Source: Pelagibacterales bacterium SAG-MED43 (GTDB taxonomy: Bacteria; Pseudomonadota; Alphaproteobacteria; Pelagibacterales; Pelagibacteraceae). From it: 64,000 nucleotides of DNA. Positions 1 to 64,000 of the stretch are shown one piece after another; positions within the stretch are counted from its first letter, which is position 1, and every line of letters starts with the position of its first letter. Location: positions 20,447 to 84,446 of the forward strand of contig JACWEK010000002.1 in the NCBI GenBank assembly GCA_014653535.1. The letters are read 5' to 3'. The notes beneath the pieces are model-generated. The model had not been told where the DNA came from. It made no database searches and was given only the letters and a program-made list of their open reading frames with translations. Both the position numbers and the translations under genes were made by a program.

Positions 1-10
1 TAGATAGATT

Positions 11-238
11 ATGATGAATGAGTTTTTATACATGAATGGTTATGGATCTTATGTATGGTCTGCATTTTTTTTTACATTCTTAAGTTTTTCAATTTTATAT
101 TTAGTTATAAAAATCCAATACGTAAAAGAGAAAAATAAATTTATTTCTAAATTTGGAGCCCTAGACTCTGAAAAAGCACAAGTAGCGAGAATTCAAAATA
201 TCAATAAAGAAATTTTATCTAGCAGCCAAAGTATTTAA
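11..238 (+). CDS. ccmD: Heme exporter protein D (CcmD-like), small membrane protein
   Basis: 75-aa ORF with one TM segment and a short charged tail, directly upstream of ccmE; identified mainly by context. Start may be the second Met. Confidence 0.7.
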   Translation: MMNEFLYMNGYGSYVWSAFFFTFLSFSILYLVIKIQYVKEKNKFISKFGALDSEKAQVARIQNINKEILSSSQSI

Positions 239-248
239 CTTCTAAGCC

Positions 249-668
249 ATGTATGGTCGAAAAGTTAAATTTAGATTTTTTTTCATAATTTTAATTTTAT
301 TATCTTTAATCTTATCAGTTTTTTTAGTTTTAAAATCTTTAGAAGAAAATGTTATTTTTTTTAAGTCTCCATCTGAAGTTAAATTTTTAGAGGAAGTAAA
401 AAATAAAAAAATTAGAATTGGTGGAATGGTGAAATTAGACTCAATAGAAATGTCAAGTGATGAAGTAAACTTTATAATCACAGATTTTAAAAATGAAATT
501 AATGTTAGTTATTCTGGTGTTGTGCCTAATCTCTTTTCTGAAGGAAAAGGAGTGGTAGCTGAAGGATACTTAAAAGATAGGATTTTTTTTGAAGCTTCAA
601 AAATTTTGGCAAAACATGACGAAAATTATATGCCTCCAGAGGTAAAAGCAGCTTTAGAGGAAAATTAA
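249..668 (+). CDS. ccmE: Cytochrome c-type biogenesis heme chaperone CcmE
   Basis: N-terminal TM; heme-binding motif [13 protein letters not shown]. Confidence 0.95.
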
Positions 669-2543
669 ATGCTTTATAGTTTAATTGGACATTATTCATT
701 AATTTTAGGACTATCTGTTTCTTCTCTTATTTTTTTTTCCTCAATAAAAAATTTTAGAAATAATGAAATATTAGATATAAAAATTATTAATTTTTCTTTT
801 CTTCAATTATTTTTGGTAATTATAAGTTTTTTTGCACTTGTATTGTCTTTTATATATTCTGATTTTAGTAATGAAACAGTTTTTAACAATTCTCATACTA
901 CTAAGCCATTATTTTATAAAATTTCAGGTACGTGGGGCAATCATGAGGGCAGTCTACTATTATGGCTACTTGTTTTAAATTTATTCATTTTTGTATTTTT
1001 AATTAAATCAAAAAATTTATTAAAGAAGTACAGAATTCTTACAGTATTATTTCAACAGATAATTATTATTGGTTTTTTTGTCTTTTTATTAAGTTCATCA
1101 AGCCCATTTAATTATATATTTCCAATACCAGAAGAAGGACTAGGTCTTAACCCAATTTTACAAGATCCAGCTTTAGCAATACATCCACCAATTTTATATT
1201 TAGGCTATGTTGGTTCATCAATAATATTTTCCAGTGTGCTAGCTGCGACTGTTTTAAAATATGTTTCAAAAACTTGGGCCATCCATATAAAGAGCTGGGT
1301 ATTAACTTCATGGATATTTTTAACTCTAGGAATATTACTTGGATCAATATGGGCTTACTATGAATTAGGTTGGGGTGGTTTCTGGTTTTGGGATCCAGTT
1401 GAAAATGTATCATTAATGCCCTGGCTTGCATTAACTACTTTAATGCATTGTATCTTAGTTTTAGAAAAGAGATCAACTCTTAAATCTTGGGTAATAATTT
1501 TATCTATAACAACTTTCACACTTAGTATGAGTGGAACTTTTTTAGTGCGTTCAGGAATTCTGAATTCTGTTCATACATTTGCAAATGACCCTGAAAGAGG
1601 TTTGTTTATATTGACATTTCTATTTATATTAATTTTTATATCTTTATTTGTCTTTTTTGTTTTCCATAAAAGTGAGAAACAAGACTCAATGTTATTTTCT
1701 TTATTAAGTAAAGAGACTTCAATTTTAATAAATAATTGGTTTATGATGTATTTTTTGTCCGTTGTTTTAATTGGAACTGTATACCCAATATTTTTACAAG
1801 TTATCTCCTCTGAGCAGATATCTATCGGTCCACCTTTTTATCATAAATTAATTGTTCCTTTTTTAATTCCTTTTTTAATTTTTATGGCAATTGGGCCTAG
1901 ATTAAAATGGATTAAATCAAAGTTAGATAAAAAAATGAGCTTAGTGGTACTTTTTGTCATTTCTATTTTAATATCTTTTTTAATTTTAAAAAATCTAAGC
2001 GCCAATTTTTTAATAAATACAATATTGGTAGGAAGTGCATTTTACTTGTTTCTCATGACTACAAGAGATTTTTTTTCAAAAACAAATAAGAATATTTCTC
2101 AGAATTTATCACATTTTGGATTTAGTCTATTAATTTTAAGTATTTTATTTAATAATATTTTCTCTAAAGAAGTAATAACCAATCTTAAAGTTGGTGAAAA
2201 ATTTTATGGTGAGAAATTTCAAATAGAATTTAGTGACCTTAAAAAATTTGAGAAGCAAAATTTTATATCTTTTAAAGGTTTTCTTTTAGTTACAGAACAG
2301 GGAGTCAAAAATGAGTTTAATCCTGAATTAAGAGTTTATAATCAACCAAATATAATTACAAGTGAGGCTGATATTCTAACTACATTTTGGACAGATAAAT
2401 TTATTACAATGAATACTTTACAAAATGAAGAGTACTTTAACATAAGATATCAAGTTAAACCTTTCATGCTCTGGATATGGGTGTCTGTTTTGTTAATTTC
2501 TTTGGGAGGATCAATAAGTTTATTTAATAGGAAGATTAAATGA
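669..2543 (+). CDS. ccmF: Heme lyase subunit CcmF
   Basis: Polytopic protein with the WWD-type motif WGGFWFWDPVENVSLMPWL. Confidence 0.97.
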   Translation: MLYSLIGHYSLILGLSVSSLIFFSSIKNFRNNEILDIKIINFSFLQLFLVIISFFALVLSFIYSDFSNETVFNNSHTTKPLFYKISGTWGNHEGSLLLWLLVLNLFIFVFLIKSKNLLKKYRILTVLFQQIIIIGFFVFLLSSSSPFNYIFPIPEEGLGLNPILQDPALAIHPPILYLGYVGSSIIFSSVLAATVLKYVSKTWAIHIKSWVLTSWIFLTLGILLGSIWAYYELGWGGFWFWDPVENVSLMPWLALTTLMHCILVLEKRSTLKSWVIILSITTFTLSMSGTFLVRSGILNSVHTFANDPERGLFILTFLFILIFISLFVFFVFHKSEKQDSMLFSLLSKETSILINNWFMMYFLSVVLIGTVYPIFLQVISSEQISIGPPFYHKLIVPFLIPFLIFMAIGPRLKWIKSKLDKKMSLVVLFVISILISFLILKNLSANFLINTILVGSAFYLFLMTTRDFFSKTNKNISQNLSHFGFSLLILSILFNNIFSKEVITNLKVGEKFYGEKFQIEFSDLKKFEKQNFISFKGFLLVTEQGVKNEFNPELRVYNQPNIITSEADILTTFWTDKFITMNTLQNEEYFNIRYQVKPFMLWIWVSVLLISLGGSISLFNRKIK

Positions 2544-3055
2544 AAAATAAAATAACCTATTTTATATTTATTACTTCCTTAATATTTACATTCGTAATTT
2601 TTTATAAAAGTCTTAATAAATCAAATTTATATGAGCCCAAAAGTAAAATAGAAAATATTCCAGAATTTAAAGCAAAAATTTTTTTTGAAAATAAAGAACT
2701 AACATCAAAACAAATTTTTAGTCAAAATAAGTTTTATTTACTTAATATCTGGGCCTCATGGTGTATTCCTTGTAGAGATGAACATTCTTTATTATTAAAT
2801 TTAAGTAATTATGATCAATTAGAAATCATCGGATTAAATTATAAGGATAACTTAGAGAATGCAAAAAAATTTCTTAATGAGTTAGGAAATCCTTATAAAA
2901 AAATTTTACTTGATAACGATGGAACAAAGGCAATCGAATGGGGTGCATATGGGGTTCCTGAAAGTTTTTTAATCTATCAAAAGAAGATAGTGAAAAAATT
3001 TGTTGGCCCACTAAATTTTGACTCAATAGAGGAAATTAAAAAATTAATAAAATGA
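2540..3055 (+). CDS. ccmG: Thiol:disulfide interchange protein CcmG/DsbE
   Basis: Thioredoxin fold with WASWCIPCRDEH; overlaps the ccmF stop. Confidence 0.93.
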   Translation: MKNKITYFIFITSLIFTFVIFYKSLNKSNLYEPKSKIENIPEFKAKIFFENKELTSKQIFSQNKFYLLNIWASWCIPCRDEHSLLLNLSNYDQLEIIGLNYKDNLENAKKFLNELGNPYKKILLDNDGTKAIEWGAYGVPESFLIYQKKIVKKFVGPLNFDSIEEIKKLIK

Positions 3056-3417
3056 AAATATTAAAAATTTTTGTGATAATTCAAATATTATTTTATTTTA
3101 GTCCATTAAAGGCTGATCAAAAAATATTTCAAAATAAGATAACAAAAAATTTAAGATGTTTAATTTGCCAAGGGCAGTCAGTTTATGATTCTGACTCAGA
3201 ATTTGCGACCAGTTTAAAACTAGTTGTAAAAAACAAAATAGATGAGGGTTTGTCAGAAGATCAAATTTATAAGTTTTTGACAGAAAAATATGGTGAATGG
3301 ATTTTGTATGATCCTCAATTTAATAAAAATACATATTTATTATGGTTTTTGCCTCTATTGCTCTTCCTATTTGGTGGTACAATGATTTTTAAAAAATTAA
3401 TAAAAAAACAAAGATAA
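3052..3417 (+). CDS. ccmH: Cytochrome c maturation protein CcmH
   Basis: LRCLICQ motif and C-terminal TM; overlaps the ccmG stop. Confidence 0.93.
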   Translation: MKILKIFVIIQILFYFSPLKADQKIFQNKITKNLRCLICQGQSVYDSDSEFATSLKLVVKNKIDEGLSEDQIYKFLTEKYGEWILYDPQFNKNTYLLWFLPLLLFLFGGTMIFKKLIKKQR

Positions 3418-3433
3418 TCTGTTAAATAGAAAC

Positions 3434-3943
3434 ATGTTTTTGAAAAGAATAATTTATATTTTAGCCTTTATGATGACATCAACAAATTTAGTTGTTGCTC
3501 AAGAGGAAAATAGTAAAGAACATCAAATTAATTTGTTTACAGGAAATTTTGATTTTAGTGATCATAAACAAAGTGCACTGTTAGTTGGATTTCAACATCA
3601 AAATGAAAATTTAAATAGAGATACATTTTTAGGAAATGTTTCTCCAATTACTGGTGGATTTTTGACAGAAAATTCTGCAGCTTACGTTTATACAGGAGTA
3701 GAATGGAATGTAGACATTGGGGAATTAATGTTTACACCAAGTTTTGCTCCAGGATTATATCACGAAGGAGACGGTAAAGATCTTGGGCATGCATTGGAAT
3801 TCAAATCTGAAGTGCAATTATCGTATTCTTCATCAGATAATACAAACTTTGGTGTCTCATATAATCATGTATCTAATGCTAGTCTAGGAGATAAAAATCC
3901 TGGGGCAAATAGTTATATGTTTAATTTCATTAAAAATTTCTAA
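3434..3943 (+). CDS. PagL-like lipid A 3-O-deacylase / acyloxyacyl hydrolase family outer-membrane protein
   Basis: Signal peptide, beta-rich body, and C-terminal NHVSNASLGDKNPGAN resembling the H-x-S catalytic motif of PagL. Confidence 0.7.
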   Translation: MFLKRIIYILAFMMTSTNLVVAQEENSKEHQINLFTGNFDFSDHKQSALLVGFQHQNENLNRDTFLGNVSPITGGFLTENSAAYVYTGVEWNVDIGELMFTPSFAPGLYHEGDGKDLGHALEFKSEVQLSYSSSDNTNFGVSYNHVSNASLGDKNPGANSYMFNFIKNF

Positions 3944-3953
3944 TATTCTTTTT

Positions 3954-5105
3954 ATGAATTTAAAAGATTGCCATAACTTTAGTGATTTTAGAAAATTAGC
4001 TGAAAAAAAATTACCGTCTCCAATATTCCATTATATCGATGGTGCGGCTGATGATGAAATTACATATGCTAGAAATACAAGTGCTTTTGATGATGTTGAT
4101 TTAGTTCCAAATGTTTTAAGAGGAGTAGAAAATGTTGATTTATCTACTACAATATTTGGAAAAAAAATAGATTTACCTTTTTACTTATCTCCAACAGCAC
4201 TTCAAAGGCTTTTTCATTATGATGGTGAGAGAGCAGTTGGTAAAGCAGCAAAAAAATTCAATACTATGTTTGGTGTTTCAGCGCTGGCAACAGTTAGCGT
4301 AGAAGAGATATCATCAATGATTGATACTCCAAAAATGTTTCAGTTTTATTTTCATAAAGACAGAGGTTTAAATGACTCGTGTTTAGAAAGAGCCAAAGCA
4401 GCAAATTTTGATGTGATGGCGTTAACGGTTGATACTATTACTGGAGGAAATAGAGAGAGAGACTTAAGAACAGGATTTACCTCTCCACCAAAGTTAACTT
4501 TAGCAAGTTTATATAGTTTTGCTACTAAACCAATGTGGGGAATTAATTATTTAACAAAAGGTAAGTTTGAATTACCTCATTTACAAGATTTTGTGAAAGA
4601 AGGTACTGATGTTAACTCATCAATTGGAAATTATTTTTCAACCATGTTGGATCAATCTATGAATTGGAAAGACGCTGAAAATCTTTGTTCTAAATGGGGA
4701 GGTCATTTCGCACTTAAAGGAGTTATGAGTGTGGAAGATGCAAAAAGAGCAGTAGACATAGGATGCACAGGTATAATGGTATCAAACCATGGTGGAAGAC
4801 AGTTAGATGGATCTAGAGCGCCTTTTGATCAACTTGCAGAAATTGTTGATGCAGTTGGTGATAAATTAGATGTTATATGCGAAGGTGGAATTCATAGAGG
4901 CACACATATGCTTAAAGCATTGTCATTAGGTGCCAAAGCTTGTTCAGGGGGAAGATTATATCTTTATGCTTTAGCTGCAGGAGGACAAGCAGGTGTTGAA
5001 AGAGCTATAGAAAAATATAAAACAGAATTAGTCAGAGATATGAAATTAATGGGGTGTACAAAAATAAGTGATCTAAATCGAGATAACTTACGATTTAGAA
5101 GATAA
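3954..5105 (+). CDS. FMN-dependent alpha-hydroxyacid oxidase/dehydrogenase (LldD/glycolate oxidase family), paralog 1
   Basis: FYFHKDR and SNHGGRQLDGS motifs; (beta/alpha)8 FMN enzyme family. Confidence 0.88.
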   Translation: MNLKDCHNFSDFRKLAEKKLPSPIFHYIDGAADDEITYARNTSAFDDVDLVPNVLRGVENVDLSTTIFGKKIDLPFYLSPTALQRLFHYDGERAVGKAAKKFNTMFGVSALATVSVEEISSMIDTPKMFQFYFHKDRGLNDSCLERAKAANFDVMALTVDTITGGNRERDLRTGFTSPPKLTLASLYSFATKPMWGINYLTKGKFELPHLQDFVKEGTDVNSSIGNYFSTMLDQSMNWKDAENLCSKWGGHFALKGVMSVEDAKRAVDIGCTGIMVSNHGGRQLDGSRAPFDQLAEIVDAVGDKLDVICEGGIHRGTHMLKALSLGAKACSGGRLYLYALAAGGQAGVERAIEKYKTELVRDMKLMGCTKISDLNRDNLRFRR

Positions 5106-6256
5106 TGAGCTTGAAAAATTGTTATAATTTTGAGGACTTTAGAAAATTAGCAAAAAAAAAATTACCTTCACCAATTTTTCATTATATAGATGGTGGTGCA
5201 GATGATGAGTCAACACTTAGAAGAAATACGGATTCATTCAATGAATGTGATTTAATTCCTAACATTTTAGCAAGTGTAGGAAAACCAGATTTATCAACAA
5301 CTTTATTTGGAAGAAAAATTGATATGCCAATTTTTTTATCTCCAGCAGCAATGCAGAGACTCTACCATCCGGACGGGGACCAAGCATCAGCCCGAGCAGC
5401 TGAAAAATTTAATACTTTTTACAGCATGTCCTCAATGGGTAATAATACCATTGAAGAGGTATCTAATATTTCAAGTGGACCAAAATTATTTCAACTTTAT
5501 GTTCATAAAGATAGATCAATTTCAGATGATTTAATAGATAGATCAAGAAGATCTGGATTTGATGCAATGTGTTTAACCGTAGATACTTTAGTTGCTGGTA
5601 ATCGGGAGAAAGACCACAGAACTGGATTTACCACACCACCAAAACTTACTCTTCAAAGTTTAATGAGCTTTGCAATGCGTCCAGGGTGGGTCTTTAATTA
5701 TTTGATCGGTAAAAGATTTGAATTGTCAAATGTAAAAAAAAAAACTGATAAAGGTACAAATATTGCTAAATCAGTTATTGAATATATTAATGAGCAATAT
5801 GATCCAGCCATGGGATGGAAAGATGCAGAATATTGTGCAAAAAAATGGAATGGACCTTTTGCTTTAAAAGGTGTGATGTCAGTAGATGATGCAAAAAAAG
5901 CAATTGATATTGGATGTACAGCAATAATGATATCAAACCATGGTGGTCGGCAATTAGATGGATCACGTTCACCATTTGATCAGGTAAAAGCAATTTCAGA
6001 TGCTGTTGGTGATAAGTTAGAAATAATTTTAGATGGAGGGGTCAGACGAGGAACCCATGTTTTAAAAGCTATAGCAGCAGGTGCCAAAGCTTGTAGCTTT
6101 GGTAAAATGTTTTTGTTCTCTTTAGCCGCAGGTGGACAGCAAGGTGTTGAACATTTATTAAAAAATATGCATGATGAAATAAGTAGAAATATGGTATTGA
6201 TGGGATGTAAAAATTTAAAAGATTTAGATAGTTCAAAACTAATTTACAGAAAATAG
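5105..6256 (+). CDS. FMN-dependent alpha-hydroxyacid oxidase/dehydrogenase (LldD/glycolate oxidase family), paralog 2
   Basis: Same length (383 aa) and clearly homologous to the preceding ORF; QLYVHKDR, SNHGGRQLDGS, DGGVRRGTH. Confidence 0.9.
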   Translation: MSLKNCYNFEDFRKLAKKKLPSPIFHYIDGGADDESTLRRNTDSFNECDLIPNILASVGKPDLSTTLFGRKIDMPIFLSPAAMQRLYHPDGDQASARAAEKFNTFYSMSSMGNNTIEEVSNISSGPKLFQLYVHKDRSISDDLIDRSRRSGFDAMCLTVDTLVAGNREKDHRTGFTTPPKLTLQSLMSFAMRPGWVFNYLIGKRFELSNVKKKTDKGTNIAKSVIEYINEQYDPAMGWKDAEYCAKKWNGPFALKGVMSVDDAKKAIDIGCTAIMISNHGGRQLDGSRSPFDQVKAISDAVGDKLEIILDGGVRRGTHVLKAIAAGAKACSFGKMFLFSLAAGGQQGVEHLLKNMHDEISRNMVLMGCKNLKDLDSSKLIYRK

Positions 6257-6275
6257 AATAGAAAGGTACATTTTT

Positions 6276-7442
6276 ATGAAACTAGCCAAAAATTTAGATA
6301 ACTTAGGAACGGAAACTGCATTTAGTGTATTAGCTGAAGCTAAAGCTTTAGAAGCTAAAGGAAATCCAATGATACATTTAGGTTTAGGCCAGCCTGATTT
6401 TAAAACACCTAAACATGTCGTTGAAGCTGCAAAAAAAGCCTTAGATGATGGTCATCATGGTTATGTAATGTCAAATGGTATTCCTGAATGTAGACAAGCT
6501 GTAACAAGGTGGATTAAAAAACGTTACAACACGGATGTAGACTTTGAAAGAATTTTAATTATGCCAGGTGGAAAACCAACAATGAGTTATGCAATTCAAT
6601 GTTTTGGTGAACCAGGAGCAGAAATAATTCACCCTACACCAGCTTTTCCAATTTATGAGTCGATGATAAATTATACTGGATCAACACCTGTTCCTTATGA
6701 TTTAACAGAGGATAAAGATTTAAAATTTAATCCTGAAAAAATTTTATCTCTAATCACAGATAAAACTAGACTATTAATTTTAATTAATCCAAACAATCCT
6801 ACAGGAAGTTTTGTGGAAAAATCTGATATAGATGTATTAGCTGAAGGGTTAAAAAAACACCCTCATGTAACGATTCTTAGTGATGAAATTTATAGTAGAC
6901 AAATTTTTGACAATAAAGAGATGCCAACATTTTTTAATTACCCTGAATTAAGAGAAAGATTAATTGTACTAGAAGGATGGAGCAAAGCTTATTCAATGAC
7001 TGGATGGAGATTGGGATGGAGCTTTTGGCCCAAAGAATTAGTTCCACATGTAAACAAACTTTTAATCAACAGTGTCTCGTGTGTAAATGCTGCTGCACAA
7101 TTCGCAGGGATTGCTGCCCTTGATGGACCAGATGATTCAATTGATGCAATGATGGTGAAATTTACACAAAGAAGGGACTTAATTCATAAAGGTTTGAATG
7201 ATCTTCCAGGAGTTGAATGCAGTTTACCTGGTGGTGCTTTCTATGCATTTCCAAATGTAAAAGGTACTGGAATGACAGGGGGTGAGTTTTGTAAAAGAGC
7301 TATGCACGAGGCTGGAGTTGCTATAGTGCCCGGTACTGCATTTGGTAAAACTTGCAATGATTATGTTAGGTTTAGTTTTGCTGCTTCACAAGATAATATT
7401 TCTCAAGCTTTAGAAAACGTAAAGAAAATGCTAATTAAATAA
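6276..7442 (+). CDS. PLP-dependent class I/II aminotransferase
   Basis: INPNNPTGSF, SDEIYSRQIF and GWSKAYSMTGWRLGW motifs. Confidence 0.92.
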   Translation: MKLAKNLDNLGTETAFSVLAEAKALEAKGNPMIHLGLGQPDFKTPKHVVEAAKKALDDGHHGYVMSNGIPECRQAVTRWIKKRYNTDVDFERILIMPGGKPTMSYAIQCFGEPGAEIIHPTPAFPIYESMINYTGSTPVPYDLTEDKDLKFNPEKILSLITDKTRLLILINPNNPTGSFVEKSDIDVLAEGLKKHPHVTILSDEIYSRQIFDNKEMPTFFNYPELRERLIVLEGWSKAYSMTGWRLGWSFWPKELVPHVNKLLINSVSCVNAAAQFAGIAALDGPDDSIDAMMVKFTQRRDLIHKGLNDLPGVECSLPGGAFYAFPNVKGTGMTGGEFCKRAMHEAGVAIVPGTAFGKTCNDYVRFSFAASQDNISQALENVKKMLIK

Positions 7443-7480
7443 GCTGTATTTTTGTTAAAAATGTTATTAGTATTCTTTTA

Positions 7481-8854
7481 ATGAATGATCAAATTCAAGA
7501 AGAATTAAAAAAAATTTTTAACGGAAGATTTTCTACTTCTGAATCGACAAGGGCAAATTATGCTAGAGGTGAAGATACATATGATCCTATTTTATCTAAA
7601 GCAGTAGTTTTTCCAGAAACAAATGAAGAAGTTTCTAAAATATTAAGCTTATGTAATAAACATAAAATTCCAGTAGTTCCTTTTGGTACAGGAACTTCTT
7701 TAGAGGGAAATGTCGTCGGAAATGACAAGGGAATAACGATATCTTTAGAAAAAATGAACAAAATTTTAAGTGTTAACGCTGAAGATTTTGATTGTCGGGT
7801 GCAGGCCTGCGTAACCAAAGAACAATTAAATGATTATTTGAGAGAGGATGGAGTTTTTTTCCCAATCGATCCTGGTGCAAATGCTGCTATAGGTGGCATG
7901 GCATCAACTTCGGCCTCAGGCACAATGGCTGTCAAATATGGCACTATGAAAACTGCAATAACAGGACTTACAGTTGTATTACCTAATGGTGATATAATAA
8001 AAACTGGAAGTAGAACTAAAAAAACTTCAGCAGGATATAATTTGACAAATCTTTTTATTGGTTCAGAGGGTACATTAGGTGTAATTACAGAAGTTCAATT
8101 AAGATTATCTCCTATTCCAGAGAGTATTATGAGTGCAGTTTGTCATTTTCCATCACTAGAGATGGCAGTACAAACAGCTCAACAAGTTACGCAATATGGA
8201 GTTCCTATAGCAAGAATTGAGATGCTCAACAAAGAGCAAATGGAAATTAGTATTAATTATTCTAAATTAAAAGATATTGAGGCAGTACCAACACTATTTT
8301 TTGAATTTCATGGCTCTGAAACATCTAATCAAGAAAATATAAAGATTGTTGAAGAAATTTCAAAAGATAATAATGGAAGTTCATTTAAATGGGCAAAAGA
8401 TTTAGAGGAAAGGAATAAACTCTGGAAAGCCAGGTGGGATGTATATTATTCTGTTAAAGCTTTGATAAATAATGGAAGGGTTTACTCAACCGATGTATGT
8501 CTTCCTATTTCAAAAATAACTGAATGTGTAAATTTTGCTGAGGAAGAAACAAAAAAACTAGGGCTTAGAGCTCCTATGGTTGGCCATTTAGGCGATGGAA
8601 ATTTTCATGTGATCTTACCTTATGATCCTAAAGAAGAGGGAACATATGATAAAATAAGGGATTTTAGTGATCTATTAATTGAAAAAACTTTAGAATTAAA
8701 TGGAACTATAACAGGAGAACATGGAGTTGGACTTCATAAAAAAGCTTATTTACTACAAGAGCATGGTGACAGCATTCCATTAATGAGAACTATCAAAAGA
8801 AGTATCGACCAGAATAATATAATGAATCCTGGCAAAATATTTGATTTAAATTAA
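7481..8854 (+). CDS. FAD-binding oxidase, GlcD / D-lactate dehydrogenase family
   Basis: VPFGTGTSLEGNV FAD-binding motif; C-terminal GHLGDGNFHVILP and GEHGVGLHKK. Confidence 0.9.
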   Translation: MNDQIQEELKKIFNGRFSTSESTRANYARGEDTYDPILSKAVVFPETNEEVSKILSLCNKHKIPVVPFGTGTSLEGNVVGNDKGITISLEKMNKILSVNAEDFDCRVQACVTKEQLNDYLREDGVFFPIDPGANAAIGGMASTSASGTMAVKYGTMKTAITGLTVVLPNGDIIKTGSRTKKTSAGYNLTNLFIGSEGTLGVITEVQLRLSPIPESIMSAVCHFPSLEMAVQTAQQVTQYGVPIARIEMLNKEQMEISINYSKLKDIEAVPTLFFEFHGSETSNQENIKIVEEISKDNNGSSFKWAKDLEERNKLWKARWDVYYSVKALINNGRVYSTDVCLPISKITECVNFAEEETKKLGLRAPMVGHLGDGNFHVILPYDPKEEGTYDKIRDFSDLLIEKTLELNGTITGEHGVGLHKKAYLLQEHGDSIPLMRTIKRSIDQNNIMNPGKIFDLN

Positions 8855-8865
8855 TAAACATACAA

Positions 8866-9819
8866 ATGAAAAAAATTTTAATAACCAGGAGATTAATTAA
8901 AGATAGTGAAGATAAAGCAGTAAAAATTTTTGACGCAAAACTGAATTCAAATGATGAATTATATTCTCAACAAAAGGTAATAGAGATGAGTCAAGGGTGT
9001 GATGGAGTTTTAACTTCATTGACTGATAAAATGGATAAACAAACAATAGATATGTTACCTGATACAGTAAAAATTATTTCAAATTTTGCAGTAGGTTTTG
9101 GAAATATTGATTTAGATGCTGCAAAAAAAAGAGGTATTGCAGTTACAAATACCCCTGAGGTATTGTCAGATGCAACTGCTGAAATAGGTATTCTATTAAT
9201 ATTAGGAGCATGCAGAAGAGCATCTGAAGGAATAGAGTCAGCTAGAGAAGGAGGATGGAAATGGTCAGCTGATTATTTAATAGGAAAACAATTGACTGGT
9301 ACAAGATTAGGTGTTTTGGGAATGGGAAGAATTGGACAAAAGATTGCAAAAATTGCTAAATCTTTAGGAATGATAATTCATTATCATAATCGATCAAAAT
9401 TAAGTGAAGAAAAGGAAAATGGTGCTGTATATCATGACAATGTAAAAAGTTTATTTTCTGTTTCAGATGTATTGTCTATTTGTTGCCCAGCCACAAAAGA
9501 AACAGAAAACATGATTAATAAGGAAACTGTCGAGTTTTTTCCAAAGGGTTCAGTAATTACAAATGTAGCAAGAGGAGATATAGTTGATGATGAAGCGTTG
9601 ATAGATGCTTTGAATAGGAGAAAGATTTATGCAGTAGGCCTCGATGTATACAAAAATGAACCAAATTTAAATCCAGGTTATTTAAAAATTAAAACAGCTT
9701 TTATTTTACCCCACTTAGGAAGTGCCACCAAACACACTAGAATAGCAATGGCAAATTTAGCTATTGATAACATAGATGAATTTTTTAAAACTGGAAATTG
9801 CTCAAATAAAGTTAATTAA
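8866..9819 (+). CDS. D-isomer-specific 2-hydroxyacid dehydrogenase (glyoxylate/hydroxypyruvate reductase-like)
   Basis: GVLGMGRIGQKIAK Rossmann motif; NVARGDIVDDEAL; LPHLGSAT. Confidence 0.92.
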   Translation: MKKILITRRLIKDSEDKAVKIFDAKLNSNDELYSQQKVIEMSQGCDGVLTSLTDKMDKQTIDMLPDTVKIISNFAVGFGNIDLDAAKKRGIAVTNTPEVLSDATAEIGILLILGACRRASEGIESAREGGWKWSADYLIGKQLTGTRLGVLGMGRIGQKIAKIAKSLGMIIHYHNRSKLSEEKENGAVYHDNVKSLFSVSDVLSICCPATKETENMINKETVEFFPKGSVITNVARGDIVDDEALIDALNRRKIYAVGLDVYKNEPNLNPGYLKIKTAFILPHLGSATKHTRIAMANLAIDNIDEFFKTGNCSNKVN

Positions 9820-9937
9820 TTCTACTTGAGATTGTATAAAGGTTGGATTATGCGACATCTACACCTTTTTTTTAAAAGACTCTATTCTGATTCTATGTTT
9901 AAATTATTATAGTTAATTAACTACTAGAGGAGAAATA

Positions 9938-11095
9938 ATGACAAAAGAAAATAAATCATTGAAGATTAAAACTTCTTCAAGACGTAAGTTCTTTAAAACT
10001 GCTGCTAAAGCAGGAGCTGTTGCTGCAGCTACTGTTGCAATGCCAAACATTGCAAGAGCAGACGGTCATGTAACATTAAAGATGCAAGCAGCTTGGCCTT
10101 CAGGCGCTAACATCTTTTTTGAAATGGCTGGGGATTACTGTAACATGGTTAAAGAAATGTCTGGAGGTTCACTTAAGATTGATCTTCAACCAGTAGGTTC
10201 AGTTGTAAAAACTTCAGAAATAGGTGCAGCTGTTAGTGACGGTAACTTAGATATGGGTCACTGGGTAACAGCATATTGGTATGGAAAAAATCCTGCCGCT
10301 TCACTATTTGGAACTGGTCCTTCATATGGAATGTCATCTCAAGAAGTTATGGGATGGATGGAGTATGGTGGAGGAAGAAAACTGTATGATGAAGCAGTAG
10401 CTTCAGTTGGATTCGATTATATTGGATTCTTTCATATGCCTATGCCAGCACAACCTTTTGGTTGGTTCAAAAAGAACGTAACAAAAGTATCTGATGTTAA
10501 AGGTATGAAGTATAGAACGGTTGGTTTAGCGACTAACGTTTTGACTGCTATGGGAATGGTCGTAAGACAATTACCAGGTGGTGAAATTCAACCAGCGATG
10601 AAAACTGGTTTGATCGATGCTGCAGAGTTTAACAACCCTACATCAGACTCACAGTTTGGAATGCAAGACGTATCTAAACACTATCACTTAGGTAGTTTCC
10701 ACCAGTCTCAAGAAATGTTTGAGATACCGGTGAACAAGAAAAGATACAATAGCCTTTCACCTGCTCATCAAGCTATCTTGAAAAATGCTGCTTATGCTGC
10801 AAACTCAGATAACTACTTTAAAGCTTTAGTTAGATATTCAGCTGACTTAGCTAAGTTGATGAATGAGCATAAGGTAAATGTTTACCAAACATCTGATGCA
10901 ATTTTAGCTGAACAATTAAAAGGTTGGGATAAAATTGTTGGTGATTTTTCAAAGAAAGATCCTTTCTTTAAGAAAATTATCGAATCTCAAAAAGCATATG
11001 CTAAGAGAACTATGAAGTATCTGTTGATGAATCAACCGAACTACAAATTAGCTTATGAAAATGAGTTTGGTCCAATTGGAAAAGTTAAAATTTAA
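9938..11095 (+). CDS. TRAP transporter substrate-binding protein DctP family, Tat signal
   Basis: SSRRKFFKTAAKAGAVAAATVAMPNIARA twin-arginine signal; DctP-like body; followed by DctQ and DctM subunits; GAGGAG ribosome-binding site. Confidence 0.92.
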   Translation: MTKENKSLKIKTSSRRKFFKTAAKAGAVAAATVAMPNIARADGHVTLKMQAAWPSGANIFFEMAGDYCNMVKEMSGGSLKIDLQPVGSVVKTSEIGAAVSDGNLDMGHWVTAYWYGKNPAASLFGTGPSYGMSSQEVMGWMEYGGGRKLYDEAVASVGFDYIGFFHMPMPAQPFGWFKKNVTKVSDVKGMKYRTVGLATNVLTAMGMVVRQLPGGEIQPAMKTGLIDAAEFNNPTSDSQFGMQDVSKHYHLGSFHQSQEMFEIPVNKKRYNSLSPAHQAILKNAAYAANSDNYFKALVRYSADLAKLMNEHKVNVYQTSDAILAEQLKGWDKIVGDFSKKDPFFKKIIESQKAYAKRTMKYLLMNQPNYKLAYENEFGPIGKVKI

Positions 11096-11112
11096 TTAAC
11101 TTTAAAAGATTT

Positions 11113-11148
11113 AAATTAAAGGGGGTTTAAAAACCCCCTTTTTTTTTG
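11113..11148 (+). terminator. Intrinsic terminator/attenuator between TRAP substrate-binding protein and permease genes
   Basis: GGGGGTTTAAAAACCCCC perfect stem at 11121-11138 followed by a run of T. Confidence 0.92.
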
Positions 11149-11176
11149 CCGAAATTTACTATACTTATAAATTATT

Positions 11177-11761
11177 ATGGAATCTTACATTAAATTTGCA
11201 GACACACTAAGTACTTCAATGGGTAAGTCTTTCTCCTGGTGCATAGTTATTTTAATGGGAGGCACAGTCTACGAAGTAGTAATGGCTTATGCTTTTAATG
11301 CACCTACATTATGGAATTTTGATTTTAGTATGCAAATGTATGGAGCTATATTGATGATGTCTGGTGCATATTGTCTTGCAACTGAAGCTCATGTAAGAGG
11401 AGATGTAATTTATAGATTATTTAGCCAAAAAACTCAGGCATGGATAGATTTAATCCTATATTTTATTTTCTTTTTTCCAGGAGTTATAGCTTTAGCATTT
11501 TATGGTTATGAGTATGCAGCTCAAGCTTGGAAAATTAAAGAGACTAGCTGGAGCAGTCCAGCTCAAATTCAAATTTATATGGTAAAATCTATGATCCCTG
11601 CTGCAGGTGTTATGTTAATTATTCAGGGAGTAAGTGAAGTATTCAGATCTCTAATCTGCATAAAAACTGGTATTTGGCCTTCGCGAATGGTTGTCGCTGA
11701 AGAAACAGATAAAATTTTAATGAGAACTTCTCAAGCAGAGGATAAGAACAATGTTATTTAG
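11177..11761 (+). CDS. TRAP transporter small permease (DctQ)
   Basis: Four-TM small subunit between SBP and DctM genes; MEAHVRGDVIY-like DctQ motif (TEAHVRGDVIYR). Confidence 0.88.
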   Translation: MESYIKFADTLSTSMGKSFSWCIVILMGGTVYEVVMAYAFNAPTLWNFDFSMQMYGAILMMSGAYCLATEAHVRGDVIYRLFSQKTQAWIDLILYFIFFFPGVIALAFYGYEYAAQAWKIKETSWSSPAQIQIYMVKSMIPAAGVMLIIQGVSEVFRSLICIKTGIWPSRMVVAEETDKILMRTSQAEDKNNVI

Positions 11762-13112
11762 TCTTACAAATCCAGAAGTTGCAATTCTAATGATGGGCGT
11801 TTTTTTATTTGCAGTATTATTAGGTTTTCCAATAGCTTTTACTCTGATGGCGATGGGAATAGGTTTTGGTTATTATGCTTATTACGATCCAGTTTTAATG
11901 GATCACCTTTTTGACAATAGAATATTTTCTTTATTCGTTAAAAATACTTACACAGTTATGGATAACAATGTGCTTACTGCAGTACCCCTTTTTTTATTTA
12001 TGGGATATTTGGTTGAAAGAGCTGGGATTGTAGCTAAATTATTTTTTGCAATAAGACTTGCCGCTCATAGATTGCCTGCATCTATGGCTGTAGCAGCATT
12101 AATAACCTGTACTTTATTTTCTACGGCGACAGGAATTATTGGAGCAGTGGTAACATTAATGGGCTTATTAGCTTGGCCTGCGATGGTTAAAGCGGGATAT
12201 GATAAAAAATTTGCATCAGGAATAATTTGTAGTGGTGGTTGCTTAGGAATTTTAATTCCTCCAAGCATAATGTTAATTGTATATTCAGTAATTGCACAAT
12301 TATCACCATTAAGATTATTTGCTGCAGCAATTTTTCCAGGATTAATGTTAGCAGGACTATATATTGGATATGCAATTTTTAGAGCATGGCTTAATCCTTC
12401 AATAGCTCCACGACCACCAGCTGAAGATATTCCACCAAGAGCAGAAATTTTAAAAGAAGTCCTAGTTTCCTTTGTTCCTTTGTTTGGTTTGATAATGCTT
12501 GTGCTTGGAACGATTTTGGCGGGGATTGCCACCCCAGCAGAAGCTGCAGCCGCTGGAGCTTTTGGTGCTTTAATTTTATCTTGGTTTTATAAAACACTTA
12601 AATGGCAAAATTTTAAAGAATCTGTCTTTTTAACAGCAAAAACTACCGCAATGATTATGTGGTTATTTATTGGATCTTGGACTTTTTCTTCAGTCTTTTC
12701 TTATTTAGGTGGTCATGAGGTATTTGAACATTTCTTTACATCAATAAATATAACAACATGGCAATTTTTAATAATAACTCAAATAATAATTTTTCTTTTA
12801 GGCTGGCCCTTAGAATGGACAGAAATTTTAATTATATTTGTACCAATATTTTTACCATTATTAGAAATATTTAATGTTAATCCCTATTTTTTTGCAATGT
12901 TAATTGCATTAAACTTACAAACATCCTTTTTAACTCCTCCAATGGCTATGTCCGCCTATTATCTCAAAGGAGTGCAAAAAACTAACGTTGAACTATTAGA
13001 AATATTTAAGGGCATCATGCCGTTTTTGGGCATAGTTATTTTTGGAATGTTTTTGATGTATATGTTTCCTGGAATTGCTTTATGGCTTCCAGAAGTATTG
13101 TTTGCAGACTAA
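11751..13112 (+). CDS. TRAP transporter large permease (DctM)
   Basis: Polytopic DctM family; GGCLGILIPPSIMLIVYS and FLTPPMAMSAYYLKG motifs. Confidence 0.95.
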   Translation: MLFSLTNPEVAILMMGVFLFAVLLGFPIAFTLMAMGIGFGYYAYYDPVLMDHLFDNRIFSLFVKNTYTVMDNNVLTAVPLFLFMGYLVERAGIVAKLFFAIRLAAHRLPASMAVAALITCTLFSTATGIIGAVVTLMGLLAWPAMVKAGYDKKFASGIICSGGCLGILIPPSIMLIVYSVIAQLSPLRLFAAAIFPGLMLAGLYIGYAIFRAWLNPSIAPRPPAEDIPPRAEILKEVLVSFVPLFGLIMLVLGTILAGIATPAEAAAAGAFGALILSWFYKTLKWQNFKESVFLTAKTTAMIMWLFIGSWTFSSVFSYLGGHEVFEHFFTSINITTWQFLIITQIIIFLLGWPLEWTEILIIFVPIFLPLLEIFNVNPYFFAMLIALNLQTSFLTPPMAMSAYYLKGVQKTNVELLEIFKGIMPFLGIVIFGMFLMYMFPGIALWLPEVLFAD

Positions 13113-13117
13113 AAAAA

Positions 13118-14443
13118 ATGATTGATATATTTTCGTTAAGTGTTGAAGATTTAGCCTCAAAAATCAAAGAAGGCCATTTAAGCTCAGTTGAAGTTTGCAA
13201 AAAATATATTGAAAGAATAAGTAAATTTGAAAAAGATATTAAAGCATGGACTCACTTTGATAAAAAAGTTTTATTGGAGAAGGCTGCTGACGCAGATGAG
13301 CACAGAAAATCAGGAAAACCTGTAGGTTCATTACACGGAGTTCCAATAGCTTTAAAAGATATAATAGGAACTGTAGATATGCCAACAGAGTGCGGAACAA
13401 CTATTAGAAAAGGTAAATCTTATTCTCAAAATGCTGAGATAGTTGAACTTTTACATTCTGCTGGTGCTATTGTAATGGGCAAAACAGCTACTTCAGAATT
13501 AGCATATCTCAGTCCACCAAAAACTACCAATCCTCATGATTACTCACGCACGCCAGGTGGTTCATCTAGCGGTTCAGCAGCTTCAGTTGCATCTCTAATG
13601 GCTCCACTTTCAATTGGGTCACAAACTGGGGGATCAGTTATAAGACCCGCTTCCTATTGTGGTGTCGTTGGATATAAACCAACTTATGGTTTAATTTCAA
13701 GAAATGGTGTTTTGAGAACTTCCTACGCGCTAGATCATATTGGTATATTTGGAAGAAGTGTTCAAGATGTAGCTTTACTAGCAAAAGTTTTAATTAAAAA
13801 AGATCATCATGATCCAGCAACTATTTATTACTCAGCAGAAAATATTTTAGAAGAAACAAAAAAAGGTCCTGCATATGAACCTAAGTTTATTTTTTACAAA
13901 TCAGACTATTGGAAAATAATTGATAAAAAATCTAGAGAGTCTTTTGAATACTTTATAAAGTCATTTAAAAATATTGAGGTATTTGATACTCCATCATATT
14001 TTAAAGATATACATAAATATCATCAGATTATTCATGAATCAGATTTGGCTAATAATTTTGCGATGTATTATAAAAAGTATAAAACAAAATTATCAAAATA
14101 TATGCAAACTGCTATAACTAAAGGCAACAAGTATTCAGCAAAAGAATATGCTGAGGCAATTGATTTTAAAAAAAGAAGTTATGAGTCTTACCAAGAAGTA
14201 TTTGAGGATTACCATGGTGTGCTATCGCCCTCTAGTCCTGGTGTAGCACCTAAAGGCTTGAAGAGCACTGGAACAGCAGAATTTAACAAAGTCTGGTCTT
14301 ATCTAGGAACACCATGTATATCTCTTCCGTTGCTTGAAGGTGAAAATAATCTACCATTAGGGGTTCAGCTAATAGGAGATCGTTATGATGATCATAGGTT
14401 TTTAGGTGTTGCTAATTGGTTAGAAAAGGAATGTAATAATTAA
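13118..14443 (+). CDS. Amidase (amidase signature family)
   Basis: TPGGSSSGSAASVAS, TGGSVIRPASYCGVVGYKPT. Listed ORF starts at 13082; the Met at 13118 (MIDIFSLS) avoids overlapping dctM. Confidence 0.92.
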   Translation: MIDIFSLSVEDLASKIKEGHLSSVEVCKKYIERISKFEKDIKAWTHFDKKVLLEKAADADEHRKSGKPVGSLHGVPIALKDIIGTVDMPTECGTTIRKGKSYSQNAEIVELLHSAGAIVMGKTATSELAYLSPPKTTNPHDYSRTPGGSSSGSAASVASLMAPLSIGSQTGGSVIRPASYCGVVGYKPTYGLISRNGVLRTSYALDHIGIFGRSVQDVALLAKVLIKKDHHDPATIYYSAENILEETKKGPAYEPKFIFYKSDYWKIIDKKSRESFEYFIKSFKNIEVFDTPSYFKDIHKYHQIIHESDLANNFAMYYKKYKTKLSKYMQTAITKGNKYSAKEYAEAIDFKKRSYESYQEVFEDYHGVLSPSSPGVAPKGLKSTGTAEFNKVWSYLGTPCISLPLLEGENNLPLGVQLIGDRYDDHRFLGVANWLEKECNN

Positions 14444-14444
14444 G

Positions 14445-14621
14445 ATGCAAAAATTTACTACGTTTTTAGGTTCTTTACTTGCGATTGCCTTTTTAGTGGG
14501 CCTTGCATTTACATTAACAAGATCATCGATGATAGGTTTTTTTGATGTATTGCCTGTTTATATTTTAATGGGTATCGCAATCTTTATGATGGTTTATGAA
14601 GCCTTCTTTGATAAAAAATAA
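14445..14621 (+). CDS. Small hydrophobic two-TM protein, 58 aa (not in supplied ORF track)
   Basis: Manual translation MQKFTTFLGSLLAIAFLVGLAFTLTRSSMIGFFDVLPVYILMGIAIFMMVYEAFFDKK-stop; starts 1 nt after the amidase stop and fills the gap to the next gene. Confidence 0.7.
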   Translation: MQKFTTFLGSLLAIAFLVGLAFTLTRSSMIGFFDVLPVYILMGIAIFMMVYEAFFDKK

Positions 14622-14638
14622 ATAATCCAAGTAAATCA

Positions 14639-15544
14639 TTGAGCAATAAAACTAATAATCTTTTAGCACTCTCACTTTTGTTTATCCAGCCAATTTTTAT
14701 GGCATCAAATTTAGTTGTAGCTCGAGGAGGTGTTGAGTATGTTCCACCAATTTCCTTAGCATTTTGGAGATGGACATTAGTTTTTTTAATTCTCCTACCC
14801 TTTACTTATGTAACCTTAAAAAAAAATTATAAAATTTTAAAAAAAGAATATAAAAAACTTTTTTTCTTAGGTGCAACTGGCTGCGGTATCTGTGGTGCGT
14901 TCCCTTTTTTAGCTGGTCAAACCACTACAGTTACTAATATGGGAATTATATATACGTCTTCTCCAATATTTATAATTTTGATTTCTAGTATTTTTTTTAA
15001 TGAAAAAATTAATTTAACTAAGATTATTGGGCTTATAACTTGTTTAATTGGAGTCTTTGCAATTATTATAAAGGGTGATTTTTACTTATTAATAAATCTA
15101 AATTTTACAATTGGTGATCTTTGGATGTTAGCTGCTGCTATAGGATGGGCATTATATTCAATTTACTTGTTTTATTGGAAATCAAAACTTGAGATTTTTC
15201 AAAGATTTACTTTGATTGCATTTTTTGGTGCAGTTAGTTTATTTCCTTTTTATATTGGGGAAGAAATTTTTTTTGAAAAAACTGTATTTAATAAACAATT
15301 TTTAATGTGGGTAATTTTTGCAGCTATTTCTCCAGGTATAATTGCATTCACACTTTATACTATTACACAAAAAAAACTTGGTGCCTCTTTGACCGGATTT
15401 ACATTATATATTTTTACAATCTATGGAGCGATATATGGTTATTTTTTATTTGGAGAAAAATTAGAAAACTATCATTTGATAGGAACAATTTTGGTATTTA
15501 TTGGTGTATATTTAGCAAAGAAAAAAAATGTTCAAAAAATTTAG
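14639..15544 (+). CDS. EamA/DMT-family permease
   Basis: About 10 TM segments with EamA repeats; TTG start. Confidence 0.88.
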   Translation: MSNKTNNLLALSLLFIQPIFMASNLVVARGGVEYVPPISLAFWRWTLVFLILLPFTYVTLKKNYKILKKEYKKLFFLGATGCGICGAFPFLAGQTTTVTNMGIIYTSSPIFIILISSIFFNEKINLTKIIGLITCLIGVFAIIIKGDFYLLINLNFTIGDLWMLAAAIGWALYSIYLFYWKSKLEIFQRFTLIAFFGAVSLFPFYIGEEIFFEKTVFNKQFLMWVIFAAISPGIIAFTLYTITQKKLGASLTGFTLYIFTIYGAIYGYFLFGEKLENYHLIGTILVFIGVYLAKKKNVQKI

Positions 15545-16346
15545 GAAGAATTTATTGCAATTAGTTTTAATTATCTTTTTTTTGTATTTTTTTGTTTTAG
15601 TATTTTTATACTTCTATCAGCGAAATTTACTTTATCATCCAAATGAAAATAACTATTCAGGAGATAAAATTTTAGTTGATATTAAAAAAGTTAAAATACG
15701 AACTTCAGATAACATTGAACTACTTGGATGGTATCATGAAAAAAATCTTAAAAACTTCAAAACTTTAATTTACTTTCATGGGAATGCAGGATCTTTAGAA
15801 AATAGAATTCATAAGCTGAATCATTTTCAAGATATGAATATCAATTTTTTAATTATAGCTTGGCGAGGGTTTAGTGGAAATAATGGTAAACCTTCTGAAC
15901 AAGGTTTCTATGAAGATGGAAAAAGTGCAATTAATTGGATTACTGAAAAACAGGTGGATGAAAAAAATATTATTTTATATGGAGAGTCATTAGGCACAGG
16001 GGTAGCTACACATTTAGCTCAAAATAAAAGTTATGCGGGCGTTATTTTAGAAACCCCATTCACATCAATGATAGATGCGGCCAAAACATTTTATCCTTAT
16101 ATTCCAGTAAATTTATTACTTAAAGATAAATTTGAAAATTATAAAAAAATTAAGAATATAAATGCACCTATTTTAGTAATGCATGGTGAGGCAGATCAAA
16201 TAGTTCCATTCTCAATGGGTAAAAAAATTTATGAATTAGCAAATGAACCCAAATATTCTTACTTTACCAAATATGACAATCATATGATGGAATACGATGA
16301 AAAGTTAGTTTTAGCACTTAAATCATTTCTTAAAAGTTTAAATTAA
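15528..16346 (+). CDS. Alpha/beta hydrolase with N-terminal TM anchor
   Basis: YFHGNAGSLENR, GESLGTG nucleophile motif, late His in DNHMMEY. Confidence 0.87.
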   Translation: MFKKFRKNLLQLVLIIFFLYFFVLVFLYFYQRNLLYHPNENNYSGDKILVDIKKVKIRTSDNIELLGWYHEKNLKNFKTLIYFHGNAGSLENRIHKLNHFQDMNINFLIIAWRGFSGNNGKPSEQGFYEDGKSAINWITEKQVDEKNIILYGESLGTGVATHLAQNKSYAGVILETPFTSMIDAAKTFYPYIPVNLLLKDKFENYKKIKNINAPILVMHGEADQIVPFSMGKKIYELANEPKYSYFTKYDNHMMEYDEKLVLALKSFLKSLN

Positions 16347-16395
16347 GACACATTCCAACCAAATAAAATTCAATATTATCTTTTAAGTTTAGAAT

Positions 16396-16959
16396 ATGAG
16401 AAGAATATTTTTACTAATTATTTTTATTTTTTCTTTAAAGAACGTTGTTAGTGCAAAAGATAATGAATTTTTAGCTGATGATTTATTTCATATTGATCAC
16501 ATGAATTCTCATAACAAAAATTTTGCCTTGTATTTTAAGGGTAGAGAAAAATCAATTTTGGCCAGAGGTGAAATTAGCAATTATATTAATGATTATCCAA
16601 AAGATCTTTATATTTATGATTATAATACTAAAACTTCATCTCCATTAATATCTTATGAATGGTTTCCGTCCCACGCAAAATATTATCTTCAGGAATATGA
16701 CTTTCCTGTATTTCCAGACGATTTTGCATACTATCTTCTAAAAGATAATAAAACCTTAGTTATGATAAGTGCAGTAAAAAGTTTTAATGCTAACTTTAAA
16801 TTTGATATTATAGAAAAAAAACTAGAGTTGTATCCTGCTAATGGAAAATTTGATTTTATCATATCTTCTTTTGCCAAAAATTGTGGTCATTCTAAATTTG
16901 AGGATAATTATAAATGTAGTTTTTACAAACCATTAATATCAAGCAACTTAATTAACTAG
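16396..16959 (+). CDS. Hypothetical exported protein
   Basis: Signal peptide-like N-terminus; no family recognised. Confidence 0.65.
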   Translation: MRRIFLLIIFIFSLKNVVSAKDNEFLADDLFHIDHMNSHNKNFALYFKGREKSILARGEISNYINDYPKDLYIYDYNTKTSSPLISYEWFPSHAKYYLQEYDFPVFPDDFAYYLLKDNKTLVMISAVKSFNANFKFDIIEKKLELYPANGKFDFIISSFAKNCGHSKFEDNYKCSFYKPLISSNLIN

Positions 16960-17869
16960 TTTGAGTAAAAGCCTCGGCAAATTTTTCAGCCTCAAATATT
17001 TGTAAGTCATCCTCTTTTTCACCTAAACCTAAAGCAATAATTGGAAGTTTATATTTTTTTGCCAAAGCTAAAAGAATCCCACCTTTTGCAGTTCCATCTA
17101 ATTTTGTCATGATAATACCTGTTATTGGAATTATCTTATTAAATTCTTCGACTTGATTAATTATATTTTGACCAGACGTTGCATCTAGAACCAAGATGAC
17201 ATCATGCGGTGCATCTGGATCTATCTTTTTTGTTACATTGGCAATTTTTTTATATTCCTCCATTAAATTTTTTTTATTTTGCAATCTTCCAGCTGTATCA
17301 ATTAGAACTTGATCAAAATTATTATTAATAGCTTCTTCAATAGCTTTGTAAGCAACCGAGGCAGGGTCAGATCCTTGTGATGATTTAGTTATTTGAACAT
17401 CTATTTTTTTTGCCCAATTTTCTAATTGTTCAATAGCTGCAGCTCTAAAGGTATCAGATGCAGCAAACATAACTTTATTACCGTTAGTCTTTAAAATTTT
17501 TCCAATTTTACCAATACTTGTTGTTTTTCCAACACCATTAACTCCAGAAATTAAGGTTGCATTTAGTTTATCTTTTTTTTTGAAAAAATAACTATTCTCC
17601 AAAGGTTTCATAAGAGAAATTATATATTCTTTTAAAATGAGATTGATTTCTAATTTTAAATCTTTATTTGGATTAACTTTCTTTGTTGAAATTATATCCT
17701 TTATCTCAGAAGCAGCTTCAATACCAACATCTGATTGAATTAAAAATTCTTCAATTTTATTTAAATTTTTATCATCTATTTCTTTTTTTATAATAATTTC
17801 TTTAAGACCAGATGAAAGTGCTGAAGCACTTTTTTGAAAACCTTTTTTAAATTTATCAAATATTCCCAT
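16952..17869 (-). CDS. ftsY: Signal recognition particle receptor FtsY
   Basis: GVNGVGKTTSIGKIG, DTFRAAAIEQL, DTAGR, TKLDGTAKGG. Confidence 0.97.
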   Translation of the reverse strand: MGIFDKFKKGFQKSASALSSGLKEIIIKKEIDDKNLNKIEEFLIQSDVGIEAASEIKDIISTKKVNPNKDLKLEINLILKEYIISLMKPLENSYFFKKKDKLNATLISGVNGVGKTTSIGKIGKILKTNGNKVMFAASDTFRAAAIEQLENWAKKIDVQITKSSQGSDPASVAYKAIEEAINNNFDQVLIDTAGRLQNKKNLMEEYKKIANVTKKIDPDAPHDVILVLDATSGQNIINQVEEFNKIIPITGIIMTKLDGTAKGGILLALAKKYKLPIIALGLGEKEDDLQIFEAEKFAEAFTQTS

Positions 17870-18693
17870 TATAATTTTATCAAAATTTCCTTTATATCTG
17901 AAACAGGACCTTTCATATGAATAGAATTTTTCTCATCTATAAAAATTGATAATTTTCCAGTTTCAAATTCTATATCTGTATTATGATCTGTGAGTTTATT
18001 TAATGTGCCAGCAAATGCTGTTGCGCATGCTGCAGTTCCGCATGCCTTCGTTAACCCGGCACCTCTTTCCCAGACTTTAACTTTAATTAAATTTTTATTT
18101 AAAACTTTAGCAATTGTAACATTACATTTTTCTGGAAACATTTTATGATTTTCAATTTGTGGACCAATTTTTTCTATGTCAAAGTTTTTTATTTCATCAA
18201 CAAAAAAAACAATATGAGGATTTCCAACATTTATTGCAGTGCCACCTAAATGCTCATTGTTGTTTATGTCATTAATTTTAATATTAAGATTAAGAGTATT
18301 TAACTCCTCTGAAAGGGGAATTTCATTCCATTTAACTTTTGCATTTCCAATTTCAGTTGTAACTAAATTATTATTTAGTATTTCAGATTTTAAATTTCCA
18401 GATAGAGTAGTTAAAATTATAGTTTTGTTGCCGTTTTCTTTTGAAATCAAATCAGCAACACATCTTGTCCCATTACCACACGCTCCAGACTCACCACCAT
18501 CAGAATTAAAAAACTTTAAATGAGCATCTGCAGTGTTATCTCTTTCAATTAATATTAATTGATCACATCCAATAAAATTTCTATCGCAAATTTTAATTAT
18601 TTGCTCTTTTGATAAATCAGTAATTTTTTGTCTATTATCAATGATAACAAAATCGTTACCCAATCCATCCATTTTAAAAGCTTTAATGTCCAT
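17869..18693 (-). CDS. dapF: Diaminopimelate epimerase
   Basis: GLGNDFVIID, ESGACGNGTRC, TKACGTAACA catalytic cysteine motifs. Confidence 0.97.
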   Translation of the reverse strand: MDIKAFKMDGLGNDFVIIDNRQKITDLSKEQIIKICDRNFIGCDQLILIERDNTADAHLKFFNSDGGESGACGNGTRCVADLISKENGNKTIILTTLSGNLKSEILNNNLVTTEIGNAKVKWNEIPLSEELNTLNLNIKINDINNNEHLGGTAINVGNPHIVFFVDEIKNFDIEKIGPQIENHKMFPEKCNVTIAKVLNKNLIKVKVWERGAGLTKACGTAACATAFAGTLNKLTDHNTDIEFETGKLSIFIDEKNSIHMKGPVSDIKEILIKL

Positions 18694-18740
18694 ATATCTT
18701 TATTTAACTTATTTATTGACTTTTTGAACCTCTATTATAG

Positions 18741-18853
18741 TTTGTGGCAGTTTCCGCAAAACGTTAAATTTGCGGTGTCTTTGGAAACAAAGAGATCGAC
18801 ACTAGTCAGCGAGGGTTCGCCCACTAGTGTGATTACTGCTGTGTGTAATAAAT
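18741..18853 (+). ncRNA. Structured 5' leader upstream of ffh, candidate cis-regulatory RNA
   Basis: GC-rich island in AT-rich DNA. Helices: CCGCAAA(18754-60)/TTTGCGG(18769-75); ACACTAGT(18799-806)/ACTAGTGT(18123 offset, i.e. 18823-30) with inner GCGA/TCGC; closing helix GCAGT(18747-51)/ACTGC(18835-39). A candidate structured RNA preceding ffh has been described in Cand. Pelagibacter ubique. Confidence 0.75.
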
Positions 18854-20212
18854 ATGTTTGAAAATTTAACTAATAAATTTGAAGAAATTTTTTCTTCTTT
18901 AAAAAAGGCTCCCTCCCTTGATGAAAATCAAGTTGATGAAGGTTTGAGAGGTATTAGACAGGCTTTACTTGAAGCAGACGTCTCCTTAGACGTTGCAAAA
19001 GAATTTATTGAAAAAGTTAAGCCAAAAGCTTTAGGACAAGAAATAATTAGATCAACATCACCTGGAGATATGGTAGTTAAGATCGTTTACGATGAGCTAG
19101 TAAGTTTATTAGGTGAAAAAAATAATGATGTAAATCTTAATGCGGTTCCTCCAGTGCCAATGATGCTAGTTGGATTACAAGGTTCTGGTAAAACTACCAC
19201 AACTGCTAAACTTGCAAGATATCTTGAAAATACGAAAAAAAAGAAAGTTATGATGGTTAGCTTAGATATCTATAGGCCAGCTGCCCAAGAACAATTAAAA
19301 TCTTTAGGGGAACAAAATAATATTTTAACGCTTCCCATAATTGAAGGCCAACAACCAGCTGATATTTGTCAAAGAGCTATTAGTGCAGCTAATTTAAATG
19401 GTGCTGATATTATATTATTTGATACTGCAGGCAGGACGCAGATCGATCTACAAATGATGAGTGAAATCAAACAAATTGAAAAAACAATTAATCCTGCAGA
19501 GACATTTTTGGTTGCAGATTCACTTACAGGACAAGTAGCGGCATCTGTTGCAAAAGAATTTAAAAATACTGTAAATATTTCTGGAATAATTTTAACTAGA
19601 GCAGATGGTGATGCTAGAGGTGGAGCAGCAGTTAGTATGAAGTACGTTTCTCAAGTTCCAATTAAATTTTTAGGAATAGGTGAAAAAATTGAAAATCTTG
19701 AAGTATTTCATCCAGATAGAATTGCAAATAGAATTCTGGGCATGGGAGATATCGTATCTCTTGTAGAAAAAGCTGCACAAGATCTAGGTGAAGAAAATAT
19801 TAAAAAGGCTGAAGAAAATTTAAAAAAAGGACAATTTTCAATGCAAGATTATTTAACCCAATTAAGACAAATGAAAAAGATGGGTGGAATAGAAGGTGTA
19901 ATGTCTTTTATGCCAGGTGTATCCAAGGTTAAATCCCAAATGGATGCAGCAGGAATAGATGAAAGTGTTATTACTAAAAATGAAGCAATAATTTTGTCCA
20001 TGACAAAAAAAGAAAGAGAGAACCCAAAAATAATTGATGGTTCAAGAAAAAAAAGAATTGCGAGTGGCTCAGGTACAGACCCAGCTACTATCAATAAATT
20101 GTTAAAACAATTTAAAATGATGTCTGAAATGATGAAAAAGATGTCTAAAGGAAATCTGAAAGGTATGACTGATAAAGGAATACCGCCAGAATTATTTAAT
20201 CAATTAAAATAA
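18854..20212 (+). CDS. ffh: Signal recognition particle protein Ffh
   Basis: GLQGSGKTTTTAKLA, DTAGRTQID, Met-rich M domain. Confidence 0.98.
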   Translation: MFENLTNKFEEIFSSLKKAPSLDENQVDEGLRGIRQALLEADVSLDVAKEFIEKVKPKALGQEIIRSTSPGDMVVKIVYDELVSLLGEKNNDVNLNAVPPVPMMLVGLQGSGKTTTTAKLARYLENTKKKKVMMVSLDIYRPAAQEQLKSLGEQNNILTLPIIEGQQPADICQRAISAANLNGADIILFDTAGRTQIDLQMMSEIKQIEKTINPAETFLVADSLTGQVAASVAKEFKNTVNISGIILTRADGDARGGAAVSMKYVSQVPIKFLGIGEKIENLEVFHPDRIANRILGMGDIVSLVEKAAQDLGEENIKKAEENLKKGQFSMQDYLTQLRQMKKMGGIEGVMSFMPGVSKVKSQMDAAGIDESVITKNEAIILSMTKKERENPKIIDGSRKKRIASGSGTDPATINKLLKQFKMMSEMMKKMSKGNLKGMTDKGIPPELFNQLK

Positions 20213-20225
20213 AAAAGGAGAATAA

Positions 20226-20744
20226 ATGTTAAAGTTAAGACTATCAAGAGGTGGAACGAAGAAGAGACCCGTTTATAAAGTAGTTGTGGCGGACAGTAGA
20301 TTTGCAAGGGATGGAAGATTTATTGAAAAGGTTGGTTTTTTCAATCCATTACTTCCTAAAGAAAAAAAAGAAAGAATTGGACTTGAGGCTGAAAGAATTA
20401 AATATTGGCTAGGTCAAGGTGCACAGCCAACTACAAGAGTAGCAAGAATTTTAGGAGAAAATGAATTAATGCCTATGCCTGCTAATGGAAATAATCCTCA
20501 AAAAGCGATTGCTAAGAAAGATAGAAAAAAAGAAGGATCTGAAGAAGCTCCTAAAGCAGAAGCAGCACCAGCAGCAGAAGCTAAAAAGGAAGAAGCTCCT
20601 AAAGCAGAAGCAGCGCCAGCAGCAGAAGCTAAAAAGGAAGAAGCTCCTAAAGCAGAAGCAGCACCAGCAGCAGAAGCTAAAAAGGAAGAAGCTCCTAAAG
20701 CAGAAGCTAAAAAAGAAGAAGCTCCTAAAGAGGAAAAAAAATAA
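20226..20744 (+). CDS. rpsP: 30S ribosomal protein S16 with long repetitive C-terminal tail
   Basis: MLKLRLSRGGTKKRPVYKVVVADSR core; A/P/K/E-rich tail after the S16 domain. Confidence 0.97.
   Translation: MLKLRLSRGGTKKRPVYKVVVADSRFARDGRFIEKVGFFNPLLPKEKKERIGLEAERIKYWLGQGAQPTTRVARILGENELMPMPANGNNPQKAIAKKDRKKEGSEEAPKAEAAPAAEAKKEEAPKAEAAPAAEAKKEEAPKAEAAPAAEAKKEEAPKAEAKKEEAPKEEKK
20541..20735 (+). repeat. 48-bp in-frame tandem repeat encoding EEAPKAEAAPAAEAKK
   Basis: GAAGAAGCTCCTAAAGCAGAAGCAGC(A/G)CCAGCAGCAGAAGCTAAAAAG at 20541, 20589 and 20637, then a truncated copy at 20685. Confidence 0.95.
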
Positions 20745-20752
20745 TCTAAAGT

Positions 20753-21445
20753 TTGTTTATGTTTCAAGCTCAAGTATTTACTCTTTATCCTGAGGTTTTT
20801 CCTGGCCCATTAGCTAAAAGTCTTTATGGAAAAGCTTTGTCTAATAAATTATGGAATTTAAACGTAATAAACATTAGAGACTCAGCTACTGACAAACACA
20901 AAACAGTTGATGACACTCCGTATGGTGGAGGAACAGGAATGTTATTAAAAGCTGATGTTTTAGCAAAAGCGCTTGATCAAAAAGTTAAAAAAGGAGAGAG
21001 AATTTTTTATCTTTCACCAAAAGGTAAAAAATTTGATCAAAAACTTGCTCAAAAATTATCAAAAGAAAAATCTATATCTTTGATATGTGGTCATTTTGAA
21101 GGAGTAGATGAAAGAGTTTTAACTACAAGGAATATTGAAGAATTAAGTATAGGAGATTATGTTTTGTCAGGGGGTGAAACTGCTGCGTTAGTAGTGCTTG
21201 ATAGTATTTTGAGACTTTTGCCAGGAGTTATAGGAAATGATAAATCTTCACTCGATGAAACCTTTGAAAATGGTCTTTTAGAATATCCTCAATATACAAA
21301 ACCTCAAATATGGGAAGAAAAATCAGTACCAGATGTATTATTATCAGGAGATCATAATAAAATTAAAGACTGGCGTTTATCTCAATCTGAGGCTATAACA
21401 CGCGACCGAAGACCAGATTTATGGCAAAAATATAAGAAAAACTAG
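20753..21445 (+). CDS. trmD: tRNA (guanine-N1)-methyltransferase TrmD
   Basis: [32 protein letters not shown]. Confidence 0.97.
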
Positions 21446-21461
21446 TTTGTTAAATATTAAA

Positions 21462-22022
21462 ATGAAAACAATAGAAGAAATAAACCAACACAATGTTAAA
21501 AAGATTTTATCTGGAAAAAAAATACCAGAATTTTATCCAGGTGATGTTGTTAAAGTTGGTGTTAGAATTACAGAAGGTAAAAAAGAGAGAATTCAATACT
21601 TTGAAGGTGTGTGCATAGCTAAAAAAAGTAGAAACATAAATTCTTCATTTACAGTAAGAAAAATCTCTTTTGGTGAGGGTGTAGAAAGAACTTTTCCTTT
21701 ATTTGGACCAGTAATAGACTCAATTAAAGTTATTAGATCTGGAAAAGTAAGAAGAGCTAAACTTTATTATTTAAGAGATAGAACTGGTAAATCAGCAAGA
21801 ATTACAGAAAAGATTAGAAAAAAAATTGGAATTGATCTTGAAGTAAAACCAGAGACAGTAACCGAAGAAAATATTGTACCAGTAGCTGAAACTTCAAAAG
21901 AAGAGGTATCTAAAACAGATATGGCTTCAGCAACAGAAACTAAAGAAGTAAAAAGTGAAAAAGACTTTAAGTCTGAAAATAAAACAGACAATAAACTTGA
22001 AAATATACCAGAAAAAAAATAA
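21462..22022 (+). CDS. rplS: 50S ribosomal protein L19 with acidic/Thr-rich C-terminal extension
   Basis: [38 protein letters not shown]. Start placed at ATG 21462 rather than the listed 21447. Confidence 0.96.
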
Positions 22023-22033
22023 CTTTTTTTTCA

Positions 22034-23437
22034 ATGCCCAATACTCTTTACGATAAAATTTGGAACGATCACTTAGTAGACCAACAAGAAGATGGCACAG
22101 CTTTATTGTTTGTTGATAGACATTTGGTTCATGAAGTAACTAGTCCACAGGCATTTGAGGGTTTAAGAAATTCAAATCGTAAAGTGAGACACCCAAATTT
22201 AACACTTGCAGTTGCTGATCATAATGTTCCAACAACTGATAGATCAAAAGGAATTTCTGATAAAGATTCAAAAATACAAGTTGAAACTTTAGAGGCTAAT
22301 TGCAAAGAATTTGGAATTAAATTATTTGGAATGAACGATAAAAGACAAGGAATTGTACATGTTACAGGTCCAGAGCAAGGTTTTACTCAACCTGGAACAG
22401 TAATAGTATGTGGTGATAGTCATACAGCAACGCACGGTGCTTTTGGTTCCTTGGCATTTGGAATTGGAACTTCAGAAGTAGAACATGTTTTGGCAACTCA
22501 AACATTAGTTCAAAAAAAAGCCAAAAATTTTAAAGTAAATGTTAATGGTAAACTTCCATTAGGAGTAACCTCTAAAGATGTTATTTTACAAATAATTGGA
22601 AAAATTGGTACAGCAGGTGGAACAGGTTGTGTGATAGAATATGCTGGTGACTTAATTAGATCATTAAGTGTTGAGCAAAGAATGACAATTTGCAATATGA
22701 CCATAGAAGGTGGGGCTAGAGCAGGATTAATAGCGCCAGATGAAAAAATATTTAAATATTTAGAAGGTAGACCAATGTCTCCAAAAGGTGAAGATTGGAA
22801 TAAGGCTTTAGAATATTGGAAAAATTTAAAGACAGATGATAACGCTAAATTTGATAAAGAAATTGATCTTAAAGCAGAAGAGATTTTACCAATGATAACT
22901 TGGGGAACTTCACCACAAGACGTAATTACCATAGATCAAAAGGTTCCAAATCCTCAAAATGAAAAAGATGAGGACAGAAAAAATTCTTTAGAGAGATCCT
23001 TAAACTATATGGGTTTAAAACCTAATATGGCTGCGAAAGATATTAAGATAGACAAAGTTTTTATAGGAAGTTGTACTAATGGAAGAATAGAAGATCTAAG
23101 AGAAGCAGCGAAAATTTTAAAAGATAAAAAAATTGCGTCTCATGTTCAGGCCATGGTAGTTCCGGGATCAGGATTAGTAAAAGAACAAGCTGAACAAGAG
23201 GGGTTAGATAAAATATTTGTTAATTCTGGTTTTGAATGGAGAGAGCCAGGTTGTTCGATGTGTTTAGCCATGAATGCAGATAAGCTTAAACCCCAAGAAA
23301 GATGTGCGTCTACATCAAATAGAAATTTCGAAGGAAGACAAGGAAGAGGTGGCAGAACACATTTAGTAAGCCCTGGAATGGCTGCTGCTGCTGCAATTTC
23401 TGGAAATCTTGATGATGTTAGAAAGTACCAAAATTAA
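22034..23437 (+). CDS. leuC: 3-isopropylmalate dehydratase large subunit
   Basis: [47 protein letters not shown]. Confidence 0.98.
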
Positions 23438-24043
23438 ATGCAAAAATTTAATACGCTAAAGAGCATTCCAGCATATCTACCAATAGTAAATATTGATACA
23501 GATATGATAATACCAAAACAATTTTTAAAAACTATAAAAAGAACTGGTCTTGGCAAAAACTTATTTTTTGAGATGAGATATGATGATCAAGGCAAAAAAA
23601 TAAGTGATTTTATTTTAAATAAAAATCCGTTTAATAATTCTAAAATTTTAATTGCTGGAAAAAATTTTGGTTGTGGTTCATCTAGAGAGCATGCCCCATG
23701 GGCATTGTTAGATTTTGGTATAACTTGTGTCATCAGCTCAAGTTTTGCGGATATCTTTTATAGTAATTGTTTTAAAAATGGAATTTTACCAATCATTCTT
23801 GAAGAAGATAAAATTAAGGAGCTATCTGAATATGCAAATCGAAAAGAGGAAATTTCAGTGGATCTCAATGAAAACAAAATTTTTTACGGAAATAATGAAA
23901 TAAAATTTGATTTAGATGCATTTAAAAAAAAATGTCTCTTAGAAGGATTAGACGATATAGCACTTTCTCTAAAAAAATCGGAAAAAATTGAAAATTTTGA
24001 AAAAAATTTAAAAGATAAAAAACCTTGGATTTTTAATGATTAA
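23438..24043 (+). CDS. leuD: 3-isopropylmalate dehydratase small subunit
   Basis: [31 protein letters not shown]. Confidence 0.98.
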
Positions 24044-25142
24044 AGTAAAAAAAAGAAAAATTTTATTATTACCAGGTGATGGTATTGGTCCTGAAGTTAT
24101 AAGTGAAGTAAAAAAAATAATTAATTGGTTTAACGATAAAAAATCACTTGATTTTGAAATAGATCAAGATCTTGCTGGTGGGTGTTCATTTGACAAACAC
24201 GGAACTCCTATAACTGATGAAGTATTTTATAAAGCTTTAGAAAGTGCTGCTGTAATATTAGGGGCAGTTGGAGGTCCAAAGTGGGATAATGTAGAATTTT
24301 CAAAAAAACCTGAAAGAGCACTATTAAAACTCAGAAAAGAATTAAAATTATTTGCAAACTTAAGACCTGCTATTTGTTTTAAACAATTAGTTGATGCGTC
24401 AACTTTAAAACCAGAAATTGTTTCTGGTTTAGATATTATGATAGTAAGAGAACTAACGGGTGGAATATACTTTGGTGAACCTCGAGGGATTAAACCAATT
24501 GAAAATGGTGAAAGAAAAGGAATTAATACTCACACATACACAAGTAGTGAAATAATTAGAGTCGCTAAAATTGCTTTCGATTTAGCAAAAAAAAGATCAA
24601 ACAAAGTTACATCGTGTGAAAAATCAAATGTTATGGAAGCAGGGCAACTATGGAGAGAAGAAGTCCAAGCATTACATGAAAAAGAATATAAAGATGTAGA
24701 ACTAAGCCATATGCTTGCTGATAACTGTGCTATGCAATTACTAAGAAATCCTAAACAGTTTGATGTAATTGTAACAGATAATTTATTTGGAGATATGCTA
24801 TCTGATCAGGCATCAATGCTGACAGGATCTCTAGGGCTTTTACCATCTGCATCTTTAGGTGCTAAAAATGAAGATGGAGAAATGAGAGCAATGTATGAAC
24901 CAATTCATGGTTCAGCCCCAGATATAGCTGGTAAAGGAATTGCAAATCCAATTGCAACTATATTGAGCTTTGCTATGGCTTTAAGGTATTCTTTAGACCT
25001 AGATAAAGAGGCTGAAGCTCTAGAAAAAGCAGTACAGGATGTACTAAATGATGGATTAAGAACAAAAGATATTCTATCAGATGGAACGAAAGAAGTATCA
25101 ACCTCTCAAATGGGAGATGCGATAATTTCAAAATTGCAATAA
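24036..25142 (+). CDS. leuB: 3-isopropylmalate dehydrogenase
   Basis: [33 protein letters not shown]. Confidence 0.98.
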
Positions 25143-25168
25143 TCTATTAATTATCCTAAACTAAATCT

Positions 25169-26932
25169 ATGCCAAGCTACACTGCACCAGTAGAGGATAT
25201 GATGTTTCTTTTTGAGAAACTAAGAGATAATAAAAATTATAATGAATTAGAAAAATATAAAGAAGTCAGCTCAGATTTAGTTAAAGATATTTTAGAAGAA
25301 GCTGCAAAGATAAATCAAAATTTGATCTTACCACTTGCTAAAGTTGGTGACGAAAATCCTGCAAGTTTAGAAAATGGAGTTGTAAGAACACCTCCCGGAT
25401 ATAAAGAGGCCTATCAAAAGTATATTGAAGATGGGTGGACTTCTTTATCTTGTGATCCAAAATATGGCGGCCAAGGAATGCCTAAAACTGTTAGTGCTTT
25501 TTTTGATGAAATGCTCTCATCTTCAAGTTTATCTTTTAAACTTTATAGTGAACTTAGTATAGGGGCATATAATTGTATAAATCATCATGCTTCAGATGAG
25601 ATAAAAAATAAATATTTACCAAAAATTGTTGAGGGTAAATGGAGTGGTACAATGTGCTTAACAGAACCAGTTTGTGGAACTGATTTAGGGCTTCTAAAAA
25701 CTAAAGCTGAAAAACAAACTGATGGAACATATAAACTTACTGGACAGAAAATATTCATTACTTCTGGTGATCAAGATCTTACAGAAAATATTATTCATTT
25801 AGTAATTGCTAGATCGACTGACTCTCCAGCTGGCACTAAAGGCATAAGTTTATTTTTAGTACCTAAATGTATAGTCAATGAAGATGGAAGTGTTGGTCCT
25901 AAAAATGGAATATCAACGGGTTCTATTGAAAGTAAAATGGGAATTAAGGGTTCAGCAACATGTGTTCTGAATTTCGACGGTGCAACTGGTTATATGATTG
26001 GAAAAAAAGACAAAGGTTTAAGTGCGATGTTTACAATGATGAATCTTGAAAGAATTGTTGTTGGTATTCAAGGACTAGGAATTTCAGAAATTGCTTATCA
26101 AAATTCTCTTGCTTATGCCAAGGAAAGAAAACAAGGTAAAACTAACAATACTAAATCATCTAATGGAGCAGATTTTATAATTGAACACGCTGACATTAGA
26201 AGAACATTATTAAACATGAAATCAATTATAGAAGGTGAGAGAGCATTATGTTTTTGGCTATCTCAACAGACAGAAGTCAGCTTGTATCATCACAATGAAA
26301 AGATCCGTCAGGAGGCTTCAGACTTTGTTTCATTAATGACACCTGTTGTAAAATCATTGTTTACAGATCTAGGCATGGAAATTACTAACGATGCAATGCA
26401 AATTCATGGAGGCTATGGCTATACAAAAGATCAAGGAATAGAGCAATTATACCGTGACAACAGAATAACACCTATATATGAAGGGACTAATTCAGTACAA
26501 GCAGCAGATTTAGTTTTTAGAAAATTAAATAATAAAAATGGAAATATCATTAATAAATTTTTAGATTTGATTAAATCTGAGATTAATTCGAACAACGATC
26601 AAATTAAGCCATTTACAAAAGAATTTACTTATCATTTAAATATTTTAAGTAAGTTTAGTGAGTGGACAATTGAAAAAGCGAAAACAGATAAAGATGATGT
26701 AAGTGCTGCTGCTAATGATTATCTAAAAACACTTGGGTACGTATCAGTTGCCTTTGCTTGGATAAAAGTTTTAGAGGTAAGCTTTAATAATTTTAATGAA
26801 AATAAAAAATTCTATGAAGAAAAAATAAATACTGCTAAATTCTATTTTGATAAAGTTTTACCAAGAGCTGAGCAACACTATAAATCAGCTATTTCTGGTA
26901 GTTCAAATATAATGAATTTTAAATTTAATTAA
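25169..26932 (+). CDS. dmdC: Acyl-CoA dehydrogenase, probable methylmercaptopropionyl-CoA dehydrogenase DmdC
   Basis: Long acyl-CoA dehydrogenase (587 aa) with MCLTEPVCGTDLG, QIHGGYGYTKD; clustered with dmdB and dmdA. Confidence 0.85.
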   Translation: MPSYTAPVEDMMFLFEKLRDNKNYNELEKYKEVSSDLVKDILEEAAKINQNLILPLAKVGDENPASLENGVVRTPPGYKEAYQKYIEDGWTSLSCDPKYGGQGMPKTVSAFFDEMLSSSSLSFKLYSELSIGAYNCINHHASDEIKNKYLPKIVEGKWSGTMCLTEPVCGTDLGLLKTKAEKQTDGTYKLTGQKIFITSGDQDLTENIIHLVIARSTDSPAGTKGISLFLVPKCIVNEDGSVGPKNGISTGSIESKMGIKGSATCVLNFDGATGYMIGKKDKGLSAMFTMMNLERIVVGIQGLGISEIAYQNSLAYAKERKQGKTNNTKSSNGADFIIEHADIRRTLLNMKSIIEGERALCFWLSQQTEVSLYHHNEKIRQEASDFVSLMTPVVKSLFTDLGMEITNDAMQIHGGYGYTKDQGIEQLYRDNRITPIYEGTNSVQAADLVFRKLNNKNGNIINKFLDLIKSEINSNNDQIKPFTKEFTYHLNILSKFSEWTIEKAKTDKDDVSAAANDYLKTLGYVSVAFAWIKVLEVSFNNFNENKKFYEEKINTAKFYFDKVLPRAEQHYKSAISGSSNIMNFKFN

Positions 26933-26933
26933 T

Positions 26934-28550
26934 ATGAATCCTTATGATTCTAATTTAGATAAAAATAGAGCAAATTATGTTCCGTTAACGCCATTATCAT
27001 TCTTAGAAAGAGCAAAAGAGGTTTATCCTAATTATGAAGCTATAGTCTATGAAGATAGAAAATATACTTGGAGCGAGGTACATAAACGAGCTACTAAATT
27101 TGCTAGTGCTCTGGAAAAAATTGGTATAACCAAAGGAGATACTGTTTCATTTTTAGCATTTAATACACCAGAAATTTTTGAGGCACACTACTCTGTTCCT
27201 ATGACGGGTGCAGTGTTAAACACAATCAATATAAGATTAGACGCTAACACAATCTCATATATTTTGAATCATAGTGACGCAAAAGTATTAGTTGTCGATA
27301 GACAACTTCATACTGAGGTTAAAAAAGCATTAAATAAATTAAATAAAAAAATTATTATAATTGATATTCACGATCAGTTTGCAGATCAATCTAAATTAGA
27401 AAAAATTGGAGAATTGGAATATGAAAGTTTTTTAAATATGGGCGATGATAATTATATTTGGAAAATGCCAGAAGATGAATGGCAAGCTATATCATTAAGT
27501 TACACTTCAGGGACAACAGGAAATCCAAAAGGAGTTGTATATCATCATAGAGGATCTTATCTAATGTCAACTGGAAGTGCTGTTGCATGGAATATGCCAA
27601 ATAGACTAAATTTTTTAACAGTCGTTCCTATGTTTCATTGTAATGGATGGTGCTATCCTTGGACAGTTCCAATGTTAAATGGAAGAACTATTTGTTTAAG
27701 AAATATAGATGTAAAAAAAATTTTTGAATTAATAGACAAATATAATGTAACTCATTTTGGCGGCGCTCCTATAGTATTAAATATGTTAACAGGTGCTCCC
27801 GAAAGCGATCGAAAAAAATTAAAACATAAAGTACATGTTCTTACGGCAGGAGCTCCACCACCAAGTATAATTTTCAAAAAGATGAAAGAACTTGGCTTTG
27901 AAGTAATGCACGTATATGGCTTAACTGAGACTTATGGGCATGTCACTCAATGCGCCTGGAATGATGATTGGAATAATTTTGATGAAGATAAGCAGAATGA
28001 AATTAAAGCAAGACAAGGAGTTAGGTATCCTAATCTTGAGGGCGCAACCATAATGGATCCTGAAACAATGAAGGAAGTGCCAAAAGATGGAAAAACAATT
28101 GGTGAGATAATGCTCAGAGGAAATGTGGTCATGAAGGGTTATTTTAAAGACAAGGCTGCTACAGATAAAGCCATGGCTGGTGGCTGGTTTCACTCAGGAG
28201 ACTTGGCTGTAATCCATCCAGATGGATATGTAAAAATACAAGATAGATCAAAAGATATAATTATTTCAGGTGGAGAAAATATATCTTCAATTGAAATTGA
28301 AAATACTTTATCAAAGCATCCCTCTGTATCAATAGCGGCAGTTGTAGCTAAACCTGATGAAAAATGGGGAGAAGTACCCTGTGCATTTATTGAAATGGTT
28401 AAGGATAAACCTACCACCGATAAAGAATTAATTAATTTCTGTAAGGAAACATTAGCTGGTTTTAAAGTTCCAAAACAAGTAGTCTTTTGTGAATTGCCAA
28501 AAACTTCAACTGGTAAAATTCAAAAATTTGAATTAAGAAAAAAATTTTAG
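26934..28550 (+). CDS. dmdB: Acyl-CoA synthetase, probable methylmercaptopropionate-CoA ligase DmdB
   Basis: SYTSGTTGNPKGVVYHHRG; HVYGLTETYG; ISGGENISSIEIE; clustered with dmdA and dmdC. Confidence 0.85.
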   Translation: MNPYDSNLDKNRANYVPLTPLSFLERAKEVYPNYEAIVYEDRKYTWSEVHKRATKFASALEKIGITKGDTVSFLAFNTPEIFEAHYSVPMTGAVLNTINIRLDANTISYILNHSDAKVLVVDRQLHTEVKKALNKLNKKIIIIDIHDQFADQSKLEKIGELEYESFLNMGDDNYIWKMPEDEWQAISLSYTSGTTGNPKGVVYHHRGSYLMSTGSAVAWNMPNRLNFLTVVPMFHCNGWCYPWTVPMLNGRTICLRNIDVKKIFELIDKYNVTHFGGAPIVLNMLTGAPESDRKKLKHKVHVLTAGAPPPSIIFKKMKELGFEVMHVYGLTETYGHVTQCAWNDDWNNFDEDKQNEIKARQGVRYPNLEGATIMDPETMKEVPKDGKTIGEIMLRGNVVMKGYFKDKAATDKAMAGGWFHSGDLAVIHPDGYVKIQDRSKDIIISGGENISSIEIENTLSKHPSVSIAAVVAKPDEKWGEVPCAFIEMVKDKPTTDKELINFCKETLAGFKVPKQVVFCELPKTSTGKIQKFELRKKF

Positions 28551-28558
28551 GTAATCAG

Positions 28559-29335
28559 TTGATAATTGACATAGAAAACAAAAGTGTTCATGCATCTGAT
28601 GCTGGACAAGGTATAGATAGCTCGAAAGATACGATAGTATTTCTTCATGGAAGTGGTCTCTCTCATATTGTTTGGTCTTTAACCGAACAATTTTTTTCAA
28701 GTAAAAACTTTAATGTTCTTGCAATAGATTTACCAGGTCATGGTAATTCAGATGGTCCATGTTTAGATAGTATTGAAAAAATTACAGATTGGTTGGAAAA
28801 AGTATTTGAGAAACTAAATTTAAAAAATTTGACAATAATTGGTCATTCACAAGGATGTCTAGAAGCTCTTGAATATTCTTTTAAATATAAAGCAAGATTA
28901 AAAAAAATGGTTTTAATGGGTGGTTCATATCGAATGCCAGTAAATAAGGATCTAATAGATTTAGCGTCCAATGGTGACTCTGATGCCGTTAAATTAATGA
29001 TGAAATGGGGTTATAAAGGTTCTAAAAATTTTATTGGTGGAAATCCAATTGAAAGAATTATTCAATCACCTAGGGACATAAGTGAAATTTTAGCAGTTGA
29101 TCTTATTGCCTGTAATAATTATGCCAATGGGTTAGAGGCAGCTAAATCAATTAGTTGCCCAATCATGTTAGTTTTTGGTGAGTTGGATAAAATGGTTAAT
29201 TTAGAAGCTGGAAAAAAATTTGCAAACTTAGTTAATAATTCGATCACTCATATAATACCTGGATCTGGACATATGATTATGATTGAAAAAGCGTTTGAAA
29301 TGAGAGAGAAGGTCTTAGAATTTTTAAAAAAATGA
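28559..29335 (+). CDS. Alpha/beta hydrolase within the DMSP demethylation cluster
   Basis: GHSQGC nucleophile elbow, FLHGSGLSH oxyanion motif, late His in [12 protein letters not shown] start. Confidence 0.85.
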
Positions 29336-30441
29336 AAAATTTCCCTATTGTAAAATCAAGAAGATTAAGAAGCACTCCTTATACAGATAGAATAGAGTCT
29401 CATGGAGTAAGCAGCTACACAGTTTATAACCATATGTTACTTCCAGCATCTTTTAAGTCTTTAGAGTCAGATTATGAACATTTAAAAAAATTTGTTCAAG
29501 TTTGGGATGTAGCAGCAGAAAGGCAAGTTGAAATTACTGGAAAAGATTCAGCAAAATTAGTTCAATTAATGACATGCAGAGATTTATCAAAATCAAAAGT
29601 TGGTAAATGTTACTATGCTCCACTAATTGATGATCAAGGATTATTAGTTAATGATCCAATCATTAATAAATTAGGAGAAGAAAGATGGTGGTTATCAATT
29701 GCAGACTCGGATGTAATTTTTTTTGCTAAAGGACTTGCAGCAGGAAATAAATTTGATGTTGATATCCATGAACCAAATGTAAATATTTTAGCAGTACAAG
29801 GTCCACTTTCAGATGATTTAATGGCAAAATTGTTTGGTGAAGAAATAAGACAATTAAAATTTTTTAACTTTAAATATTATGAATTTAAAAAAAAAAAATA
29901 CTTTATTGCTAGATCGGGCTGGTCAAAACAAAGTGGTTTTGAGATTTACGTTGAAGACAATTTAGCTGGTCAAGACCTTTATGATTATTTATTTGAATAT
30001 GGAGAAGAATTTAATGTAAAAGCTGGATGTCCCAATCTTATAGAACGAATAGAATCAGCATTGTTATCTTATGGAAACGATTTTGATAACAGAGACAATC
30101 CTTTTGAAGCAAATTTTGATAAGTTTGTAAATCTAGATAGTGAGGTTGAATTTTTAGGCAAAGAAAAACTCAAAAAATTAATGCAAGAGGGTATTACAAG
30201 AAAATTGATGGGAGTTATGATTGATCATAATAAAATTGATATGTATTGTGAAAAAACATTGCTAGATGATAATGATAATATCGTGGGCTATGTAAGATCA
30301 GCAACTTATTCTCCAACCTTCAAAAAGGTTATTGGTATTGCCATGATTAATAAACCTTATTGGAATAATAAAACCCAATTTAAGATAGATATTAATGAGA
30401 AAATATTTGTAGGAACAGTTTGCGATTTACCCTTCATTTAG
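29332..30441 (+). CDS. dmdA: Dimethylsulfoniopropionate demethylase DmdA
   Basis: GcvT-like protein of 369 aa; [31 protein letters not shown]-terminus; neighbours dmdB and dmdC. Confidence 0.88.
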
Positions 30442-30461
30442 TATAAAAATAAATCATTATC

Positions 30462-31469
30462 ATGAATATAGCAATTGTAGGAGCAACAGGAAATGTTGGT
30501 AGAAAAATATTAGAAGTTCTTGAAAAAAAAGATCTATCTATAGATAATCTTTATTTAGTTGCTTCATCAAATAGTGCTGGAAAAAAAATTATATTTAATA
30601 ATAAAGAATATGAAATTTATAATTTAGAAAACTTTGATTTCTCAAAAGTTAAAATTACTTTTTTTGCAGCTGGTGGAAAAATTTCTGAAAAATTTGCTGA
30701 AAAGGCAGCAAAAAGTAGTTTTGTCATAGATAACTCAAGCCACTATAGAATGGACCCAGATGTTCCACTAATAGTACCTCAAGTTAATTCAGATTCTTTA
30801 AAAAATATAAAAAAAAATATTATAGCAAATCCAAACTGCTCAACTGCACAATTAGTCATTGCTCTTAAGCCTTTACATGATTTGTTTATAATTAAAAGAA
30901 TAGTTGTCTCAACTTATCAATCAGTTTCAGGTGGTGGTAAAGCACCTATGGATGAACTAATTGAACAAACTAAATTAGTATTAGAGGGAAAAAAAGTTAA
31001 GTCAAAAAATTTTACCCAGCAAATAGCTTTTAATGCAATTCCTCACATAGATGTATTTTCAGAAGGTGGTTATACAAAAGAAGAACTTAAAATGACCAAT
31101 GAAACAAAAAAAATTTTAGATAATAAAATAGACCTTACAGCCACATGTGTAAGGCTACCCATATCTGTTTCTCACTCTGAGTCAGTAAATGTTCAATTTG
31201 AAAAACCTTTTTTAATAGAGCAAATAAAAGAGGCTTTAGACAACTTTGAAGGTTGTCAAGTAGTAGATCAAAGAGTTGATGGAGGGTATTCAACTCCCCT
31301 TGAAGCTGAAGGAAGAGATGAAACTTTTATTTCAAGAATAAGAGAGGATAATACTGTAAAAAATGGATTAAATTTATGGATTGTATCAGATAATTTACTT
31401 AGAGGCGCGGCCTTGAATGCTGTAGAAATTGCTGAAGCATTAATTAAGAATAAATTTTATGGAAAATAA
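30462..31469 (+). CDS. asd: Aspartate-semialdehyde dehydrogenase
   Basis: GATGNVGRKILEVL; NPNCSTAQLV; YQSVSGGGK. Confidence 0.97.
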   Translation: MNIAIVGATGNVGRKILEVLEKKDLSIDNLYLVASSNSAGKKIIFNNKEYEIYNLENFDFSKVKITFFAAGGKISEKFAEKAAKSSFVIDNSSHYRMDPDVPLIVPQVNSDSLKNIKKNIIANPNCSTAQLVIALKPLHDLFIIKRIVVSTYQSVSGGGKAPMDELIEQTKLVLEGKKVKSKNFTQQIAFNAIPHIDVFSEGGYTKEELKMTNETKKILDNKIDLTATCVRLPISVSHSESVNVQFEKPFLIEQIKEALDNFEGCQVVDQRVDGGYSTPLEAEGRDETFISRIREDNTVKNGLNLWIVSDNLLRGAALNAVEIAEALIKNKFYGK

Positions 31470-31842
31470 AAATCCCTTATCTCCTCATCTACAAATTTAT
31501 AGATGGCATATTTCTTCATTAGTTTCTATTGCTCATAGAATCACTGGCATTATAAATTTTGTGGCTTTAATATTTATTTGCATTTGGGTATTTTTACTTT
31601 TTTCAGGAGAAACAAATTATAATTTAATTGATCATTTTTTAAAATCGATATTTGGAAAATTTATTATTCTTGGTTTAATTTGGTCTTTTAGTTTTCAAAT
31701 ATTAAGTGAAATTAGACACTTGATTTTAGATATGGGCTATGGCTTTGAACCCAAAATGACTAAAATAAGTGGTCTACTAGTTATTTTTGGTTCATTTTTT
31801 TTAACAGTTACAATTTTTATGGTGGGAAAAAATTTATTTTAA
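31459..31842 (+). CDS. sdhC: Succinate dehydrogenase cytochrome b556 subunit SdhC
   Basis: SPHLQIYRWHISSLVSIAHRITG and EIRHLILDMGYGF; three TM segments; upstream of sdhDAB. Confidence 0.93.
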   Translation: MENKNPLSPHLQIYRWHISSLVSIAHRITGIINFVALIFICIWVFLLFSGETNYNLIDHFLKSIFGKFIILGLIWSFSFQILSEIRHLILDMGYGFEPKMTKISGLLVIFGSFFLTVTIFMVGKNLF

Positions 31843-32162
31843 TGAATGTCTCTACAAAAAAATGGATTTGCCTGAAAATTAGTTCGCTCATTTTAATCCC
31901 ATTAATGTTGTGGTTTATCCTAAATTTTGTATCTATTTACGATAGAGATTTTGCTGAAATTAATGACTTTTTTTCAAATACGACATCAAAATTTTTGTTT
32001 AGTTTGTTTTTAGTTTTTGGCTTCCTATTCTCTGCATTGAATATAAGTGAAGTTTTTGAAGATTATATTGAAGAAAATAATTTCAAAAATGTCGCAAATA
32101 GACTGCTGTATTTATCTGCTATAATAATTCCTTTATTTACAATAATATTATTATTTATTTAA
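31842..32162 (+). CDS. sdhD: Succinate dehydrogenase membrane anchor SdhD (divergent)
   Basis: Three-TM small protein between sdhC and sdhA; EVFEDYI corresponds to the SdhD xVxxDYV motif. Confidence 0.87.
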
Positions 32163-32166
32163 ATTT

Positions 32167-33942
32167 ATGAGCTCATATAAAATAATTGAACATGAATACG
32201 ATGTAGTTGTTCTAGGAGCAGGAGGATCGGGACTTAGAGCTGCAGTAGGTTTAAGTGAAGCTGGTTTAAAAACTGCTTGTATTTCGAAAGTATTTCCAAC
32301 GAGAAGTCATACCTCAGCAGCGCAAGGTGGAATTTCTGCTGCTTTAGGGAATATGGGAGAAGATGATTGGCGATGGCATATGTACGATACTGTCAAGGGA
32401 GCTGACTGGCTTGGCGATCAGGACAGTATTGAATATTTATGTAAAGAAGCACCAAAAGCAGTAATAGAATTAGAAAAATACGGAGTTCCATTTAGTAGAA
32501 CCGATGAGGGTAAAATATATCAAAGACCATTTGGTGGAATGACTAAAAATTATGGAAATGGAATAGTACAAAGAACTTGTGCAGCAGCAGATAGAACAGG
32601 TCATGCAATTTTGCATACACTTTATGGTCAAGCTCTTAAACATAATACAGAATTTTTCATTGAATATTTTGCTCTAGATTTGTTAATGAAAAATGGTGAG
32701 TGTAAAGGTTTGATAGCGTGGAATTTAAATGATGGAACAATTCACAGGTTTAGAGCTCATACAGTAATTATTGCAACAGGTGGGTATGGAAAAGTTTATT
32801 ATTCAGCCACATCAGCACATACATGTACAGGAGATGGAAATGCAATGGTACTTAGGGCTGGGCTCCCACTTCAAGACATGGAATTTGTTCAGTTTCATCC
32901 AACTGGAATATATGGTCACGGTACTTTGATTACTGAAGGTGCTAGAGGAGAAGGAGGATATCTTACAAACTCCAAAGGTGAAAGATTTATGGAAAGATAT
33001 GCTCCAAAGGCTAAAGATTTGGCATCGAGAGATGTAGTTAGTAGATCAATGTCAATTGAGATTAATGAAGGTAGAGGTGTAGGAAAAGATGGAGATCATG
33101 TTCATTTAAATTTAAGTCATTTAGAAAAAGATATTATTGAAAGTAGATTGCCAGGAATAACTGATGCAGCAAGATTATTTGCTGATGTTGATGTAACCAA
33201 AGACCCAATTCCCGTTGTACCTACTGTTCATTATAATATGGGTGGAATACCAACCAATTATAAAGCTGAGGTTTTAACGGTAAATGGCTCTGAAAAAACT
33301 GTTCCTGGCTTAATGGCAATAGGAGAAGCAGCATGTGTATCTGTACATGGGGCTAATAGATTAGGCTCAAACTCTTTGATTGACTTAGTTGTTTTTGGAA
33401 GAGCAGCTGCAAAAAGAGCCAGTGAATTAATTAAACCAGGGGCTCCTCATGAAGAAATTGGAGAGTCCGAAACTCAAAAATGTTTAGATAGATTTGATAA
33501 ATTGAGAAATGCCAATGGTGAAAATAGTACAGCCGATCTAAGATTATCAATGCAGAAAACGATGCAATCAAAATGTGCAGTTTTTAGAACAGAAAAAACT
33601 TTGAAAGAAGGTGTTGAAGAAATCAAAAATACCTACGACGGAATGAATTCTATCTCAGTAAAAGATAAATCATTAATATTTAACACTGATTTAGTTGAAA
33701 CTTTAGAGTTTGATAACCTTATTAGACAAGCTGTTGCGACAGTTGACTCTGCTTATAATAGAAAAGAAAGTAGAGGAGCTCACGCAAGGGAAGATTTTCC
33801 TAAAAGAGATGACGAAAAATTTATGCAACACACTCTTTCATGGTGTGATGGCAAAAACACTAAAATTATTTATAGACCAGTCCATAAATCTACATTAACA
33901 AATGAAGTACAATACTTTCCACCCCAGGAAAGAGTATATTAA
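32167..33942 (+). CDS. sdhA: Succinate dehydrogenase flavoprotein subunit SdhA
   Basis: [36 protein letters not shown] covalent-FAD His region. Confidence 0.98.
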
Positions 33943-34721
33943 TGGTTCAATTAAATTTACCTAAAAATTCAAAAATCAAAAAAGGTAATTATTTTAAAGA
34001 TAAATCTGGTGCTAAAAATATAAAAAAAGTTAATGTTTATAGATGGGATCCTTCAACGGAAGAAAACCCAAGAATAGATACTTACGAAGTTGACATAGAC
34101 AATTGTCCCTCAAAAGTTTTAGATGTTTTAAATAAAATAAAAAATGAAATAGATCCAACTTTAGCTTATAGGAGATCTTGTGCCCATGGTGTCTGTGGTT
34201 CTTGTGCTATGAATATGGGAGGAAAAAATGGATTGGCATGTACTACTCCACATGCTGAGATTAAAGGAGATATCGATATCTATCCATTGCCACATTTAAA
34301 AGTTAAAAGAGATTTAATAGGTGACTTAGATGGGCTTTACAAACAATATCAATCAATAGAACCTTGGTTAAAATCAAACTCTAAATCTGAAGTAACAGAA
34401 ATCTATCAGTCAAAAGAAGATAGAGCAAAACTAGATGGTGCTTATGAATGTATAATGTGTGCATGTTGCTCAACTTCTTGCCCAAGTTATTGGTGGAATG
34501 GTGATAAGTATTTAGGTCCTGCAGTTTTACTCCAAGCTTATAGATGGATTGTAGATAGTAGAGATGAGGAGAGAAAATCAAGATTAAAAAAAGTTGCTGA
34601 TGAATTAAAGCTTTATCGATGTCATACCATATTAAATTGTACTAGTGCCTGTCCAAAAGGTTTAAATCCTGCAAAAGCAATAGCAGAAATAAAAAAAATG
34701 TTAGCAACTGCTAACGTTTAA
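33942..34721 (+). CDS. sdhB: Succinate dehydrogenase iron-sulfur subunit SdhB
   Basis: [50 protein letters not shown]. Confidence 0.98.
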
Positions 34722-34763
34722 ACAATAGACTAATAACTTTTTTTGCTCTAAAAGATCGTATTC

Positions 34764-37228
<2,465 letters not shown>

Positions 37229-37230
37229 TA

Positions 37231-38391
37231 ATGAACATTCACGAACATCAAGCAAAACAAATTCTGAAAAAATATGGCGCAACTGTTCCAGAAGGTGTAT
37301 TTGCCCTCACTGTTGATGAATTAATAGAGAAAGCAAAATCATTAAATACAAAAAAATATGTTCTTAAAGCTCAAATCCATGCAGGTGGAAGAGGAAAATC
37401 AGGAGGAGTAAAAATATTAGATACTATTGAAGAGTTAAGTGAGGCAGCAAAAGAGATGATGGGAAAAACTTTAGTTACTCATCAAACAGGTCCTGAAGGA
37501 AGAGAAGTGAAAAGATTATATGTTGAAGAATCATCAAATATTGACAAAGAGTTTTATTTATCTTGTTTGATCGATAGGGCCAGTTCTAAAATAGCTTTCA
37601 TATCTAGTGACCAAGGTGGAATGGATATTGAAGAAGTAGCAAGTAGCTCACCTGAAAAAATCATAACAACTAAAGTTGATGTTAGTAATGAAATTTCAGA
37701 GAAAGATTGTGAGCAAATAATTAAAATATTTAACTTAGGGGATAGTCCAAAAATACAAGCAATTTCTCTGATAAAATCAATTTATCAAATGTTTATAAGT
37801 ACAGATGCAAATATGGTCGAGGTCAATCCATTAATCTTAACTAGGGAAGAAAAAGTAATTTGTTTAGATGCAAAAGTAAACTTTGACTCAAATGCTTTAT
37901 TTAGACATCCTGAAATTGTTGAATTAAGAGATTTAAATGAAGAAGATCCAACAGAAATAGAAGCAAGCAAACACGATCTAGCTTATATAAAATTGGATGG
38001 AAGTATTGGTTGTATGGTTAATGGTGCAGGTTTAGCTATGGCAACTATGGACATAATTAAACTATATGGACAAGAGCCAGCTAATTTTTTAGATGTTGGT
38101 GGTGGTGCTTCAAAAGAAAAAGTTTCAGCAGCTTTGAAGATAATTCTATCTGATAAAAATGTTAAAGGAATTCTAATTAATATTTTTGGAGGAATAATGA
38201 GATGTGATGTTCTTGCTCAAGGAGTAGTAGACGCAGCCAAAGAAATAAATATTAGTGTTCCATTAGTTGTTAGACTTGCTGGAACAAATTTTAAAGAAGG
38301 AAAAAAAATATTGGATAACTCAGGATTAAAATTAATATCTGCTGAAAATTTAGATGATGCAGCAAAAAAAATTGTAGAGGCAATTAAATAA
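37231..38391 (+). CDS. sucC: Succinate-CoA ligase beta subunit
   Basis: [30 protein letters not shown]. Confidence 0.98.
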
Positions 38392-38392
38392 G

Positions 38393-39268
38393 ATGTCTGT
38401 TTTAGTTAACAAAAATACAAAAGTAATCTGTCAAGGCTTTACAGGTGCACATGGTACTTTCCATTCTGAACAAGCAATTAAATATGGAACTAATTTAGTT
38501 GGTGGTGTGACTCCAAAAAAGGGAGGTCAAAAACACTTAGGTAGACCTGTTTTTAATACCGTTATTGAGGCAAAAGATAGTGTTGGTGCAGATTCATCAA
38601 TGATTTATGTGCCTGCTAAATTTGCTGCAGCTGCAATTATAGAAGCGATAGAAGCATCAATAGAATTAATTGTTTGTATCACTGAAGGTATTCCAGTTCA
38701 GGATATGCTTAAAGTAAAGCAAAAATTAAATAATTCAAAAAGTAGATTGATTGGACCAAATTGCCCAGGAATAATTACTCCAGATGAATGTAAAATTGGA
38801 ATTATGCCAGGAAATATTCATAAAAGAGGATCAGTTGGGATTGTATCAAGATCTGGAACTCTTACTTACGAGGCGGTAGCACAAACGACCGAGAATGGCT
38901 TAGGTCAATCAACCTGTATTGGTATTGGAGGTGATCCAATTAATGGAACAAATTTTATTGATTGTTTAGATTTATTTTTAAATGATGAAGAGACAGAGTC
39001 TATTTTGATGATAGGAGAAATTGGAGGTACAACTGAAGAAGAAGCTGCAGAATTTGTTAAAAATCATAAAATCAAAAAACCAATAGTTGGTTTTATTGCT
39101 GGGATTACAGCTCCTCCTGGACGTAGGATGGGTCACGCAGGAGCTATTATTTCAGGAGGAAAAGGTGGTGCTGAAGATAAGATTAAGAAAATGGAAGAAT
39201 CTGGCATTACAGTCGCAAAATCGCCTTCAATAATTGGAAAAACTTTATTTAATAAATTGTCAAATTGA
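38393..39268 (+). CDS. sucD: Succinate-CoA ligase alpha subunit
   Basis: [38 protein letters not shown]. Confidence 0.98.
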
Positions 39269-39302
39269 AAAATAAAATTAGTGGACTATATTAAATAAAT
39301 AG

Positions 39303-42212
39303 ATGTCAGCATCAAAAAATCTTGAGTATAAAAAAACTTCATTTTTAAATAAATCGAATAGCGCATTTATTGAGCAAATGTATCTTAGGTTTATAAAAAG
39401 TGATCCAGATTTACCAGATAGCTGGAAAGATTATTTTGAAGAAATTGGAGATGAAATAAATATCATTGCAAAGGAAATTAACGGTCCTTCGTGGGGGCCA
39501 AAAAAAAACAAAATAGATATTGATGAACTTCAAAGAAAGATGGATCAAGGAGATCAATATTCTGATGAAATTTCTGAAAACATTAATATTACTGACGCAA
39601 AATCTTTTAGATCAAATGAATACTCAATAAAAGCTGTTTCAATGATTAGATCGTATAGACAAAGAGGACACCTTATTGCTAAATTAGATCCACTTAATTT
39701 ATTAAAATCAGATTATTTAGATGAATTGCACCCAGAGTCTTTTGGTTTTAAAAAAGAAGATTATAAAAGAAAAATTTATTTAGGAGGAATTACTAACAAA
39801 CAGTCTTCTAGTATTATTGAAATATTAAAATTCCTTAAAAAAACTTATTGTGGACCAATTGGGTATGAATACATGCATATATCAAATCCTACAGAAAGAA
39901 AATGGTTTAGAGACAGAATAGAGTTGTCTCAAGATAATTTAAATTTTACGAAAAATGGAAAACAAGCGATTTTAAATAAACTAATTCAAGCTGAGGGTTT
40001 TGAAAAATTTCTTCATACAAAATATGTTGGAACAAAAAGATTTGGATTAGACGGAGGAGAAAGTTTAATACCTGCATTAGAACAAATAATAAAAATCAGT
40101 AGTCAGTCACAGGTAAAAGAAGTTAAAATTGGAATGTCTCACAGAGGAAGATTAAATGTTTTAGCCAATGTGTTGCAAAAATCATATAAAAGAATATTCA
40201 ATGAATTTGCTGGAGAAATTGGTATTTCATCAGATGAAGGTGCAGGAGATGTAAAGTATCATTTAGGGGCATCGTCTAATAGAGAGTTTGATGGAAATTC
40301 AGTTCATGTTAGTTTAACTGATAATCCCTCACACTTAGAGGCTGTTAATCCAGTTGTACTTGGTCAAACAAGAGCTAAACAATATTTCCATAAGGATAAA
40401 GATAGAAATAAGGTAATTCCAATATTAATTCATGGTGATGCTGCTTTTGCAGGCCAAGGTGTTGTAGCTGAATGTTTTGCAATGTCTGGATTACCTGGTC
40501 ACAACACTGGTGGTACAATTCACATAATAATTAATAATCAGATAGGGTTTACTACTAGTCCGAGGTTTGCTAGGTCCTCCCCATACCCCTCCGATGTAGC
40601 AAAAATGGTTGATGCTCCAATAATTCATGCAAATGGAGATGATCCAGAGGCAGTAGTTTATGCTGCTAGAATAGCAACAGAGTTTAGATTGAAGTTTAAT
40701 AGAGATGTGGTTGTAGATTTAATTTGCTACAGAAGATTTGGTCATAACGAAGGAGACGAACCATCTTTTACTCAACCTTTAATGTATAAAAAAATTAGAT
40801 CTCATCCTTCAACAACAAAAGTTTATGGAAATAAACTTGTAGATGAAAATGTTATATCAAATAAGAATTTAGATAACTCAATTAAGACTTTTAAAAATTT
40901 GCTTGATGAGCAATTTAAAAATGCAAAAGATTATAAACCAAAAATTGCTTGGTTTGAAGGCACGTGGTCAGCTTATAAACCAGAAAAAGGGAAAGACAAA
41001 AGAGGAATAACTGGAGCAGACATTAAAAAACTCTTAGAAATTTCAGAAAAGATAAATTTATTACCAGATAATTTAAATTTACATAAAACAATTGTCAAAA
41101 TATTCAACAACAGAAGAGAGGCCGTAAAGAAAGGAGATTGTATCGACTGGTCTACAGCCGAAGCTCTGGCATTTGGATCTCTATTAGAAGAGGGATATCC
41201 GGTAAGATTAGTTGGTCAAGACTCGGGCAGAGGAACTTTTAGTCAAAGACACTCTGTATTAAGAAATCAAAAAGATAATAGTCGGTATGTTCCCCTTAAT
41301 AATATTTCAAATAACCAAAAACAATTTGAAGTGGTTGATAGTTTTTTATCTGAATTAGCTGTTCTAGGATTTGAATATGGTTATAGTTTAGTTGAACCAA
41401 ATACTCTTTCACTATGGGAAGCTCAATTTGGAGATTTTGCAAACGGTGCTCAGGTTGTTATTGATCAATTTATTGCATCAGGGGAAAGAAAATGGAGAAG
41501 AGCTTCTGGATTAATAATGTTATTGCCACATGGTTACGAAGGACAAGGTCCAGAACATTCATCAGCTAGATTGGAAAGATTTTTACAGTTGTGTTCTAAT
41601 GATAATATGCAAGTTATGAATTGTACAACACCTGCAAACTATTTTCATGCTTTGAGAAGACAAATGCATAGAGATTTTAGAAAACCATTAATTATGATGA
41701 CACCAAAATCATTACTCAGAAACAAATATTGTGTTTCAAATTTAGAGGATTTCAGTAAAACGAATTCCTTTCATAGAGTACTTTGGGATCATTCGATTGA
41801 TCCAAAAACTAAAGGTTTTATCAAATTGAAAAAAAGTTCTGAAATTAAAAGAGTAATTATGTGTTCAGGTAAAGTTTACTTTGATTTATTAGAAGCCAGA
41901 GAAAAATTGAAAAAAAATGATGTTATATTATTTAGAATAGAACAACTCTACCCATTCCCAGCAAAGACTCTTGTTAAAGAGCTTAAGCCATATGCAAAAA
42001 GTGCTAAATTTTTTTGGTGCCAAGAAGAGCCTAAAAATATGGGTGCATGGTTTTCAGTTAGAGATTATATCCAATGGACATTAGATAATATTAAAGCTAA
42101 TAATAACGAAATTTCTTATATAGGAAGAAGTCCGGATGCATCCCCAGCAACAGGTTATGCTAAAAGGCACATTTCTCAACAACAAGAAATTATTAAAAAA
42201 GTGTTTGAATAA
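39303..42212 (+). CDS. sucA: 2-oxoglutarate dehydrogenase E1 component
   Basis: [50 protein letters not shown]. Confidence 0.98.
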
Positions 42213-42216
42213 AATA

Positions 42217-43509
42217 ATGATTGAAAAAATTATAGTTCCGGTTTTGGGGGAAAGCATTACAGAAGCAACTGTTTCTAAATGGTTAAAAAATGAAGGTGAA
42301 AGTGTTGAAGCAGATGAACCTATTGTAGAATTAGAGACAGATAAAGTAAATTTAGAAGTACCGTCACCAATTAGTGGTATTTTATCAGAAATAAATTCAA
42401 AAGATGGGATGGTAGTAGAAGTAGGGGCTTTACTTGGCTCAGTATCAGAAAATGGAACCGACTCAATTAAAAAGAAAGAAATAAAAAAAATTGAAACAAC
42501 TCAAGTAGAAAATAATATTGTAAATTTAGAAGTTTCAACAAAAGAACCTAGAGTTTTTGATGAAAAATTGGATGAGAAAATCTCAGCTGAAGAACCATTA
42601 ATTTTACAAAATGAGATAAAAGAAGAACCGGACCTAGAAATTAAACAAGAAAATCAAATCTTGTCTCCTGCGGTTAGAAAAATTGTTGCTGAAAATAAAA
42701 TTGATATTCAATCTATTAAAGGCACAGGTAAAGATGGAAGAATTTTAAAAGGTGATCTAATAAGCCTTATGGGAGTTAACCCTCAACCCTCTGAAAGAAA
42801 AATTCAATATGGTCCAGAGGAAAAAATTAAAATGACTAGATTGAGACAAACAATTGCTAAAAGATTAAAGCAAGCTCAAGAAAATGCTGCCTTACTAACA
42901 ACTTTTAATGAAGTTGATATGTTTAACATCATGGAAATGCGAAAAGAAAACCAAGAAGATTTTCAGAGTAGATATGGAACTAAATTAGGTTTTATGTCTT
43001 TTTTTGTTAAAGCATGTATAGTTGCACTTAAATCCTTTCCAGCAATAAATGCCGAGATTGATGGTGAGAATATTATTTATAAGAATTATTATAATATTAG
43101 TTTTGCAGTTGGAACTGATAAAGGGTTGGTTGTTCCAGTTTTAAAGAATGCAGATGAATTATCCTTTGCTGATATTGAAAAAAATATTAAAAAAATTTCA
43201 GAAAAAGCAAAAGATGGAAAATTGATAATTGAAGATCTCCAAGGTGGAACATTCACTATAAGTAATGGTGGTGTATATGGATCAATGCTATCAACACCAA
43301 TTTTAAATTTACCTCAATCTGGCGTTCTTGGAATGCACAATATAGTTGAAAGACCAGTTGTAGTTGATGGAGAGATTAAAATAAGACCGATAATGTATTT
43401 GGCTTTATCTTATGATCATAGAATTATAGATGGAAAAGAGTCTGTTTCTTTTTTAAAGATGGTTAAAGAAAACTTAGAAGATCCAAGAAGGTTATTTTTA
43501 GATATTTAG
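42217..43509 (+). CDS. sucB: 2-oxoglutarate dehydrogenase E2 component
   Basis: Lipoyl domain [26 protein letters not shown]. Start at ATG 42217 ([13 protein letters not shown]). Confidence 0.97.
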
Positions 43510-44910
43510 ATGTCAGAGAAATTTCAAGCAGTTGTAATTGGTGGTGGGCCAGGTGGATATGTTTGTGCTATAAGATTGGCTCAATTGGGACTAAAAACTG
43601 CGTGTATTGAAGCTAGAGGGTCATTAGGCGGAACCTGTCTTAATGTTGGTTGTATACCATCTAAAAGTTTACTGAATTTATCTGAAGAATTTAATAAAGC
43701 TAAACACTTATTTAATAAAGGGATAGATATAGGTGAAGTTAGATTAAATCTTAACAAGATGATGAAAAATAAGGATAAAGCTGTGTCTGTTTTAACTAAA
43801 GGTGTAGAATTTTTATTGAAGAAAAATAAGGTTTCATATTTTAAAGGTCATGGAAGTTTTAAATCTAAAAATGAAATCATGATTAAAGATGATCAAGGTA
43901 AAGAAAGCATAATTCAAACCGAAAATACAGTAATTGCAACAGGTTCAATACCAACATCTTTACCAGGAGTCAAAGTTGATGAGAAGGTCATTGTCTCTTC
44001 AACAGGTGCATTAAAGTTAGATAAAGTTCCAAAAAAAATGGTGGTTGTAGGAGGTGGTTATATAGGTTTAGAGATGGGCTCTGTTTGGTCGAGATTAGGA
44101 TCTGAAGTTCAAGTAATTGAATTTTTAGATCATATAACACCAGGAATGGATAAAGAAATTTCATCTGAGTTTATGAAAATTTTAAAAAAACAAGGCATAA
44201 GATTTAATATGCAAAATAAAGTTGAAACTATCAAAAAAAATAGTTCAGGAGCAGTTGTTTCTACAGTTGATAAAAATGGAAATAAAAATAATTTTGATTG
44301 TGATGTTGTTCTTATTTCAGTTGGAAGAAAAGCGAATACAAATGGTTTAAATTTAGATTCCATAGGAATTGAATTAGATGAAAAAAAAAGGGTTAAAACA
44401 AATAAAATGTTTAAAACTAATATTGATAATATTTATGCAATAGGTGATGTTATTAGTGGACCAATGCTTGCCCATAAAGCTGAAGATGAGGGAATTGCTG
44501 TTGCTGAAAATATTGTAGGTCAATTAGGCCATGTAAATTATGATACGATTCCTGGAGTTATTTATACAACACCTGAAGTTGCATCTATTGGAAAGACAGA
44601 AGAACAATTAAAAGAATTAAATACAAAATATAAAATAGGAAAGTTTTCATTTATGGCAAACTCAAGAGCAAAAGCAATAGATGATACAGAAGGATTTGTT
44701 AAAATTTTAGCAGACGAAAATACAGATAAAGTTTTGGGTGCACATATAATAGGCCCGCATGCAGGTGAGTTGATAGCAGAAATAGGTGTAGCAATGGAAT
44801 TTGGTGCAAGCTCAGAGGATATTGCAAGAACTTGCCACGCCCACCCAACTTTTTCTGAAGCAGTTAAAGAAGCAGCATTATCAGTAGATAAAAGAGCAAT
44901 ACACTCTTAA
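43510..44910 (+). CDS. lpdA: Dihydrolipoamide dehydrogenase
   Basis: GGTCLNVGCIPSK redox disulfide; FAD and NAD Rossmann motifs; CHAHPTFSEA. Confidence 0.97.
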   Translation: MSEKFQAVVIGGGPGGYVCAIRLAQLGLKTACIEARGSLGGTCLNVGCIPSKSLLNLSEEFNKAKHLFNKGIDIGEVRLNLNKMMKNKDKAVSVLTKGVEFLLKKNKVSYFKGHGSFKSKNEIMIKDDQGKESIIQTENTVIATGSIPTSLPGVKVDEKVIVSSTGALKLDKVPKKMVVVGGGYIGLEMGSVWSRLGSEVQVIEFLDHITPGMDKEISSEFMKILKKQGIRFNMQNKVETIKKNSSGAVVSTVDKNGNKNNFDCDVVLISVGRKANTNGLNLDSIGIELDEKKRVKTNKMFKTNIDNIYAIGDVISGPMLAHKAEDEGIAVAENIVGQLGHVNYDTIPGVIYTTPEVASIGKTEEQLKELNTKYKIGKFSFMANSRAKAIDDTEGFVKILADENTDKVLGAHIIGPHAGELIAEIGVAMEFGASSEDIARTCHAHPTFSEAVKEAALSVDKRAIHS

Positions 44911-44932
44911 TATATTTTCATATTATTAAAAT

Positions 44933-46888
44933 ATGAAAGTACCGATTCTTTTACCAAATATATTTAATTATCCCTTTACATACGAAAGTGATTTAAATTT
45001 AAAAGTGGGTGATTATGTTGTTGTGCCTTTTGGAAAATTCGAAATTACAGGAGTCGTATGGGATGAGTTTGAAAAGAAAAATAATAAGAACTTTAAAGTA
45101 AAGCGTGTTTTAAAAAAACTCAATGTTACGCCTTTAAAAAGAACTACTATTAAATTTCTAAATTGGTTTTCTGAATATAATATCATTCCAAAAGGAATGG
45201 CACTAAAACTAGTTTTGTTAAGTAGCAATGCTATAGAAAAATTTCCAAAGGTCGCCTATGAAAATTTCAAATTTGACATAAAAGACAATTCAATAAAACT
45301 TTCTGAGCAACAAAAAAAATCTTTAAAAAAAATGAATATTTCTAATCAAAAGTTTAGAGTTCACGTACTTCAAGGAATAACAGGGTCTGGAAAAACAATG
45401 GTATACTTTGAAGCCTTAAAAGAGATTATAAATAAGAATTTTCAGGGATTAATTTTATTGCCTGAAATTGGTTTAACAGGTCAATTTGAAAAGAAATTTT
45501 TAGAATTTTTTGGTTTTATGCCTGCTGTTTGGCATTCTGGTATTTCAAAAAAAAAAAAGGAGATTATTTGGAGTGGAATATCAAATGGTGACATTAGAGT
45601 TATTATAGGTGCCAGATCATCGTTATTTTTACCTTTTAAAAAACTAGGCTTAATCATAGTTGATGAGGAGCATGATCAATCTTATAAACAAGATGAAGGC
45701 ATTACTTACAATGCTAGAGATATGGCAATCTCAAGAGCGTCCTTTGAAAATATTCCTATAAACTTAATAACAGCCGTTCCATCAATCGAAACTTATGAGA
45801 ATATTAAAAAAGGCAAATATACTATTTCAAGAATAGAGCAACGATATCAAAATGCATCTTTGCCAAATTATGAAATAATTAATTTGAATGAAACTAAATT
45901 AGAAAAACAATCTTGGCTTTCAAAAAAAATTGTTGATAGGGTAAATTCTCATCTTGAAAAAAATGATCAAGTTTTGTTTTTTTTAAATAGACGTGGATTT
46001 TCTCCACATGTTTTATGTGACAAATGTTTTAATAGTTACTCCTGTCCAAATTGTTCAGTAAATTTAGTATATCATAAAAAAAAAAATGATTTATTATGTC
46101 ACTATTGTGGTTTCAAAACTCCTTTAAAAAGAACTTGCGTAAAAAATGGATCCTGTGAATTTATTTTTTGTGGTCCTGGTGTAGAAAGAATATCTGAAGA
46201 GGTTAAAAAAAAATTTTCTACCAAAAAAATTGAAATTTTTTCAAGTGATACAATGAACAAAAAAGATTCTAGAGTAAGATTAAAAAAAATTATTGATAAT
46301 GAAGTTCAAATTTTAGTTGGTACACAATTAATTTCTAAAGGATTTCATTTTCCAAATTTGAATTGTATTGTAGTAGTTGATATTGATCTTTCATCTCAAG
46401 GACATGATTTAAGAGGAGCTGAAAAAAATTTACAGCTTTATCATCAATTATCTGGACGAGCTGGAAGAACGGGTAAGCCAGCAACAGTATATTTTCAAAC
46501 TTATAATACTAATATAAGAATGATTTCAGATTTAACTAATAGCAACCCTAATATTTTTTTAGATAAAGAACTAGAAATTAGAAGAAAAAATAAACTTCCT
46601 CCATATCAAAGATTTATTTCATTAATTTTAACTGGTGAAGATGAAAAAAAATTAGAAAAAGAGGCTTTTTACTTTAAAAACTTTATTGAAAAAAAAATAG
46701 ATGGAAAAGTTTTGGGACCAGTTAGTGCGCCCATATTTAGGTTAAAAAAAAAATATAGAATTAGGTTATTGGTTAGGGGGTATAAATCACTAAAATTACA
46801 AAATTCTATAGCAAAAAATATTCTAGATTATAAATTCTCAGTAGGAATAAAACTGTCAGTTGATGTTGATCCAATAAACTTCAATTAA
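44933..46888 (+). CDS. priA: Primosomal replication protein N' (PriA helicase)
   Basis: GITGSGKTMVYFEAL; DEEHDQSYKQ; FLNRRGFSPHVLCDKC with zinc cysteines. Confidence 0.97.
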   Translation: MKVPILLPNIFNYPFTYESDLNLKVGDYVVVPFGKFEITGVVWDEFEKKNNKNFKVKRVLKKLNVTPLKRTTIKFLNWFSEYNIIPKGMALKLVLLSSNAIEKFPKVAYENFKFDIKDNSIKLSEQQKKSLKKMNISNQKFRVHVLQGITGSGKTMVYFEALKEIINKNFQGLILLPEIGLTGQFEKKFLEFFGFMPAVWHSGISKKKKEIIWSGISNGDIRVIIGARSSLFLPFKKLGLIIVDEEHDQSYKQDEGITYNARDMAISRASFENIPINLITAVPSIETYENIKKGKYTISRIEQRYQNASLPNYEIINLNETKLEKQSWLSKKIVDRVNSHLEKNDQVLFFLNRRGFSPHVLCDKCFNSYSCPNCSVNLVYHKKKNDLLCHYCGFKTPLKRTCVKNGSCEFIFCGPGVERISEEVKKKFSTKKIEIFSSDTMNKKDSRVRLKKIIDNEVQILVGTQLISKGFHFPNLNCIVVVDIDLSSQGHDLRGAEKNLQLYHQLSGRAGRTGKPATVYFQTYNTNIRMISDLTNSNPNIFLDKELEIRRKNKLPPYQRFISLILTGEDEKKLEKEAFYFKNFIEKKIDGKVLGPVSAPIFRLKKKYRIRLLVRGYKSLKLQNSIAKNILDYKFSVGIKLSVDVDPINFN

Positions 46889-46923
46889 CCTTTAAAAAAA
46901 GGACTTTTTACGGAATGTGCTAC

Positions 46924-46952
46924 TTGAAGACATAATGGTCATATGCTAATTA
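46924..46952 (+). promoter_or_regulatory. Candidate sigma70-type promoter for the atp operon
   Basis: TTGAAG (46924-29), 17-nt spacer, TAATTA (46947-52) in the only sizeable gap upstream of atpH. Confidence 0.35.
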
Positions 46953-46996
46953 AAGCGTGATTTTAAATTAATCTTCAACATAACAGAGGTACTAAG

Positions 46997-47554
46997 TTGA
47001 GTAAAAATAAAGGATTTTCAATAACTTCAGCTGATAGATATTCGTTAGCTTTGTATGAGCTTGCAAGTGAAAATAATGTTCTTTCACAAGTAGAAGATCA
47101 ATCTTTATCTATCTTAAGTTTGATTTCATCAAGCAAAGATTTTTCAAATTTAATTAAGGACCCTACAAACAGCCAAGAAGATCTTTTAAAAGTTATTAAT
47201 GGTATTTCTGATAATAATAAATTTGAGAGTTTATTAAAAAGTTTCTTAAGTTTTTTAGTTACAAAAAGACGTTTTTTTTATGTAGAACAAATTTTAAAGA
47301 GTTATATTGAAACTTGTTCAAAAAAAAGAGGAGAATTAAAAGCAGAATTAAAATCTGCAAAAGAATTATCTGGTGACGAAATTTCTAAAATCACAGATGA
47401 GTTAACGAAAAACTTTAGCTCAAAAATAAAATTAAACTACAAACATGATCAAAGTTTAATAGGAGGCTTAGTAGTGCAAGTTGGAAGTACTATGGTGGAC
47501 GCCTCAATTAAAAATAAATTACAACAAATTGAAAACAGAATGATAGAGGCATAA
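46997..47554 (+). CDS. atpH: ATP synthase F1 delta subunit
   Basis: ADRYSLALYELA; position first in atpHAGDC; TTG start. Confidence 0.95.
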   Translation: MSKNKGFSITSADRYSLALYELASENNVLSQVEDQSLSILSLISSSKDFSNLIKDPTNSQEDLLKVINGISDNNKFESLLKSFLSFLVTKRRFFYVEQILKSYIETCSKKRGELKAELKSAKELSGDEISKITDELTKNFSSKIKLNYKHDQSLIGGLVVQVGSTMVDASIKNKLQQIENRMIEA

Positions 47555-49090
47555 ATGGAAATAAATCCTTCAGAAGTAACAAAGATACTAAAAGAACAAA
47601 TAAAAAATTTTGGTGATAAAGCAGAAGTAACCGAAGTTGGGCAAGTATTATCAGTAGGAGATGGTATCGCTAGAATTTATGGTCTTGATAATGTTCAGGC
47701 TGGAGAAATGGTAGAGTTTGCTGATGGCTCAAAAGGTATGGCTCTAAACCTAGAAAGCGAAAATGTTGGTGTTGTAATTTTTGGAGATGACAGAAATATT
47801 AAAGAAGGTGATACAGTTAAAAGAACCGGAAACATTGTTGATACTCCAGTTGGAAAAGAATTGTTAGGTAGAGTTGTTGATGGATTAGGAAATCCAATTG
47901 ATGGTAAAGGACCTTTAGATAAAAGTGTTCAAAAAAGCAGAGTTGAAGTTAAAGCTCCAGGAATTATTCCAAGACAGTCAGTTAGTGAGCCTATGCAAAC
48001 AGGTTTAAAATCTATTGATAGTCTAGTTCCAGTTGGAAGAGGACAGCGTGAGTTAATTATTGGTGACAGACAAACAGGTAAAACTGCAGTTGCAATTGAT
48101 GCCATTATTAACCAAAAGAAAATTAATGAGTCTGGTGATGAGAAACAAAAGCTTTATTGTATTTATGTTGCGATTGGACAAAAAAGATCAACTGTAAGAC
48201 AAATTCAAAAAACATTAGAAGAAGCTGGAGCAATGGAGTACACAACAATCGTTGCAGCAACAGCATCTGACTCTGCGCCACTTCAGTTTTTAGCGCCTTA
48301 CACAGGGTGTACAATGGGTGAATATTTTAGAGATAACGGAATGCATGGATTAATTATTTATGATGATTTATCTAAGCAAGCTGTTGCTTATAGACAGATG
48401 TCTCTACTTTTAAGAAGACCTCCAGGACGTGAAGCTTATCCTGGTGATGTATTTTATCTACACAGTAGGTTACTTGAAAGAGCAGCTAAATTGAGTGATG
48501 AGCATGGTGGAGGATCTTTAACAGCACTGCCAATTATTGAAACACAAGGTGGTGACGTATCAGCGTTTATTCCAACTAACGTGATTTCAATTACTGATGG
48601 TCAAATTTTCTTAGAAACTGAACTTTTTAACCAAGGGATCAGACCAGCAATTAATGTTGGACTATCTGTTTCTAGAGTTGGTTCTTCAGCACAAACTAAA
48701 GCGATGAAAAAAGTTTCTGGATCAATGAAATTAGAATTAGCACAGTACAGAGAAATGGCTGCTTTTGCTCAATTTGGTTCTGACTTAGATGCTTCAACGC
48801 AGCAACTTTTAAATAGAGGATCAAAATTAACTGAACTTCTTAAACAAAAACAATATTCACCTATGACAGTAGCTGAACAAGTTATTTCAGTATTCTGCGG
48901 AGTAAAGGGATATTTGGATGATATTGAATTAAAAGATATTGCTGAATTTGAAAACAAAATCATTGAAAAATGTAAGTCTGATAAACCTGAAATAATTGAG
49001 TCAATTCAAAGCTCGGGTAAACTTGAGGATGATAAAGAAAAAATACTAATCGAAGTAATTACTCAGTTAAAGGAAAACTTTAAATCTTAA
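47555..49090 (+). CDS. atpA: ATP synthase F1 alpha subunit
   Basis: [15 protein letters not shown] Walker [18 protein letters not shown]. Confidence 0.99.
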
Positions 49091-49096
49091 TTTATT

Positions 49097-51392
<2,296 letters not shown>

Positions 51393-51393
<1 letters not shown>

Positions 51394-51785
51394 TGGGTGA
51401 AGAATTTAAAATAGAAATAGTCAATCCTGAAAGATCTTTTTTTTCAAATGAGGATGTAATAGAGGTTGTTGTACCAGCTTTTGAGGGCGAAATGGGAATA
51501 CTTAAAGATCACATTTCAATAATATCTTTTTTAAAACCAGGAATTATTACAATTTATTCAAAATCAAGTGAAGAAAAGTTTTTTGTTGAAGATGGTATTG
51601 TCGAATTTAAGAATAATAATTTATCAATTTTAACAAGTTCTATTTTTAACTTGAAAGATATAGATAAAAATAAGATTCTAGATTTGATAAAAACTACAGA
51701 GGAAGAAATAAGACAAGCTGAAATAAGTGATCAAGCTAAATATTTGGCAGATCAAAAAATTGAAGTACTAAGATCTATCAATTAA
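51393..51785 (+). CDS. atpC: ATP synthase F1 epsilon subunit
   Basis: EIVNPERSFFSNEDVIEVVVPAFEGEMGILKDHISIIS; last in the atp operon. Confidence 0.95.
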
Positions 51786-52253
51786 TATCTTTTGAACTTT
51801 TTTTTGAACTTCTTGATATACATGAAGTTTAAAATCCACCACTAATTCTGTTATTTCTTTCAAATCTACCCATTTCCAATCTAAAAATTCTGGTTTATTT
51901 GTTTGAATATTGACTTCATTATCTTCACCTAGATGTCTCATCAAAAACCATTTTTGTTTTTGTCCTTTATATTTTCCCTTCCAAATAATACCAAGTAATC
52001 GATCTGGAAGATTATACGTAATAAGACCATCTAATTCACTGATCAATTTTACATTTTTAATGCTAGTTTCTTCTTCTAATTCTCTATATGCAGCAGTCAA
52101 AAAATCCTCTCCATTGTCAACTCCACCTTGAGGCATTTGCCAAAAATTTTTCGGATTATCAATTCTTTTAGCAACAAAAACTTTGTTTTCTTTATTAAGC
52201 ACAATAATTCCAACTCCACTTCGCAGTGGTAAATTTTGAAACTTTTTTTCCAT
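51768..52253 (-). CDS. rppH: RNA pyrophosphohydrolase (Nudix)
   Basis: WQMPQGGVDNGEDFLTAAYRELEEETS Nudix box. Confidence 0.95.
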   Translation of the reverse strand: MEKKFQNLPLRSGVGIIVLNKENKVFVAKRIDNPKNFWQMPQGGVDNGEDFLTAAYRELEEETSIKNVKLISELDGLITYNLPDRLLGIIWKGKYKGQKQKWFLMRHLGEDNEVNIQTNKPEFLDWKWVDLKEITELVVDFKLHVYQEVQKKVQKILIDRS

Positions 52254-52254
52254 G

Positions 52255-53391
52255 CTATCCTTTTAAAAGTTTTATTGCGTAATTTAGCTGATTATCAGTT
52301 TTTGATTTAATTTTAAACTCATTACCTTCTTCGCTAATTTCAATATCAGGGCTAACGCCTACTTCAGAGATGGATTTTCCTGAAGGCAAATAATATTTTG
52401 CAACTGTTAATCTGATTGCTCCTTTATTTTTCAAGGGAATTATCGACTGAACAGAACCTTTTCCAAAACTATTTTCACCTAAAATTATTGCTCTTTTATG
52501 ATCTTTTAATGCGCCAGCAACTATTTCAGATGCAGAGGCTGACCCATAGTTGATTAAAACTATTAATGTTTTACCATTAGTTAAATCACCTTTCTTTGCA
52601 AACCATTTTCTATTTTCTGAAGATTGTCTACTTTTAGTAGATACTATTTCACCATTTTCTAAAAAAAAGTCAGAAATCTTAATTGCTTGAGAGAGTAACC
52701 CCCCAGGGTTATTTCTCAAATCCAAGATATAAGCTCTAATAGTATGATTTTTTTCTAAATCTTTTATTTTATACTCAATTTGATCACTACTATTTTCATT
52801 AAATGACGTAAGCCTAATATATCCAATATCATTATCTAATAAATCGGTTTTAACAGATTGAATTTTTATTATTTCTCTTGCAATATTAAATTTAATAGCT
52901 TTTTTCTCACCTCTACGTCTAACTGTTAATTCAATGCTAGTTCCTATTGGACCTCGCATTAGCTCAACTGCTTCACTTAAAGTTTTACCTTGAACTTGTG
53001 TATCTTCAATTTTTACAATGTAATCTCCAGCTTTAATCCCTGCTCTTGATGCTGGCGTATCATCAATAGGGGAAATTACCTTAACCACTCCTGACTCCAT
53101 ACTAACCTCGATGCCTAGCCCTCCAAACTCACCGCTTGTTTCTGTTTGCATTTCATTAAATATCTCTGGAGACATATAAGCAGAGTATGGGTCAAGTGAT
53201 TGAAGAAGACCATTAATTGCAGAGTCCATACTTTCTGATTGGTTTACTTCGTCAACATATTCTTCATTAATTTTTTCCAATACTTCACCAAACAAATCAA
53301 TTTTTTTATAAATATCAATTTCATTTGAAACAGAATGATTTGTAAAAAATAAACTTTTTAAAAAGAAAATTATAATTACATAGTATTTCAT
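52255..53391 (-). CDS. ctpA: S41 carboxyl-terminal processing peptidase with PDZ domain
   Basis: PDZ region followed by NYGSASASEIVAGALKDHKRAIILGENSFGKGSVQ (Ser/Lys dyad). Start placed at MKYYV, signal-like N-terminus. Confidence 0.93.
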   Translation of the reverse strand: MKYYVIIIFFLKSLFFTNHSVSNEIDIYKKIDLFGEVLEKINEEYVDEVNQSESMDSAINGLLQSLDPYSAYMSPEIFNEMQTETSGEFGGLGIEVSMESGVVKVISPIDDTPASRAGIKAGDYIVKIEDTQVQGKTLSEAVELMRGPIGTSIELTVRRRGEKKAIKFNIAREIIKIQSVKTDLLDNDIGYIRLTSFNENSSDQIEYKIKDLEKNHTIRAYILDLRNNPGGLLSQAIKISDFFLENGEIVSTKSRQSSENRKWFAKKGDLTNGKTLIVLINYGSASASEIVAGALKDHKRAIILGENSFGKGSVQSIIPLKNKGAIRLTVAKYYLPSGKSISEVGVSPDIEISEEGNEFKIKSKTDNQLNYAIKLLKG

Positions 53392-53738
53392 ATCATTACC
53401 TTTTCTTTTGGTATCAGTTCTGACCAAATTTTTTCTAACTCATAAAATTTCCTTTTTTCAGGGTGAAAGATATGAACAATAAGATCTATACCATCAACCA
53501 ATTTCCATTCATTACTTTCTTTACCCTCTATCTTAGAATTTTTTAATCCATTATCTTTAAATTTTTCCAGTACTTGCTCTGATAAAGATTGAATATGTCT
53601 TGAGGATGTTCCACTTGCTATAATCATATAATCCGCCATCGAGCTTTTATCTTTTAGATCAATACTTATAATGTCGTGAGCTTTATTCAAATCAAGAGTT
53701 TTAATTATGATGTCTTTTAAATCTAAGTTTTTATCCAT
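53388..53738 (-). CDS. rsfS: Ribosomal silencing factor RsfS
   Basis: DYMIIASGTSSRHIQSLSEQV; NEWKLVDGIDLIVHIFHPEKRKFYELEKIW. Confidence 0.95.
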   Translation of the reverse strand: MDKNLDLKDIIIKTLDLNKAHDIISIDLKDKSSMADYMIIASGTSSRHIQSLSEQVLEKFKDNGLKNSKIEGKESNEWKLVDGIDLIVHIFHPEKRKFYELEKIWSELIPKEKVMI

Positions 53739-53755
53739 TAATTAAATTAAGACTA

Positions 53756-54277
53756 TCAAATTTTTCTTAATTGAGAAGATGAAATGTTGACTTTATTAAA
53801 TTCAACAAATGTAACAGTTTTATTGGTAGAATTTTTGTATGTCTTTGAATTTAAAGATCTTTTTTTATAACCATGTCGATCAAAAACAATAAGTTTAGTT
53901 TTTTTTAGAATATTTTTCCATTTATACCATTTATGAAAGTTAACTAAGTTATCTGCACCTAGTAAAAAAAATAATTCATACCTATGAGTTCTATAGAAAT
54001 AATCAACTAAATCTGAACTTTTGTTTGAATTAATAAAATCTTCAAAATATTTAACTTTTATAAACCTATTATTTCTAACTATTTTTTTGCAATAATTAAT
54101 TCTTTTTTTGAGATTATTAGAAGTTTTTTTTTTGAATGGGTTTTGATTAGTAATTGCCCATATAACAGATTTTAAATAAAATTTTTTAATGGCTTCTTTT
54201 GAAATAGCTAAATGACCTTTATGGGCAGGATCAAATGATCCACCTAAAATTCCAATTTTAATTTTTTTTGGTTTCAA
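53756..54277 (-). CDS. nadD: Nicotinate-nucleotide adenylyltransferase
   Basis: GILGGSFDPAHKGHLAIS; LLGADNLVNFHKW. Confidence 0.95.
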   Translation of the reverse strand: MKPKKIKIGILGGSFDPAHKGHLAISKEAIKKFYLKSVIWAITNQNPFKKKTSNNLKKRINYCKKIVRNNRFIKVKYFEDFINSNKSSDLVDYFYRTHRYELFFLLGADNLVNFHKWYKWKNILKKTKLIVFDRHGYKKRSLNSKTYKNSTNKTVTFVEFNKVNISSSQLRKI

Positions 54278-54278
54278 T

Positions 54279-55528
54279 TTATTTTCTTACTTTACCATTA
54301 CTTGAAACTTGATACTTGAAAGAAACAAGCTGATCTAATCCTACAGGCCCTCTTGGTGGAAGAGTGTTTGTTGATATTCCGACTTCACCACCAAAACCAA
54401 ATTCCCCACCATCTGCAAATTGGGTAGAAGTGTTATGCATTGCTATTGAGCTTTTTACCTCTTTCAAAAATTTTTTAGCTGATTTCATATTTTGAGTAAT
54501 TATTGAGTCTGTATGCATTGTTCCATATCTATTTATATGGTTAATAGCTTCATCTACATTCTTTACAGATTTTACTGAAACTATAGGCCCAAGATATTCT
54601 TTAGTCCAATCACTTTCTTTAGCATTTTTAATTTTACCTTTGTAGGATTTAACGATTTGTTTATCGCCTATTATTTGACAACCATTTTTTTCTAAATTAA
54701 ATAAAATTGTGTTACAAAATTTTTTTAGAGCTTTTTCGTGAATTAATATTGTCTCTGTAGCACCACATATTGCAGTATTTCTAAGTTTTGCATTTAAGGT
54801 TATTTTTTTTGACATTGATAAATCGGCCCTCTCATCAATGTAAGTATGACATACGCCCTCTAGATGACCAATGACTGGTATTCTGGATAAGTCTTGTACT
54901 TTCTTAACTAAGCCTTTTCCTCCTCTTGGAATAATCACATCTACATAATCAACCATTTTGGTTAATAAAAAATTAACAGATTCTCGATCTTTTGACTCAA
55001 TGAATTGAACATAGTTTTTGTTAACTTTGCTTTTTTCAAGAGCTTTTTTGAACAAATTGGTAAGCACTTTATTTGAGTAGTAAGCTTCTGAACCACCTTT
55101 TAAAATAACTGGGTTACCAGATTTAAAACACAAAGCAGCAACATCAGAGGTAACATTTGGTCGACTTTCATAAATTACCGCTATTACTCCAATTGGAATT
55201 GTTTTTTTTTCAATTCTAAGCCCATTAGGCCTTTTCCATTTTTTTAAAACTTGATCAACTGGGTCTCTAAAACTAGTAATTATTTTAATAGATTTTGTGA
55301 TTTCTAAAATTTTTTTTTTATCTAACAAAAGTCTTTTGATAAGATTTTCTTTTATCTTATTCTTTCTGGCTTCATTTAAATCTTTTTGATTCTCTAAAAT
55401 AATTTTGGACTGATTATTTAATATCAAATTCATATAATCTTTTAAGACTTTGTTTTTAATTTTTGTACTTATACTTTTCAGTGAAGCTTTTTTTGCATTT
55501 TTTCCAAGATTAAATAAATAACTTTTCA

Positions 55529-55529
<1 letters not shown>
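54279..55529 (-). CDS. proA: Gamma-glutamyl phosphate reductase
   Basis: VIYESRPNVTSDVAALCFKSGNPVILKGG; TLPPRGPVGLDQL. Confidence 0.97.
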
Positions 55530-57623
<2,094 letters not shown>

Positions 57624-57635
57624 TTAGTTGTACTA

Positions 57636-57890
57636 TTAATTGGGTTTTACTGAAACGAAAGTTCTATCTGCTTTAGTTTTTTTAAAAACTACTTTCCCTT
57701 TTATTACTGAGAAAATGGAATGATCTTTACCCATTCCAACATTTTCTCCAGGGAAAATTTTTGTGCCCCTTTGACGTACAATTATATTTCCAGGTATTAC
57801 AGTTTCACCACCATATTTTTTCACACCAAGTCTTCTACCAGCACTATCACGTCCATTTCTTGATGATCCACCTGCTTTTTTTGTTGCCAT
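57636..57890 (-). CDS. rpmA: 50S ribosomal protein L27
   Basis: [28 protein letters not shown]. Confidence 0.98.
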
Positions 57891-57901
57891 AGATTACCTA
57901 A

Positions 57902-58303
57902 TTATTTTTTATCTTCCTTAATAGTTACTTTTGTTTTTTTAACTGGTGTAACTTTTTTTTCTGCTTCTGATAAAACTTTACCATCTTTTGAAAAAATTTT
58001 GTTTATTCTTATCATAGAATATTCTTGTCTATGACCATTTTTTCTTCTTGAGTTATGCCTTCTTCTTTTCTTAAATATTAAAATTGTTCTTTTTTTTCCA
58101 TTTTTAATTAATTCAGCTTCTACTTTTGCCCCATCAATTTTTGGTGATCCAATTTCAATAGTTTTATCATCACCATATGCAAGAATCTCATTAAATTCTA
58201 TTTTTGTTTCAGGTTTTGAATCTATTAATTTTTCTATTTTTAAAATTTCACCAGATTTAACTTTGTATTGTTTTCCACCTGTTTGAATTATTGCATAAGA
58301 CAT
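57902..58303 (-). CDS. rplU: 50S ribosomal protein L21
   Basis: MSYAIIQTGGKQYKVKSGEILKIEKL; KKRRRHNSRRKNGHRQEYSMIRI. Confidence 0.97.
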   Translation of the reverse strand: MSYAIIQTGGKQYKVKSGEILKIEKLIDSKPETKIEFNEILAYGDDKTIEIGSPKIDGAKVEAELIKNGKKRTILIFKKRRRHNSRRKNGHRQEYSMIRINKIFSKDGKVLSEAEKKVTPVKKTKVTIKEDKK

Positions 58304-58331
58304 AGTATTTATTGTTAAATTTTGTTAGCGC

Positions 58332-58359
58332 AATATAGACTGAGCATCTGTATAGTCAA
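58332..58359 (-). promoter_or_regulatory. Sigma70-like promoter for the rplU operon
   Basis: Minus strand TTGACT (58359-58354), 16-nt spacer, TATATT (58337-58332), about 30 nt upstream of rplU. Confidence 0.65.
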
Positions 58360-58369
58360 GTTGAATAAG

Positions 58370-59101
58370 TTAAAAATTATCCTTTAAATCTCTGAGTTTT
58401 GAGAAACCCTCTAAATCCTTTATTTTTAAAAAGATATTACATTCTAATTCTTCTTTAATTGTTGATGGGATAGTGGGCAATCCATCTGAAATTTTTTTTT
58501 TTATATTTTCTATTTTTTTTTTCAAATTTAAATTTTTTGAATCATGCTCAATACAGAATCTCGAGTTATTAAGTGTGTATTCATGGCCACAATAAATTTT
58601 CGTTTCTTTTGGTAGAGATTTAATTTTATTCAAAGAATTAAACATTTCCTTATAAGTGCCTTCAAATATTCTTCCACAACCAAGAGAAAAAAGTGTGTCT
58701 CCTGTAAAAATTAGTTGTTCATTAAAAAAATGAAAACAAATGTGACCTGATGTATGTCCAGGCACATGAATTATTTTAGCAATAAAGTTTTCAGCTTTCC
58801 ATATTTGATTATCTTTTAATAAAACATCTATTTTGGGTATTCTATGTGAATCCTCTTCAAAACCTAAAATAGTTGATCCAAACTTTTTTTTTAATTCTTC
58901 ATTTCCACCAATATGATCAAAATGATGATGGGTATTAAGAATATATTTTAATTTGATATTATTTTTTTCTACTAAATTAATTATAGGCTGAGATTCACTA
59001 GGATCTATTACACAAGCAGAATTATTATTTTCATCAATAATTAAATAACTATAATTATCTTGAAGACAGGGTATTATTTCAATTCGCATATTATTTTTCA
59101 A
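58370..59101 (-). CDS. gloB: Hydroxyacylglutathione hydrolase (glyoxalase II)
   Basis: NTHHHFDHIGGNEEL metallo-beta-lactamase motif; VPGHTSGHICFHF; FTGDTLFSLGCGR. Confidence 0.96.
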   Translation of the reverse strand: MKNNMRIEIIPCLQDNYSYLIIDENNNSACVIDPSESQPIINLVEKNNIKLKYILNTHHHFDHIGGNEELKKKFGSTILGFEEDSHRIPKIDVLLKDNQIWKAENFIAKIIHVPGHTSGHICFHFFNEQLIFTGDTLFSLGCGRIFEGTYKEMFNSLNKIKSLPKETKIYCGHEYTLNNSRFCIEHDSKNLNLKKKIENIKKKISDGLPTIPSTIKEELECNIFLKIKDLEGFSKLRDLKDNF

Positions 59102-59687
59102 TTAAAAATATGCCTAAATCTGCAAATAAATTTTTAATTCCTAAATTACCTTCATTTATCAATGAAGTATTGAGATTATTCAAGGCTAATGACTTAAAAA
59201 TTTTTATATCTCTAGATTTTACAAAATGAAAAAAATCTTTGATGGTACACATATGTAAATTTGGTGTGTTATACCATTCATCTGGTAAAGTTTTGGTAAT
59301 TGGCATTGTGCCTTTAAACAACAAATGGAATCTTACTTTCCAGTATCCAAAATTAGGGATGGTAACTATTGCTTTTTTTCCAACTCTTAAAAGTTCATTT
59401 AAGACTAATTCAGGATTTAAAAAAGCCTGAAGTGTTTGACTTAAAACAACATAATCAAAGGATTTATTTGGAAATTGTTTTAAGTCTTTTTCAGCATTTC
59501 CTTCAATTACAGTTAAACCTTTTGCAATACATTCTTGTACTTTGTCTTTTGATATTTCTAATCCTCTAATATTTGTATTTTTATTATCTTTTAAAAATTT
59601 CATCAGAATTCCATCTGCACAACCAACATCTAATACTTTTTTATCTTGTTCAATTAAATCTGCTATTACTTTAAATTCATTTTTCAT
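59091..59687 (-). CDS. metW: MetW methyltransferase-like protein
   Basis: VLDVGCADGILMKFL; FDYVVLSQTLQ; downstream of metX. Confidence 0.94.
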   Translation of the reverse strand: MKNEFKVIADLIEQDKKVLDVGCADGILMKFLKDNKNTNIRGLEISKDKVQECIAKGLTVIEGNAEKDLKQFPNKSFDYVVLSQTLQAFLNPELVLNELLRVGKKAIVTIPNFGYWKVRFHLLFKGTMPITKTLPDEWYNTPNLHMCTIKDFFHFVKSRDIKIFKSLALNNLNTSLINEGNLGIKNLFADLGIFLIEK

Positions 59688-59689
59688 AT

Positions 59690-60808
59690 CTAACTTTCTG
59701 CATAAGATTTATCTAAAAAGTTTTTAATTGCATTTAAAAAATCTGGTACATTTAATAAGAAAGAATCGTGGCCCTTATCTGATTTTATTTCAACAAATCC
59801 AACATCAGCCCCTATTGAATTTAATGCAATTACAATTTCTTTATTTTCTTGCGTTGGATAAAGCCAATCTGAAGTAAATGAAATGATAAAAAATTTTGCT
59901 TTAGTTTTTATGAATGCATTTGAAAGATTACCTTTGAATTGTTTTGCTAAATCAAAGTAATCCATTGCTCGAGTTATATAAAGATAACTATTTGCATCAA
60001 ATCTATCAACAAAAACAGAGCCTTGATATCTTAAATAGCTCTCTATTTGAAAATCAGCGTCAAAACCAAATTTTAGATCTTCTCTTTCTTGTAATTTTCT
60101 TCCAAATTTTTCTTGTAACCCTTTTTTTGATAAATAGGTTATATGAGCAGCCATTCTAGCTACTGCTAATCCCTTTCCTGGATTTTTATTATTTGATGCA
60201 TAATTACCATCTTTCCAATCACTATCAGCTGTGATTGCCTGTCTACCTAATTCATTAAAAGCGATATTTTGTGCTGAATGACTAGAAGTAGTTGCAATCG
60301 GTATTACTGTTTTAGATTTATCAGGAAAGTTACTAATGAACTGAAGCACTTGCATTCCCCCCATAGATCCACCAGCTATAGAAAATAGCTTATCAATACC
60401 AAAATGATCAAGTAAATTATATTGTGCATTGACCATATCGTTAATAGTGATAACTGGAAAATTTGTTCCAAATATATTTTGATTATCAGGGTCTTTGTTG
60501 CTTGGTCCATATGACCCCATACATCCACCTAGTACATTTGAGCAAATAACAAAATATTTATTAGTATCTATAGCTTTGTCCGGACCTACTGCATAACTCC
60601 ACCAACCGTCTTTATTAGTTATGGGATTAATACCGGTTACATACTGATCCCCAGTTAGAGCATGAAAAACTAATATTGCGTTGTCTTTATTTGAATTTAG
60701 TGAGCCGTATGTTTCATAAGCTATCGGAAAATCTTTGATAGTTTTTCCACAATCTAGTTTAAGCGGTTTATTTACAATTAATTTTTTTATATTATTCTCA
60801 ATATTCAT
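59690..60808 (-). CDS. metX: Homoserine O-acyltransferase MetX
   Basis: ALTGDQYV; AGGSMGGMQVLQF nucleophile; ITADSDWKDGNY; SDKGHDSFL. Confidence 0.96.
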   Translation of the reverse strand: MNIENNIKKLIVNKPLKLDCGKTIKDFPIAYETYGSLNSNKDNAILVFHALTGDQYVTGINPITNKDGWWSYAVGPDKAIDTNKYFVICSNVLGGCMGSYGPSNKDPDNQNIFGTNFPVITINDMVNAQYNLLDHFGIDKLFSIAGGSMGGMQVLQFISNFPDKSKTVIPIATTSSHSAQNIAFNELGRQAITADSDWKDGNYASNNKNPGKGLAVARMAAHITYLSKKGLQEKFGRKLQEREDLKFGFDADFQIESYLRYQGSVFVDRFDANSYLYITRAMDYFDLAKQFKGNLSNAFIKTKAKFFIISFTSDWLYPTQENKEIVIALNSIGADVGFVEIKSDKGHDSFLLNVPDFLNAIKNFLDKSYAES

Positions 60809-60839
60809 ATTTAGCTCTTATTTGAATTGTGAGAAAAAA

Positions 60840-60893
60840 AACTATTTTAGCGGTTTTTTTTAAGCGCTCGCAATTCAGTTAAATCAGCGCATA
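60840..60893 (-). ncRNA. SAM-II riboswitch upstream of metX
   Basis: Minus strand TATGCGCTGATTTAACTGAATTGCGAGCGCTTAAAAAAAACCGCTAAAATAGT closely matches the recalled metX SAM-II aptamer (CGCGCUGAUUUAACCGUAUUGCAAGCGCGUGAUAAAUGUAGCUAAAAAGGG): GCGCT/AGCGC helix P1, conserved GAUUUAAC and GCUAAAA segments. Confidence 0.9.
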
Positions 60894-60896
60894 ATT

Positions 60897-60925
60897 TTTT
60901 TACTAGAACTTATTTACTATGTCAA
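60897..60925 (-). promoter_or_regulatory. Candidate promoter for the SAM-II/metX transcript
   Basis: Minus strand TTGACA (60925-60920), 17-nt spacer, TAAAAA (60902-60897), just upstream of the riboswitch 5' end. Confidence 0.6.
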
Positions 60926-60996
60926 TTTTTTAAAAATCGTCTTATTCTCTATAAAAATTTGTAATTTTATCTATAAAGAGCTCATAAATTAAAAAA

Positions 60997-62079
60997 ATGG
61001 TTACTCCAAAATTCAAAAAATTTAAAATTGAAGCTTATAAGCCTGGCAAGTCAAAGGTAAGAAAGTTAAAAAAAGTTATAAAACTTTCAGCTAACGAATC
61101 TGCTCTTGGAATCAGTCCAAAGGCGAAGAAATTAATATTAAATAAAAAGATGATTTTAGATAAATATCCTGATGGAAAATCTCAAGATTTAAGAATAGCA
61201 ATTTCCAAAAAATATAAATGTGATTTTAATAAGATTATCTGCGGTGCAGGATCTGACGAAGTGATCCAAATGTTATGTCAATTATATTTAAACCCAAAAG
61301 ATGAGGTAGTAGTCTCAGAGTATAGTTTTTTGATGTATAGAATTTATGCTAAAATCGTTGGTGCAAAAGTTTTACTTGCAAAAGAAATAAATTTTAAAGT
61401 CTCAATAAAAGAGATTTTAAAAAATATTACAAGAAAGACTAAAATAGTATTTATTGCTAATCCAAATAATCCAACTGCAACCTATTTAACAAAAAAAGAA
61501 ATATTAGAATTAAGAAATAAGTTAAATAAGAAAATTTTACTTGTGGTAGATGATGCGTATTCAGAATATATGAAAAACAATGACTACACCTCAGGCTTAG
61601 AATTATTTAGAAATAGAGATAATGTTTTTGTATTAAGAACATTTTCAAAGATTTTTGGATTAGCTTCTTTAAGAGTAGGCTGGGGGTATGGATCAAGAAA
61701 AATAATAGATGCTTTAAATGTGATTAAACCACCCTTCAATGTAAACGGTGTGGCACAACTTGCGGCTGTTGAATCACTTAAAGATAGTCAATTTATAAGT
61801 AAATCTATTAAGCATAATTTGTTTTACGCAAAAAAATTAAAAAAATTTCTTGAAAATTATAATATTTTTTCAAATAAAATTTCAGCGAATTTCCTCTTTT
61901 TAAATTTTGATAAAAGTAAGATTTCAGCAAAATATTTATATAAAAAATTAAAGCAAGAAGGTGTTATCTTAAGATCAACCGAGGATGGCTATGGTATTAA
62001 GAATAAATTAAGATTAACAATAGGATCTAAAAAAGAAAATTTAAAGTTTATAAATACTGTAAAAGGAATATTAAATTAA
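60997..62079 (+). CDS. hisC: Histidinol-phosphate aminotransferase
   Basis: IKLSANESALG; CGAGSDEVIQ; ANPNNPTATYL; TFSKIFGLASLRVGWGYG. Confidence 0.93.
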   Translation: MVTPKFKKFKIEAYKPGKSKVRKLKKVIKLSANESALGISPKAKKLILNKKMILDKYPDGKSQDLRIAISKKYKCDFNKIICGAGSDEVIQMLCQLYLNPKDEVVVSEYSFLMYRIYAKIVGAKVLLAKEINFKVSIKEILKNITRKTKIVFIANPNNPTATYLTKKEILELRNKLNKKILLVVDDAYSEYMKNNDYTSGLELFRNRDNVFVLRTFSKIFGLASLRVGWGYGSRKIIDALNVIKPPFNVNGVAQLAAVESLKDSQFISKSIKHNLFYAKKLKKFLENYNIFSNKISANFLFLNFDKSKISAKYLYKKLKQEGVILRSTEDGYGIKNKLRLTIGSKKENLKFINTVKGILN

Positions 62080-62975
62080 TGAATAACATTTTAATTATTG
62101 GATGTGGTTTATTAGGATCCTCATTATTAAGGGGTATTCATAAAAAAAAAATTGCAAAGAAAATATTTATTTATGAAAAATCAAAATCAAATGTTTTAAA
62201 AATAAAAAAATTAAGGCTTCCAGGTATAATTATTGATAAACTTGATAATGGAGCAGCTAGTTATGATTTAATAATTTTTTGTACCCCGATGAGTGAGTAT
62301 AAGAATCTTATCTTAAAGATAAATAATTTTATATCTTCTAAAACATTAATTACAGATGTTGGATCATCTAAAATGCAAACCTCAAAAATTATAAAAAAAT
62401 TCTTGAAAAAAGGTGTACATTGGACCCAAAGTCATCCTATTGCAGGCTCTGAAGTAAGTGGTCCAGAGCATGGGAAAGAAAATATATTTCAAGATCGTTG
62501 GTGTATTTTAATAAAAGAAAAAAATACAAAGAAAAAAAATTTAAATATTTTAAATAACTTTTGGAAAAAAATAGGATCAAAAGTGATGGTTATGACACCA
62601 GAAAAACATGATAAAATTTTTTCTATAACTAGTCACTTACCACATTTAATTGCTTATAATTTGGTGAAATCAGCACAAGATTTTGAAAAGAAACAAAAAT
62701 ATGACTTAGTTAAATTTAGCGCCGGGGGACTTAGAGATTTTTCAAGAATAGCAGCTTCAAATGAAATTATGTGGAGAGATATTTTTTTTAACAATAGTAA
62801 TAATATTTCAAAAGCTATTGATTTATTTATCAAAAATCTGAAAGCCTTTAAAAGGGATATAAATTTAAAAAATAATAAATCAATATTACAGAAATTGGTT
62901 CAAACTAAAAAAGTACGATCAAAAATTATTAAGTTAAAACAAGATATAAACAAACCTGACTTTGGTAGAAGTTAG
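62079..62975 (+). CDS. tyrA: Prephenate/arogenate dehydrogenase (TyrA family)
   Basis: IIGCGLLGSSLLRGI; TDVGSSKMQ; SHPIAGSEVSGPEHG; SHLPHLIAYNLV. Confidence 0.92.
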   Translation: MNNILIIGCGLLGSSLLRGIHKKKIAKKIFIYEKSKSNVLKIKKLRLPGIIIDKLDNGAASYDLIIFCTPMSEYKNLILKINNFISSKTLITDVGSSKMQTSKIIKKFLKKGVHWTQSHPIAGSEVSGPEHGKENIFQDRWCILIKEKNTKKKNLNILNNFWKKIGSKVMVMTPEKHDKIFSITSHLPHLIAYNLVKSAQDFEKKQKYDLVKFSAGGLRDFSRIAASNEIMWRDIFFNNSNNISKAIDLFIKNLKAFKRDINLKNNKSILQKLVQTKKVRSKIIKLKQDINKPDFGRS

Positions 62976-63715
62976 AATTTTATTTTAGAAATTTTTCTAA
63001 TTTTAAGATTGGCAGTATCCAGTATCTTTGTAATAGTTTTTTTTATAGGCATAATTATTACTTTTTTTTCAGGACCATAAGCATGAATTAACTCTTTAGA
63101 GTTTATACAAATTGCAACATGACCTTTCCAAAATATTATATCTCCCTTTTGAAATTTTTTAGATACTTTTTTTATAGAATACTTTATTTGATCTTTTGTA
63201 TCCCGTGGATAAAATAAATTATTATAATAAAAAAATATTTGTAATAGAGCTGAACAATCAATTCCATTATAAGTTTTACCTCCCCAAAAATACTTAGTTT
63301 TCAGAAAAAGTTTAAATACTTTAAGAAAATTTTTCTCTTTATGAGTTATTTTTTTTATATCTTTCAGCATAACCCAGCAGTTCTTTTCAAATCTAACATA
63401 ATGTTTTTTTTCTTCAATTATTGATAATTTTGATCCAAAAGGTAAAATTTTTTTTGTTTTGATATTGGGTTTTTTAAATATATTTGCCTGAATATTACTT
63501 ACTTTATGGGTGATTTTTAATTTACTAACATATTTTTTATTATTAATGAAACCAACGTAATTATCAAATAAAGATTTTATTTTAATCCAACCCTTTCTTT
63601 TTGATAAAACTTTAAATTTTTCCCCGTATAATATTTGAGAAGTTACCTCTGAATTTTTATTAGGTAATTTATAAATATTTGAAAATGGTTCTTTAAAATA
63701 AAAATTATTTTTCAC
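62972..63715 (-). CDS. NlpC/P60 peptidase with N-terminal SH3-like domains
   Basis: FWGGKTYNGIDCSALLQIFFY catalytic Cys region; KGDIIFWKGHVAICIN His region. Confidence 0.9.
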   Translation of the reverse strand: MKNNFYFKEPFSNIYKLPNKNSEVTSQILYGEKFKVLSKRKGWIKIKSLFDNYVGFINNKKYVSKLKITHKVSNIQANIFKKPNIKTKKILPFGSKLSIIEEKKHYVRFEKNCWVMLKDIKKITHKEKNFLKVFKLFLKTKYFWGGKTYNGIDCSALLQIFFYYNNLFYPRDTKDQIKYSIKKVSKKFQKGDIIFWKGHVAICINSKELIHAYGPEKKVIIMPIKKTITKILDTANLKIRKISKIKF

Positions 63716-64000
63716 TAAGTTTTAGCTTATTCTTTATCATCCATAGACAAATTAGAGAAGGAATAACCATTATCGCAGTTAGTATAAAAAATATCCCCCA
63801 ATCCCCATTTAACCAGTCAACTAGAGCACCTGAAGATGATGCGAGAGTTGTCCGACCAGCTGTTCCAATTGATGCAAGTAACGCATACTGAGTGGCTGTA
63901 TATGTCCTATCTACCAGCAAAGATATAAAGGCAACGAAAGCAACGGTTGCAAATGCAGCGGCAATATCATCAAAAATTACCGCAAAAGCAAATAATAATT
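63705..64000 (-). CDS. ampG: AmpG-like MFS permease, C-terminal part (gene continues beyond window)
   Basis: The frame stays open to the window edge: LLFAFAVIFDDIAAAFATVAFVAFISLLVDRTYTATQYALLASIGTAGRTTLASSSGALVDWL, as in AmpG. The listed start at 63920 is internal. Confidence 0.85.
   Translation of the reverse strand, partial: LLFAFAVIFDDIAAAFATVAFVAFISLLVDRTYTATQYALLASIGTAGRTTLASSSGALVDWLNGDWGIFFILTAIMVIPSLICLWMIKNKLKLSEK

Follow-up and report, generated by a model that had tools for sequence, protein, structure and literature searches.

Is heme b present in the complex II of SAR11, which are among the ocean's most abundant bacteria? To our knowledge, the role of this heme in complex II is still unsettled, and our literature search found no paper on heme in SAR11 complex II. 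The question is raised by a locus in a stretch of 64,000 nucleotides from Pelagibacterales bacterium SAG-MED43 (hereafter the window, to which all positions below refer), where both membrane anchors of succinate dehydrogenase had been predicted, from an alignment made by eye, to lack the canonical axial histidines of heme b. Comparison of the two anchors with their counterparts in other bacteria suggests that this SdhCDAB is very probably a functional type C succinate:ubiquinone oxidoreductase that carries no heme b.

The sdhCDAB operon of the window

The window contains a complete sdhCDAB operon on the forward strand, flanked by asd and a methylmalonate-semialdehyde dehydrogenase gene. The first gene, sdhC (31459..31842), encodes a cytochrome b556-type membrane anchor of 127 aa, which scored 118 bits against TIGR02970 and 98 bits against PF01127 and matched chain C of the E. 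coli structure 1NEK. It is followed by sdhD (31842..32162), encoding a hydrophobic membrane anchor of 106 aa (TIGR02968, 52 bits), by sdhA (32167..33942) for the flavoprotein subunit (TIGR01816, 957 bits, cut-off 727), and by sdhB (33942..34721) for the iron-sulfur subunit (NF004616, 352 bits). The RCH motif of SdhB, with the equivalent of E. coli His207, is present, and SdhB is 50% identical to E. coli SdhB. The ligand positions of the E. coli SdhC and SdhD comparison sequences were verified against PDB chains. All four TIGR02970, TIGR02968, TIGR01816 and NF004616 scores lie above their cut-offs, and judged by these profiles the SdhC and SdhD family membership of the anchors is certain.

Fumarate_red_D (PF02313), the FrdD family, reached only 18.8 bits on SdhC (cut-off 25) and was absent from the matches of SdhD. 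The locus was therefore rejected as a type D fumarate reductase, which would have anchors of the FrdC and FrdD families. Among the features of a type C enzyme, it has SdhC-family and SdhD-family anchors encoded together with sdhA and sdhB, and it has the ubiquinone-site residues (E. coli SdhC Ser27 and Arg31; SdhD Asp82 and Tyr83). The one heme b histidine ligand per anchor is lacking, with Gln80 and Phe63 in its place, and this loss extends throughout the genus.

In the same region, a probable DMSP demethylase gene, dmdA, lies two genes upstream of sdhC at 29332-30441 (NCBIfam NF009133, 540 bits, cut-off 410), and positions 26934-28550 hold an acyl-CoA synthetase gene.

The ligand positions and their distribution

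Our phmmer alignment placed SdhC Gln80 (CAA, 31696..31698, forward strand) on the heme ligand His84 in chain C of 1NEK and, in the H84M mutant 2WU2, on Met84. The single SdhD sequence gave no match against the PDB. With a profile built from its relatives, the column of Phe63 (TTC, 32028..32030, forward strand) fell on the ligand His71 of 1NEK chain D and on Met71 of 2WU5. The AlphaFold2 single-subunit models, with pLDDT values of 88 for SdhC and 93 for SdhD, put both ligand sites in mid-helix. The SdhD model superposed on 1NEK chain D with a TM score of 0.86 and an rmsd of 1.9; the top matches of the SdhC model were E. coli SdhC chains, with a larger rmsd. Thus the open reading frames, coordinates and codons of the original prediction were all correct, its alignment by eye was upheld by the structure-anchored one, and both canonical histidines are missing. 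The SdhD translation contains no histidine at all, as had also been claimed.

We then compared SdhC/SdhD pairs from 318 genomes or named records, in 309 of which both sites were readable. A survey of SAR11 genomes had been proposed as a check on the prediction, and it bore the prediction out: all 35 genomes of the window's genus have Gln at the SdhC site and Glu four residues further on (ligand+4), with Phe (32) or Tyr (3) at the SdhD site. Since the same substitutions recur in 35/35 genomes, sequencing error or chance is ruled out. The closest relatives are named records of Pelagibacteraceae and Candidatus Pelagibacter, which the SdhA tree puts in the same clade.

Four neighbouring SAR11 genera (g2, g4, g14 and g7) have one or both losses. 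In g2, g4 and g14 the SdhD histidine is gone wherever the site is readable, and SdhC has His in some genomes and Gln in others; a g7 genome carries Tyr and Asn at these sites. Both histidines are kept in genera g3, g5, g6, g8, g9 and g12, as well as in g16 of family f2. The genus-wide state together with the mixed neighbouring genera indicates that ligand loss is a fixed trait that shows graded stages, from SdhC His and SdhD Phe with Glu84 already present to SdhC Gln. Seven other named Pelagibacteraceae records (L184, L186, L188, L194, L196, L198 and L200) combine SdhC Gln with SdhD His, which may be either retained or regained; they count as evidence against the heme-free reading. As these records adjoin relatives bearing Tyr, the SdhD site appears to be drifting between Phe, Tyr and His.

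Further losses were found outside this group. The sister family f2 (L141-L152, L357-L359) shows a separate half-loss, in which SdhD His is kept and the SdhC ligand is replaced by Tyr in g15 and g17 (L358) and by Asn in g18, with Cys, Ser or Asp at SdhC ligand+4 where it was read. Among the Alphaproteobacteria outside SAR11, SdhC has Tyr in G336, G386, G361/G459 and G316, and SdhD has Tyr in G394 and G610. In four such records (L284, L285, L289 and L318), SdhC Tyr is accompanied by a Gly to Glu exchange at SdhD ligand+4. A phylum-wide search gave 37 loci (SdhD unreadable in one), of which G610 alone deviates and is a candidate for a further loss. Its locus (L355) combines Tyr at the SdhD ligand site with Cys at SdhC ligand+4; the genome measures 1.5 Mb, whereas most others of its family have 6 Mb.

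On the SdhA tree of 245 rows, the state of any ligand lost, partially or completely, required 8 changes, so ligand loss recurs about eight times. The tree sets g1 apart from g2/g4, although a single clade was not rejected (AU p=0.39), and rpoB groups g1 with g6 and g2/g4 with g3. In SAR11 the SdhD ligand may have been lost either once or twice.

Substitutions around the ligand sites

The ligand+4 residue lies one helical turn past the ligand. In the window, SdhC Glu84 (31708..31710) stands at this position, where E. coli has the heme-facing Gly88, and SdhD Asn67 (32040..32042) stands at the heme-facing Gly75 of E. coli, where most relatives with neither ligand have Ser or Thr. Column statistics mark a third position, SdhD Lys12 (31875..31877), at E. 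coli Arg20, to which the distal heme propionate is bound (PMC3290573). All three codons are on the forward strand.

Among the 186 records with both histidines, SdhC ligand+4 is Gly in 185 and SdhD ligand+4 is Gly or Ser in 185. The lone SdhC exception, G287 (L298), carries Asp in SdhC and Ser in SdhD at this position, and is perhaps an early stage of loss. In every one of the records with a lost histidine (123/123), at least one of the two glycines is replaced. SdhC ligand+4 is Glu in 104 of these 123, and SdhD ligand+4 is Glu in four. Independent pairs on the SdhA tree supported this coupling, with 6.6 of 7 concordant and 0 opposed (p about 0.016). The same is seen within a genus, as His to Tyr and Gly to Ser differ together between G394 and G485. 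Within SAR11 family f1, every row that has lost a ligand, among them that of g7, has Glu84 (91/91).

Other pocket residues have changed as well. At the SdhD Arg20 position, Lys stands in all rows that combine SdhC His with SdhD Phe (20/20) and in nearly all that have neither histidine (64/66). SdhD Ala23, which lies near the heme ligand in E. coli (PMC3290573), is retained in 126/139 rows with both histidines and replaced by Ser or Gly in 64/66 rows with neither; where lineages of f2 or elsewhere in the class have lost a ligand, the site holds Thr, Met, Cys or Ser. A general enrichment of change was not retained as a finding, for the excess over all listed heme-contact positions was weak (p 0.06 with the ligands) and non-significant without the ligands (p 0.18). 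In the SdhC of L168 and L174 (matches at 4001-4375), from Lake Baikal and from another surface-water relative, RQ replaces the otherwise conserved RH; the propionate-binding residue, E. coli SdhC His91, is therefore also dispensable there.

The quinone-site residues are invariant in the 245 rows of the tree, which indicates that selection maintains quinone chemistry in this enzyme and agrees with the earlier reading that Ser and Arg of the SdhC SIAHR motif and Asp-Tyr of SdhD are retained. The genome also keeps genes for cytochrome c assembly proteins, as the prediction had stated for cytochrome c maturation, and for heme-copper oxidase, so heme as such is still in use.

A complex II predicted to lack heme b

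The original prediction had left a choice between no heme b and an unusual ligand, and our survey favours the former. Replacement of the heme-facing glycines goes hand in hand with loss of the ligands, further residues of the pocket are altered and the quinone site is unaltered, which argues for a protein without heme. With both ligands replaced and the cavity apparently filled in, the SAR11 complex II would very probably work without it. Electrons would pass from succinate to FAD, travel along the three Fe-S clusters of SdhB and reach ubiquinone at the site between SdhB, SdhC and SdhD, as in E. coli; heme lies off this path and would be dispensable. Electron transfer to quinone would not need heme, because a heme-free E. 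coli variant keeps much activity and supports growth on succinate (PMC3290573). The protein itself may take over the space and the inter-subunit cross-link vacated by heme. The bundle centre would be occupied by Gln80 and by Phe63 (or Tyr, in some of the relatives), with bulkier residues at the two porphyrin-facing glycine positions, and SdhC Glu84 would provide a negative charge in place of the distal propionate, with SdhD Lys12 as its most likely partner.

The complex II of Saccharomyces cerevisiae, solved by cryo-EM in 2026, has no heme. Sdh4 Tyr108 stands at its ligand site, and Sdh4 Glu112, at ligand+4, replaces the glycine and binds Sdh3 Arg97 in the stead of the heme propionate (PMC13066397). 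The yeast and SAR11 enzymes are alike in the type C fold, the quinone site, a non-histidine residue at a ligand site and a Gly to Glu exchange at ligand+4 of one anchor. They differ in that yeast keeps the Sdh3 histidine and has its Glu on Sdh4, whereas SAR11 has lost both histidines and has its Glu on the opposite anchor, SdhC, as a mirror image; the absence of heme is solved in yeast and predicted in SAR11. In E. coli, the pseudo-two-fold axis of the bundle relates SdhC Arg31 to SdhD Arg20 (PMC3290573), and yeast Sdh3 Arg97 would be the counterpart of this Arg31. Rotation of the yeast solution about the pseudo-two-fold thus predicts that a pair of SdhC Glu84 and SdhD Lys12 replaces the heme propionate, and both of these substitutions are present in SAR11. 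The non-SAR11 lineages with Glu at SdhD ligand+4 have it on the same anchor as yeast Glu112, and theirs would be a yeast-like arrangement.

The type C SdhCDAB of E. coli, with one heme b (1NEK), shares subunits, fold and quinone-site residues with the SAR11 enzyme, but its two axial histidines, two ligand+4 glycines and SdhD Arg20 are all replaced in SAR11. The type D FrdCD of E. coli and the Tetrahymena complex II, also called type D (PMC10227065), have two anchors and no heme. FrdCD belongs to other families and the Tetrahymena anchors are highly divergent, whereas the SAR11 anchors are clear SdhC and SdhD proteins near relatives with both histidines.

Another ligand, such as a lipid, could sit in the place of heme instead of protein side chains, which is a variant of the heme-free reading and not its opposite. 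Cardiolipin is found at the heme position in Tetrahymena (PMC10227065), and a phospholipid lies partly there in yeast (PMC13066397). In SAR11, however, the bulkier side chains suggest filling by protein, and the sequence gives no pointer to a second cofactor. We consider this variant unlikely.

Retention of heme b by unusual ligands, or by a single one, is quite unlikely. The candidates are SdhC His26 (E. coli His30), His87 (E. coli His91) and Gln80, and SdhD Met22. Among the 66 relatives with neither ligand, His26 and His87 are present in 64 and Met22 in 60, and Met22 is rare in those with both histidines. Moreover, E. coli axial-ligand mutants, including single-ligand ones, can retain heme, according to the title of Maklashina 2001, cited in PMC13066397; lineages that have lost one ligand are for this reason less certain than that of the window. 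However, a histidine pair across the subunits is ruled out here because SdhD has no histidine, as is the case in 56 of the 66 relatives. His87 is replaced by Gln in two freshwater relatives and His26 by Thr or Asn in two, so none of the other bis-axial pairs that might have overturned the prediction fits. SdhD Met22 and SdhC Cys41 were considered as new ligands and judged improbable, since by sequence position they would lie about two turns deeper in the bundle than the heme-packing residues. Glu, Ser or Thr in place of Gly at both ligand+4 sites would also clash with a porphyrin.

It is highly improbable that the complex is decaying, or that SdhCD is a mere anchor for a little-active dehydrogenase with ligand loss as neutral erosion: SAR11 genomes are streamlined and the SdhD site varies, but the frames are intact in every surveyed genome, the quinone site and Glu84 are fixed as described, and this genome, which is only 54% complete, gave no further copy of sdhA or sdhC.

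Returning to the heme-free enzyme, we lean towards the broader view that repeated losses of heme b have occurred in bacterial type C complex II, also throughout the dominant marine heterotroph genus, by convergence: an acidic residue at the heme-facing glycine of either anchor takes the role of the propionate. A heme-free type C complex II is known from yeast; the bacterial variant and the convergent substitution rule are likely new. A large free-living aerobic clade without the ligands, beside sisters that keep them and half-way relatives, provides a natural experiment with ready pairs. If the prediction is true, heme-free type C enzymes extend from yeast and protists to bacteria, and a sequence rule of ligand and ligand+4 glycine would predict heme loss. 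It would also matter for the heme and iron economy of SAR11, where an iron-saving motive is a matter of speculation.
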